A stretch of DNA of 64,000 nt from Letharia columbiana (lineage: Eukaryota > Ascomycota > Lecanoromycetes > Lecanorales > Parmeliaceae): the NCBI RefSeq assembly GCF_014066305.1, contig NW_023501069.1:222001-286000 (forward strand), written 5' to 3'. Shown here in pieces: positions 1-64,000 of this stretch. Made by a program: the position numbers and the translations under genes. Positions within the stretch are counted from its first letter, which is position 1; each line of letters begins with the position of its first letter. The notes below the pieces were generated by a model. It had not been told where the DNA came from. It saw nothing but the letters and a program-made list of their open reading frames with translations, and made no database searches.

Positions 1-94
1 CCGACGGTTGGTGGAGATCAAATCTTAGGGTGTGACCGTCGCAGCATCCATAACTTTACTCCCGAGCAGTTCCTATGATCATCGCATTCTGGAC

Positions 95-1773
95 ATGATC
101 ATTAGACCTGGGGTAAAGATCATTGCGAGCTCGAGACCACTGGCGAGAGGCTGTTCAGGGTTGAAACTTGACAAGAGAATTCGATGGGCATCATCGCCCG
201 CTCGGCAATGGTCGACACCTCTAGCCAAAACCATTGCTGAAGCTATTGCTGTAAGCTCACTTCAACATTCGCTTATGCACACACTCTGATCATGAGGCCA
301 GACTACAGGTCCAATTTCTATAGCAGCTTATATGCGCCAATGCCTCACATCCCCTGATGGTGGCTACTACACTTCACAAACGCAGGGCAAAGATCAATTC
401 GGACAGAAAGGAGACTTCATTACCTCGCCAGAGATCTCTCAAATCTTTGGCGAATTACTGGGCATATGGCTTGTAACAGAATGGATGTCCCAAGGCAGGG
501 TCAGCCATGGCGTGGAGGTCATTGAGGTTGGTCCAGGAAGAGGAACGCTGATGGATGATATGCTACGGGTATGGTACGATGCTCAATTCAGAGACTACGA
601 GATACCATTCTAATCGCGGAGCAGACTCTCAGCAATTTCAAGCCGCTAGCAGCTAGCATCGAATCGGTCTATCTTGTGGAAGCCAGTCCAGCATTGCGTG
701 ATACCCAAAAGCAATTGCTCTGCGGAGATGTTCCCCTCGAGGAGATTGATATTGGTTTCAGGAGTACGAGCAAGTACTCAAGAGTCCCGGTGACATGGTG
801 TGAAGACATTCGATTTGTACCCAACGGTAGATTCTGTCTTATCAGCCTGCAGAAAAGTCCAAGCTCAACTGACCTACCTATAGATTCAAGCAAGACCCCC
901 TTCATCTTCGCCCACGAATTTTTTGACGCGCTTCCGATCCACGCCTTCCAATCCGTGGCTCCAAACTCGACCGAAACGTCTCAATTTCTCACAACTCCTA
1001 CAGGGCCCCTTCCCCTTACCAAACCAGCTTCCCAGTCCAAGACGCCCCAATGGCGAGAATTGGTAGTCACGCCCACACCATCTGCCTCGAACATAACCAC
1101 TACCACTTCGCCTTCCACTCCCAAATCTCAACCCGACTTTCAGCTCTCCCTCGCAAAAGCCTCGACCCCACCGTCACTCCTGTTTCCCACCCTTTCCCAG
1201 CGTTACAAAGCGCTTCTGCCAACCCCAGGTTCTGTCGTTGAGATATCACCGGAATCGCATTCTTATGCCGCAGATTTTGCTCGCCGTATCGGTGGCTCTT
1301 CCGCTAAGGCCAGCTCAAATTGCACATCTAGTACAATGGTCAAAACCCGTCCGTCCGGCGCAGCCTTAATTCTCGATTACGGTCCCGCAGACACGATCCC
1401 CACCAATACACTGCGCGGCATTCGCTCACATCAGCATGTCTCCCCTCTTACCGATCCCGGCCTCGTCGACATCTCTGCTGATGTCGATTTCATGGCCTTA
1501 GCCGAGGCGGCACTAGCAGCTAGTCCGGCAGTCGAGGTGCATGGTCCCGTGGAGCAGGGAGGATGGCTACAAAGTATGGGGATTCGAGAGAGAGCAGACA
1601 TCATTTGCAAGGGTCTGGGGGAAGACGAGGGAGGAAAGAAAAGGGTAAGGGGAGCTATCCAGCGATTGGTGGAGAGAGGTGGTGGCGCGATGGGGAAGCT
1701 CTATAAAGTCTTGGCGATAGTCCCGGAAAGGGATGGAAGGAGGCCTGTTGGATTTGGTGGAGGTGTGGAGTGA
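95..1773 (+). CDS. NDUFAF7: Mitochondrial NDUFAF7/MidA-type protein arginine methyltransferase
   Basis: Proposed exons 95-250, 302-568, 625-826 and 884-1773, about 504 aa. This family is SAM-dependent, works in the mitochondrial matrix and methylates an arginine of a complex I subunit during assembly (known for the family). Seen: a basic, Ser-rich N-terminus that fits a mitochondrial presequence; then ISIAAYMRQCLTSPDGGYY and GDFITSPEISQIFGELLG, typical of the DUF185/MidA fold; the SAM-binding stretch VIEVGPGRGTLMDDML; and the FIFAHEFFDALPIHAFQ segment. Introns 251-301 and 569-624 are required to join the frames. The 57-bp intron 827-883 could also be read through in frame; splicing gives the more usual family spacing. 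The ATG at 95 is preferred over an in-frame upstream ATG because it opens directly into the presequence. The gene lies at the window edge, so an earlier exon cannot be excluded. Confidence 0.85.
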
Positions 1774-2029
1774 GTAGGAGCAGTGTGAGAGTTTGCAAAA
1801 AAGCCAACCGAACAAGGTGCCACAATTCTTTGGTCGGCAGATATCTGCTCTTTGGCTTTGATTACCATCAAGAAGTGTGTGCATTCTAGCCAAGGTAGAA
1901 CATCGCTAGGGGAGTCATTGGGCTCCCCGATTCTAGCGAGTAACCCTGTGGCGCGAAACCTCCGGAATTCTTTTTGAAAAGTCTGGTATCGCACAATAGT
2001 ATAGGCTTCTGGTCTTTAGGTGTGCCAAG

Positions 2030-2371
2030 TCATGTCCTCAAGCACCGCCGCATCCCCTGAGATGCCGGTCTAGGAGGCCAAGAATTCTCTCCAGGCACAA
2101 TAACATCTGGGGCCATCAAAGGGTCAGGCGTCAAGTAATGTGTCCCGTCTCTTGTTTCAAGACCGTTTGCTTCTCCGTTGAAAGCACTTCGGAGAGAACT
2201 TGAAGGCAGGATAGGGTCAATCTGCCAAACTACATGTCCTCTCTCATCCGTGACTCGAATACTAAACGCAAAATGTGGAGGGTCTCTTGACCGCCATTCT
2301 GGCTCATGAGGTGGGCTTCGGGCGTTCGTTTCACGCATATGCAATGCAATGTGGAGGCTTTGCCGAGACAA
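2030..2371 (-). CDS. Possible small hypothetical protein
   Basis: A 113-codon open frame. It contains the stretch FAFSIRVTDERGHVVWQIDP, whose alternating pattern looks like beta strands and is less biased than a random frame. I do not recognise a family, no introns are evident, and no neighbouring gene supports it. It may be a genuine small gene, a single exon of a larger one, or chance. Confidence 0.22.
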   Translation of the reverse strand: MSRQSLHIALHMRETNARSPPHEPEWRSRDPPHFAFSIRVTDERGHVVWQIDPILPSSSLRSAFNGEANGLETRDGTHYLTPDPLMAPDVIVPGENSWPPRPASQGMRRCLRT

Positions 2372-3776
2372 ATTCCACGCACACGGGACTGAGAGCGAGA
2401 GCAGTTTGAGTCACTCTTCCCTGTCGGTGGACTCCGAGTAAAACACTTATACCTACTCCGTAGGTAGAGTCGCGACTGAAATTGGCAAAGTGTTGAATGT
2501 CTTGCAGGAGCCCCCCAACTCAGGTTAGCTCACATAATTTAAGCGGAAAAGGCAGCAGAGCATGAGACGCCTTGCGGAAAGGCAGGGGCTCACACTCAAC
2601 ACTTGATTTGAACCCAAGGGGAAGTGCAGCGTAAGATATCGACCAATCTCGAGTGGGACTGCCTCTTAGAGGCAAGTCTTGCATATTAAGGGCTGAGCAA
2701 GTGCAGTGCCGAGACTCAAAGGGAACATTGCAGAAGCCATTCACACGTGGAGCTGACTGTACTTGCGGATGATAAGCTGGAGAGGCCGAGGGCTCTCACT
2801 GGATTTGTGATGCATATTTTGAAGCCAATTTCGAAACCTGACCGACATTCGGGGGAGGGGACGGTGATTGATTTAAAAGCAAGCGCTGGCAGAAACGGGA
2901 TGGGATTGGCGCCAGTTACTTCCCCTCGTCGGTCGCTTCTTTTGAGATGGGGGTAAGTAGATGTCTAACCCCCCACCGATAGATTTTCTTGGGTTTGTAA
3001 GCGGAATAATCCAGTATGCAGAATGTTGAAGAGAAGTCAAAAAGCGGTCGAGGATTTCTTTCAATGATGGGGCTTGACTAGGTATCTGCATCATCGAAAG
3101 TCGCAAGAAATGGTGAAAGAAATTCATGTCTCGGTCCTCGGTTCACTTCTGGTCCTGAATTGATAAAGTAAAGTAGCGTGAGTACTTGAGTAGGTTTTTT
3201 TCTTTCGCGAGGCTGCGGCCTGGCGGACTCACCTCCACCCCCGCTCACTCCGCGAGCCTTGGCGACATGAAACCCTACAAGTACTAGCTAATAAGGTACC
3301 TACTTTAGCCTCGGACCTGTCGGACCTTCGGCTCAGTATTCGTACTCCGTATTCCGCAGTTGTGACTCGTAACTCGTAATTGACTTATGGACATGGTGGT
3401 ACATGAAAGATTCCCCCAAGTCTTCCCTCACTGCCGTATGCGGGCTTGCCTTGGCACGTCTACAGGCTTCCTACGAAGGGGTTGTACGGCTTTTCATCCA
3501 GCTTGGAAAGTGTTGGAAGACCCGGTCAACGTAAGCCGCATTTGTTCATCCATATTAGCGACACTACTTATTTGGCCATTAACACATCAAGGATGGTGCA
3601 ATTTGACTCTTTGCATTGAAAGTGAGACTGTAGGAGTCATTCCATTTTGATTATTATATCCTGGGACAAGGATGATTTCAAATCCCGCCGGAACAGAAGT
3701 AGATCCGTACCTTGATGCGCAAGAATCCAAATGCCGTGTGCTTTGTTTGAGTACCTGGTATTCAATAAGTTACAGA

Positions 3777-3818
3777 GTTAGAAGTTAGAAGTTAGAAGTT
3801 AGAAGTTAGAAGTTAGAA
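3777..3818. repeat. Tandem repeat, 6 x GTTAGAA
   Basis: Six perfect head-to-tail copies of the 7-mer GTTAGAA followed by an A-rich tail. It lies in the spacer upstream of the Ecm13-like gene. No function is suggested. Confidence 0.95.
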
Positions 3819-4404
3819 GAAGAAAAATAAAAAAAGCCAGCAAAGCCAATTCGTAAAGCTCGCTGCCTGGAAAGTAGTGGAAAAGGGAATAATTGTGCGA
3901 CTGCGAATTGACTGCCTAAACAGCAAATCGGGCGGTGAGGTGATGAGTTGCGTTGTGTGACTCAGCCCTGCTTTGGAATATCAAACAACGTGGTCGGAAA
4001 AGGCGAAGGAAGATTGTGATTGGTGAGATATACCGGCGTGATTACTCTCCGCTGCCTTGAAATGGACTAAAGTAGCATCGCTACCTTAGCTTAACTTCTT
4101 AGAAATCCGAGGCCCTAGCGCGCGGTATTTGCAGGAACAAAGTCCGTCGGAGCATGGAGATTACTACACCGGTTCACAACAGATTGAAGAAGCATAAAGA
4201 CAGCCCAGATCCCTCAGGCAATCATGACCATCTCAAACAAAGACCAGCAAACCAACAATCAAACTTCTCCTACACCCAATCCCTTCTTACAACAACATCT
4301 TCCCATACTTTCGCACAAGCCACCCTGACTCATTAACCAATTGCAAATCATCCTGCCCCATCTCACCATATCAGACATTGACTCATTGTCCCAAACATAC
4401 AAAC

Positions 4405-5211
4405 ATGCCTTCCAATCTCAGATACCACATCTCTTCATCCACAACACCAGCATCATCAACAACCAGAACAGTCACTGCATCACCACCGCTAAAGAAGCAG
4501 AAGATGTCTCTCACTCAAACCTACTACCTCGCCCACACCGCCCGTGGTAAGCTCTCCAAGGAAGCTGCGCGGGGAGACCACGACCTCCGCCTTTTGGTCG
4601 GCCACGCCAACCTCCTTGACGGTCTGATGCTCGACCTTGCCAACGCCGAGCAAGAGCAAGAGAGCTGGTTTAATCAGACCGTCAAGAGAGCCTCCAAGGC
4701 ATCCGAAGAGCCCAAGCACATTCAATGGGCAGACACAATTCCAGAAGAGCTGGAAGAGGCAGTGGAGGAGGAATTCTACGCCGAGAGCTCAGATAGCGAC
4801 AGCGATTCGGACGATGATGAGGAGATGCAGAGCGCAGAGCCAATTGCCCTCCGCAATGTACCACAAGCGCCAGCTACCATCACCACCATTGAATATGAAG
4901 ATGAGGACATGGAGGACGAAGACTATGAGAACGATCTCGCTCTTACTCGCACATCATCGGCACACCCACCAGAGCTCCTCCACGAGGATTCAGACTCGGA
5001 GTCAGAAGACGACTCCATGCCTCCCTCACCTGAGATGCCTCTCGATGCATTTTCCGAGAAACAAAGACAAGCAATTGCAACCACATCATACTACCAGTCA
5101 CTACCAGTCAAGTCAGACTCGCCAGCCTCACTGCCGGAGTCGGATCAATCCTTCTTCGATGAGGGGTTCTACCTCCCTCAACGGCAACAGACAGCCATTG
5201 CAGCCTGTTAG
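4405..5211 (+). CDS. Ecm13-like conserved fungal protein with acidic tail
   Basis: Single exon, about 268 aa from the ATG at 4405. Alternative in-frame ATGs lie at 4378 and 4504. The conserved core starts right after the 4504 Met (SLTQTYYLAHTARGKLSKEA, then DHDLRLLVGHANLLDGLM and EQEQESWFNQT). I associate this pattern with the fungal family that includes yeast Ecm13 and YJR115W, whose biochemical role is unknown. The remainder is low complexity: several Asp/Glu/Ser blocks (SDSDSDSDDDEE-type) and proline-rich stretches, suggesting a disordered, phosphorylated tail. No signal peptide or membrane segment is seen. Family assignment is from memory of the core motif only. Confidence 0.65.
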   Translation: MPSNLRYHISSSTTPASSTTRTVTASPPLKKQKMSLTQTYYLAHTARGKLSKEAARGDHDLRLLVGHANLLDGLMLDLANAEQEQESWFNQTVKRASKASEEPKHIQWADTIPEELEEAVEEEFYAESSDSDSDSDDDEEMQSAEPIALRNVPQAPATITTIEYEDEDMEDEDYENDLALTRTSSAHPPELLHEDSDSESEDDSMPPSPEMPLDAFSEKQRQAIATTSYYQSLPVKSDSPASLPESDQSFFDEGFYLPQRQQTAIAAC

Positions 5212-6340
5212 GCACAGGGCTATTGATGACGATCCAACTGGTTTTATGACAGCGATTCAGCAAGAATACCCAAGCGAGCGTTGAGCGATCTTTTCTACGA
5301 TGTTTTGGATGGACAAAACCCTACTCCGACGACTATGGCTACAGCAGGATTCAAGGTGGAGTCTTTAGGGAAGGAATATTGAATGCCTAGCTACTCGTAC
5401 ATCTCCCTCAATAAGAGGTTGAGAAGTTGTATAGAAGATAATCAACTACCCCAAGAAAAGTTTCAGAAGCGCCAGTGTCCCATCGCATGATTGTCTTCCA
5501 TTTCCCACGCATTGACCTCCAGAGTAATCGTACTCGTAATTTCATCCTGCGCACTTCGCACCAACAATGCTCGATTCATTCCCGTGTCGTCACTTAGTGT
5601 TGCGTCGAGAAGAATAAAGAACGTCCCGCTCGTAATCGTAACTTGGGACAAGCATGATGATTCACACATGCAATCATTATCATTATCTACCCATCCCTGC
5701 GGGGACCTGTTGATCATCATTGCATAACCCCAAACTCAGAGCCGAGAACATGAGTCAGTCGTGCTGGAGTCCCGGCTAGGGTCGCGCTCGGAAGGAAGCA
5801 AGAGCAAAAGTCCGATTGCCAAGATCGATAGATCGCTTCGGATGTTGCCTTTTTCTTTTTCTGCTGCTAACTGGAGCTTGCTGTTTCTGCTGCCAAGACG
5901 AGTCGGATTGTCAAGTTCAACTCGGGGTGCATGACAAGGTAGACAGCGCTCATAGCAAAAGCCAAGCTGCTGCCTTGTTGGTGTTGCCAAGCAGCTGAAG
6001 CTACACCACTAGACAGATCCCACACCACACCACACCACACCACACCTCACAACCTGGATCATGTCTGCCTACTCGGATAACATCCCCGTAGCAACACATC
6101 TCGCCTTTCGCCTCCGTCCATGGCTCTCTGCTTCATGAAATGGCCCGACTAACGCTTCTCTTGTCAAAGCTCGCAACTTCCAGACCCTCCGCCTAAACTG
6201 TACTCGCTTCCACAAGACTTCGCACATACATGTACGCTTGATTCCACTCCCTTCTGTCAATCCATAGGCCGCGACTTACCGATCGCTATTGAAGCTGCTT
6301 TCGAATATTCCAGGATAGCTGGCTGGCTGTCAACCAAGGC
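5212..6340. other. Spacer and probable 5' leader of the stress-protein gene
   Basis: No supported coding exon. It contains a short CACAC repeat (6021-6045), and the last 250 bases before the ATG at 6341 are pyrimidine-rich, as expected of a fungal promoter or leader. A non-coding or short upstream exon of the next gene is possible. Confidence 0.5.
6021..6045. repeat. Tandem repeat, 5 x CACAC
   Basis: Five perfect copies of CACAC, about 300 bases upstream of the universal-stress-protein start codon. Confidence 0.9.
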
Positions 6341-8246
6341 ATGCCTCAATCACCGTCACCATTTCCAACCTTCTCCCCTTGCCCTCAATCACCCGCCCCA
6401 ACACTTGGAGGATTGTCCGTCTCAGTACAGGCAGCATCAGAGGATACAAAGGATGCAAACGGACCAGACACGGTAGCCAGACAGAGACTTTCCTTTGCAG
6501 GGCCTGCAGCTAGCGCCTCGCTTCAAGACGTACGACGTGCCTCGATTCAGTTCGCCTCGGGCACCGGTACAGCTACGCGTACTGCAAATTCAAGGCCGAT
6601 TGCTTTGAAGCCGCAGCGGCGGCTATCATCGCCTCCACCGCCCTCGTAAGTTGTAGCATCTGATCTGTCGTTGAATTTCAAACGTCGATATGAAATGGCT
6701 TTGTTATCCTTTCTCCCTTGCAGCATGCATGATATTCGCTTAGTAGCACCGGATACTGTGGATCCTAAAAACCTCTTCCCGTATCCCATTGTAAAGACTG
6801 GTCCATCGATGGTAGCCGTCAATTCTCATCTTGAAAAGTCAAGAAAGTTGATTCAAATAGCACAATATGTCACAAGAAGCAATCACTATCAACAATAGCA
6901 CAGTGCAGCACATATTCAAGTTCCATCCTGAGCACCCATCTGCATCAGATTATCTTGAGAACATGATGCTGAATTGTTTCCTTGATGACAGTACTTATGA
7001 GTCCCGCGTCTCCTTCGACACCTTCGACAACAAAGATGCTACAGACCTTTCTTTCACTTTAGTCTCCAAGCATAAAGACTACGCCTATTCTCGTCGGTCT
7101 CGCACTTTCCTCTGTGGAACCGATCGTACGTACATTTCGGAGCTGGTTCTTCCTATTGGGTAGTGGATTTGAGTCGCAAGACATGTTTCGGGAGCAAGAA
7201 GACCTTTATACTCCCCAGACCTGTCTTGCAACTTCATTTCCCACCTCGAATAAACAATACTGACTCCGAAATCTGCGTAGAAAACGACTACTCGGAATTT
7301 GCTCTCGAATGGCTCGTTGAGGAGCTAGTGGAAGACGGCGACGAGATCGTCTGTCTTCGAGTTGTCGACAAAGATAGCAAGATTAGCAGCAATTTCAGCG
7401 TGGAGCAAGGTTTCTACAAAACTGAAGCTCGCAAGCTTCTCGAGCATATACAGGAAAAGAATGAAGAAGACAAAGCGATCAGCTTAGTTTTAGAATTCGC
7501 TGTGGGCAAGGTCCCGGAGACGATTCAACGCATGGTCCGTCTCTTCGTCTCCTCCCATCCCGTCGCTCTCGATATTTATACACTTGTTTCAGATCAAGAT
7601 CTACGCTCCAGCCTGCCTAATTGTTGGAACACGCGGCAAGTCTCTGGGTGGCATTCAAGGCCTGCTGCCTGGCTCCGTGAGCAAGTACTGTCTTCAGAAC
7701 TCGCCCGTTCCCGTAGTGGTGGTACGCCCTGAGGAAAAACGGGAGAAGAAGAAAAAGAAACGTCTTGCCGACCCCAGCCGCCAAAACTACTCTTCCATCT
7801 TAGACCAGACAATTGCTAGTGGCAGCGGAGCGTTCGAAAGTCTGGCTCGACAGTCTGGAGGTGAGGCGAGCGAAAATGAGGCAGCCGCGGTGGCGAAAGC
7901 AATCGGGCTGAACGAAGGCTCTGGGGCTTGGAAGGGGTTTAAGAAGGACGATGGAGATGGATCGCCGCTTATCAAGACCGTGAGCGGAAGGAGTGATGCT
8001 ACCAGCGAAGCAGAGAGCCCTAGCCCGACTGGCCCATTGGTACTGGATGAAGCTCTGGAGGACGTGCCCGAGATAGATGACTCGGAAATGTCACTGTTGA
8101 GCGATGCCGGTCAGAAACGGGAAGAGGCCGACGATGAAGAAGGCGCAGAGAGCAAGACATCTAAGGAAGTGGATCCTATCAATGACTCTACATTCAGTGG
8201 GCCTGAGGAAGCCGAGGCTTGTCAAGGCAACGAAAACGAAGTTTGA
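6341..8246 (+). CDS. Universal stress protein (UspA-type) family protein
   Basis: Proposed exons 6341-6645, 6992-7125, 7281-7534 and 7593-8246, about 448 aa. Seen: a Ser/Pro-rich N-terminus; then RVSFDTFDNKDATDLSFTLV, SRRSRTFLCGTD joined across the 7126 intron to QNDYSEFALEWLVEELV, and DGDEIVCLRVVDKDS; and the nucleotide-loop end CLIVGTRGKSLGGIQGLLPG with PVPVVVVRP. These are the marks of the fungal Usp family (ATP-binding alpha/beta fold; general stress role in the family). After the domain comes a Lys-rich patch and a long acidic, probably disordered C-terminal tail. Intron 3 has the donor GTCCGT. Intron 1 (346 bp) is unusually long and might hide an extra exon. Intron 2 is the introner-like element listed separately. 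The start at 6341 is the first ATG in this frame and is not otherwise fixed. Confidence 0.8.
7126..7280 (+). mobile_element. Introner-like element (intron 2 of the Usp gene)
   Basis: A 155-bp spliced intron that is homologous to the first intron of AAR2 at 59528-59744. Its first 17 bases, GTACGTACATTTCGGAG, are identical in the two, and the homology continues for about 75 bases (58 of 75 identical by hand alignment). The 3' ends also match. The last 17 bases, CTCCGAAATCTGCGTAG, are an imperfect inverted repeat of the first 17 (14 of 17), including a perfect 9-bp ATTTCGGAG/CTCCGAAAT pair. The branch point CTGAC overlaps the inner edge of the right repeat. Splicing joins CAA (Gln) in the conserved GTDQNDYSEF motif. 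Mobility is inferred from homology and the inverted ends. Confidence 0.65.
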
Positions 8247-8882
8247 GACTGGAAACGAGTCTAGCGGTGATACTGTTACCATGGGCATCTATCATCATAG
8301 ATCATCCGGGTGGTGCAGTCCCTAGGATTGCCTATAGGAGGAAGGTAGATACAATGGAAGGGAGATCAACATCGTAGCCTTTTGGCACGCAGCACGAACA
8401 CTATCGGGTCTGAAGCTTTCATTACGAAGACCGACTGATGGCAAAATCAAAGCTGACAATCCAAACGCTGCAGATGTACCTCGCCATTTATAGCAGACAA
8501 CAACAATTGGCAGGGGAACGTTATGACCTGCATGATCCAACCCTATCTTAGATTCCCCTTTATTTCAACCCCTTGAGTTTCATCACCTCTCAACTTCACC
8601 CTTATGTCAATAGCTGAGGATGCATTTAGTTCTTATGACGGGAAAGTATAAAAAAAATAGTGTCTATATTCTTCAAATCAGATCAAATGTCATGAGGAGC
8701 GCGCTCATCGCAATGTCATTGCAATACTTTGAACCCGGCTCCGACCGCAAACATCTGGAGCAACATTCAGCCTGATCAAGAAACCTCCACTTTTGCAAAA
8801 CTTCGAAACGTCAAAGCTTCCATCCCAGCCTATCTCATCCAAAACTACTTGAAAAACATCCATTCTCGTTCGCTTCCAGCAC
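8247..8882. other. Spacer between the Usp and ankyrin genes
   Basis: No coding frame or RNA gene is supported. It is AT-richer than the flanking genes and presumably holds the Usp 3' UTR and the promoter of the next gene. Confidence 0.5.
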
Positions 8883-11056
8883 ATGGATCCAGCAACAATC
8901 ATTCAACTCGTCGAGGGATCGCTGAGTTTGGCATTGCAATGCGGCCAAGCCACAAAGACGCTAAGCGACATTGCTGCGAAATACAAGTATGCTAAGCTTA
9001 CAATTCTCAGCATGGTCCAGGGTTTGGATACCATTCAGTTGGCATGGAGCCAGATTGGTGACTGGTCTCAGAAATATATACCCGAAACGGCCGGAGACGG
9101 CGAAGTTCTCCTACAAAGGCTGCAGCGGTCTCTAGAGAACGGCATAATCATAATGGATGCTCTGGAGGGAGATCTAAAACCCTACCAAAGCAATAACCTG
9201 AGCTTTATGCAGCGCTCAAAAGCCATCCGGAAACGAAAACACTCTCCGCGGCCACCAAGATCGGATCAGCCACCAGGCGCTGGCTATGACTTGCTTGCTG
9301 CAGGCTATACAGCTCAAGTCCTCACTGGCTAGAACCCGACTGATGGACGAGGCGGAGCCTATGCTCCGCAGATCCGACGAGAGTGCATAAAGTATCACCA
9401 GTATTGTGCCCTCACGAATGTCCTCACGCGTGTCAAAGTCAAACTATCGAAATTCCACTGGAGGTACAAGCGTTGCGAGTGCAGAAAATGTATTATCGGC
9501 GGCTAAGCTTCGAAAATGATCTGTTCACGGCGACAGCCTACAAAAGAAATTACCGGAATCCGCTGATCGAACATCTCTTCACTTCGAGACGATCACGGCC
9601 GCTAAAGCCTAATTCGTTGTCAGCAACCCGGATCAAATCCACAGCCCCGAGTCTTGACGAAAGAGCCATAACTCCAAATACTCATGAGAGCCTGCAGGTC
9701 CATGTTCAAAAGGAATTTGCCAATGAGCAAGCCAAACAGAGCTACGTCGCTGCCCTCGAAAGCTTGAGTAAGAGTGACAAGGACAAAGCTCTTCTCGAGG
9801 CTTGCCGTAGTGGTGATGCAAAGCTTGTTGAATCTTATTTGAAGAATCAAAGGAGCTATGGCGAGCAAAACTATGCTCGAAAGCGCCTTCTGCTGGAAGG
9901 CTTGAAAGATGCGATTGTAGTCGGATATCATGACGTTGTGAGGAGGCTCCTAAGCCTTGACATTCCCCTTAACAACCCATTACCGGGGGCCTACGGCTGG
10001 GTTCCTCTTCAATTTGCCGCTCACAGAGGCGATGTAGCAATGGCAAATATACTCTTGGAAGCCGGGGCCGATGTGTCTCCCTCGGGCAGCGGCACCACCC
10101 CACCCATCCACATTGCTTCACATAGAGGAAGCTTGGAGATCACTTCTATGTTGCTTACTGCCGGCGCTGCTATTGACTCAACCGATGGCTACGGATTCCA
10201 ACCAATCCATCTCGCATCGACGTATGTAGAGAGATCTGCTCAAATTGCCCTACTCGTCAGCGCAGGCGCAAATGTAGAAGCACTAAACCCTCTCGCACCG
10301 TCGTGGCAGACGTCCCCACTCCAACTCGCGTGCCTTACAGGCCAACTGGCAAACGTGTGCGCTCTCCTTGACCTCGGCACCATAATCGACATGGGGCGAA
10401 ACCTTCTCGACGCGCCACTGGGTATCGCGATCCGCCAACGTCATGTAAGGATCGTACAGGCAGTTTTGAAGCGTGGCGCTGATGCAAATTATGCGTCCAA
10501 ATCCAAATCGAAGAGCTTGTTCGCTACGCAAAGCGTTCGTCTGGGAGGACCCGGCATGACGCCTCTTAGCCTATTAGCCAAGCATTTCGGTGACGCGCGC
10601 AGGAAGACTGCGCTCGATCAGCCGATGCTTGAGTTACTACTGGAGCATGGCGCGGATTTGAAGTCGAAGGATGATGAAGGTAATCAGGTTCTGCATTATC
10701 TATGCATGAGCCAGTCCTCGGTGAACCTCGACTTCAGGAACAATGCGAACGACGAGAGATTAATTTTGACGCTCTTGGACCAGGGCATCGACGTCAATGC
10801 TACGAACTATCACGGCGAGTGTCCGCTGTTCCTGGCTGCTGTGAACTGCAACGAACAACTCGTTTCTTTGCTCTTGCTGAACGGAGCGAGGTGTTTGTCC
10901 AGTGCGGAGCTTTTTCGATTGTCTAAGATCGTGGAAGGGGTTGAAAAGGGACGACCAGATATGCGAGATAATTTTAGGGAGGTGATGAGGCTTTTCGATA
11001 CAGAAAAAGAGAAGGGAGCGAGGGAGGAAGTGGAGAAAGTGCCGAGACGGGCGTGA
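8883..11056 (+). pseudogene. PigL_N-type/ankyrin-repeat protein, reading frame broken
   Basis: The N-terminal part (8883 to about 9230) reads MDPATIIQLVEGSLSLALQC, the hallmark of the fungal PigL_N/STAND-type N-terminal domain. The C-terminal part (about 9470-11056) reads YYRRLSFENDLF and then at least six ankyrin repeats (for example PLQFAAHRGDVAMANILLEA, PIHIASHRGSLEITSMLLTA). The linker is conserved but sits in a third frame: NENTLRGHQDRISHQALAMT from 9232 needs a one-base shift, it is interrupted by TAA at 9388, and a further shift is needed between about 9440 and 9490. No GT donor occurs between 9140 and 9310 that could splice this away cleanly. An annotation pipeline may draw two genes or a false intron here. 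Such proteins are usually regulatory or self-recognition scaffolds; the exact role is unknown. Confidence 0.6.
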
Positions 11057-11902
11057 TGCCGGTATAAAAAAGGACTATAGGGCGACTCAGCTTACAAGGC
11101 AGATGGCAGACGGTGGAACGGATGAGAGAAGAAAGAACATGTACGAGGTTTTTTTGGTCTGGTCTTGGAAGCCGCAGAGCCCGCAAATCGTGCTTGTTTT
11201 AAGGCTTCAACTTTCAGCACACATGCAATCTCGAAAGCCTTGACCAAAACCCACGTGATAGATGCTTTCGAAAATAAGAGCCCTGAAAAGGTAGTCGAGC
11301 AGCTTCTTCTAGAGAAGTTCCGCAGTCTAATTTCCGGCCTCCATCTCTGAGATGTGTGGTGGGCCCGTTCTCAATATTGCAATCTCATAGTCTTGGTACC
11401 TATGCCGGCATCCTTGCTTGAGCTTGGTTATTTTGTGTTACACAGGAATAGTACGGTTAGGGGGTGGTAGATGGTCTTACAAACAAGGTTGAACTTCTGA
11501 ACAGGTCTTTTAATGTTACTCGTTCTCTTCCCACCTTTATTAATTCTACAATCGCAATATCATAGTACTTCATAATTATTGATATCTATTTTATATGTAT
11601 TTATTTTTATAGAACAAAAGGTACACTATCGATCTATATTACAAATGTATTAGATTGATAGGAGTACCATCAAAGTTGATGTAAACCACGGGGGTTAGGG
11701 ACGAAGCCGCAAAATGCCGAGCGCTAACTACCTTTTTGCACACGCCAAATCAGCTCTTGATGCTCGTATACAGATGACGGACCGAACATGGATAACCTAT
11801 TAATTGAAGTTGGACGTACGTTGAAAATTCAACAACTTCCACCGACCTAGGACCTGATGAAGCGCCTAAAAAGTGTGTTTTCTGTCCTCGCAGCAATCAC
11901 TC
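11057..11902. other. Spacer upstream of GPHR
   Basis: No supported gene. The interval 11500-11660 is AT-rich. The remainder probably serves as 3' UTR of the ankyrin gene and promoter of GPHR. Confidence 0.5.
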
Positions 11903-13486
11903 ATGCTCCCTGACTGCGATGAATGCAAGCCGGGCACCATGCCGGCTTCAACAATAGTCTTCTCTTCTCTTCCTTTCGCTGTCACATTCCTTTTGGTCTC
12001 GACATTGGTGCTCCAGAAGCTCTTTCCTCTTCTATCTGGTGAAGCCCAGTCTTTGAAGACCAGCGCGTATGCTCGACCATTCTCTTCCAATGCCAGCCAG
12101 TCTCGACCGATCATCAAACGCTTGTCGGCTTTAACCTTTGCTTCCACTGTTGCATTGGCCGCAGTACTGACAGAATTGATACTGTGCGAAATATCCAACA
12201 CTATCAACGAGGCAGCCCGTGGACTGGCATTCCGAGTGACGATATTGCTGCTTCTTTTCCTCCTCATAATCGCTATACCGTTCCTCGAGATCCACTCGAT
12301 CATCTCTGCCTCAGGTTATGAGTTCTCAGGAAAAGGCAAGGGAAGGCTCAGGCTGGCATGGGTGTTACAACTGGCTGGCTTCGCGGCATGGCTCGGGGGG
12401 TTCTGGTGGAGTGGAGAATGGCTACTGCGTCGGCTTGGCCAGAGTTCAGGGACTGAGAGCTCTCAAAGCCTCAGTGAGGCTTCTCTCGAGCGCATTGGTG
12501 TCATTGGAATCTCAGTCATGTCTCTTCTCTCTGGCTTCGCCTCAGTCAGCTCCCCGTGGCAGAATTTTTTCTCGCGACCCAAGCTCGTCACGGAAGCCAC
12601 CATTACCCGCAAAGCAGCAGGCCTGGAGGCCACCCAGGATATGCTATCTACCAAACGCTCTCGTTTGCGCGCTCTCGAACGCAAGATGTCCGACGCACCT
12701 ACAGAAAGCTTCTTTCAGAAAGCCATTGGGTCTATTCGTCGCAACCCCGACTCTACAGAGAGACAGGCTCTACTCCTTGAGATATCTGGCCTAGAAACAA
12801 TGGCCGTTTCCCTTGCCACTTCTCATTCTAACCTTCAGTCTCGCCTTCAGCAACAAAACCGTTCGCGGACGGCTACAGGTCGCCTCCTTCTCACAGCCTC
12901 TTACGTATTCTCTGTCTTCTGCCTCTACCGGATTCTCACCACTACGTTGACTGCCATCCGTCGTGCCCTAAGCGCACATCACTACTCCTCGCAAGACTTC
13001 AGATCCTCTGACCCTGTGGACAACATACTCGCCTTGCTAGCCAAGCATTACGATCCTCACTTAGACCAGGCCGCTTGGGCCCGGCAGATATCCTTCCTCC
13101 TCTCCGGTCTCATCCTTTTCGGCTCAATGTCTTCAGTCATGCAGACCTTTCATCTCTTCGCCCGCTTTTTCCCGAGCTTGCTGAAAACCATCCAGGCCAA
13201 TCTTGCATTGGTAGTTGCGCAGGTGTCCGCTACGTACGTGATCAGTGCGGCGTTGATGCTGAGAGGAATGATGCCAGGAGCCGTGATTGGCAAGGGTTTA
13301 GGTGCTCTAGGGGGGAAAGATGGTGTGGCGTGGGTCGATGGATGGTTTGAGAGATGGTTTCTTGCTGGAGTTATTCTCACAGTGGTAGGGATATGGGTGG
13401 GTAGGAAAGTTGTGGGAAGTGATGATTGGGAAGAGGATGAATACGATAACGGGGTTGAATTGGAGGGAGGAAAGAGGTCACGATAG
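11903..13486 (+). CDS. Golgi pH regulator / GPR89-like anion channel (GPHR)
   Basis: Single exon, about 527 aa from the ATG at 11903 (MLPDCDEC). An in-frame ATG at 11873 gives ten more residues. The protein has several hydrophobic segments: FAVTFLLVSTLVL, a second near ALTFASTVALAAVL, and the strong LAFRVTILLLLFLLIIAI. Then come LAWVLQLAGFAAWLGGFWW, ISVMSLLSGFASVSSPWQNF, a charged central helix region with KRSRLRALERK, and further membrane segments near the C-terminus (LLLTASYVFSVFCLYRI, ISFLLSGLILFGSM). The order and the SGFASVSSPW motif are those of GPHR_N plus ABA_GPCR proteins, which in animals acidify the Golgi as anion channels. The C-terminus is short and acidic. No introns are apparent. 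Role in this fungus is inferred from the family. Confidence 0.85.
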   Translation: MLPDCDECKPGTMPASTIVFSSLPFAVTFLLVSTLVLQKLFPLLSGEAQSLKTSAYARPFSSNASQSRPIIKRLSALTFASTVALAAVLTELILCEISNTINEAARGLAFRVTILLLLFLLIIAIPFLEIHSIISASGYEFSGKGKGRLRLAWVLQLAGFAAWLGGFWWSGEWLLRRLGQSSGTESSQSLSEASLERIGVIGISVMSLLSGFASVSSPWQNFFSRPKLVTEATITRKAAGLEATQDMLSTKRSRLRALERKMSDAPTESFFQKAIGSIRRNPDSTERQALLLEISGLETMAVSLATSHSNLQSRLQQQNRSRTATGRLLLTASYVFSVFCLYRILTTTLTAIRRALSAHHYSSQDFRSSDPVDNILALLAKHYDPHLDQAAWARQISFLLSGLILFGSMSSVMQTFHLFARFFPSLLKTIQANLALVVAQVSATYVISAALMLRGMMPGAVIGKGLGALGGKDGVAWVDGWFERWFLAGVILTVVGIWVGRKVVGSDDWEEDEYDNGVELEGGKRSR

Positions 13487-13908
13487 TATTTATGATTGTA
13501 CGGCATAAAGGACCAGCTGAATCTGTCTGGATGACAGCCCCAGCAATGTGAGGGATTTTTTATGGTGGTATTACAATATTGCATTGATGGAGCGACGCAA
13601 GTACTTAACCTGAAGGCAAGGCCCCCCAAAAACTGGAAGTCGAAACATCCCAACGAAGACAAGACCAACAGTAAACAAGAAACTTTTGCCTTCTTTACCG
13701 CTCTTCTTGAAGCCAAATTGAGCGACAATCTGTCCCGGGTAGTCGCCCATAATCGATGAGAAAACAAAGAGATTTCCAGCTCCTCGGACTGCCAGCTTTT
13801 CCCCCCACAGCTTGTTTACCCCCATGAAGTTGAACTCTTGGTTTTGCAAAGAAAAATACATGGAGCATTCAATCTCCAAACTTGGCCTTCCTGCTTCAGC
13901 TACTACGA

Positions 13909-14751
13909 CTACAACATTCCCTTCCCAACCATCTCTTCCCTCTCTTCCCACACCGTCTTCCCACTACATCCACAGACCACCTTCTCGTTCTCCCATACTC
14001 CAGCACTCCGAGCCACCACACCGACAACCAAACCATTTCCTCCTTGCTTCTCCACTCCCAACCTTTCGACCACGACTCCCCTTCCCACCATCTCCCAGAC
14101 CCTCCAGTCTACCTCTCCGACTAGCGACCCTCTCCCAGTCTCATCCACTTCCAGCTTTCCTAAGTCGCCCGTCTTGTCTCCTTCCAGGCCTGTAAATACA
14201 CCGCCCATGCTCCCAGGAACATTTGAGATATCACCGCTCTGCCGTATGCTCGCCTTATAGCTTCCTTTCGGCAGGCTTGTGAGCGTCATATCCAGCAGCG
14301 TTATCCGATCTGACAGTTCGATTAAGCGCGCAAGACCCCGGACTGGCGAGGCTTCAGGCACTGATGGCGGAGTTGGCGGAGGTGGGGTTTCGAGAATGCA
14401 CACCGCAGCGCTGTTCGCCTTGCCAGAACCACGGAGGATGGCCGCTCGACCAGTGTCTTGGATTGTGGATATTATAGCTGAGGGGGGCGTAGTGGATGTT
14501 GTGGTTAGAAGTTGTTTCGGGAGGGAAAAGTCTGTTTCCTGGACGCCCGGAAGTTTAGACAAGGCGCCTGATATATCTTTGATGCAGGCATCGCAGTGCA
14601 TGGGGACAGAGAAAGTAGCCTCGTAGGCGGGCAGCATCTTTTCTCTCTTGGTGAAGGGCGAGGGGGAGAGGGTGTAGTAGTAAAGGCTTCCGGTTGACAG
14701 GCAGGCGACGCTTGTGTAGATACTTCGTTTCAGGAGCAAGTTGCTCATCAC
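13909..14751 (-). CDS. CCS1: Copper chaperone for superoxide dismutase (CCS/Lys7)
   Basis: Single exon, 280 aa. Domain 1 (about residues 41-105) is a heavy-metal-associated fold with the copper site MHCDAC in FSVPMHCDACIKDISGAL. Domain 2 is a degenerate SOD1-like fold (GLARLIELSDR, SIRQSGDISNVPGSMGGVF). The C-terminal tail VCGCSGKTVWEEREEM carries the C-x-C pair that forms the disulphide in SOD1. The protein delivers copper to SOD1 in the cytosol and the mitochondrial intermembrane space. Upstream of the usual start (Met39 at 14637) lie 38 extra in-frame residues that are Ser/Tyr-rich and basic (MMSNLLLKRSIYTSVACLST); they look like a mitochondrial leader and may represent a second start. It converges with GPHR and diverges from uL13m. 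Confidence 0.9.
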   Translation of the reverse strand: MMSNLLLKRSIYTSVACLSTGSLYYYTLSPSPFTKREKMLPAYEATFSVPMHCDACIKDISGALSKLPGVQETDFSLPKQLLTTTSTTPPSAIISTIQDTGRAAILRGSGKANSAAVCILETPPPPTPPSVPEASPVRGLARLIELSDRITLLDMTLTSLPKGSYKASIRQSGDISNVPGSMGGVFTGLEGDKTGDLGKLEVDETGRGSLVGEVDWRVWEMVGRGVVVERLGVEKQGGNGLVVGVVARSAGVWENEKVVCGCSGKTVWEEREEMVGKGML

Positions 14752-15095
14752 ACCCTAAAGCTTAAGGTGGATGGAAAAGACAAGAGAGCCGAACTGGATG
14801 GAAGGGGATTTGGAGCTTCATGGCGACGGTGGTGCGGAGCGGAGCTGAGCGGAGAAAAAGATTTGAAATCGGAATCGAGCCGAGGGAGCCTTTGGACTCG
14901 TTCACCATCACGACCTTACGGCGAAATACACAATCTTCACCGTTGCCAAGCCGGTTCGCTCCTGAACATAGGATCAATTTCTCGTGGGAGCACTGACGAG
15001 TTTTCTTTTTGATCCGATTGACCTTGACCCTTTACTCTGCGCGCCCGAGACCTGGCAACCACGCTCCTCGATGCACCGGTGACCTTCAGTCCAAC
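14752..15095. promoter_or_regulatory. Shared divergent promoter, CCS1 / uL13m
   Basis: A 344-bp interval separates the start codons of two divergently transcribed genes and contains no coding frame of its own. It must hold both core promoters; no specific factor site was recognised. Confidence 0.6.
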
Positions 15096-15717
15096 ATGTC
15101 GCAGACTATAGGCAAAGTATGTGCATCCTTTCCTCCTTCTATGCTGCGCTGACCATCTCTCGCATCAGACGCGCCTAGCCTACTCCCGAGCATGGCACCA
15201 CGTCTCCCTCTCCACCCCGGACACACCTCCCCTAGGCCGCCTCGCTTCTCAAATCGCCATCATTCTCATGGGCAAGCACAAACCGATCTGGGACCCATCG
15301 ACAGACTGCGGAGACTACGTGGTGGCTACCGGTTGTACCGACGTGTACGCTACTGGGAGGAAGATGCAACAGAAGCTGTACTACAAGCAGACCACGAGGC
15401 CCGGAGCGCTGAAGTCGTTGAACATGGAGGGTATGATGAGGAAGTGGGGAGGAGGGGAGATCTTGAAGAGGGCGGTCAGTGGGATGTTGCCGAAGAACAA
15501 GCTGAGGAAGCCGAGGTTGGAGAGGCTGAAGGGTGAGTTCGATTTGGGACTTGCTTGGTATATGGGATGGGTAACGACATGCTGACACGTGGCTGCTTTC
15601 TTAGTTTTTGAAGGAGCGACACATCCATACAAAGAAAACCTCATCAAATTTGATGGGCGGCTACGAAGAGAAGAGCCAGAAGTGAAGAGGGAGATATTGA
15701 AGAAAAAGTCAATATAG
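15096..15717 (+). CDS. MRPL23: Mitochondrial 54S ribosomal protein uL13m
   Basis: Exons 15096-15116, 15169-15532 and 15605-15717, 165 aa. Exon joins give MSQTIGKTRLAYSRAWHHV and RLERLKVFEGATHPYKENL. Seen: LGRLASQIAIILMGKHKPIW, DCGDYVVATGCTDVYATGRK, YYKQTTRPGALKSLNM and ILKRAVSGMLPKNKLR, which are the uL13 core motifs. The length fits fungal mitochondrial L13 (yeast Mrpl23, 163 aa) rather than the longer cytosolic L16. The protein is part of the large mitoribosomal subunit. Introns are 52 and 72 bp with standard GT/AG ends. Only seven codons are in the first exon, so the N-terminus would be missed by a pure ORF search. Confidence 0.93.
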
Positions 15718-15908
15718 CAGATCCAGAACAGGGGTTTTATTTCGAGAACATTGTTAGGCGTTGCTGGAATTGGAGCTATCTGTACATACAGTTTACCAAA
15801 ATGTATGCTAATACCCCCCACCATTTCGCCAACTATGCTACAGCTCTCCGTCTGCAATCCAATGACGCCCTACGATACCTGGCCCTGATATGAGGTGCCT
15901 GAAACTTT

Positions 15909-16896
15909 CTACCGCGTGACGGTACACTGGATCAGGCCGTTGGGGTCAGATTGAGGTGCGTATACTTCGGCATCTTTGCCGGTATTCTTCAGCCCCTTGT
16001 GCCAACTCAGGTCTTGTGAAGAGTCAGCAAGCAATCGTTGAAAGCAGATGGAACGACGACTGACCTATTTCGAAGTAGTGCTTGTTCGGAAGGGAGTAGT
16101 CCACGGCTTCGACTTCGGACACGGCTTCCAGGATCTGCTCACACATCTTATACAAGGTGTTCTGAACGCTCGGACTACTTTCCTTTGCGAAGGTTTCGAG
16201 GGTGATGGTTCGAGCGGACTCCCACGCCTTGTCAAATTTGGGAACTGCAGAATGCACCTCCGCAACACTGCGGAAGGTGCTCCAGGTCCATCCGCAGTCG
16301 ACTTCGGTGCTCAAGATTCGGTTGTAAACGTCCGGTAGGGTCGTATACTCATCCTTGTAAAAGCTGTGGAATGCTGACCCGGTACTTTTGAGCACCAAAA
16401 GCCCCGCAATGGCAGAACGAATACTGATACCCTTGCCTTCGTCCGCTGTCGCCTCGACATTCCTGGTCTCCGAGCCATCACGGAAGAAAGAGTGCGGGTG
16501 AGGCTCGCCTCCTACGGTCAATCGAGTCCATCGGTGGGTGACAACCTTGACCCAGGCGGAATGGATGTGCTTGTACTTCTCAACGAAATGGGAAGCAACG
16601 ATTGCTCCGAAAAGCTCGGGCGGCGTGACAGGATGCTGCTTGGCCATGATGTAGACGGTGTTCTTCATGGTGTCTGTTGCTACGACAACGCTGTTGTCTG
16701 CTTTTGTGTATCTATTCCCTCTCAGCTGGGAGTCAACTACAACATGTCCAGATACTCACGAAGTCTCGATATCTCCTTTGAGGAGCACGCATACTGTCAT
16801 CTCTACCACTGTCTGGGTCCCCGTCTTTGCATCCTTATGGACTTTGTAGACCCGGATGTTGTCTTTGCCATACTGGGCTGCGGAAACTTGAGGCAT
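15909..16896 (-). CDS. uaZ: Urate oxidase (uricase) lacking the usual C-terminal SKL
   Basis: Exons (minus strand) 16760-16896, 16065-16711 and 15909-16012, 295 aa. It oxidises urate to 5-hydroxyisourate in purine breakdown, normally in peroxisomes. Seen: AAQYGKDNIRVYKVHKD with the catalytic-region Lys; YTKADNSVVVATDTMKNTVY containing the active-site Thr-Asp pair; SHFVEKYKHIHSAWVKV; GWTWSTFRSVAEVH; and NKHYFEIDLSWHKGLKNTG with the catalytic His. The family normally ends GLI(K/Q)CTV plus about 7-10 residues ending in a PTS1 tripeptide. Here the frame stops at GLIQCTVTR followed by TAG, and no nearby splice option restores an SKL-like end. Apart from the tail the protein is complete. Introns are 48 and 52 bp. 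It diverges from the Rictor gene across a 0.9-kb spacer. Confidence 0.92.
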
Positions 16897-17795
16897 GATT
16901 CCCTGGGATAAGAGAGATAAGGAAGGTACTAAAGTTTTGGTGTATGGGGAGATGCTGGAAGATGCTTTTTTTCACCTTGATTCTTTATCTATCTAGGTTG
17001 AGGATGGGGAAGTTGCTGAATATATGTATCAGAAGCTGTTGAGCTCGATCTATGGAGCTGGCCGGGGCGAAAGGTTGCAGCACGGCGACCTCCGAAGTCG
17101 GAATTGCAGCAGCTATTGGTCCTACGATATCAACTTATCAAGTTGATTTGGCTGCAGACAGCACTAGCAGAATGTGACGAAATATGACGAGAAGTGCCGA
17201 CAAATAAATTGGTAGAGGAGCTGTTCGCAGGATACTCGTACTCGACTACCTAGACAACCTCATCGAAGGCTCCTTGGCATGTACTTACACTCAGCCTTAT
17301 GCTTGTGAAGTCGATTACTAAGGTACCTTAAGGCTTAAGGTACCGCGGTGCTAACATTGAATGGGGCTTAGCCCCTCGTCTATTTCTGATCTCTGGCGAT
17401 GGTCTTTGGCGGCTGGTGATGTCGAATTAAAGGCTAATTAACGGTACGAGGGTACTTCTAGCTTTTTTTGATATCCCAGAGCCATCCCCCCCCCCCCCCC
17501 CACCTCAATCCAGCGCTGGATTTACTTGATGTATCAAGGGCCCATCAACGAGCCGAACACTTAGGAATGACATCCACTTTGCTCAAAGAGCACCGCCATT
17601 CATTCTTTTGAGTGCTAGGTTCACAACCGAAGTCCACGTCCACCAAGCGTCTTTCGTTTATTCATAACTCTCTTCACTCATTGAGTTTGTCTAACTCTAC
17701 TTGCACCGCCAGGGGACCTAATGGAATTGCCTCATGGGGGAGTACATTGGTCTGTCGGAGTATGATTGCAACAGAGTCGCCGTAAATGAGATGTA
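16897..17795. other. Divergent spacer between uricase and Rictor
   Basis: A 0.9-kb intergenic region. It contains two AAGGTACC palindromic elements at about 17329-17346 and a run of 16 C (17486-17501). The last 200 bases are probably the leader of the Rictor gene. No coding exon is seen. Confidence 0.55.
17486..17501. repeat. C16 homopolymer
   Basis: An uninterrupted run of 16 C residues in the uricase/Rictor spacer. Its length is prone to sequencing error. Confidence 0.9.
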
Positions 17796-20700
17796 ATGAG
17801 CCAATTCAATGGACCGGCCTCCTCGGTGACGCCAACACAAAACAACATCTTCAGACATGGCCGCTCGCTTTCCCATCAGGGTCCTGGTGAGACAAACGGT
17901 GCAAGAGAAGGACAAGAAGCTCGATCGCTTGCCAATGCGCTTGTCTTTGGGCCCCGGGGTACCTCGCTTGCGCCTTCAGGGCAGCCGCCCGGTAGCTTTA
18001 GCTCCGACTTGAAGACCGTATCAACACCTCGAGCTGGGACTCCGAGAGCAGAGCTGGGTGGTTCTACCGGCGGTGACTACTTTGGAATGGATGGAGCAAC
18101 GTCTTCTGAACAGCGGCAACATGAGTTACGAGACAAGATCAACAAGGAAACAAAAATCAAAATCGGCTCAGAGAACTTGTTGGAGGCCTTGATTTCGAAG
18201 AATGCCAAACAGACAAAGGACCAAAGGCAGAAAGTGGAATCTGAGCTCACATCATCTAATCGGAAGCTCCAAGAGCTTAACCTTCAGCTGGAGAATGAGA
18301 TCGAGCGTTCTAAACGTCCAGCGACGCCCGGTAGAGACCGCCTTTCTGGCCTCTTTCAAGGAAGTCCTCTCAAATCGCCCATTAGGGATGAGAGACTATC
18401 ACAAGACCAATTTTCTTTGCTGGAACAAGAATCAGAGTCCCCAACATTCATTCTCGCCGAGATTCTTCAAGCCTTGGAATCAGAGGGCATGCAGCCTGAC
18501 TACTACGTTGATCGAGCCAACAGCCTTGTCGAGTTGTTCAAGAGATACCCGACTCTGAAGTACGATCTTGCCTGGCCTATCTTTGGGCTAAGAGTGCAGA
18601 CTATGCTTCTCAGTGAAAGTCGAGAGGTCGTCGCCGCAGGCTACCGAGTTACGAGACACGCGATTGCAGATCGGCAATCTCTAAAGACAATTCGTAGCCT
18701 GAACACCGACAGTCTCGTGATCTTATCGCTAATTAAGGAAAGCAAAGCGAGCATTGAAAGGGAACAGGCCCTCAAATTTGTCCGAGCATTTCTGGACGTC
18801 AAAGAGGGTATCAAGGAACTCTCGAAAGCAGTTATCCGTACTGTTGTTTCCATTGCGGAGCACCACGAAGATCGTCTTCGAAACATAAGCCTTTTGACAA
18901 TATCCGAGATCCTTGTTCGAGATCCGGCAACCATCGTAACCGCTGGAGGAATAGCCCCACTCGCTGATGCTCTCGTGGAAGGATCGTATCATGGATCGGA
19001 AAGCTTGGCTATGAGTTTTCTACATTTGCTAGACAAGCCACAGCAAAGGGTCTATCTGCCATCCGGTCACGAGCTGGAATCAGCGTTCACGCCTTTTACC
19101 GATCCTCTTACAGTCCATGGTCATGAGGAAAAGCTGAAGTCGAGCGCAAAATTGCTTGCCGCCATTTTGAAAACATGGCCAGGCCTCTTCACAGCCGTCA
19201 GTAAAAATTTCTCAGCAATTCGGTCTTTGCTCCAATCCTTGCAGTACCCTGTGCCAATAGCCAGAGATCTGATTCTAGATCTTCTCTTCGACGTCTTACA
19301 CATACAACCTCCTTCCTGGACTTCATCTTTTCTGGCAGGCCGCCGATTGACCACCTACGGTCGTGTTGCCAATTTGAAAGCAGACACCACAGAATTACCC
19401 TTCAAAGCCGACATTGAGGAAGGAAGCAGCTTCAGCCTTATGGACCACTTTACGGCTTTGCTTCTTGCTGTTTTCATGCAATGTGATCTAGTAGCGGTAA
19501 TGATTAATATTTACCCTGTAATGGCTTCCGTGACTGACATTTTGTCTAGTCTCTTTCTGAGCTCATTGAGGATACCGATGATTCCATGTTAAGGAGAAAG
19601 GCTACCTTGCTTCTGAGTGAGGTCTTGAAGCTTGCGGACCATTGCTTGCCAACTGCTGTCAGCGCTAACCTACAGCCGCTACCGGGACTACTCGAAGAGT
19701 CGGTTCGAGAAGGAGAACAGGAAGGTTCGATACCTAGCGGGATGATTTACCAAATCGACAGTGTCAACCGTACTTTGCAGCGCTCCAGTCTAGCATCCAA
19801 AGCACAGCAGTCGGCCACCGCTGCTAGGCATGTGGATTTGAACAGCTCCTCCCGGCCTCCCGAGCCTGTGAAGAGCAAATTGTCCGTAGACATAGATGAG
19901 CTTCAATTTCGATCTCTCCTATTGGAAACGCAGGTTCTCACCACAGCCAACTATCTGAAATGGAAGTGGGACCTCATTAATGATCTCATTGAAGGACCGC
20001 TGCTCAATTCCAAACGTCTTGAAGAGTCGATCAAGGCGAGCAAATTCATGAAGCGACTGATTGGATTCTTCCGACCATTCAAGTACAAATTCTCTGATGC
20101 GCGTAATACCAAGCCAAACCAGCGTTACGTCCGCACTGGATGTGCCCTAATGAAAACACTTCTACGGAACCAAGAAGGAATCGCTTATCTGACAGAGAGC
20201 AAACTGCTGCGGCAATTGGCTGAGTGCCTTGCCCAGCTGGATAGGACAAGTGGCCTGACAGCCACACAACCGCTTTTCTCTCCCTATCGAGTCTCGGAAA
20301 CATTGGCCGGAGGGTACTTCGCACTCTTGGGTGCTTTGAGTAGCGATCCCAAGGGACTTCAGATGATTGAACGTTGGCGCATGATCAACATGTTTTATCA
20401 TATCATGGAGCTAGACGGACGGGAGGATCTCATACGCATTCTTCTCAGCAACATGGACTTCTCCTTGGACAGTCATCTCCGAGTCATGTTGTCCAAAGCG
20501 TTGACCTCTTGCCCGAAGAGCGTTCGCATCTATTCCACGAGACTTTTGCGGAAGTACGCAACGTCCTCGACGCAAGGAGCTGGTCAGGGTATGAGTCAGG
20601 GAGGTTGCGAATGGGCCATCTGTCTTTTGGTCACGCAACTTTACGATCCGGAAGTGCAGGTGTGTGAAATTGCTGTACAAATCCTGGAAGAAGTCTGCAA

Positions 20701-21870
20701 CCAAAGAGCACAGCTCGAATACGTCGTCAGGTGCCGTCCCGCTTTGGATCATCTTGGCGCCATCGGCGCTCCTTTACTTCTACGGTAAGTCGCACAACCT
20801 TCCTACCAAAGATCTCACAACTAAATTATCAGCTTTTTATCTACGTCACTGGGGTATCAGTACCTTCACGGCCTCGATTATATCACCCAAGAAATGGACG
20901 ATTGGTTTCTTGTGAGTCGGCTCCCACTCCGTGACTACAAACGCTGACATTTAGATAGGGCCGAAATGATGCCTATGTTACCTTGGTAGAAGCCTCACTG
21001 TCTCGTGCACTGATGGTGCTCCCAGAGCAACCCAAGTCTAGCACTGACGAGCAACTCAGAAGTCAAGAATACGGGACTGTTCCTCCGCATTTCTACAGAG
21101 AGCTTACGAGGACGATCGAAGGGTGTCAGCTCTTGCGAGACTCGGGACATTTCGATGCTTTCGTCGCGAATATCCGGGATAAATGGGGTGAGCATGAGGA
21201 TTCGGAGACAATGCTCAAGCTTAAAGGCTCACTGTGGGCTGTCGGCAACGTTGGATCTATGGAACTTGGAGCATCTTTTCTAGAAGAGACGGACGTTGTG
21301 GGGTGGATTGTGAAAATTGCAACGTCTTCCGAGGTCATGACGATAAGGGGCACAGCTTTCTTTGCCTTGGGCTTGATTTCGCGCAGTCTACACGGGATGG
21401 AAATCCTCACAGAGCATGGTTGGACTGCAGCAACTGACCATCTCGGCCGTTCACTCGGATATTGCTTGCCACCGTACCTCCAGGATCTCTTCTCGATGGA
21501 GTCTCAAAAAGTATCCAGTTCACCCGATCAAAAGCCACCATCATTGAGGCGAAAGCAGATGACCGATCCCGAGGAAGACCCCATCCAGGCTCGCATTCTC
21601 AGCCTAGCCGGCGACCTTGGCAACACAGTGCTTACCAAGAGAGCGGCGAGCGATCTCTTCGGCATCAAAACCAAGGCACCTGAGCTATTCACTTCGGTAG
21701 CCCTCTTTCGAAAAATCATGCTCATCCTCGAGGGGCATAATTTCCGCCTTCCCGTGCGTCGTTTTGTGATTGATTTATTTGACAAGACAATCATGAGGCG
21801 GATAGTGCTTGAAGAAGAGTACGGGAATGATCATGAGCCTTCGGATGCAAGGAGTGACTTGGTAGGCTAG
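17796..21870 (+). CDS. TSC11: TORC2 subunit Rictor/Tsc11 (Ste20, Pianissimo)
   Basis: Exons 17796-19496, 19550-20784, 20833-20911 and 20959-21870, 1308 aa. It is the scaffold of TOR complex 2, acting in actin, membrane stress and AGC-kinase control. Order seen: a Ser/Gly-rich head; a coiled-coil/HR1-like segment at about residues 105-175 (HELRDKINKETKIKIGSENL); the RICTOR_N alpha-solenoid (TFILAEILQALESEGMQPDY, VAAGYRVTRHAIADRQSL, VTAGGIAPLADALVEGSYHG); the middle domain (MKRLIGFFRPFKYKFSD); and the RICTOR_V region (LKGSLWAVGNVGSMELGASF, IRGTAFFALGLISRSLHG). Length matches fungal homologues. Splices are anchored by DLVASLSELIEDTDDSM and GYQYLHGLDYITQEMDDWFL. Introns are 47-53 bp. The protein appears complete. 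Confidence 0.95.
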
Positions 21871-22925
21871 CAGCACCGTTGACGCGGTCTGCGTTGGACT
21901 TGGTGGGACGGCGGCTCGTCACGGCAGGCGAGGTGGGGAAGGATGCATATCTCTTCATTCACATAGCGACGGTGTTACTTGGCGGAACTTATACCCATGT
22001 CATTTATGTTCAAGGTACGGTTGGTGATACGTGGCAAAGAATGGATAGGCAAATGAGCAAGCATAGAAGTTGCATATGGGAAGCGGTCAGTTGTTGAAGG
22101 GCACGAAGGGGCTGGAAGGGTACTTTGGCCAGGTTATGCACGATGGAAAGTAAGTTAGTGGGATGCCAATTGGCCATCGAAGATCTTTTTTGGCATCACA
22201 CGCATATGGCTTTTGGGCGTAATTACCGTTTTTCAAAAGGGCTAAGGTACCTTAGGTAAAGTAGGTATGTTTTTTGGGGTAAGATGGCTTAGGTAGGTAA
22301 GGTAATAATGCATGTACTCCAATAAACATGGCCAGATGCTGGCCAGATAATTTCGTAGTCAATGCATCAAGGTACAGTACGAGTACGTTACGAATTTATG
22401 ATACTACACCTCCCTCATCGCGTGTGAGCTAGGGTTCAGCTAAGCTTTAAAGGTATCTGAGCTGGACTTGATCATCTTCGCCAGCCAATCAGAGGGGGAA
22501 GTGGGGGCAGAGAACGGGGGAGAGAAGTTAGTTCAGCCGCGGTTAAAGTAGTGTGTCTTGGAAGGTAAGTACTCTGTATTATTAGAGTATGGAAAATAAT
22601 ATTAGTTACGAGTATACTTTATGGTCCGAGGGGTCATGAATTGATCCGCGTCATAGAGAGTCCCCGGTTATCGATTGTTATTTGTTGAGCGATGATTCGG
22701 TGGATTCCTCTGCCATTCGTGCACCATAATAAGGCAAAACGAACAACAACGGCTGCATATGTATGAACAGTATGAATGATATGATCTACATGGATTCTTT
22801 GCGCCCCCCGCCGGATGGGGCAGCAGGACGACTTCACCATCATCCCTTCATATCTACATACCCTATCGACATATCCTCCGCCCATCCGGGCTAGAGGGGA
22901 GATAGAATAAGAAGAAGAAGGGAAA

Positions 22926-22964
<39 letters not shown>

Positions 22965-23422
22965 GCGGCGGCCGTGATCCGAGATGATTAGAGTATGTCG
23001 TAGCAACGACTCAAACCACCCCACTCTCCATTGGTGCATAATACTTGACATCCCATTCCCTCGGTCTCTTACATTTCTCTCTTCTTCACCAAAATCCTTC
23101 CTGCCTCTTCCTGCCTCTACCTGTCTCTGATAAGCTCTGCTTTGTCCTACCATCTCCGCATCCTCTTCCCATTGGACAGTAAAAATCATCCCACACCGAC
23201 CCGCCAAACCGAGATCGAATCCTCACCGTGTCAGCCTTCACCCTACTGAAGTTGCATTCTATCACCTAAAGTACCATCTGCATACGCAGATACCCACTTG
23301 ACTCCATATTCTTCCCTGGCCTATCCATCGTCAGTAGGCTCACCGAAGTCTGCCCAGGCCGGCCTACACTGCCCTTCGCGCAATTCACCGGCCCATCACA
23401 TGGAGGAAACTGAACGGTATAG
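21871..23422. other. Spacer with AAAG microsatellite
   Basis: About 1.55 kb without a supported gene. It contains a GCTAAGGTACCTTAGG palindrome at 22241, GGTAAGG-type repeats to about 22310 and an (AAAG)10 tract. The last 350 bases are pyrimidine-rich and are likely the promoter and leader of the RING-LON gene. Confidence 0.55.
22925..22964. repeat. Microsatellite (AAAG)10
   Basis: Ten perfect AAAG units in intergenic DNA about 460 bp upstream of the RING-LON start codon. Confidence 0.95.
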
Positions 23423-25245
23423 ATGAGTCTTCTCCAAAGACAAGGGGCCCCAAGTGCACCCGCCGCGAATATTCCCCAGGATAGATCTACTCCCTCTACC
23501 ACCACTGCTATCACCGCTTCCATGGATGCCGCCCCCAAGCAAAATACCAGCACTGTGGACCCACACCGTGACGCCCGTGCCATCGTCCGCCTGGTCCAAT
23601 GCTCCCAATGCTCCCTCCCACTTCGAACGCCTCTCACGCTGCCATGCGGCAACTCACTGTGTCGGATCTGCCTGCCAGAACTTCACATCAGGACAGGAGT
23701 TACATACCCCATGACGGCCAACCGGCAAGAAGGCTTCACGTGCCCATTTAAAGAATGCGGGAGGGACCATTCGTTGGGTGATTGTAGTCAAGATGTTACT
23801 TTGGCCAAGGTCATGGATCGAGTGAGCATCGAGGTCGCCCATTCCAGGCCTTTGACAAGCCACACACCGACACTGCTGGACGAAAGGCCCCGTTGGAGGA
23901 ACGTGGTCGATAGCTCAAAAGAGCCTAAGCATCCGGCATCAAGAATTCTCAACGGGGGACGCTTGGTCGCTACATATACAATGGCGGAGATCGGGGAACT
24001 CAAGTATGATTCCGAGGTTGCCTACCAGACAATGTCACCCACAGGAGACAGTTATGAAGATCTGGATTTTACCATGCTAGCCCACCTCAAGGAAGCTACA
24101 AAGGCCGAGCTCGATTGCCAAGTCTGCTATGCTCTAATGTTGGACCCTTTGACAACAACTTGCGGACACACATTCTGCCGGAAATGTGTGGCTCGTGTAC
24201 TAGACCATTCTACCATGTGCCCAATATGCCGAAGGGATCTTCCAATGCCACCCGGTGTTCGAAATGTGCCCGGAAACAAGAGGCTGTCGGAGCTCCTTAC
24301 TGGCCTTTGCCCGGACTTAGTCGCTGCCAGGGCTGAAGCTGCTGCACAGGAGGAGGTTCTTATGCTTGGGGAAGAGAACGTTCCACTTTTCATTTGCACG
24401 CTTGCGTACCCGTCAATGCCCACTTTCCTTCACATTTTCGAACCCCGGTATCGCCTCATGATCAGACGCGCTATCGAAAATGGGGATGGCAAATTTGGAA
24501 TGCTGATGTACAATCGGAGGGCCGCTCCACAAGGCAACTTGGGCTCTGTTCAATTCCTGCAGTTTGGAACTCTGGTCCACATCAATAGCATCGAAATTAT
24601 GCCAGATGGCCGAAGTCTGATTGAAACCCGAGGGATTTCCAGGTTTCGGGTCAAGGACTGGGACATGCTCGACGGTTACATTGTGGGCAACATCGAGCGT
24701 CTCGACGATATCTCACTGGCAGAAGAAGAGCAGGTGGAAGCGACTGAAACCACCGACCCCGTTCCAGCACAACACGACCTGATAAGCCAGATCGACCACA
24801 TGTCGACCCAGGAGCTGCTGAAAATCGGCACTGACTTCATCACGAGGATGCGGGCTGCGTCTGCTCCTTGGCTTCACGAGGGTGTCCTTGCATCCTACGG
24901 CCCTCCACCAGATGATCCTGCCCTTTTCCCCTACTGGTTCGCCAGTATCATACCGATCGGGGAGGAAGAGAAATACAGATTAATACCTACGACAAGCGTG
25001 AGGGAGAGGTTGAAGGTTACAGCACGTTGGGTGCGGCGTATAGAAGCTCAAAGATGGTAAGAGAATCCTCGGTCTCCACTTGCCTCCCACCCTTGTCGCT
25101 CGTGTTCGACCAGGGTTTGCTCACTCTATGACCAAGTTCAACATCAAGGGATGACACCGAGTCATCGGACTCTGACGATGAAGGAGGCGTCTCTGCCTCG
25201 GACGACGATTCTGTTACGCAGACGACTGATGACGTCCAAGTATAA
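23423..25245 (+). CDS. RING-finger protein with LON substrate-binding domain (LONRF-like)
   Basis: Exons 23423-25056 and 25149-25245, 576 aa. Order seen: a degenerate RING (CSQCSLPLRTPLTLPCGNSL ... CPFKECGRDHS); a canonical C3HC4 RING at about residues 233-272 (CQVCYALMLDPLTTTCGHTF, CPICRRDL); then an ATP-independent LON N-terminal domain (PLFICTLAYPSMPTFLHIFE, PRYRLMIRRAIENGDGKFGM, RGISRFRVKDWDMLDGYIVG). This architecture is that of LONRF ubiquitin ligases; the substrate is unknown. Without the 92-bp intron at 25057 the frame would stop at TGG TAA. With it, an acidic Asp/Ser tail of 32 residues is added in frame, so I favour splicing, though intron retention would still give a complete LON domain. 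No signal peptide or membrane segment is seen. Confidence 0.88.
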
Positions 25246-26083
25246 GTACTAACGCATATGCCTTCAAACAGGGCCTCTAGTACATCATGTACTGTCTTAT
25301 GACTATTTGCAAGCATTGCGTTGGCATTCATGGCATATCACTTCGCACCATATTCACAGCGATCGTGAAGATAGAAAACAACCAACCTTATGTGATCATT
25401 GGTAGCATCTTGAAAGCGCATGGCGTTTGGGCATTGGGGATAGATCGAGAGAACAGAGCGTGGGAAGGGTTGGGAAAGGCATGCCCTCAGCAATGAAACA
25501 GTGCACACGGCGTCTATCGTGAGCGGCAATGCCGGCTTTTTGCCACATAGCGAAGCAAAGCATATGTCTCCTTGCAGAGCGGGGACTGGGGGTGGTGTAG
25601 ATATCTTGACACACAGCTTCAAAAAGGCAGGAAGATAGATTTTACCACATCAACGACGGGCTTAGCCGTGCCATGTGAAGGAAGGCAACGTTCAATTGCG
25701 TTCGCTTCAGAATTTATCCGGGCAATCATCGTTATAGCTACAAACAAATAAATTAGGAGCGCTGCCAAAAAACATGGCAGCTGTAGGGATGATGTACCGT
25801 GAATCCTGACAGTACCAGCACGTAGGATATAGCTCATTTCCTGTCAAACACTTTTGTTTGAACTGCTCTTTACATCGATTGACCTGGGGAATTTGTTTTT
25901 GGCTTGGTAACTATTCATGGACGAGGAAAAATAATTTACGGAAAGACTACCCATCTCCCTACCATGTATCTTAAGTAGAGTAACTATCTTACTGCTCTAC
26001 CTAGCTCACTCTCTCCAATGATAGCTTTACGTTGCCGTGCAAAGTCGCAATCGAATAATCTGACCAACCATAGCCCACGGGTG
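25246..26083. other. Spacer downstream of the RING-LON gene
   Basis: No supported gene or RNA. It presumably includes the 3' UTR of the RING-LON gene. Confidence 0.5.
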
Positions 26084-27486
26084 ATGGCTCGCCCGTTTCC
26101 CTCACCCTCTAGACTCCGCAACAGAATATTCCACCTCGCCCTCCTCGACGATCCGTCTGCCCACGAGCAAACCTTGACTTCTCTCTCCTTCTCACGGACC
26201 GCCATCTCTACCACAAAACCCGCGCGATACCGCTTCTCCTGATTCAGTCGGTGCGAAATACGTCCCTGGACAGCCATCCCTCGGATTCCTCCAATCCTTA
26301 CGGGTTGCCGCCTTGAAGAAGTTGGAAATTTACTACCTCCATCCTGCCGACTTCGGCTCGTTCATCGACTTAGGGTAGGAAAGGGATTTGTATTTTGAGA
26401 GGAAGGGTAGAAATCCAGCATTCTGGCAATCTGTATCCAAGACTGGATCACACGCTCCGCCTCCAGCCCCTGAGCCCTTGGCGATGCCTCTCTTCTCCCA
26501 CGGACGTCCACTGCAAAATGCCAAGATCTACTCGCTGGCTCCGCGCGCTGTGCAATCTGAAAGGCTGAAAACAGTCGATTGTAATTTTTCGCAATTGAGA
26601 CCTCGCGGACAAGATTGATATGATTTCCGGGCCTCAGCGGAGGGATGTTTGGATGAGCAAGAGCAAGACCGATTCCCCATATGGGCTAAGAATTTGGATC
26701 TAGTCTTGATGAGAATATCACGGCTTTCCGCACATCCAAACTACATTTCCATGCAGATCCAGAGTGGAAGAGGAAGGATTTGAAGACGCTTTTGGAGGAG
26801 ATTGAGAGCGTACTGGGTGATACTGGGGCGGCGAGCCCCACAAAATGGTTTGGGGTGGGCGGTGAGGACGAGGAGAATGGCAGTGAAATTGCATGACTCG
26901 CATATCACGTTGGTAAGAGGCTGGGAGAGTCAGGAGCAAGGGCAAGCTCTTGCGCGAGGTGCAACTGTGAAGCTATTGTCTACTATCACTGTGCCTACGT
27001 GAAGCTCACATACGCGTACTGACATGTCTAGTATCACGATCCCAGCCAACGAATTTCCCGCCAACGCATCTCTGTTCCCTTGTGCCCCGAGAATCCACTT
27101 TCTGCTGACCAACTCCATCCAAAATGGGGTCTATGTGGATCTAGGGAATCCTGATAGTCTCGGGAAAATGCTTTACTAAGTCCCCCATATTTTTCGAACG
27201 CAAGGAGGAATGTCCGAAATGACAGCAACTGGAATAGGCTATTTATTAATTTCCGATCTCGAAAGCTCCGCCAGAAGTTTGTCGGTTCGACCAATGCCAT
27301 TATTGCCACTCGAATGCATAGCCTAGAGAACGACAGACCTGTACACCTGTCGGGAAAATCCCAAGTCATCAGAACAAGACCTAGACGCTTGTCTGCACCA
27401 GGCGAAAGGCCATGTTCGACCTCGAGACGATCAGGGAGGGCCAACGCGCGTTCAAAACTCGCTCGCACGTTCAAAGCAGCGTAAGC
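26084..27486 (+). pseudogene. Decayed protein-coding region, family not identified
   Basis: The plus strand here is a patchwork of protein-like stretches in shifting frames. Examples are RLRNRIFHLALLDDPSAHEQ at about 26110; QPSLGFLQSLRVAALKKLEI at about 26270 in another frame; KLHFHADPEWKRKDLKTLLE near 26740 ending at TGA 26895-26897; ITIPANEFPANASLFPCAPR near 27030; and RSRKLRQKFVGSTNAIIATR near 27255, open from about 27147 to TAA at 27486. The first piece resembles the L-R-N-R-I-(F/Y) opening of a common fungal F-box/2EXR-like group. No set of GT/AG introns joins all pieces, so I read it as one or two decayed genes, with the alternative that the 3' pieces are exons of a real multi-intron gene. 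Confidence 0.35.
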
Positions 27487-28606
27487 CATGTAGCAGCATA
27501 TGAAATATATGCCTTATGCTCGTGTGTGACAACATATCCTCTATGCACTGGTGCGACAATCATTGCATGAGTGTCGTAACGAGATTTCCGTGGAACACCA
27601 TCTATGAACGGCAGTCATCCAATATTCCTGTACCGAAGTTCCAAAGGATTGGATTTTCTTACAGTCTCTTCGCAGCATACGGGCCCGATGGCTCGTCCTG
27701 ACGCCTTGAATCTTCCGGACCCCGCGGGTAAGGCTCCCTGAAAGACCACTGTGATGGCCACCATGAGCGCTAAGATGCCAATGGTATCGGCTTCGTTTTG
27801 GATTCTCAACATCGTGCCCGCGAGGCGTAGTGTCAGAGAAAGTGTGAAAGTCCAAACGGAGAGCGGTTGTAAGCCGTCAGAATTCTGATCAACAAAAAAT
27901 GATAGTAGCAGCTGCGATGGCGAAGTACAGAGGGTTTCAACCGTTTCTCCGTCCAAGCCGGTGAGGTGCGGAGAACCGAGCGTTCTTCTGCGCGTCGACG
28001 AGAGCTCGCAGGAGAGAGACATGCGGCCGAGTCTTGGCCGAGGGGGGGGCCGTTCTGACAGAGTCGAAAATCTTGTTCGCGGACCTCGGGCGACTCGAAT
28101 TCACCGTCCTTTATATGTGGGTCTCGTCTGCAAGTGATCAATGGTTCTGTTCTGGCACTTTTCAGGAGTTTCAACTCTCGCCAAGGCTTTGTGATTTCTA
28201 GCAGCAGACAGTCAAACCTACGTACGGTATGCTTATACCGGTATAAAGCAGTATTAATATAATAGACCATGGTATGCAGTTCGATAGCGGCTTTGGTATA
28301 TGTACAGCGGCCACGAATCCAAGCAGCCGTTACGATGCCTAATACCTTTCTGCCCGTTCGTCATTCCGTCCCCTCTGAAATTTCCACGCCCACCCCCTAT
28401 CCACACTTTCCCTATCCATCGTCTCCCTATCCTTCTTCTCCCATCCCTGCGCCCTCCTTCTCGGTTCCCATTCCCTCTTCCATTCGCCCCTCCCAGGCCC
28501 AAGAATTCCATCACTGACCTCCTCTGCCGGCCTTCGAGCCACAGCCTCATTCCTTTCACCCTCAAAGCCGTCATTCTCACCCTCCCCATCCAAATTTGGG
28601 TGGTCA
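27487..28606. other. Spacer between relic and PPR gene
   Basis: Several 100-135-codon frames exist on the minus strand (for example 27615-28022) but none shows recognisable domains or splice support. The right end abuts the PPR stop codon and is a pyrimidine-rich, low-complexity tract on the plus strand. Confidence 0.45.
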
Positions 28607-30662
28607 TCACTCCTCCCTCCTTCCACTTCTGCTTCTCTTGGGAGATAAAACCTTCCCGCCCGTACCCTCATCCTCCCCCTTTTTAACTTCATGACTTTTC
28701 CCCTCCGCCACACGGCGATGGTGCGTTCTCGTAACGTATGCCGCCAGCATATGCCTCCGCTCTCTGCACCTCTTCTTCTCTTTACCATCAATCTCCTCAT
28801 TACCAAGATCGAGCACTACATCAATCGCACTAATCAGTCCCCTCACTAGCTCTAAGATATCCTCTTCGTTCTGCTTCCGAGGCCCACCGGGCTCATAAGC
28901 TATTAGACTGCGTAGATTCCTCACTCCAAGCTCGCAGCCACGAATAGCGCTCATGATAACGCGCCAATCTCGAGGCTTCTGGAGGAGCGCAACTTGAAGG
29001 TACATGCCCAGAGCCTTAGCGTCCGGATAAGATAGGGTCTCCGTCATTATCTTGACCAGCTTTTCCGCATGAAATATCGAGTTTCTATTCTTATTATCCC
29101 TGACGCAACAACTCAGAGCGATTCTGAATGTCTTCGTCTCCACACCTGCCTTGCCTGTCAAATCGCCAGATGTCAACTCGTCGACAAGCTCAACGGCGAG
29201 CTTTGCGGATCGTCGGAGACGGAGTAGACGTAGATACGTGTGATAATTTTCGCTATCGGGAATGATTCTGTTGTCGCTATCAGGTGAGGTGAGGAGGCCC
29301 CAGTAGTTCTGCGCAGCACGGGCACATTTGAGGCGAACACATGCGTCTACTACAAGGGAGAGGGTGTTGCGGCCGGGACGTACGGCTGACTGAGTTGCCC
29401 CAGCGGCTTTGGGAAGAGGAGCTAATGGATCGCTGGGCAATTCGGGGAAGTCGTCTTCCTCTCTTGATGACGACAGTACAGTCTCGAGCTCCACGTTGGC
29501 TGGTGAACGGGGTAGGAGCTCCAGGTCGTCATTAGGTCCAGAGGCTTCTCCAGCTCTTCCGAGAGCTGGATCGGCTAGTCTGGCTACTTGTCGTGGTAAA
29601 CCCATTGTCTGCTCGAGTAGCGAAAGGATGTCGTCAAGATCTTGAGGCTCACCGCCAAGCGACAACAATCTTCCCATGGCACAGACGAGTTTCTCATCCA
29701 GGTATAGATCTCCGCTCATCCAGCGTTGTCTGACATCCACCCAGATCCTTCGTCCTTGGTGAACTGCTAGCGCTCTTATTTTGTTTCTTCCCGTACCTTC
29801 CCCCTGGAAGTTGCTTTTTGCCCATTGGTCTCTTCAATTGCCTTACTCTGTATACCGTTCAATATGGTTGTGAAAGTGAGGTTGTTGGGAGCACCACTGC
29901 CACGAGTAGGTAACTCGGCCGCAATGCCTAGGAGGGCATCAACGTCGTGTGCCAGAGCACAGACTTTCAGGACCGCGTTGGTATGAATGATCGACGGCCT
30001 GACAGGGCTGTTCTCGGCGAACATGGACTGGTATATTGAGAGAGCACGGGAACAGATCTGCGGATTTCGAGGACACCAGGAGAAGCCGCGGAAGAGTATA
30101 GTGAAGGTATAGGCATCAGGCAGCTGCGCACGCTTCTTCATCTTCGGCACGCGTCAGGCTTCAAAACACGGAAATGGTGGACAAGAGAAGAGCTTACCTC
30201 ATTATACAGCTTGACAGCGTTGGGAACCCTCGCTTTACTCATCTCATAGTCAATGAGATGATTCCAGCTAACGGTAGACACCACATCTCTGCTGGCCAGT
30301 CTGACAATGTCCAGTGCTTTCTCGAATTGGTCTTCTCGCAGCAATGTGACCGTGTGGTCTGCCAGCTTCACGGGATCCTTCAGCCAGCGTACTTCGAGTG
30401 CCAGTTTTGACTTTTTATCTTGTTCGAATTTGGCATCACTGATATGAGTTCGATCATGAGGAAAAGGTGCCGGCTCGCTGCCTGGCACATGTCGAGTCAA
30501 GTAAGCCTCTGTAGCGTAGCCTCGTCGAAGCCATATTGAACATCGAGTTGCTTGACTGGCCAGGAGATGAGGAGGGGATGATGTCAATATGAGCTGGGTA
30601 CTGCTGAGGCGGGAGAAGACGGTGCGTATACAGGTTCGTATACAAGCGCTGCAGTGGAGCAT
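28607..30662 (-). CDS. Mitochondrial pentatricopeptide-repeat (PPR) protein
   Basis: Exons (minus strand) 30198-30662, 29856-30141 and 28607-29766, about 636 aa. Seen: a basic, Ser/Thr-rich leader (RLSSTQLILTSSPPHLLASQ ... RRGYATEAYL) typical of mitochondrial import; PPR-like helical pairs (VSWNHLIDYEMSKARVPNAV, LPDAYTFTILFRGFSWCP, NNLTFTTILNAV, LVVDACVRLKCARAAQNYWG, NYHTYLRLLRLRRSAKLAVE); and a basic C-terminal tail. PPR proteins bind organellar RNA, so a role in mitochondrial RNA stability or ribosome assembly is likely, but the target cannot be named. Intron 30142-30197 is clear. The second intron (29767-29855, GTATAC...CTAG) is my best join (TTILNAVHQGRRIWVDV), but other donors are possible. 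Confidence 0.78.
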
Positions 30663-32148
30663 TGAAGAGGATTACCAAGACTCAGGAGGTCCTGCAGATG
30701 TGGAGTTGAGTTTGGTTGGTTGGTTGGGGAGGGTAATTTTTTCGTCTCGAATGGAGCTATTGACAAACGAGGAAAGGGCAAGCAGACGAAGGCAAAACTT
30801 CACTACTGAGTACTGGTGCTATGGTAAGGTAAGGTAAGGTAAGATAAGGTACCTGAACCTCGCTCAGCCTTCAGCCGTCAGCCTCTTCAGCCTCTTGAGC
30901 CTTCAAACCTTTAGCCGTTAAAGCTGCAAGTACACCGTAGTGGTTCCCGAGTAGTTGGTAAGCTTGTAGGCATATTGTCTAGGAGATGCTCTAGACGGCC
31001 TCTAACGTAGACCTCCCTTTAGTTCCCACGGTTGCGCGAGCTGCTTTGACGCGCACGGCGTACACGTACATAAGTAAGGTAACTAGGTAAGGTAAGGTAA
31101 GTAGGTAGGCTCATGGCATTGGCATGGCATGGCATGGTATGGCTAAAGCTTAAGCTTCCGTCGATGTATCTCGCATTACTACCTTACTATTACTATTACT
31201 ACCGCCACTACCACCACCACCACCACCACTACTTTATAGGGCTGAGAAGTATCATCGTTACCACTTCCTCGGGTCTTCAATTCAGAACTTGCCCAAACTA
31301 CTGGATTAGCAGTAGCTTTGCCTCGATTGAACCATCGCCCTTGGAGCGTAGTCACCTCTCTGTAGGGCAGAGGTGGATTACTGAACACCCAAAAGTATAT
31401 AAAACACTACAGTCCCCTTGTTTTGCTCACCGCACTGATCTCGAAAAACGAAAAAACTCCAAGGATCTGGACGGCAATTCAGATGCATGATAGCAAGTAG
31501 CAACATTAAACATTCAATCTGCTAGTGGCCTCGCTGCTACCATTCTACATACAGTAGCATGCCGTGAAAATTGGAATCGCTTCAAGCCGCCGTCAACGAA
31601 AGCATCGCCGCCCAGTCGCGTGCATTTGGTCTGCATCCCATCTATCGGCGCTCTCCGGGAAACAACGAGCGACTCGGGAAAAGATAAGAGCCTCCACCTT
31701 CCGTGTATGTGCATGCGTGCTGAGGAAACAAGATTAATTCATCTGGCTGGTCCACCCTGATTCCATCGGCCTCGGGAGCTTGCATTCCTGCATGCTTGCC
31801 GCCGGTGAGAAAAACGCACAGCAGAAATCGTACCAGCAAGGAAATGAAAGAACAGTCGTCATCTCGTGCTGCGCAACTCGACTCATGAAGAAGACAACAA
31901 CATCACAGCCACCCTGCCCAATGCATGATGACTCCGTAAGCTATGACTGCAGATAGCCGCCACCCATCAGGTATTCCTTTCCTCCACTCCCACCTATATG
32001 CTTTTGACCAGACGCTTCCGATATCGTACGCGAATTATCGAGGAAAAGGACAACTTTGAGCATAGCAAGCCGATCCCCATAGGAGCATAGTGATGGAGGG
32101 TATTAATTTCTGCGCTGCATGTCAGCATCGTCTTCCTGCCCTTGTTGA
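30663..32148. other. Spacer rich in GGTAA repeats and trinucleotide repeats
   Basis: About 1.5 kb without a supported gene. It contains GGTAAGGTAAGG repeats ending in AAGGTACC (30823-30853), a second GGTAA cluster (31074-31109), and TTACTA/CCA trinucleotide repeats (31180-31232). It is the promoter side of the PPR gene and the 3' side of the zinc-finger gene. Confidence 0.5.
31180..31232. repeat. Trinucleotide repeats (TTACTA / CCA)
   Basis: Imperfect TTACTA units merge into (ACC)n. This accounts for the artefactual Tyr/His-rich and Val-rich frames on the two strands. Confidence 0.85.
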
Positions 32149-33560
32149 TCAAGGTTGTTCGTACATTTGTTGCCCTTGGCCGTAGGGCGAGTGCGGGTAC
32201 TGTTGGTAGACCTGGCCGTTCCCCTGAGCCTGGTACATTTGGTCAACTCCACTTGGGTAACCGCCGGATGGAACTTGACCACTGGCTGGCGCGTATCCAA
32301 TCGGAGGTAGCTGAGGCCGGCCTGGTCCAGGTGGGTAGTTCTGCCCTCCTGGAGGTTGGTTGGGGTCGGCCGATGGTTCACTGCCTCCGTTTGCAGCGCG
32401 CGCTCTCTCTTCTTCAACCTTGCGCTGATTGTCTTCTTCCTTTTTACGTTGCTTCCACTCCTTTCGGATTTCTTTGAATTCTATAGTGATGTGTTAGTAG
32501 ACGCTAAGCTCATGCTAGTTAAGCGGAACCACAGAAATTCGATGGAAAGCATAAGGCTACATGCAACGTAATATAAGGCTTAGGTTGTGTAACTTGACTA
32601 GTAAATCCAGAACCAAATCATGGGGAATTTTCGCGATCTAACCAGAAACGCGACTTTGCGACAATCAAAACAAAAAAACACGTAGACTAACCTTCCGGTG
32701 TACGCTTTTGGCCATGCGACTGCATCGTAACATGCGCGTTCAAGTGGTTCAGTGTACCGTATGCCTTCTCGCATCCTTGCCACCCACATTTGTACATGCG
32801 TTCAATCTCTTCGTAGCGGCGACGAGGGCGCTTGTGTTGTTGAGCACCTGGAATTGGAACAAAAGAGTAGACCTGAGAAAGCGGGTGAGGATTCTGTTCC
32901 AAGGTCTAAGTCAAAAGGACGGTGTAAGAGGAATGCGCGCTACTCACCTGACCCGAACGTGGTCCGGCACTGGATGGGGTTCCTTGGGCTGAAGCGCCTG
33001 TCCCAGGCGAGCTGTATGGTCCCCCAGGCATTCCATGTGGATGGCCAGCGTATTGCTGCGGCCAGTGTTGAGGGTATCCAGGCGGTGGGTGACCTTGGTA
33101 ATGACTCATGTCGTGGGGCGCGTATGGCGAATACGGTGGGTAGGTAGGACTTGATGCAGCAATGTTTGGATCTACAGGTACATCCGCGTTAGACTTAATG
33201 TGTGGAGGATGATGATGGTCATTCGAGTTTCCATCTTGCAAGGACATGGACGGACTTGTTGCTTGAGCCATACTTCCTGTATTGGCGTGACTGAGCTGTT
33301 GTTGAGCGTAGTGTTGACGCGCGACGTATTCTGGATTCAACTTTGCTGGACGCGCCGAAGATGGATTCACAGAATACTCAGACGTTGATGGCTGAGAAGG
33401 AGGATAGGTCGAGGGTCGCCCTTCTTGTTGCGGTGGGTACTGCGCGGTAGATGCCGAATCTGGGGCAGTCTCTTAGGATCGGGTTCTCGGTGGCCAAAGC
33501 TCAAAGCGGACGTGTGGGCAAACCTGACTGCGAGTATTGGTCGGATGCACCTCTGTCCAT
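32149..33560 (-). CDS. C2H2 zinc-finger protein, fungal-specific
   Basis: Exons (minus strand) 33524-33560, 32948-33471, 32692-32872 and 32149-32480, 357 aa. The start MDRGASDQYSQSETAPDSAS is joined across a 52-bp intron. The N-terminal half is Pro/Tyr/Gln/His-rich and probably disordered. The conserved block is VYSFVPIPGAQQHKRPRRRY, then IERMYKCGWQGCEKAYGTLN and HLNAHVTMQSHGQKRTPEEF, that is one C2H2 finger (C-x4-C-x12-H-x5-H) followed by a basic helix KEIRKEWKQRKKEE. The tail is Gly/Pro/Gln-rich. This looks like a sequence-specific nuclear regulator; I do not know its targets. The 211-bp intron 32481-32691 is long for this genome. A 4.4-kb gene-free region lies upstream. Confidence 0.85.
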
Positions 33561-34695
33561 CAACTGCGACTGTCGCCAACGATGCATCAGCCTGAGTGCT
33601 CAGTGAAAACAAGGTCACCGCCTGTGGAGAAGCGAATCGACTTACAGAATCGCAATAGTGGAACGCCGGTGAGCTTGTTGTGAATAGCCTCCAACTAGAA
33701 GTAGTCGGTGTCTTGGTGAGATGTCAAAAATCAAGACAGGACACTAAGACCACGCGACGACGGTGTGGTGTTGAAGTACGGAGCCAAGCCTGGAGTAAGA
33801 AAGTGTCGAGCTTTGTCGGACGGCACGAAGGTTTCCGCTCAAACCTCGTGCTCGGCTCAGATTGAACGGGGCCTCGCTGTTGCAAGGGATATGGCGTGAA
33901 TGAACAACCGTGTAGCTTCAGAACTAATTTTAGAGGCCTTGGCTAGTGAGGCGGTTATTGATAGCGTTGAGGCCAAGTACGGGAGTTATGAAGAGCCCCA
34001 GATTTCACAAGCCGTAGTCTTCACACTTGTACAAAGTGAAGTGGTTTAGAGTGGTACGGGATTCCAAGTACTGGTGTGTGAAGGAAGCGAGACTGGCGAG
34101 GAAGTGTTGACCGTGGTGAAGCAGGCAAGTGCTATGCTATGCCCGCCACGCGAGTTGTTAAGCTAAGGGGGGTTTTATTCGTGGGGCAAATTATGAGGTT
34201 GGCGCTTTCTTGCCGACTTTGACTTTCGATTTGGTGGTACTCGTGAATCGAGGCCTTTGAGGTGAAGGCTCGAATATGGAAGATAGTAGTACTAGGTCGG
34301 CGATCGGCAGGATCGTCACCGTGTACCGAATGGTGCAAACAGTTCGCTCAGCACTTGAGGGTAAGGCGCACTTGACTTTACCGCAGAGAGGCAGGATACT
34401 CCGGCTACTCCGCTGACTTTTCACTTTCTCACACTTTTCAGACTTGCTCAAGTGCGTGATTTCCCCGCAAATTATCAATTGACAACGACCTTGAAGGTGT
34501 TCGATACGAGTTGGATGGGAGATGGCCGGCGGGCAGAATGGGAGGGAAATCTGTCACGCCAACGACACCTGTATTCCGATTAGAGAGGAGGGAGTGAAGC
34601 GTTATAATATGTGGCTTCTTACGAGGTTTCAACCCCAGCGTTGCAGTGTTTCGGATTGTGGATGGATAGTAGGTCGCGATCGTGCTTTCCTTTCT

Positions 34696-34750
34696 GATGA
34701 TTGATGATGATGATTGATGATGATGATTGATGATGATGATGATGATGATA
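34696..34750. repeat. GAT-rich microsatellite (GATGATT / GATGAT)
   Basis: Interspersed TGATTGATGATGA units grading into (GAT)n, about 1.1 kb upstream of the zinc-finger start. Confidence 0.9.
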
Positions 34751-35779
34751 ATGTTGTGCGCGTTTTGACTTTGCCTTGCTGAGGACGCGTTTTTGCTTTG
34801 CTCTGCCTCTTTCAAACTCACACTCAACGGGATCGTTCCCTTGTCTGTAAACAAGAGATCAAATCTGGTGATGCTCGATTTGGTATAGGCTGGACGACTG
34901 CAGTGGCAGACGCTACTGATGAGGCTATCAGGTAAGCTAGCGTGGATGGTTGGTGTTGTTAGGTTGGGATGAGAATTTTTAGTCGAAGGTCGAAATTACG
35001 GTCGCACGCTAAGGCCACTTAGGTCGATCTCAATTTTCGACGTGTGAAATTTGTCTCGGGAAGAGAAAGGGGAAGGGAAGGGGGGGGGTTATCCCTGCCA
35101 AGACAACCCGGCCACTCTTCGGCGTCTTACCGACTTTTGGTAGTGAACAGGTGGCTAAGATAATGGATGGATTGAATTGATGGGATGATGAAGGCAAAGG
35201 CAAATGCAAAGGCAAAGGGCAAAGGGTTTCAGCATGTGTGGTGGTGTGTAAATAATGAATAATGTGTGAATTGTGTGTGTAGTATCGAGGCTAAATGAGA
35301 ATCCAACTACGAAGAGATGCGGCTAGAGTCTTAGGAAGTATGCAAGGCTTTATAGCGACAACCGCTCGCTCCAGGTGGGATCACGGCCAGTCATAGGGGG
35401 GTTATGCTTGGTGAATGGTGATTGACGAAATACTCGTCTGACTAATACTTTGTGGGACTGGCGCGTAATGAGGTCGAGGGATGAGTTGTCAGTGGGCGAA
35501 GGTGAAAGTGGCGTAATTAATTTGAGGGATGGCTAGCAAATGGGGTGACAGCGCATCCTCTTCCACCTTCTCTTTCAGGCCCGCAACTCCGATGCATTCT
35601 GTCCACCTTTTTCATTGGGGAAGTGTGAAAGAGGCGGTGGGCAATAACACTCATTTTATTTATGGCCAACTGCATAATGATGATTGGGACAAAGTGAAAG
35701 AATGGCAAGGCAGAGGAAAGGCTCAGGAAAGCACCGAAAGTATAAAAAACAAAAAGAAAAAGAACAGAAAAAACAAAAG

Positions 35780-35798
35780 AAAAAAAAAAAAAAAAAAA
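35780..35798. repeat. A19 homopolymer
   Basis: Nineteen consecutive A residues in a longer A-rich, C/G-punctuated tract. It creates misleading Lys-rich and Phe-rich reading frames. Confidence 0.9.
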
Positions 35799-38031
35799 CA
35801 AAATAATGGCAAAGGCGGGGCAGGAAATCCTGTGGTCTGCTTCGGCTCTCGATGCCGTCTGTTGGAAAGCGCTTCAGAGGACAAGTTATGATTGGTCTGC
35901 TCCAGCGCATAGACTAGCAATTCTGACCGATGGTCGACAAATCATGGTCATACTCAGCGTCTGGACTGCAGGATCATTATTGTTCAAGATGCCTTTTCAT
36001 GCAACCCAGGAGGACTTGTCACTGTAAGCCCACCATTCACGCCGCAGCCTCATCGGCTGGCTATCTGGTCTTCCCAGCCTACGGAACTAAGGGCTGAAGA
36101 TCTTTGGCCGCAACGGCCGAATTTAGACAAGGGTAATTGCAGGCTTCTATCTGCCTTCCGAAGGAGGGGACCTCGTGCTCGACGCATGCTGCAATGCAAC
36201 ATCATCATTTGCTCTTCCACATGTGGGGCGGGGCGTCTTAATCCACGCCACCGTCAAGGGCAGAGAGATCGGGAAGCCTTCGCGAGGTCGGATCTGTGTG
36301 GCTGGAAGCCGTTGAACGTGGGGTCTTGGTCGGAAATAACCGTATCTGAAGGAAAAAACAATATATTGGAAAGTATATCAAGGCACATGACGACGACGAG
36401 ATTAGAAGCGGCAACGAGAAAGCTTTTACGGCCATAACAGAGAGATGCGAAGGATCATGGAAGAAGTGTCGTGGGATTTGGATTTTATATCGCCATTTGT
36501 AGCACGTTGTCGACTGCGGCAGCTACAATACTAGCGGAACCCAGCATTTCGGATGACCGTTTTCCTGGGGTTCTCCTAAGGCACACGACCGAGTCACCGA
36601 CCATCTAAGATCCTTGGCCTCGAAGAGTAAAGCTTGAGGCTATGCATGGACGCTATATCTGAGCCTCTTCTTGAATTGTTACCGGCGTGTTCTACTTCAA
36701 CGCAAAAGGTTCCTACAACATCGACCAAAATTATACACACATCCTTTTCTGGGACGGCAAATAATTTCGGCCTGCTGAACATGAGAGGGTCGAGGGGTCC
36801 TTGATTGCTTTACGTAATTGATAAGGAAGCGGAGATACAAGACTGTGTGCATCCTTGCCATTTTGCGAAGCCTGGGCAATTCCCGCCGAACAGTGAGTGG
36901 TTGGATCAAAGCGCCTGCATGAAACCACACAAGATCGAATTCGAACCGTCATCGACTCCTGCATATGAAGAGCAGCGAGGCTTTTCGCAATAACTTTTTA
37001 GATCTAGGCTTACGTGTCTCGCGTATCATATCTGTAGCAGGAAGTTCCATTGATTATCTGATGCTACGGCCATTGGGGGCCGAGCCTTGTCTGAAAGAGG
37101 ATGGAAGATGCGATGTCGAATACGAACAACGATAAATGTTATCGTCGCCAAGAGGTGGAGGCTGGAGAACATTCCAAGCATTGGTCCTTTGTTAGGCAAG
37201 GAGACAGGGGCGCAGGAGCCCAGGCTGTCACAAGGTCCGTTCCTTCTGGCAGCTTGGATCGCTGATATAACGACAATGACCTGAAAGACGTTGAACCGTG
37301 GGTGGCATTCGAGTTCGCTAACACGCCGCCGAAAGGACTGGACCTACAGAGAGGGAGTGTTTGGCAAGCAACGCAGCCTAAGCCGACCTGTCGACGGGCA
37401 TAAGCATCAGGGTTTTGAAAAGAAAAGCTGAGGAAAAGCTGGAGAAAAGCGACGAATGCAAAACTGTACTAGGACGGTGGATTTTGGTGCGCGTCCGCTT
37501 ACCTTAGGCTATGTTGAACACCGCACTACCTTAGCTCGTCAAATCCACAGGAAGAAAAGTACAAAAGCCGGCACCTCGATCAAGGCCAAGTTGCAATGGC
37601 ATAGACGATCTAAAAACTGTTCACTACACCTGATGATCAATCTACTAAACCATGTTGTCGTTTTCTAAGTTAGGGATGTCTATGATAGCACTCTATGATG
37701 TTGGCTTTTGAGTCTGCAATGACTCACATCACCACTACCGCCATAAAGCTTTGAGCTTTCATTTTGTGCAATTCTCCTCCAACTAATCCACGGACGCCTG
37801 CCTTAGCTGCTGTAGTGATGCCGGAAAATACAAATGAAATCTAATGAGGAGATGCCAGTCGAACGCCAGTCGGAGGAGGAACGGGCATGAGTCACCCTGA
37901 GGTGACGATTTGAAAGGTTGAAGTACTGTAAGTCGGTCTGAGTTGATGATAGTCGGCAAGCACCAGAAATTCGGTGAGATGTGTTATGACAAAGAGGCAC
38001 CTGCCGGAGCCGTCGTCGATAAGTGAGGCAA

Positions 38032-40588
<2,557 letters not shown>

Positions 40589-41468
40589 GTTGTCGGTTGT
40601 TTATTGATCCAGATACACCAGTCTCGTGTCTGTAAGAGAACAAGGATAGAAAGAGAGAATACCGAAACCAGGATAGGGGATTTGTTGATGGTGAGGGTGA
40701 GGACGAGATGTGGTGACAAGGATGAAAATTTCGTTACCGATGAAGTTGAAGCCAGGGCACGATTCAAAATTCTTTAGCGCCCTTCTGTTACCTAAGCAAT
40801 CTCACTAAGGTACCTTAGGTACCTTACTTCGTGCCAAGACAAAGACTCATCTACTCGAGTACGTGTGACGAAATAAATTGTCAGTTTGGGCAGGCTGCAG
40901 GTAAGAAGAGACTTGAGAGACGTGTTCCACGTTCACAATCCATTTTTATTGTAAATAAAAGCTAGCTTGTTTACCTAGTCATTGAAAGCTGCATGCGCTG
41001 TCAAAGATGTATGTGCGAAGCAAAATATCATCTCTCTACGGCTAGTCTAGGAGTTGCGTCTGGGGTCCTTTCCTTCCCCAAGATAGTAGAAAGCTCCTTG
41101 GCCATTCTCTACCTAAGAACAACCTCTGTGTCCACGGTCATGTAGCATTTACCCCCAAGCATTGCCCGACCTAAGGAAGTTCCAAACTTTCAGCATCTCT
41201 CCATACCTGTATGAGGAGGGGCGCCGGACGTCACGAACTAATACTCCACCACTCCGTAAACCACTTTCCCACAGGCACTTCCCTCCTTTACTGTCCATGT
41301 GAATACATGATCAGCCTCAGCTCCTCCAGGAAAGCCTCGATTATGCTTCGATTCTTGGAGTAAACTTTCTCTTGTGTCTATCTGGAATCTAGCATAATGC
41401 ACCTCCAGCACCATTTCTAAATTCTTCAAGTATTTGGAGTGTCTTTAGGTTGAGGCCCAACTCGTTTG
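40589..41468. other. Spacer between DBP2 and ISA2
   Basis: About 0.9 kb. It contains the perfect palindromic string AAGGTACCTT and a following GGTACC copy at 40804-40829, about 220 bp upstream of DBP2. No gene is supported. Confidence 0.5.
40804..40829. repeat. Double GGTACC palindromic element
   Basis: ACTAAGGTACCTTAGGTACC followed by TTAC; two overlapping GGTACC palindromes. Related strings occur at about 3293, 17329, 22241, 30846 and 45797. Confidence 0.7.
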
Positions 41469-42211
41469 TCAAGGCTTTATATCGAAACTTGTTCCACAGC
41501 CACAGCTGCTTGTAGCGGCTGGATTGCCCACTATCTTGAATTGGCTTCCAATCAGCTCCATAGTGAAGTCAACCTGACTCCCCTTCAGCAGCTCCAGACT
41601 TGGCTCGTCCATAACCACCTTTGCCCCCGAAAAATCGCTCGACTCGAATATTGTATCATCTTCGGGAGATATTGCAGATGTGTTGGTAAGAGACATAAGA
41701 TATTGAAAGCCGTGGCACCCGCCGGACTCGACTGTGACTCGTAAAGCAAGATTAGGATTGGAGTCCTTGGACATGATTTCTTTAAGACGCTGGAACCGTT
41801 ATTAGTAATTGTAGTGTGATGGGGTAACGAATAATGAAATGAACATACGTTTGCAGCACGTGCCGTGATATCTATGAGCATTTCATTACCGTATTCATCT
41901 TTTCGAGGATTTGCAGTGACTACTGCTGCTTTGGCAGCGGTCGAAGCGGAGAACATGCGCCGCTGTAATGGATGGCCCGGGCTCGCTGGGGCGGATTGAA
42001 GGAGAGGTCTGCGACGATGTGATATGGTGGAAGCATGATGCTTTTTCGTGACAGAAGATGGTAGGAGGAAATCGGGTATGGATGCGTAAGAATGTTGACT
42101 GGCTGATAAATGTCGTTGAGTATTTGCGTTAGATGTGCTTGCTGTTCTAGCAAATGCAAGCTCGTGCTTTGCTACCCAAACAAGCGGCCGCAAGAGCGTT
42201 CGAATTTCCAT
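41469..42211 (-). CDS. ISA2: Mitochondrial iron-sulfur cluster assembly protein Isa2
   Basis: Exons (minus strand) 41849-42211 and 41469-41789, 227 aa. The first about 105 residues are basic and Ser/Ala/His-rich, a mitochondrial presequence with linker (RRRPLLQSAP, RRMFSAST). The A-type scaffold domain follows: MLIDITARAANRLKEIMSKD, RVTVESGGCHGFQYLMSL, IFESSDFSGAKVVMDEPSLE, VDFTMELIGSQFKIVGNP and ATSSCGCGTSF. The three conserved Cys (CHG and CGC) that bind the cluster are present. Isa2 acts with Isa1 and Iba57 in [4Fe-4S] maturation in the matrix. The 59-bp intron joins ARAAN to RLKEI. The protein diverges from kynureninase. Confidence 0.92.
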
Positions 42212-42523
42212 TATTGTAGGTGCAGCAGTAGAAGATTATGCTGAAAAGAAATGTTTGGGTCAACGTAGGGACGTATTGATTATTGGCCACTGCGGGGCTA
42301 GCGATTCTGCCGACGCCAGCGGAGGTAACAAGCCAAACAAAAAGTACGGCAATCGAAGTGCAGAGACGGTTCAAAGAAGTCATATGTGAAACATAGACCT
42401 CGTACAACAGTATTTCGTGCTCATATTGTCAACGTTCGAGAAGGCTCTACCACTGCAATTGCCACTTCTTGCTGATAGCGCGCCTGAAGCTTCACCCCAC
42501 CTCGCCCACTTGTGGCTACAGCA
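42212..42523. promoter_or_regulatory. Shared divergent promoter, ISA2 / kynureninase
   Basis: A 312-bp interval between two divergent start codons. No reading frame is conserved here, so it presumably carries both promoters; individual sites were not recognised. Confidence 0.6.
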
Positions 42524-44182
42524 ATGTCTGCTACTCAACCAGCAAAACTAAACGGACGAGAACATGCAGTCCAGCTTGATGCCAAAGATCCTCTGAAAAG
42601 CTTTAGGGGAGAGTTTTTAATTCCAACCAAAATCGAATCTGGTATGAGTCTCCCTCTTTTGGAGCCAGCTCAATATACTCATTGACAGCTTCAAACAGTG
42701 ACGATGGCAACAGACCTTGCATTTATTTTTGCGGGAACTCGTTAGGACCTCAGCCCAAACGGACTTCCAAACGCATAGCCTCCCACCTCTCGGCGTGGGC
42801 AACGAAAGGGGTGCTCGGTCACTTCACAGAACATGAAGACTCTGACCTTCCCCCCTTCCTACATGCCGACGATGCAGCTGCAAAGCTTATGGCTCCTCTT
42901 GTGGGTGCGAATACCAGCGAAGTCGCTGTCATGGAGACGCTGACGGCCAATCTACACCTTCTGATGGCAAGCTTTTACCGGCCAAATCAAGAGAAATACA
43001 AAATCATCATTGAAGGAAAAGCATTCCCGAGTGATCATGTATGAAACGTTGGGCCTGCTCTTAAAGCATTTGTCGGCTATCTCTGACATGACTTCAGTAT
43101 GCTGTGGAGTCCCAAATCCGGCATCACAACTTTGACCCAAAGCAAGCCATGGTACTCATTGAACCGGAAGATCCCACAGCGGCAACTATATCCACCACCC
43201 ATGTTCTTTCCGTCATCGACAAGCATGCTTCCACCACAGCTCTAATTCTTCTACCTGGCATTCAATACTATACTGGCCAGTACCTCGACATCAAGGCAAT
43301 CACTGCCCACGCCCACAAACACGGTATAATCATAGGTTGGGATCTTGCTCATGCAGTGGGAAATGTAGATTTGCGGCTGACAGAGTGGGATGTTGATTTC
43401 GCAGCTTGGTGCAACTACAAATACGTCAATTCAGGTCCTGGGGCTATTGGTGGACTATTTGTAAATTCTAGACATGGACAGGTAGATGTCTCTGCAACGA
43501 AAAACGGCGCGGATGGCTTTCGAGACAGATTGTGCGGATGGTGGGGGGAGACAAGGCAATGCGATTTGCCATGGGTAGCGGTAGGTTATCCCTTTTTTTC
43601 CCCGGCTTCTCGGCCGCCAGTCTCTCAGATAGCTATGTTCTGCAAGGTCACTGATGTGCTCGTCTCTCAGATTTCATTCCGATTCCTGGCGCCGCTGGGT
43701 GGCAGGTCGGTAATCCCTCGGCTCTTGCTCTCACAGCTGTCATTGCTTCGCTTGAAATATTCGCCCTTACCGACATGGCCACCATCCGGGCTAAATCGAA
43801 GACCATGACTGCGTACCTCGAAGACCTCTTACTGCACCCGCCTTCGGCCAACAGCCACTACAAGAAACACTTGCCTTACCAAATCATTACGCCCTCGAAT
43901 CAAGAAGAGCGAGGCGCTCAACTAAGCGTCCGTCTAGAGCCAGGGCTACTTGAGGGTGTCATGAGGTTTCTAGAGGATGCTGGCGTCATCGTGGACGAAC
44001 GTAGGCCGGATGTGATCCGCGTTGCCCCAGCGCCGCTCTTCAACACCTTCAATGAAGTATGGGACTTTGTCACCATCTTCACATCGGCTTGTTCAGAGGC
44101 ACAAGCGGGTAGGGTCCATGGCAGTCAAGAAGCTGCAGCTTTAAAAGGGCGAGACCAGACGGGTTGGGCCGAAATCAAATAG
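42524..44182 (+). CDS. BNA5: Kynureninase with one apparent frameshift
   Basis: Exons 42524-42641, 42689-43038, 43098-43580 and 43671-44182, about 480 aa if the frame were intact. The PLP enzyme cleaves (3-hydroxy)kynurenine in the tryptophan to NAD pathway, in the cytosol. Seen: [76 protein letters not shown] and [20 protein letters not shown] with the PLP Lys. After LCGWWG the family sequence ([10 protein letters not shown], then [19 protein letters not shown]) continues only in the next frame: one G is missing from the G6 run at 43543-43548. All splice sites then fit. So the gene is either recently broken or carries a homopolymer sequencing error. No intron explains the shift. Confidence 0.88.
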
Positions 44183-46504
44183 ACAGGGTCTTGAAGCGAA
44201 TGTGCACCAAGAGTGACAGTTGCTACGGTCCAAAACGCCAAAGCAAGCAGAGATTACAAGGATGGACCAAAGTTGGTACTTTTTCGAACACCCTGCAAAG
44301 ATCGTCACTCAACAAGAAGTGCCAAATCGGTTGGGGTGAAAACTCTGCATGTGCATGGAAGAGGACCTATCAACAAATGAGACTGCAACTCTTGCTGGCT
44401 TGACTGGTTTGTTGCTTGTCGACAGTCAAGAAAGAGCGAGCCATAAGCGATGAGTATTACATTCTTCGACCACAGCTTATCGCTGTATATTGTAATATAT
44501 TTGTACATCATTGTCACAAGCAATAGGAACTGTATACCTGCTTGATGTCGTGTCCTATGCTGAAGGCTTGGTCCCGTTGTGCTGGCCCATCCCTCAAGCT
44601 AAGAGCGCTGGAGTTGTGGGTCGAGGACGACACGAGGCAATCAGCATGACTCCACCAAAGACTCGGAATTTTTCTATTCATTTTCGGAGCAAGCTTTTCT
44701 AATTTGGGACCACTTTGCGAGTTGCAACACCCGTTCCTGGACCTGAAGGTCCATAGTCGCCCTTCGAGCTGTCTCACTGTATGGGTTCTACCTCGAAAAA
44801 CTCGCGAAAGAATGGGGGTGAAGGCTGATAATGTCCTTTCGAGCTGTTTCAACGTTGGGGCTCTACTCCGGAATGGTCTTATTGTTCGGGTTTCTACCCT
44901 GGAATCTCCTTGGACGGAGGGAACGATGGAACCATACCGCTTTTGGCCAGGCTTCTTGGGACAGCAGAGCAAAAACTGGTGGTTATCTATGGTGGAGTAG
45001 TGCGATGTGAATGTGTGAGCCTTGATGGTGGACGGTTTCGCTCCAGACTGAGAGCATCGAGTATCCGTTTTGCTAGTAGGAGACTGCGAGATTCCGCGGT
45101 CGAGCTGAAAAGTATCAATCGTCAAAAGCTAAAGCAAGAGGAAGTTCCCCAGGATGGGAGGTCTCGTAGTTGCAACTGATGGTGCGATGATAGAATTGGT
45201 TTCGAGTGGATTGTGGATACAGATATGTGCGTGGTGGCGTATTGGCAGGAACACGTTTAGGTATCCGTACCCAGGACAGCTTTGAAAAGGATTGCTGTTG
45301 TTGTTGGCGGCAGATGTTCGCTGGGTGAGAGACGGGGCGAGACGGTGATGATTCGCAGAAGCGCGCTATCACGTGATTCTTGGCATTTGGAGAAGGGCTA
45401 CTTCTAGACTACACCAACCGGCGCCCCTCTTCCCTCCCAACCTTTTTCTGCCTTATTCTGCCTTACATCTTTGCTCGTCAACGTCTTCGCTATTATTGGG
45501 GGAGAGGCTTTTCTTTTCTTTGTACTCTCGCTTCGTCGACGTAGCTTAAACACTTGAAGAATGAATGGTAGAGCGTTTGTACCGCCCTGAGCAGCGGGCT
45601 TGCTTGTCGAATGTCGGCGTTGATCAGAAGCGGGAGGGTGAATTCGCGACATGGGGATAGAAATGTAATTACAAGTACAGCATAAAGTACGGTAGCTGTC
45701 AAAGATCAAAGTGGCATCCCTGTTGATGCAAAGCATAGATTACTCAATATTAACATGCCGGTCTTCTCTTCTTCCTTTTCTTTCTTCTATACATACAGGT
45801 ACCTACAAGCTGTTCCGAGGTCCCGAGCGTCGTTCTGGAAGCGCCCTGTTTTGAAGCTAACCGGGTTTTGAATCTGACTTCTTCCAATCACAATGGCGAG
45901 CGCCCTGATTCAATGCAAGCTCTTAGAATCTGCATGAGTAGCCTCAAAATGTACTCCAGTCTCCAGAGTCCAGACACCGAATCCTGTTTGATCTCTACGC
46001 GCTGACCCTCTTGGTACGAGGTAACTGTTGACTCTAAGAAGAATTCTCCACCCTCCTCCTCCTCCTCCTCCTCCTCCTCCTCCCCCCACCCCCCACCCGT
46101 TCCTGTTAATGACCCTGATTCCAGCCTCTTCTTCTTGCAATAATCTTCTAGGTTTCCTTTCTCCTGGGTCCTTGCATGTCTAACATCTCGCTTGAGATTC
46201 GTCATCTTAGCTGCATTTACTTTGGTGCGGCCACTTTTCGTTGCCGAAGCGCTCGTATTTCAAATTGATCCTCCGGACTTCCTTCCATGCAAATTGCCGA
46301 TCCTACGTGCCAAAGTACATAATAATCCATCTTCGACTTCATCTTGATCCATCCGTGCTTATAGCCTCCGGGTGCTTATATCCTCCGGGCGAAGGGACAG
46401 AGGTCCTCGCCGAAGACGCTTACACAACAAGTCTCGGAGGAATCAATCACTTACAGCAGCTCTCAACGAAGAGCTGACGCCGATCGGAGATTGTGTCGGC
46501 AGCA
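44183..46504. other. Spacer between kynureninase and NoxR
   Basis: About 2.3 kb. A 203-codon minus frame (44514-45125) has no recognisable domain. There are imperfect short direct repeats at 44760-44910, an AGGTACC element at 45797 and a CCT microsatellite (46052-46083). The part just upstream of 46505 is likely the NoxR promoter and leader. Confidence 0.45.
46052..46083. repeat. Microsatellite (CCT)n
   Basis: About ten uninterrupted CCT units followed by C-rich sequence, roughly 420 bp upstream of the NoxR start codon. Confidence 0.9.
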
Positions 46505-48398
46505 ATGTCACTGAAGCAGGTCAGACTAAACAATCCGTTGAATCGCACCTCAAATCTCACGTCATATCATCAATACAGGAAATCGAGACTTGGGTCGAGG
46601 CAATTGCTTTCTACGACAACAACGACTTTGACTCAGCGCTGAGGACCTTCGGCAACATCCCGGATACAGCAAAGATACTCTTCAACTGTGGGGTCATACA
46701 TGCTACGCTGGGCGAACACAAGAAAGCGGTCGGTATCTCAAGAGGCTGTGTGTATGAGTTGGCATGAGATCTGATGTGGTGATAGGTCCAATACTATCAA
46801 CGGGCGATCCATCGGGACAATTACCTTGCAATTGCGTACTTCCAACAAGGCGTTTCGAATTTCCTGATTGGTGATTTCGAGGAGGCAATGGCCAACTTCA
46901 ACGACGCGCTCCGCTTCTTGAGAGGAAACAGATTCATCAACTATGAGCAATTGGGCCTGAAGTTTAGACTGTACTCGTGCGAGGTACTGTTCAACAGGGG
47001 ACTATGCTCTATATACATACAAGAAAAAGAGGCTGGAATGGAAGATTTGCACATTGCAGCCAAAGAAAAGGAGAAACCGGATCATGATGTTATTGACGAA
47101 GCTATTGCGGAGGACGCTGAGGTGACTATTCAGCCAATCGATATGTTTAGCATTGGCTCATACTTGAAAGGGCTACACTGTCTTCTCCATTCCCGTCGGG
47201 GTAATATACCGGCCAAACGCTGCCAAAGTGAAAAATCTGAAGACTAAAGACTATCTGGGGAAGGCAAGATTAATAGCCGCGTCTGAGCAGGGCAATACTC
47301 TCGCTGGGTCAGCGAGTGCCGACACAAAAGCACAAGCAGCTGCAATAAACAGAAGCGTGGACGACCGTCCCCCAAACACCATATCTTACGGCGCCTCCCA
47401 CATGGTGAAGCCAAACCTATACAGCAGATCAAGACAGCAATCTGAACCACCAGTCCATCGCAACATGTTCCCACCCACACCACCACCAGAAAACGACCAA
47501 ATCCGTCCCGCTTTCATGGTAGCTTCAACATCTCCACCTAGCAACCCACTTTCTCAATCTCGAGCATCCACTCTCACCAATACCCCGCCCTCCAAGCCCG
47601 TCCGCCCCGAACCTCTCAACCTCGAAGCAATCACCCAAGAAAAGCCCCGCATAGGCACCACCCGCACCGCCTCCGAGCCTCGCGGCCCCTCCTCTCGCCG
47701 CCTACATATCCACCGCGAGCGCGACCACTCCGGGCGGCCTCGTTTGTTTGGGGAAACCACCCCTCACCGCCCGCATTCCTAACGGCGATGAAGCGGACCT
47801 CGACGAGTATCCCGAGGAGCTCTATTCAATGGACCCGCGCACCACCCGCCAGCACAGCTCCCCTCAAAAGCCTCGCTCTTCGCACCATTACTCCTCTGAT
47901 ACCGGTAGCCAACGGCAGCGGAGGAGCGGCCGCTCGAAAAGCAGGCAGAGGAGAGAGCATTACAGTATAGACGAAGAGCCATCTGAAGATCCCGGCACGG
48001 CATCTACGACGTCCTCGCTCGACGAATACGAAATCCTACATAACGCCGGTGGTGGGCTTTCTCGCCCTCGCGGCCAATCCAGCAGCAGAAGGGGCACCTC
48101 CCACTCAGGTCAATATGTCTACCGATTGAAGGACGTAAGAGTGAAAGTCCACTGCGGGGATGATGCGAGGTTCATAATGCTGACGCCTGATGTGGCGTTT
48201 GCCGCCTTCGTGGACAAAGTGAGGGAGAAGCTTCACCTGAAGGGTGGGTTCAAGTGCAAGATACAAGATGAGGGCGACTTGATCACTATGGGGGATGGAG
48301 ATGATTGGGACATGGCCATGTCGAGTGTGAGGAAGGAAGCGAGGGCGGAAGGGGTGGAGATGGGGAAGATGGAGGTGTGGGTTATCGACGTTGCATAG
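46505..48398 (+). CDS. noxR: NADPH oxidase regulator NoxR (p67phox-like)
   Basis: Proposed exons 46505-46519, 46579-46728, 46786-47121, 47171-47741 and 47794-48398, 558 aa. The first coding exon has only five codons (MSLKQ). Seen: a tetratricopeptide domain (EIETWVEAIAFYDNNDFDSA, ILFNCGVIHATLGEHKKA, VQYYQRAIHRDNYLAIAYFQ, FRLYSCEVLFNRGLCSIYIQ) that binds Rac and the oxidase; the activation segment GYTVFSIPVGVIYRPNAAKV; a long Pro/Ser-rich linker; and a C-terminal PB1 domain (YRLKDVRVKVHCGDDARFIM ... DGDDWDMAM). NoxR activates NoxA/NoxB for superoxide signalling in hyphal and sexual development. The fourth intron (47742-47793; GTTTGT donor, CTAAC branch) restores the frame; the alternative is a missing C at about 47760. 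Intron 2 starts GTCGGT. Confidence 0.9.
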
Positions 48399-48614
48399 TG
48401 GGAGGGAAGTCTAATGGATATAATAATGGTTGACATGGCGAGGCACTTGCGGATAGCCATGAGCATCTTCCTGTGTCTAGGCATTCTCTTCTCTCTAGCA
48501 TATTCCGTCTAGCATATATACCACAACAACCAGAATACTCAAGTCATTGGGGCATCTTCCACAACCTTAGTAGTAGCAGCACGCCAACCTCCATGGTCTC
48601 GAAGCATCCCTCTG

Positions 48615-49843
48615 TCAAGACTCTTTGGCCGTTCCTCCTCCATCTTGGGCCTTTCCATATACGCTCCTTTTCAATGTCGACGGAAAGGGTGGTGGCAGCC
48701 TCATGCTCAGCGAATGAAAATGATTGATGGGCCCATTCCCATGCCCCAGATCGAAACTCGTCTGTATACCTGCTTCGACGTAACGGACAGCCATTTCCAC
48801 CGCGTCTGGTATGTCGTTGGTCCGATCAGGAGATTTGGAGAGGGCGATGCCGGAGGCGATTGCTGCTATAACCGGGATTAGCCCGTCATTTGCAACCAAG
48901 ACGGGGCGTAAGTTGTTGTTTGAACGCCCAAAGCCACCTGCCAAGAGCAAGTAAATATGGCAAAGGCGGGAATACTTGCCCATGTCAATATGAAAGGTAA
49001 GGGAGCGCGCACTGCTGGATTTACAAATGTTGGGGCGAGCGCGAGTGCTTGCCAATGCACCAGGGGACGGACCTCTGGGAAAGCTTACATGCAAGGGAGC
49101 AGCCCGTGCCATGCGTGTTCCTGCTGGGCAGGTAATCCGTTTGGTAGATCGCTACCTCACGCCCATCATAGAGGACGTCCACGATAATGTGCCTGTCAGC
49201 CTCTTCTTTGGAAATGTGACCGTCCTTCGTGAGGGGTAAATGCCCGCCTTTCACCAAAACATAGCGGGGTCCGAGACTCTGAACGACCCTGGCGATATTG
49301 ACTATGTCGTCCAATGAATTGGTTTCAGGGGCTCCCAACCCGGCATTCTGGAGCAATAACCGAGCTTCGGGGATGTTTGGTGTCAGAATAGTGGTCAGCG
49401 GCAGGATGTTAGTTCGGAGATTGTGGACGGCTTCGTTTGGAAGCAGCTGAGCTCCACTTGTTGCGACCATGACAGGGTCAACGACAGTGATAAGTTCCCC
49501 ATGCTTTTTCAGAGCATTTGCCACTGCATCAACAGTCCTTGCGGAAGCTAGCATGCCAATCTTGATAACATCCACACCAATGTCAGTCATGCAGGCGTCT
49601 ATTTGCTTGATGACAAAGTCGGAGGGCACAAAGTGAATGTCAGAGACACCCTGAGTATTTTGAGCCGTCAGAGCGGTGGTTGCGGTCATGGCGTAGCAGC
49701 CATGAGCAGCAATCACTTTCTGGTCAGCTTCCAGTCCGCTGTACTTGCGTTAGCTATGAAGAGCACATTGCACAGAAGCTCAATACTGACGCTCCTCCAG
49801 AGCTGTCTGAGCCAGCAATGACAAGTATTCGTCTTCTGTCCAT
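48615..49843 (-). CDS. THI20: HMP/HMP-P kinase of thiamine synthesis, no TenA domain
   Basis: Exons (minus strand) 49791-49843, 49089-49738 and 48615-48865, 317 aa. It phosphorylates hydroxymethylpyrimidine (phosphate) for thiamine. Seen: ILVIAGSDSSGGAGLEADQK at the N-terminus (ribokinase fold), ALTAQNTQGVSDIHFVP, GVDVIKIGMLASARTVDAV, VVDPVMVATSGAQLLPNEAV, LTPNIPEARLLLQNAG, VLVKGGHLPL, and the anion-hole/catalytic NTHGTGCSL joined to ASAIASGIALSKS. The protein ends soon after the helix VEMAVRYVEAGIQTSFDLG with about 40 unrelated residues. The usual fungal Thi20 continues with a C-terminal TenA/thiaminase-II domain of about 220 aa, which is absent here. The 223-bp second intron is long. It converges on NoxR with 216 bp between stops. 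Confidence 0.88.
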
Positions 49844-50331
49844 GTCTATCAGATTCCTTTTATTGGATCACTACATAGTATCTTTGGTGAGGTGGGTTGA
49901 ATGTGGTGACACGCGTCGCGTTGGGTGTACTGGTGTTCTCGGAAGGAAAGAAAGCGAAACGTACAAGTACGTCATTGGCCGAATCAATTTTCAGCAGGAA
50001 CAATCCGTCGAATTGCTGCCAGAAAGTTTGGCAATTCTAGCAATGCAAGTCCAGTGAAGCGAATCACCATCAGTACAAGAGACAAAGCTTGGATTGTCAT
50101 AGGACTCTCTGCTGGAACTCGTTCTACCCATCGGTGGTCCAATTCTTTGTCCATGACTGGATAAAATTCGAAACAGGCCAACACCAAGGACTACCACTTT
50201 CTTTTGGACAACCTGCCTGCCCCTTTACAAGATTGAAAACCACGAAACTTCCGGGCATTTGCGTATTCGGTGTCAAATCAATCAGTCAGAATCCCCTTCG
50301 AATTCAGAAACCTCCGGATCTGATGATACTC
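49844..50331. other. Spacer between THI20 and F-box gene
   Basis: About 490 bp, upstream of the kinase gene and downstream of the F-box gene. No gene and no thiamine (TPP) riboswitch consensus was seen. Confidence 0.45.
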
Positions 50332-52266
50332 TTAGCATGCAGAATGACAATGGAATGGTACTTCGGGGCCCTTTATACCTCTAAATAGCATGAAGTCGAA
50401 CCGTCCATCTACCTCTGAGGTAATAGTCTCTCTAATCATGGATTGCTCTTCGTCGGTCAAATTGAAATCCACATCCTGCATCGCTATGTTGAGAAGCAGC
50501 CCATCATTGCCCGGGCCAAGGTTCAGGATGAAGTCCATGATCCCATTTGAGGTGAAGCGGGTCTGAGCATTGAATTCCAGTCTGCGCAAGCATTTCATAG
50601 AAGCCATGTCGCTCCATATGGCGTCAGTAATAGCATACCCACTTGACTCCCACACTTCAAGTCTTTGCAGGCTATTCGCCAAAGTGCAGAAGTGCTTGTC
50701 CAGAAAGTAGTCCGAGACTTCCTGAAGTCGCATGTCCGTGAGGTTCTCAAGCTTGCTCAATGACCCCACAAGAAAGTCCACGTCTTCGGGGTTATCACTG
50801 CTCTCGCCTTTCAGCCATAGATCTTGTAGACTCGTCTGTTGCGAAAGTGCCCGATGAAAGTCCCGGCTCTCTGACATCAAATACCCCTCGAGTGCTAACT
50901 TAGTAAGATGAATGCTGCTTTCGAGCAGCACAGGCGTTAAAAGAGCTGGTGCACTGAGTAGATTGTACAGCGAGACTATCCGCAGCCCTTTGCACTGGCA
51001 AAGCCAAGCAACTACATCGAGGAAAGTGTCGTTATGTCTCTTCTCGAGATCTTGGGTCGCGACGCCGTTCTCTGAAAGCAGCAACGAGCTCAAATTGGTA
51101 CACCCTTTCAACATTGACAGCGCAGGTATCGATTCAGCTTTGATGCCGTTGAGTTTCAGCTCGGTCAGAGTCTCCCGATGACAGTTCAGCGCTAGAAAGC
51201 TTTCGGCTCCGATTTGAGAGACGCTGAAGATCTCAAAGGATTCCAAAGATTGGGGGCGTATGTCATTTAGGAAAGTAGCGAAGTGTTGGTCTGCATCATC
51301 CTTTTGCCTGAAAATGGATTAGGGTAGGAGTCCAAAGTTCTCGAAGTATGATCGTACCAGCCATAGAATTGCAGAGCCTTGAACAAGGGGCAATGCGATC
51401 GAATGAGATTCCCTGCACCCTCTAGAGCTTCTCCTCGGTACACATTTAGACGCTGTAGATTTGGCAGCTTTGGTATGCACTGAGACAGTACCCCTTTGAG
51501 GACTAAATGGATAATCAACATATCGCACTGACAGACGAAACAGGCAGAGACATACTGGACCCAGATAACTCTTCCAGCATTGGGGTCTGCCTTGCGATCA
51601 CTTGGCACAGAATCACCGACTGTCCCATTGAGAGGAGAAGAGTACTATACCTTCCAAGAGTCGATTAGCTGTTGTCTCAGCATCGATTCGAAGACCACTC
51701 TTTTTGTTGGAGATTTGAACATTTCGATTGACTTCGAACTTCTCCAGTCCATCCTTGAAGAACATGCTGATCAAATTCAGCGCTTTGCGAAGGATGTCCC
51801 AATGTTACTCAAGCTCACCCACTGGTTTTGCCCAAGAATCTAGCATCCTGGAGCAGATACTCAAGATCCTGAAGACTCAAAGTGCGCACGTATTTTGAAT
51901 AAGGAAACAAGGTCTTGCCCAAGCTGGAGAGTATAAGTGACCTCCACATACTGGCCCATTTCCCAATAAGCTGCTCTCGTCCTTTCTCGTAAGCAGCTCG
52001 GCTAGTTCTTTCTTGTGGGGCCATCTCGATTTCATCATTGTAGGCGCTGGTAACGGGGGCCGTATCGTGCATACTGCGATATGTCAGCATCGAAGTCTGA
52101 TTCTTGTGTGAGAGAAAGCCCTGGTATACCGGTAGATGCTAGCTAGAGCGGGAACAGCGAGCTGCTTTCCGGCACGAGCGCAATGGTAGAGTGTGTCGAA
52201 ATCCCTCTGTTCCCATAGCTGGTGGCAGATCATGTGTAGAAGATCATCTGGGAGAAGCGCTGCCAT
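50332..52266 (-). CDS. F-box protein with leucine-rich-like C-terminus
   Basis: Five exons (minus strand): 52130-52266, 51819-52073, 51651-51766, 51358-51586 and 50332-51307; 570 aa. The first 46 residues, MAALLPDDLLHMICHQLWEQ through PALASIYR, are an F-box, which binds Skp1 in SCF ubiquitin ligases. Exon joins are supported by sense: IYR-MHDTAPVTSAYND, KTSG-MFFKDGLEKFEV and YGW-QKDDADQHFATFLND. The rest is a solenoid of leucine-spaced segments (LKGCTNLSSLLLSEN, LCQCKGLRIVSLYNL, LSKLENLTDMRLQEV), ending GIMDFILNLGPGNDGLLLNI. It resembles a family of uncharacterised fungal F-box proteins; the substrate is unknown. Intron 51308-51357 starts GTACGATCATACTTCGAG, faintly like the introner-like elements. 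It diverges from RAD9. Confidence 0.82.
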
Positions 52267-52448
52267 GGTCGCTGGCAATTGGAAGTTCTGGCTGTAGTGG
52301 TGGAGATCAATCGGCCGAATTACAATGGGTTCAAGATTATTGTAGGAAATGGGTCGAAACGCGATGACGCGAAGCCAAGCGCGTCTCTCAAAGATCCACT
52401 TGGGAAACCTCAGACTTTTTGTAGACAAAGTAGCAACTTTTGATGAGG
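52267..52448. promoter_or_regulatory. Shared divergent promoter, F-box gene / RAD9
   Basis: Only 182 bp separate the start codons of two divergently transcribed genes, so both promoters must overlap. A shadow frame on the minus strand runs through it and should not be taken as coding. No specific site was recognised. Confidence 0.65.
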
Positions 52449-54031
52449 ATGCATACACTAAGCTTCTCACTGACGCTTGAGGGTGTGGTCCGTATCCACG
52501 ACGGAGTCTTGTGTCTTGCAAAGTTCAGCGAAGTGGTGTCATTGGAAGCTCGCAAGGATAAAGTGCGAGAAACTCCATCCTAACTTGTCTTATTTACGTA
52601 GAAATTCATGCTAATCAGCATTGCCAACCCAGCTCATCCTTACTGCCTTGAATTCCTCTAAGTCTGCTTACGCGTCTTTCTCCTTGGATAAGACTGTCTT
52701 CTTCGAAAAATACAATTTCAATGCCTCACAGGCCAAAAGTCAACAGTCTACCGAAGATACCGGAGCACGCTTTACATGTCAATTGTATAACAAAGTATAA
52801 AGGTTATGTCTTCTTATTACTCTCATGTCATCTGACTTCTTCTAGGCGCTTCTCTCTGTCTTCAAGGGCCGATTAGGCGATGTACGAGACAAAGACACGG
52901 CCGTTGAACGCTGCGAGTGTAATATTCAAGATCAGCCTGATAAGACTGAGTGCCGCCTTATCGTGAAGATGCTCTGCAGACATGGTGTGTAGACGTTCTT
53001 AGTCGATGTTGAGATGCTAATGCCTGTGGCCACTGAAAGGTGTCACAAAGACCTACAAGCTTACCTACGAGTCAGTCGAGGTGATGCACGCTTTGTTCAA
53101 TAAGAGCGCAGCAAAGAACACGTGGACCATCGGAGCCAGCACTTTGAGGTCGTTCGCTGAGTATTTTGGGACCAAAACCGAGCAATTGGATATCTCTTCA
53201 GAAGGCGGACGGGCAACATTCACCAGCTATACAGAGAAGATCATGAATGGGCGAGGTTCGCACTATTATTCAATCTGAAGAAGGGCATAAGCTCCGATGA
53301 CTGATGATGATGTAGACGTACTGAAGCAGCCTCTGCAGACATCGATTACTGTAGACAGTTTGGACTTCGAAGACTTCAAGGTAGAGGACCAGCTGCATAT
53401 CGGCATAAGCGTCAAAGACTTCAAAGCCATCGTCACGCACGCCGAAACACTCAAGGCGAGCATCACGGCCTTGTACTCCTTCCCTACTCGACCGATGCAA
53501 CTAAGTTACCACGAGCATGGCATGCAATGCGAATTCACCCTCATGACCATTGGAGATTATCGAGGAAATTCCGTCACGCCAGCACCTGCTGCGGTACGGC
53601 AAGGGTCAGCTGCGCCAGCTGAGAGAGCTACATCACGCCAATCTACTGTCCAGACTGCCGTGCAGCCGAAGACAACGACCATGCCGCCACCGAGCCAATC
53701 ACTATCACGCAGCTTTACCAGAGAGCCGCAAAGTCAAAGAACGCAGAGACCTTCACCTCCACCTCCAAAGGCCAGCTTAGACCCCCAGAGCTTGTTCCTA
53801 CCAGCTGATGAAGACGATGATCGCATATGGGGAGAAAGGATCTATGATAACGAACAGGACACGCTTGGCTGGGACGCGAGCGCCAACAATGTAAACCCTT
53901 CTGTCATCGTTCATGCCGTCAACTCACAGGAGGTTAGGATCCAATTTTGGGCGGTCGAAGAAGTGACCAGGAAAGCTCTTCGAGATTGCCACCATATCCG
54001 GCCTGGCAGGAAGACCCAAATAGCCGCATAG
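52449..54031 (+). CDS. RAD9: DNA-damage checkpoint clamp subunit Rad9 (9-1-1 complex)
   Basis: Exons 52449-52562, 52633-52794, 52846-52984, 53040-53255 and 53316-54031, 448 aa. Rad9 forms the PCNA-like 9-1-1 clamp with Hus1 and Rad1 and activates the ATR pathway in the nucleus. Seen after splicing: MHTLSFSLTLEGVVRIHDGV, KFSEVVSLEARKDKLILTAL, NSSKSAYASFSLDKTVFFEK, ALLSVFKGRL, TYKLTYESVEVMHALF, DQLHIGISVKDFKAIVTHAE and LSYHEHGMQCEFTLMTIGDY, the two halves of the PCNA-like ring. The tail is Ser/Thr/Gln/Pro-rich (phosphorylation region) and includes PPPPKASLDPQSLFLPADED, a motif usual near the end of fungal Rad9. Five short exons with introns of 51-70 bp hide the N-terminus from ORF searches. It converges on ATS1. 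Confidence 0.9.
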
Positions 54032-54612
54032 CGCCCACGCAAAAGATAGCCGAGGCATGTCAAACCCTCAATCTGGCTCTGTTTACCAGCTAATACCACC
54101 CCAGATCCGAGGCTTGTTTGGCGACTGAGATGTTTTGCCCGTCGGACTGTTGCTGCGAGAGTTCGCGTTCGTTATCAGACCGAGTTGCACGATTCAGGCT
54201 TGATCATCTAAGAGTAATCTGTCAGTGGACTGCCAGATCTTAGAACAGCCGAGGCTAACCTGACCTTGTAGAAGGCAACGTGGATCCTAGAGCGTTTTCG
54301 GACGGAACAAAGCGCCGTTAACCGATCCTCAGACATTGAAGAGTTTCGACTCGACGATGGGCTCTCTGATTGCCCGGAAAACGCACAAAATGAAAGCCTG
54401 ATGCCATCTCTCCTATCAATGTATGTGCTGCTCATACCTACAGAGCGAGAATGGCCACAAAATAAGGGCTTCGCCACCGACAATCCTGTCGACTTGCATG
54501 CCGGTGGTACCCTCAAGAGAGAGGCTCGATACCCGAAACTTCGGTCACGCTCCGAAGTGTTTTTTCAGTGTAGTAATTCTAAATCGATCTTGTTGGTGAT
54601 GGATTCTTTCAT
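54032..54612. other. Convergent spacer RAD9 / ATS1
   Basis: A 580-bp interval between two converging genes, presumably both 3' UTRs. Nothing else is recognised. Confidence 0.5.
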
Positions 54613-55680
54613 TCAAGACTCGGGATCTTCTGCCCAGAAAAAACTTGTGGCACACCCAGCTCCAACCCCAATCACTCTCATGGAATGATCCGAATTAGTG
54701 TCTAGGATCTCGTTCCACTTTCCCTTAACATCCCCACTTTCATCTGTGCCGGAACCGCAATTGCCGTGCTCACCCCAACCCCAGCTGATGACCTTCCCCT
54801 CCTTCGTCAACGCGATCACATGCTCACTCCCCACGGCGATCTTCTCGATATGCGGTAGGCCAGGCGGGGCGAGCTGGCCGTGGTCATTGCGGCCCCAAGA
54901 TCTGATCTTCCCAGATCCTTCCAAGACGAAAATACTACCCCAGCTGGCCCCTATGTCTTTCCAATCAGGAACCAAAGCCGGTGCTTGAGATTGGATTTCC
55001 CATTTGCTCGAGCCCAGAACCGTATGTTGCCCACTTGATTGCTCTCCCACTAGGTAAGTGAAGTCTCTTCCGCAGACAGCGCGAACAACCTTAAAGCCCA
55101 CACCTGCAAGTCTTCGTGGTGTGCAAACAATCTCCTCTGGATAACTCAGTTGGCCTTTGCGGCCATTTCCCCAGCCATAGACTATACCGTCATTCAAGAC
55201 AACCACTGCGTGGTCAACGCCACAAGCAACATCCACTATCTTTGACCACTGATGGACTGGAGGGAAGTTTGGAAGGATTTGCAGTGCCATGGAACCTGAT
55301 ATCCCACCTGTACCCTGTTCACCTTTTGAGCCTAAAGCGGCTGTATACACTTCATTCTCCGAGTTCACGAAGATTGAACCATCCCACAAGGCTGAGCATA
55401 ACTTCACTTTGTTGCCCAAGACTGATACGTATGTCGTCTGGAAGATGGGCATTGAGCTCATTGACGAGCGTGAATGCAACTTTGCGTCCCGAGATGAACC
55501 CGCAGAATACACGGTCCCCTCATCATATAGCACCAAAGTATGGTTTCCTCCTGCTGCGATCGTCATTGGTGATCCTGGCAGCTCTGAATTGAGCCAACAT
55601 CTTTGAGGCGTAGATTGATCGACCGTGTTTCCAATGCCCAGTTGCCCCGAGCCATTAGACCCGAAACCATACAAAACCAT
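54613..55680 (-). CDS. ATS1: RCC1-repeat protein, Ats1-like
   Basis: Single exon, 355 aa. RCC1-type blades are visible along the whole length: VLYGFGSNGSGQLGIGNTVD, PMTIAAGGNHTLVLYDEGTV, VACGVDHAVVVLNDGIVYGW, GNGRKGQLS, IRSWGRNDHGQLAPPG and VISWGWGEHGNCGSG. The length and the opening MVLYGFGSNGSGQLG fit yeast Ats1 (333 aa), which works with Kti11/Dph3 in diphthamide synthesis and tRNA wobble-uridine modification. RCC1 proper (a Ran exchange factor) is longer and has an N-terminal nuclear signal not seen here. It diverges from RPS16. The role is assigned by family resemblance; the beta-propeller itself is certain. Confidence 0.82.
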   Translation of the reverse strand: MVLYGFGSNGSGQLGIGNTVDQSTPQRCWLNSELPGSPMTIAAGGNHTLVLYDEGTVYSAGSSRDAKLHSRSSMSSMPIFQTTYVSVLGNKVKLCSALWDGSIFVNSENEVYTAALGSKGEQGTGGISGSMALQILPNFPPVHQWSKIVDVACGVDHAVVVLNDGIVYGWGNGRKGQLSYPEEIVCTPRRLAGVGFKVVRAVCGRDFTYLVGEQSSGQHTVLGSSKWEIQSQAPALVPDWKDIGASWGSIFVLEGSGKIRSWGRNDHGQLAPPGLPHIEKIAVGSEHVIALTKEGKVISWGWGEHGNCGSGTDESGDVKGKWNEILDTNSDHSMRVIGVGAGCATSFFWAEDPES

Positions 55681-55879
55681 TCTGAGAAGTTCTTAAAGGG
55701 TTTTGGACGAGGAAGAACTGTTCAGTGATCTCAGCTTGAATCGATGGCTTGGCATTCCCGGCATTCAGCCCTTACTAGTACTCGCTTAGCGGAGTGCTAG
55801 CGTCCCACACCACGCTAAAAAATTGCGACAACTCGTTCATCTCCAGCCCCATCTATAACATTCTCAACATTCCACCATC
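55681..55879. promoter_or_regulatory. Shared divergent promoter, ATS1 / RPS16
   Basis: A 199-bp interval between divergent start codons. It contains a CT-rich leader just before the ribosomal-protein ATG, as is common for such genes. Confidence 0.6.
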
Positions 55880-56488
55880 ATGGCTACGACACAGAGTGTG
55901 CAGTGCTTCGGCAAGAAGAAGACTGGTATGCTAGGATTGTCCATTTTGCCGTGGTGAAATTGCTAATACGATGCTCTCAGCAACCGCTGTCGCACATTGC
56001 AAGGTAGCCTTCACTCGCCTAGTAGCAAAGCGCGCTCAAACCAGCTGATAACCATTGCTCCAGGCTGGAAAAGGTCTCGTCAAAGTAAACGGCAAACCTC
56101 TCGCCCTCACTCAACCGGAAATCCTTCGTTTCAAGGTATTGTTTCTCTCATCTCTACCTATAATTTTACCCTCCTCTAACAACGACTACTACCACAGGTC
56201 TACGAACCGCTCCTCATTGTCGGCCTCGACAAGTTCGCCAACGTCGACATTCGCGTCCGTGTCTCAGGCGGTGGTCATACATCTCAGATTTACGCTATCC
56301 GCCAAGCCATCGCGAAGTCAATTGTGGCCTACTACCAGAAATATGTGGACGAATATGCGAAGAACCAGTTGAAGCAGGCTTTGGTGACGTACGACCGGAC
56401 GCTGTTGGTGGCAGATAACAGGCGGTGTGAGCCAAAGAAGTTTGGAGGACCAGGAGCAAGAGCGAGGTACCAGAAATCCTATCGTTAG
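55880..56488 (+). CDS. RPS16: 40S ribosomal protein S16 (uS9)
   Basis: Exons 55880-55925, 55981-56003, 56064-56135 and 56198-56488, 143 aa, exactly the usual length. Spliced sequence: [80 protein letters not shown] and the C-terminal [20 protein letters not shown], with the terminal Tyr-Arg that reaches the decoding site. It is part of the small ribosomal subunit head. Three introns of 55-62 bp lie in the first third of the gene, and exon 2 is only 23 bases. It is expected to be strongly expressed. Confidence 0.97.
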
Positions 56489-57655
56489 GGTGGCCATGGA
56501 GGTACGATGGACTGGATGAGGTGCTGCTTAGCTCGATAATGTGGAGACTTTCGACGAAGTTCTCAAGATAGTCCAGCTTTCAGGCCTATGAGGCTCGGGT
56601 CATAGCCGCTTCTTGTCGGCATTGACAAGCTATGTCTATAGCAGGTGATGAACAGGCATACCAAACGTCCTTCTGAAACTTGCGACTCGATATTCGGCAA
56701 GTTGGGCCCTCGTGACTGCTTCGGACGTGAGCTGCTTATTGGGGAGTGCTCTTCCACGTTCAGTCTCCTGCGTTCTAAGTCATCACAACCATATTGATCT
56801 CCTGCGAGCAGGTCCTGATTCCTGACCATCCTTGCACCGTTCTACGGGTCATCTTATAGTCTTTCCTAGACTCTAAACCGCAGTTGTGAACTCCAATTAT
56901 TTTGTGCTCAGCCTGGCTTTTGCTTTGCACATTCATACAGTCCGCTTCAGCTTTTGCTGTTGGTGCGTTCCTTTTGTAGCAGAACTCTTTAACCTCGGCA
57001 TGATTTGGGCTGGGCATTGGTGACCAGGGTCCTTTCTCTAGTGGATCGTATAGCAGTGCGGGGCTAACACAATTACCAACTTCTCATAGCCATTCCACGG
57101 TCCACCGCACGTTGAAGCATGAAGACCTTCAATAATGAACACTAGCACGATCGCTTATGGGTGGGGCACTCAACTGCCGGCATATGTCAACGTCTTTTGG
57201 TATTCGGAGATATCTTTTGATCCAAATTGGACAAGCCCCAAGGTCAATCCACACATCAAGCATTGCCCCGATTACAGGTGTCTTTACCCAAGATTCTACT
57301 TTGACGACCTATCAAAGACCTTGGCACAATGCGTGTCCCTGTCCTAAACAAATTCGCAGTCTCGCACGGACGCAATGCCGGTACTTCAACACGACCCGGA
57401 ATATGTCTTCACTCGTGGAGCTCACAACAAGCTCCGCTCGGACTCTCAAGTTACGAATTGCACTTAGATCATTTCAAGGATTTCTTCCTCTTGCACTAAA
57501 CACCAGGCATTCGAGTACTAGAACCATGGCTGAAAGCTGAGGTGGAAAGGTCTTCGAGCGGGGCGGAACACCTTTGTGGTCAAGAGAACAGTGTATATAC
57601 GTCTTGAGAAGAACCACCAGAAGTTGCTTCTTCATCACAGTTGCTACGAACCACA
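56489..57655. other. Spacer upstream of the cutinase relic
   Basis: About 1.2 kb without a supported gene. A 127-codon plus frame (57157-57540) shows no known domain. Confidence 0.45.
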
Positions 57656-58678
57656 ATGAGATACAGTACGCTACTGTCCTTTGCCTTCGCCCCCAGGACT
57701 CTGGCTTCCCCAGCCCCTGATCCTGTCCAAGTCCGGGCTGCTTCACTAACTTATACCCTTACCAGGTAAGCAGGCCCCGTGAGTCGTTACAGATGTTGCC
57801 TGTTGCCGGCTTCTACGGGTCTCATTTCGTGATGAAAATTGAGGTTTTCCTCACAGATTTAGTCTTTTATTGGCTGCCATGTTCCTCCTTGCTCAAGCCA
57901 CTCGTCTCGATCTTCAATTATATCAGTACTGACACTCCCCACAGCGGCTTCACCGGCCTCCCCACTTCGGTGGCTCCAGCTTCCTGCCTCGGAATCACCA
58001 ACGGCACTACAGACAACGACCTGATCAACGGCGTCTGCAAGAACCTGACCCTCGTTTTCGCTCGCGGCACCACCGAAAACGGCAACATTGGCGATATCGT
58101 CGGCCCTCCTTTTGTCTATGCCCTCGTCAGCATGCTCGGCGAAGCTCGAGTAGCCGTCCAGGGGGTTAATAATTATTCCGCCGACGTCCAGGACTTTCTC
58201 GCTGGGGGAAGCGTCACTGGAAGTCAGAAAATGACGCAGTGTCCGGGAACGAAGTTGTGTGTGTCAAGGTACAGCTAGGGAGCTCAGGTTGCTCACAATG
58301 CTGCGAAATCGGTCTCCCAGGCTCAGACGAGCTTCATCAACTCGGTTTTTCGGTGACCCTGATGACGGTGAGGCGTTTGGCAAGGTGTCTGCGAGCAAAA
58401 TTTCTACAGATTGCCATATTGGTGACGATCTCTGTCTACACGGAGATTTGATTCCGGTTCCGCACTTGGATTATTGTCTGGACGCGGACACCGAGGCCAG
58501 CTTTGCGTTTCAGAAATCAGGGCTGAAGACTGTCGGTGGAGCTGCTTCTAAGAGCTGGGTTAGTCATGGCGAGTTTTGTGCTGCGGAGAGAATTACAGAA
58601 GTCGAATTTGAAGATCATTGGTGGAAATACTGTAGGAGAGACGATCTTCATGAGGAGTCTACGTATAGATACATGTAG
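57656..58678 (+). pseudogene. Cutinase (carbohydrate esterase family 5) pseudogene
   Basis: Exon 1 (57656-57765) begins with a secretion-type leader (MRYSTLLSFAFAPRTLASPA). Intron 57766-57944 precedes exon 2 from 57945. Conserved cutinase pieces: GVCKNLTLVFARGTTENGNI, GDIVGPPFVYAL, VNNYSADVQDFLAGGSVTGS, then RYS-stop-GAQVAHNAAKS, FGDPDDGEAFGK, CHIGDDLCLHGD and IPVPHLDYCLDA. Breaks: the nucleophile motif GYSQG has become RYS followed by TAG (58276-58278); about seven residues are missing between SQKM and TQCPG; and a shift near 58352 moves the rest (to 58678) into another frame. The TAG fits CAG to TAG (CpA to TpA), the type of change RIP makes. Active cutinases hydrolyse plant cutin outside the cell; this copy could not. 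Confidence 0.85.
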
Positions 58679-59126
58679 CACGCTCGTACACAGATTAAGT
58701 GCACTTTCACCTTTTTCTGAGGAAATGAGTCTGGTCGGTATTTGTCTGGCTCGATGGCTCAAAAACTCACTTCACGATTCATATTCAATTCATATTCATG
58801 TTGCATTCATGCCAAGGCTGGTCGGACATCGTCTTCAAGAAGCACTTTCTGCCCCACCAGCCCGAAATGCCAAGCACGTACGAAGTGGTGGAGAGCCAGC
58901 CATGGATTATGAGCCCATCACCGCACCCATCCCTTCCTCCGACGGCTTCAAACCCTACATACCGCCAAAGATAGTTTGAGATACAAGTGAGCACCATGGG
59001 TAAATCACTATTCCCATTCCGAGGCCACCACTTGCAGGTCTTTCCTCACAGGTCTGGCCGATTTTGATATGATCATACTTGAAAATGGCGAAGCTTACTT
59101 GAAACTTTCCATTCTTTGCATCGATC
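58679..59126. other. Spacer between cutinase relic and AAR2
   Basis: About 450 bp, probably 3' relic sequence followed by the AAR2 promoter. No gene is seen. Confidence 0.45.
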
Positions 59127-60642
59127 ATGGACACCACTTTGACAGCAGCCGTCCTCCTCCTCGGACTTCCGCCGGGAATCCTTTGCGGTATCGACCTCCT
59201 CTCCTTCACCACCACCGCCCAGTTTCGAGGCTTAAAAGATTTGCCCCTAGGATGGCATTTTGTCTTCACTAGCGAAACAACATCTCTCTCCGTCCGCGAT
59301 GGCTTCTGGTTCCATGTCCCTACTGCAGTCACAGGTTCCATCCCTCTGATCGTCCGCAAATGGGACACTTCCGGCGGCTCGCTACTTCCCTCAGACCCTG
59401 ATAGCTTCCGTGTCCGCCTGCCTCTTCTATGGGAGAGGAACCTTTCGCCTTATCGACAGTCCGCTGACAAAGAAACGAAGGCTGAAACGGGGGACTGGGC
59501 GAGTTTGACGGAGCATGTGAGCCCGAGGTACGTACATTTCGGAGTAATCCTTCCTGTTTGGTAGTAAATTGGGGCTAGAATCCAGGTTTCGGGAGCAGGA
59601 AGCTCCTTCACTCCCCTAGAAGTTTCCCGCTCCTTAGGTGCAATGCCGCGGATCGGCAGCGAAAAGTTCTTTCTGCTCTTCAAATGTGTCTCGTTTCTCG
59701 GTTTACTACCCAAGTGAACAACACTAATTCCGAAACTTGCGTAGGTTGCTAGGACATCTTACGCAAAATGAAGACTGGAAGATCACGACGGCCAGCTGTG
59801 CGAAGGAAGACAGGGATGAGATACCTGGCCTCACTGCTGAGGATTTTGGAGACGAAGAGAGGGAGTTGGGTATGTTGGGTATTGATCTCAAACGGACGTG
59901 GAGGAAGGGCGCAATAGGAAGAGAAAGGACAGAGGCCGCTCTAGATTCAAGTACTTCTCCCATTCATGCTGTCCTATGAGTCGTCAGACATATCTAGAGA
60001 GTGTTCCGCTCCTAAGACATGTCTCGCGACTCAGAATGCCTCCCGAAATAGTAATGCTAACTCCGGAATCATCAAGGCTGGGCATTAAATGATGTTGTGG
60101 AGCGATGGCAACCCCGGAACCAGAAAGACAAGGGGGAGTGGGGCAGTGTGGTGCTTGGGCAGATGGAAGCCTGCTTCCTGATGGTGTTGACGGTAGCAAA
60201 TTACTCCTGCCTGGAAGAGTGGAAGCGCTGCGTCGGGCTGGTCTTGACGTGCAAACGGGCCGTAAGGGAAAAGGAGGAGTGGTTTGGAACGTTTTTGGTG
60301 CTGTTGAGGAGGCAGATGGAGAGGTGCGAGGATGTTGAGGGAGGCTTGTTTGATTTGAGGGACGAAGGAGGAGCGTATCTGAAGAGTCTTCTGAAAGGGT
60401 TTAAGATGACGCTGGGAAAGGTGTTTGAAGACGCAGAGGGAGAGCAAGTAAGGAAGGAAATGGAGGAGCTAGAGACTTTTATGAAGAGCGAGTATGGGTG
60501 GGAACTAGGGGATGAGTTTGTTAGGAGAGGCATGTTGGAATTGGAGGATGGGGAGCAGGTCGAGATGGAGATGGAGGAGATGGATGGAGAGGATGAGAGG
60601 GGCGAATATGCTCCCGTTGTAGTTGATCTAGCCGATCCCTGA
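59127..60642 (+). CDS. AAR2: U5 snRNP assembly factor Aar2
   Basis: Exons 59127-59527, 59745-59950 and 60077-60642, 390 aa. Aar2 binds Prp8 during U5 snRNP maturation and is released before splicing. Seen: LLGLPPGILCGIDLLSFTTT and QFRGLKDLPLGWHFVFTSET, the N-terminal beta-rich Aar2 signature; then LLGHLTQNEDWKITTASC; and the helical C-terminal domain DSSWALNDVVERW, LGQMEACFLMVLTVANYSCL, EEWKRCVGLVLTC. The acidic tail is rich in Glu and Met. Intron 1 (217 bp) is the second introner-like element. Intron 2 (126 bp) shares the same 3' signature. Without splicing, both would introduce stops, and joins restore conserved residues (HVSPR-LLGHL; DSSWAL). An irony noted: a spliceosome factor hosts the presumptive intron mobile elements. 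Confidence 0.88.
59528..59744 (+). mobile_element. Introner-like element (intron 1 of AAR2)
   Basis: A 217-bp intron homologous to the one at 7126-7280. It shares the opening GTACGTACATTTCGGAG, the internal GGTTTCGGGAGCA block and the end TTCCGAAACTTGCGTAG. Its last 17 bases pair with the first 17 at 13 positions. It is 62 bases longer than the other copy, the extra sequence lying in the middle. It is inserted between AG and G of an Arg codon; the left junction reads AG|GT and so does the right one, a possible short target duplication. Confidence 0.65.
59951..60076 (+). other. AAR2 intron 2, 3' end like the introner elements
   Basis: A 126-bp intron whose end, GCTAACTCCGGAATCATCAAG reduced to the core CTAACTCCGGAAT, closely matches CTGACTCCGAAAT of the Usp intron. 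The 5' end shares only GTAC. It may be an old, diverged copy. Confidence 0.3.
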
Positions 60643-60795
60643 CAAGTGTTGGGGACTGGGTTCGACTCTAGCTTGCACGGGCTATGAGCGTTTGAAGCAA
60701 GCTTGATTTGCACGAAGACCAGGCAAGAGCCGTTCTTCTCGTTTTTTGACTATGACCTCGCTACACAGACCTCCGCCACCAGCAGTACATTCTGC

Positions 60796-61575
<780 letters not shown>

Positions 61576-61917
61576 GTTAAAAGAATTTCGAATCGATTGA
61601 TTGCGGAGGTGACAGACGTTAGTATGGAGCAAAAGCAATTCAGTGGAGTTGTAAAATTTAGCGTATTGTGCCGCGGCAGCGTTTCGCTTTTCAAGCGAGC
61701 TCAGCCTTACCGTAAGACCGAACATTTTTCGTTTTCGCTTCACGAGGTCAGCTCAACTCATTCAATCCTCCTCAAAAAGCATACGCCTATCTAACGGGTT
61801 GAGGCATGCATAACGATTCTCTTGCTGATTTTATTCCATACAGGACTGTGGTTTGCTGCCTTTCTTGACATGCTGGCCTTGACCAGAATCCCTGAGGCAC
61901 ACTGATCACTTCCCACG
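61576..61917. promoter_or_regulatory. Shared divergent promoter, RPS14 / TYR1
   Basis: A 342-bp interval between the divergent start codons of RPS14 and TYR1. No coding signal or recognised site was found. Confidence 0.6.
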
Positions 61918-63718
61918 ATGGAAAATATAACGGTTGGTATCATTGGGATGGGTGACATGGGGAAGATGTATGCTCGGAGGATTGGTGCTGCTGGCTGGAG
62001 GTAATTAATAGCTCTTCCCTCAGGAGCTTGTGTTACTGCGGGCCCCAGAATTGTGAGTATGCTCGCTTCCTTTTCAGTCTCCACACGATGCAATGATGAC
62101 TTGAGTGCATTTGGCTCGAGTATGGCTTGTGTACAGGTCTTAGGGTCATTCTGGCTCCTAAGTCTGGAAGCAAGCTGTCACTGATGTAAAATCTCAGCTA
62201 CCTAAATTATATTTGTCTGAAAATTGTATCTTGAAACCTTCGTCTACTTTGAATAGTGTTCTTGGGCTTGAGCTGACAAGTACCCTTTGCAGGTGGCACA
62301 GTCGACCACTGCTCTTGCGTGGCGCTACAAGAACTTTCGACACTAGCTGATCCATTGTCTGCGCAGAGTAAATGCCTGCGACAAGCCCGAGAAATACGAT
62401 TCCTTGAATGATGAGTTTGCTGACAGCGTAAATATTCTTCTGCGACGCTCAATGTGCGAACACAGCTGAAGCCGGCGTAGAGCAATGTGCAAATATTCCA
62501 TGACGGCCGTCTCGTTTCACGGTCAAGCGATGTCATCCTGTACAGCGTTGAAGCAGAGGCCATCGGTCGAATCGTGAGCCAATATGGACCTTGTATGCTT
62601 CATGATGTGACCCTGCAATCCTCACACTAACATCAACGCAGCGACCAAGCAAGGCGCCATTGTCGGCGGCCAGACTTCTTGTAAAGAAATCGAGATAGCT
62701 GCCTTCGAAGCTTACTTGCCTGAAGACGTCCAGATCATCTCCTGCCATTCCTTGCATGGACCCAAGGTCGATCCCAAGGGTCAGCCTCTCGCATTGATTA
62801 AGCATCGCGCATCACAACAAAGTCTTGCTTTGGTCGAAAAAATCCTCTCTTGCTTAAATTCTAACGTTGTCTATCTTACGGCCCAGCAGCATGACCAAAT
62901 TACAGCAGACACACAGGCTGTCACTCATGCCGCATTCCTGAGTATGGGCACCGCATGGTGCTCCAATAATCAGTTCCCTTGGGAGATCAGTCGCTATGTC
63001 GGTGGTATTGAGAACATCAAATGCAATCTCATGCTTCGTATCTACTCAAACAAATGGCATGTCTACGCCGGTCTTGCGATTCTGAACGCTGAGGCCAAAA
63101 AGCAAATCCGGCAATATGCCGAATCCGTGACTGAGCTCTTCAAGTTGATGCTCGGCGGCCACCGAGAAGAGCTTGAAAAACGCATCAAGACTGCTGGTGC
63201 TGCTGTATTCGGCTCCGGTCAGAAAGATCTACTCTTGAGAGACGAGGTTCTGGATCGTTTCTCGCTTGGGAAGGTGCCAAAGGAGAGGACACCAAACAAT
63301 CATCTAAGTCTTTTAGCCATGGTCGACTGCTGGTGGAAATTAGGCATCGTACCCTACGATCACATGATCTGCTCTACACCTGTGAGTAACAGTTACCATT
63401 GTTCCATACGGCCAACCTCATTTCTAATGTTGATCCGTTCAGCCTTTCCGTCTCTGGCTCGGAGTCACCGAGTACCTCTTCCGCAAGCCTCAGCTCCTCG
63501 AAGAAGTCATCAGCACCGCTATTGATGACAATACTTTTCGTTCGGACGATCTAGAGTTTACGTTTGCCGCTCGCGGATGGTCGGACTGTGTCTCCTTTGG
63601 CGATTTTGCATCTTATCAGGATCGCTTCGAACGCATCTCGAAATACTTTGAGCCTCGATTTCCGGAAGCAACTCGCATAGGTAATGAGATGACCAGTGTC
63701 ATCTTAGAGAAGACTTGA
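61918..63718 (+). CDS. TYR1: Prephenate dehydrogenase (tyrosine biosynthesis)
   Basis: Exons 61918-62000, 62367-62427, 62481-62592, 62642-63381 and 63443-63718, 423 aa. It converts prephenate to 4-hydroxyphenylpyruvate with NADP in tyrosine synthesis. Seen: MENITVGIIGMGDMGKMYAR with the GxGxxG dinucleotide loop; WRVNACDKPEKYDSLNDEFA; HDGRLVSRSSDVILYSVEAE; AIVGGQTSCKEIEIAAFEAY; the catalytic-region ISCHSLHGPKVDPKGQPLAL; and QITADTQAVTHAAFLSMGTA, LRIYSNKWHVYAGLAI, FRLWLGVTEYLFRKP. The match to yeast Tyr1 runs end to end. Exons 1-3 are small (83, 61 and 112 bases), so the first quarter of the protein is visible only after splicing. Intron 1 is 366 bp, the second longest here, and shows no clear introner signature. 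Confidence 0.94.
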
Positions 63719-64000
63719 TGCAGTCTAAGTGTACTGATGAAAAGGCTTCACGAGACACAGTCAGTCTGATTGGGTGAAGCTTATTGTTTACCCGAGCAAC
63801 GACCGCCACTGAGGGGGTCAGACGAGGTGCTAAAGTGGCACGAATGCTTGAACTGTATCAATGTCTTCGCCCGGGTTCTTGCCCTTACTTGATGTGAAAC
63901 CAAGAAATATCTGGAATGCACTTGTTACTGTTCCGATAAACTCCGGTCACGCCACCGCCATCCACATCCACATTTACGTGGATTGAGACCCTCTTTTCTT
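63719..64000. other. 3' flank of TYR1 at the window edge
   Basis: No gene is seen; probable 3' UTR and intergenic DNA running off the window. Confidence 0.4.

What the first reader, a model, noticed from the sequence alone, without database searches (positions are those of the whole stretch)
7126..7280. Introner-like element: this Usp intron is homologous to an intron of the unrelated AAR2 gene
Seen: the introns at 7126-7280 and 59528-59744 start with the same 17 bases (GTACGTACATTTCGGAG), align at about 58 of the first 75 positions and share the end pattern A-C-T-R-A-Y-TCCGAAA ... TGCGTAG. Host genes (universal stress protein, AAR2) are unrelated, and flanking exons show no similarity. Introns of unrelated genes normally share only splice motifs. 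Known: introner(-like) elements, near-identical introns that multiply in a genome, occur in some fungi and algae. Inferred: this genome hosts a family of them, and these two are diverged copies.
Basis: partly seen in the sequence, partly recalled or inferred. Interest (0 to 1): 0.9.

Follow-up and report, generated by a model that had tools for sequence, protein, structure and literature searches.

The report
Lichen introner with inherited exon flanks
The two look-alike introns belong to a family of self-multiplying hairpin introns scattered through the genome of a lichen-type fungus, and each branch of the family tends to sit between the same two exon letters, a clue to how such introns copy themselves.

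Summary
The Usp intron (7126-7280) and the AAR2 intron (59528-59744) belong to a large introner family in a 52-Mb ascomycete genome whose closest named AAR2 relatives are Parmeliaceae (lichen formers). I recovered 106 end-to-end copies (about 104 distinct insertions); two terminal motifs suggest about 180 well-kept copies. The copies sit in unrelated genes, mostly in sense. The consensus folds as an end-to-end hairpin (-65 kcal/mol), but copies lose pairing at random, so the symmetry belongs to the copying source, not to splicing. Of nine alignable junctions, eight are gapless against known proteins, and C|A sites cannot hold a target-site duplication.

The new point: the single exon base on each side follows the intron's lineage (C|A, G|A, G|C, G|G, A|T); position -2 follows it barely, the others not. 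Clades with identical splice ends differ in flank, and no single intron column predicts it. Plain reverse splicing has no memory of donor exons, and ordinary transposition leaves duplications. I favour copying or end-joining from a hairpin donor that tends to match one donor exon base per side. The flank pattern is well supported; the mechanism is inferred. Fungal introners and symmetrical introns are already known.

The parts
7126..7280 (+). Introner copy (155 nt, subfamily C1) interrupting a Usp-domain gene; phase 1; flanks C|A
7126..7142 (+). 5' arm of the terminal inverted repeat (14 of 17 positions match the 3' arm); carries the 5' splice site
7264..7280 (+). 3' arm of the terminal inverted repeat; carries the 3' splice site. 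The branch-point-like CTGAC (motif recalled) overlaps its start at 7260-7264
   Evidence: the branch point was not tested
7125..7125 (+). Exon base -1 (C), typical of subfamily C1
7281..7281 (+). Exon base +1 (A), typical of subfamily C1
6868..7125 (+). Usp host gene: coding sequence from an ATG to the intron
7281..7535 (+). Usp host gene: coding sequence after the intron (part)
59528..59744 (+). Introner copy (217 nt, AAR-type) in AAR2; phase 2; flanks G|G
59951..60076 (+). Decayed introner: second intron of AAR2; flanks A|G
59127..59527 (+). AAR2 exon 1
59745..59950 (+). AAR2 exon 2
60077..60642 (+). AAR2 exon 3 with stop codon
61246..61394 (-). Decayed introner in the gene for ribosomal protein uS11; splits a conserved His codon C|AT; flanks C|A
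44682..44800 (+). Weak profile hit, possibly a much decayed copy; gene context not examined
   Evidence: E about 1e-4

Best explanation
A family of introners (mobile spliceosomal introns) of a Parmeliaceae-like lichen fungus. The source element is a 155-nt (or about 218-nt) GT-AG intron whose whole length folds back on itself. Shown: copies sit seamlessly in unrelated genes, mostly in sense; pairing of the two arms decays at random after insertion; the exon base at -1 and at +1 follows the element's lineage. Inferred: the new copy is not made by simple reverse splicing of the bare intron, nor by transposition with target-site duplication. It is made from a hairpin or cruciform form of the donor, in which the donor exon bases next to the two splice sites lie side by side. 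Template switching or end joining then favours a target dinucleotide equal to the donor's two flanking bases (one-base match on each side). Selection for correct splicing would keep the sense copies in exons. Odds by layer: introner family about 0.97; lineage-bound -1/+1 bases about 0.85; hairpin-donor one-base-match mechanism about 0.4.
For: Family. Sense and coding: exact excision gives an open frame of at least 100 nt on both sides in 57 of 81 copies against 22 of 81 on the antisense strand; strictly best offset in sense 51/16/2 for 0/1/2 nt, against 31/21/19 antisense; further family hits in the same locus 41 same orientation, 1 opposite. Seamless: gapless at the junction for Rab, phosphomannose isomerase, threonine synthase, glutathione reductase, Baeyer-Villiger-type monooxygenase, eIF2-alpha kinase, ABCG and uS11 (positions). 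Symmetry; random decay: observed paired cells 86.3%, shuffled mean 86.3%. Flanks: parsimony changes at -1 15 (shuffled 29.8, 0 of 2000 as low) and at +1 12 (29.1, 0 of 2000), while -5 to -3 and +2 to +5 do not differ from shuffles (77 of 106 copies used); closest pairs (84 pairs at 85% or more) match at -1 in 0.83 and +1 in 0.76, and in 0.20-0.36 elsewhere; copies with identical ends (GTACGTAC...TGCGTAG): C|A in 18 of 19 of clades C1+C2 and 0 of 8 of clades S3+A, p = 4e-6; no single intron column accounts for the flank.
Against: The match is not strict: the most alike pair tested, L023/L039 (97%), differs at +1, and L003/L004 (92%) differ at both, so a physically carried base is unlikely and a preference is what is seen. 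Position -2 is borderline (48 of 2000 shuffles). The strong sense and exon bias is also what RNA-level models predict. C|A insertions are mostly phase 1 (11 of 13), which this model does not explain. No empty/filled site pair was found, splicing itself was not observed, and no copying intermediate is known. The clades were drawn by eye on the tree after the labels were seen (the test does not depend on them).
Confidence: 0.5

Rival explanations
1. Spliceosomal reverse splicing: the excised intron RNA is spliced back into another transcript (or into R-loop DNA), reverse transcribed and recombined into the genome.
For: Seamless insertion, sense and exon bias, no target-site duplication possible at C|A sites. 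It is the reading that PMC9860276 reports for fungal introners (passages seen).
Against: A bare intron has no memory of donor exons, yet -1 and +1 follow lineage and differ between clades with identical splice ends, with no single intron column that would act as a guide. It gives no role to the end-to-end symmetry of the source (a point made in PMC8469720, passages seen).
Confidence: 0.2
2. Template switching of a reverse transcriptase between a mature mRNA (target) and an unspliced hairpin pre-mRNA (donor), with one-base matches at both jumps, followed by conversion of the gene by the cDNA.
For: Keeps donor exon bases in play, explains sense and exon bias and the use of a hairpin.
Against: Back-to-back introners with no or one exon base between them (L010, L067) are easier to make at unspliced DNA or RNA. 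No reverse transcriptase was looked for. One-base matches are short for such jumps (recalled).
Confidence: 0.15
3. A non-autonomous DNA transposon (MITE-like) moved by a transposase whose terminal inverted repeats carry the splice sites.
For: Terminal inverted repeats; many introner families elsewhere have TIRs (72 of 177) and/or TSDs (49 of 130) (PMC9860276, passages).
Against: No target-site duplication: at C|A sites none is possible with seamless insertion (reasoned). No autonomous partner was met among the fetched loci, but none was searched for directly. Lineage-specific dinucleotides would need a changing transposase.
Confidence: 0.12
4. The flank pattern reflects selection for splicing or shared ancestry of the sites rather than the insertion process.
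For: Splicing can depend on exon bases next to the splice sites (general knowledge).
Against: Clades with identical splice ends have different flanks; C at -1 is not a usual splicing preference (recalled); bases beyond +/-1 are unrelated and duplicated sites were removed.
Confidence: 0.08

Closest known systems
Fungal introner-like elements (ILEs) of Dothideomycetes (Collemare et al. 2015, PMC4457414: first quarter of the text read; original description van der Burgt et al. 2012, recalled and as cited there)
   Same: Near-alike U2-type introns in unrelated genes, several subfamilies per genome, decay towards ordinary introns, stable predicted structure (as quoted in PMC8469720).
   Different: Different class of fungi (AAR2 relatives are Lecanoromycetes). 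The lineage-bound -1/+1 bases were not among the passages I saw; an AG/GY preference is what PMC8469720 reports for ILEs. Sequences were not compared.
Symmetrical sister (stw)introns of Hypoxylaceae (Fekete et al. 2021, PMC8469720: abstract, passages and section 3.6 read)
   Same: Long terminal inverted repeats, seamless insertion (42 of 43 in their coding set), sense only, symmetry lost in diverged copies, no tandem duplication.
   Different: Theirs are tens of copies, many of them D1,2 stwintrons; section 3.6 states that no pattern was obvious in the bordering exons. Here there are about 104 distinct insertions and a flank pattern that shows only when subfamilies are separated. The TTTCTAGAAA palindrome they report is not in the consensus sequences printed.
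DNA-transposon-type introners of algae and other protists (Gozashti et al. 2022, PMC9860276: passages read)
   Same: Introns that multiply, with terminal inverted repeats in many families.
   Different: Many of those have target-site duplications; none fits here at C|A sites. That paper says that ascomycete families have neither TIRs nor TSDs; this ascomycete-like family has clear TIRs.

Membership tests
Introner / introner-like element | Similar introns at many sites in unrelated genes of one genome | tested here: met
   106 end-to-end copies; host families differ
Introner / introner-like element | Edges of similarity coincide with splice sites, flanking exons unrelated | tested here: met
   Most of the 40 matches run 1-155; flanks at +/-2 to +/-8 match at 0.20-0.36 even in the closest pairs. 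GT at the start and AG at the end were required when copies were accepted.
Introner / introner-like element | Copies are really spliced | not testable with these tools
   No RNA reads; only reading-frame and homology evidence
Introner / introner-like element | Recent gain: sites empty in relatives or paralogues | not testable with these tools
   No related fungal genome DNA available; the duplicated places found (L008/L025, L034/L110, L096/L097) are all filled
DNA-transposon-type introner | Terminal inverted repeats | tested here: met
   14 of 17 terminal positions in the Usp copy; end-to-end symmetry of the consensus
DNA-transposon-type introner | Target-site duplication | tested here: not met
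   With seamless insertion a duplication needs G at -1 or G at +1; C|A sites have neither (reasoning)
Fungal ILE | Stable predicted secondary structure | tested here: met
   Usp copy z = -6.05, AAR2 copy z = -4.05; subfamily consensus z -2.4 to -8.7
Hypoxylaceae sister stwintron | Donor-disrupted nested intron (D1,2) | not tested
   Internal splice sites were not scanned for; back-to-back pairs such as L010 are a different arrangement

The most novel reading that the evidence does not exclude
Introner copying carries or checks a one-nucleotide memory of the donor exon on each side. The mobile unit or its homology check then reaches one base beyond the splice sites, so the copying step is a hairpin-templated nucleic-acid joining reaction and not spliceosomal reverse splicing; the same hidden pattern may be found in other fungal introners once they are split into subfamilies.
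Probability: 0.45. Interest if true: 0.85.

Novelty: new variant of a known kind. Interest (0 to 1): 0.66.

Why it matters
How fungal introners insert has no agreed answer: reverse splicing, end joining and transposition have all been proposed. A per-lineage flank base is a direct footprint of the joining step, it can be looked for in any introner genome already sequenced, and pooled logos would hide it. It would also extend introners to lichen-forming fungi: a full-text search for 'introner' together with 'lichen' listed two papers, neither about lichen introners by title and abstract, and 'lichen' does not occur in the text of PMC9860276.

Tried and rejected
Target-site duplications, including shifted boundaries and boundaries one or two bases inside the inverted repeat: rejected for C|A sites by reasoning.

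An internal guide base that sets the flank: no alignment column carries more than 0.40 of 1.48 bits (-1) or 0.53 of 1.55 bits (+1).

A fold kept by selection for splicing: RNAalifold found no consensus pair, and compensatory cells do not exceed shuffles (27 against a mean of 24.1; 124 of 500 as high). In the slid controls 28.7 to 47.8% of cells pair, as expected for a structure drawn from the consensus, so that control says little.

Second 5' splice site GTAC|GTAC: retaining 4 nt is not favoured.

Whether flank bases were already there or were replaced on insertion: in Rab Gln, monooxygenase Gln, kinase Asp and uS11 His both bases are forced by a conserved residue, and one base is forced in phosphomannose isomerase, threonine synthase and ABCG. 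Selection could give the same result at conserved residues, so replacement is not excluded.

Invertase (L021): the alignment has a one-residue length difference two residues past the junction, so it is the one of nine alignable junctions that is not clearly seamless. Amidase (L035): no solved relative at 1e-3. AAR2 residue at the first junction: variable in relatives, uninformative.

Relatives by DNA: 0 hits of the 17-mer in viral contigs; 3 hits in genome contigs, each a single match in a bacterial record and not followed up. A 20-kb sample from two arbitrarily chosen places elsewhere in the genome holds no family hit, so density varies and the window's five hits must not be scaled up. No direct search for a transposase or reverse transcriptase was made. 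The covariance model R1 had no base pair and was not used further.

Full report
What is there. The window is G000:C34:222001-286000 of a 52.2-Mb genome in 161 contigs. So this is most likely a lichen-forming ascomycete of or near that family.

The family. The Usp intron and the AAR2 intron share their ends and differ in the middle: the 155-nt and about 218-nt types have the same first 17 and last 22 consensus bases. Genome searches led to fetched loci in which profile searches found 153 non-overlapping places and 106 end-to-end copies (94 of the short type, 12 of the long type), after two places with odd ends were set aside and identical copies merged. Two further pairs are the same insertion in duplicated sequence, so about 104 insertions are distinct. 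The two terminal motifs (40 and 67 hits, 15 shared) give a Lincoln-Petersen figure of 179 for well-kept copies, probably a lower bound because decayed copies escape both motifs. Search outputs are capped, so all counts are minima.

Introns of genes. For 81 copies with long enough flanks, exact excision leaves an open frame of at least 100 nt on both sides in 57, against 22 on the antisense strand; the strictly best offset in sense is 0 for 51, 1 for 16 and 2 for 2 copies, while antisense shows 31, 21 and 19. The other 24 of 81 could not be assigned (short exons, UTRs, misplaced 3' ends or non-coding places), so copies between genes are not excluded; L036 lies 99 nt past a stop codon of an open frame on the same strand. 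A codon model favoured sense in 57 of 72. Other family hits in the same locus have the same orientation in 41 of 42 cases. Solved-structure alignments are gapless at the junction for eight genes: Rab, phosphomannose isomerase, threonine synthase, glutathione reductase, a Baeyer-Villiger-type monooxygenase, an eIF2-alpha kinase, an ABCG transporter and, in the window, uS11 (positions). Invertase is unclear and one query, an amidase, found no relative.

Hairpin source, decaying copies. The 53-copy consensus pairs with itself from position 2 to 154, -65.1 kcal/mol. Subfamily consensus energies are -59.1, -65.3, -64.6, -51.8 and -63.0, each lower than the mean of its copies (-47.9, -52.5, -49.2, -43.4, -55.3), though single copies in two groups fold better than their consensus. 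The window copies fold far better than dinucleotide shuffles (z -6.05 and -4.05). Yet across 53 copies the share of paired cells equals that of shuffled partners (86.3% and 86.3%), and RNAalifold finds no conserved pair. The arms thus mutate independently after insertion, which fits a role in copying and not in splicing; PMC8469720 argued the same from decay of symmetry in Hypoxylon (passages).

The flank footprint. Pooled, the exon base at -1 is mostly G or C and at +1 mostly A. Split by lineage, it becomes nearly fixed: C1 C|A 13 of 14, C2 C|A 6 of 6, S3 G|A 9 of 11, S2 G|C 8 of 10, AAR-type G|G 9 of 12, a small clade A|T 3 of 3 (groups drawn by eye on the tree). An objective test on 77 of the 106 copies (left out: the second members of the two duplicate pairs, copies with shifted 3' ends, and copies of 60 bits or less) counts 15 changes at -1 and 12 at +1 against 29.8 and 29.1 in shuffles, 0 of 2000 as low; -2 is borderline (48 of 2000) and -5 to -3 and +2 to +5 are like shuffles; a tree from the inner sequence alone gives the same for the six single positions tested on it, -3 to +3. 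In 84 pairs at 85% identity or more the match is 0.83 at -1, 0.76 at +1 and 0.20-0.36 elsewhere. Copies with identical ends still differ by clade (18 of 19 against 0 of 8 C|A), so the splice sites do not dictate the flank, and no single intron column does. The rule is a strong preference, not absolute: L023/L039 and L003/L004 break it.

Were the bases there before? In four junctions both bases belong to a conserved codon (Gln in Rab and in the monooxygenase, Asp in the kinase, His in uS11), which suggests choice of a matching target; but purifying selection would leave the same picture if bases were replaced.

Mechanism. C|A sites exclude a target-site duplication, since a seamless duplication needs G at -1 or +1. 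Bare reverse splicing cannot know the donor's exons. A hairpin or cruciform brings the two donor exon bases side by side, so that a copy made by template switching, or a piece cut out one base beyond the junction and joined at a break, would prefer a target with the same two bases. This is inference; the hairpin itself and the flank pattern are what is shown. Back-to-back introners (L010 with no exon base between, L067 with one; L014 and L077 similar but decayed) fit insertion at a G|G made by an exon end and an intron start, that is, at unspliced DNA or RNA. Sense and exon bias remains compatible with RNA-level models, and the phase-1 excess at C|A sites (11 of 13 against 28% expected, p = 4e-5) is unexplained.

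Relation to known things. Introners in fungi are known (PMC4457414, PMC9860276), and so are symmetrical introns in an ascomycete family (PMC8469720). PMC9860276 states that ascomycete introners lack TIRs and TSDs; this family has TIRs and no detectable TSD. Searches for introner with lichen, with insertion site and flanking, with reverse splicing and target site duplication, and with microhomology listed no paper that by title and abstract describes lichen introners or lineage-bound flanks; the library holds open-licence papers only, so this is weak evidence of novelty. Verdict: a real introner family, a new variant of a known kind, with an insertion footprint that makes the copying mechanism testable.

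Noticed in passing
window 59127-60642: AAR2, itself a splicing factor (name from Pfam; role recalled), carries two introners of this family, one intact and one decayed.
   Followed up: yes
window 61394-61246 (minus): A ribosomal protein uS11 gene carries a decayed introner in a conserved His codon, again C|A.
   Followed up: yes
L010:1501-1877: A long-type and a short-type introner stand back to back with no exon base between; L067 has one base between, and L014 and L077 look similar but decayed.
   Followed up: partly
C|A copies in L001-L111: Insertions between C and A are in codon phase 1 in 11 of 13 scorable copies, far above the 28% expected from coding sequence.
   Followed up: partly
L008 and L025: A 2.5-kb stretch with an introner is present twice at 97.5% identity (contigs C109 and C77), both copies filled; cause not examined.
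   Followed up: no
L013:1405-1688: A long-type introner seems to carry a tandem repeat of its own 3' half (profile positions 128-218 hit a second time).
   Followed up: no
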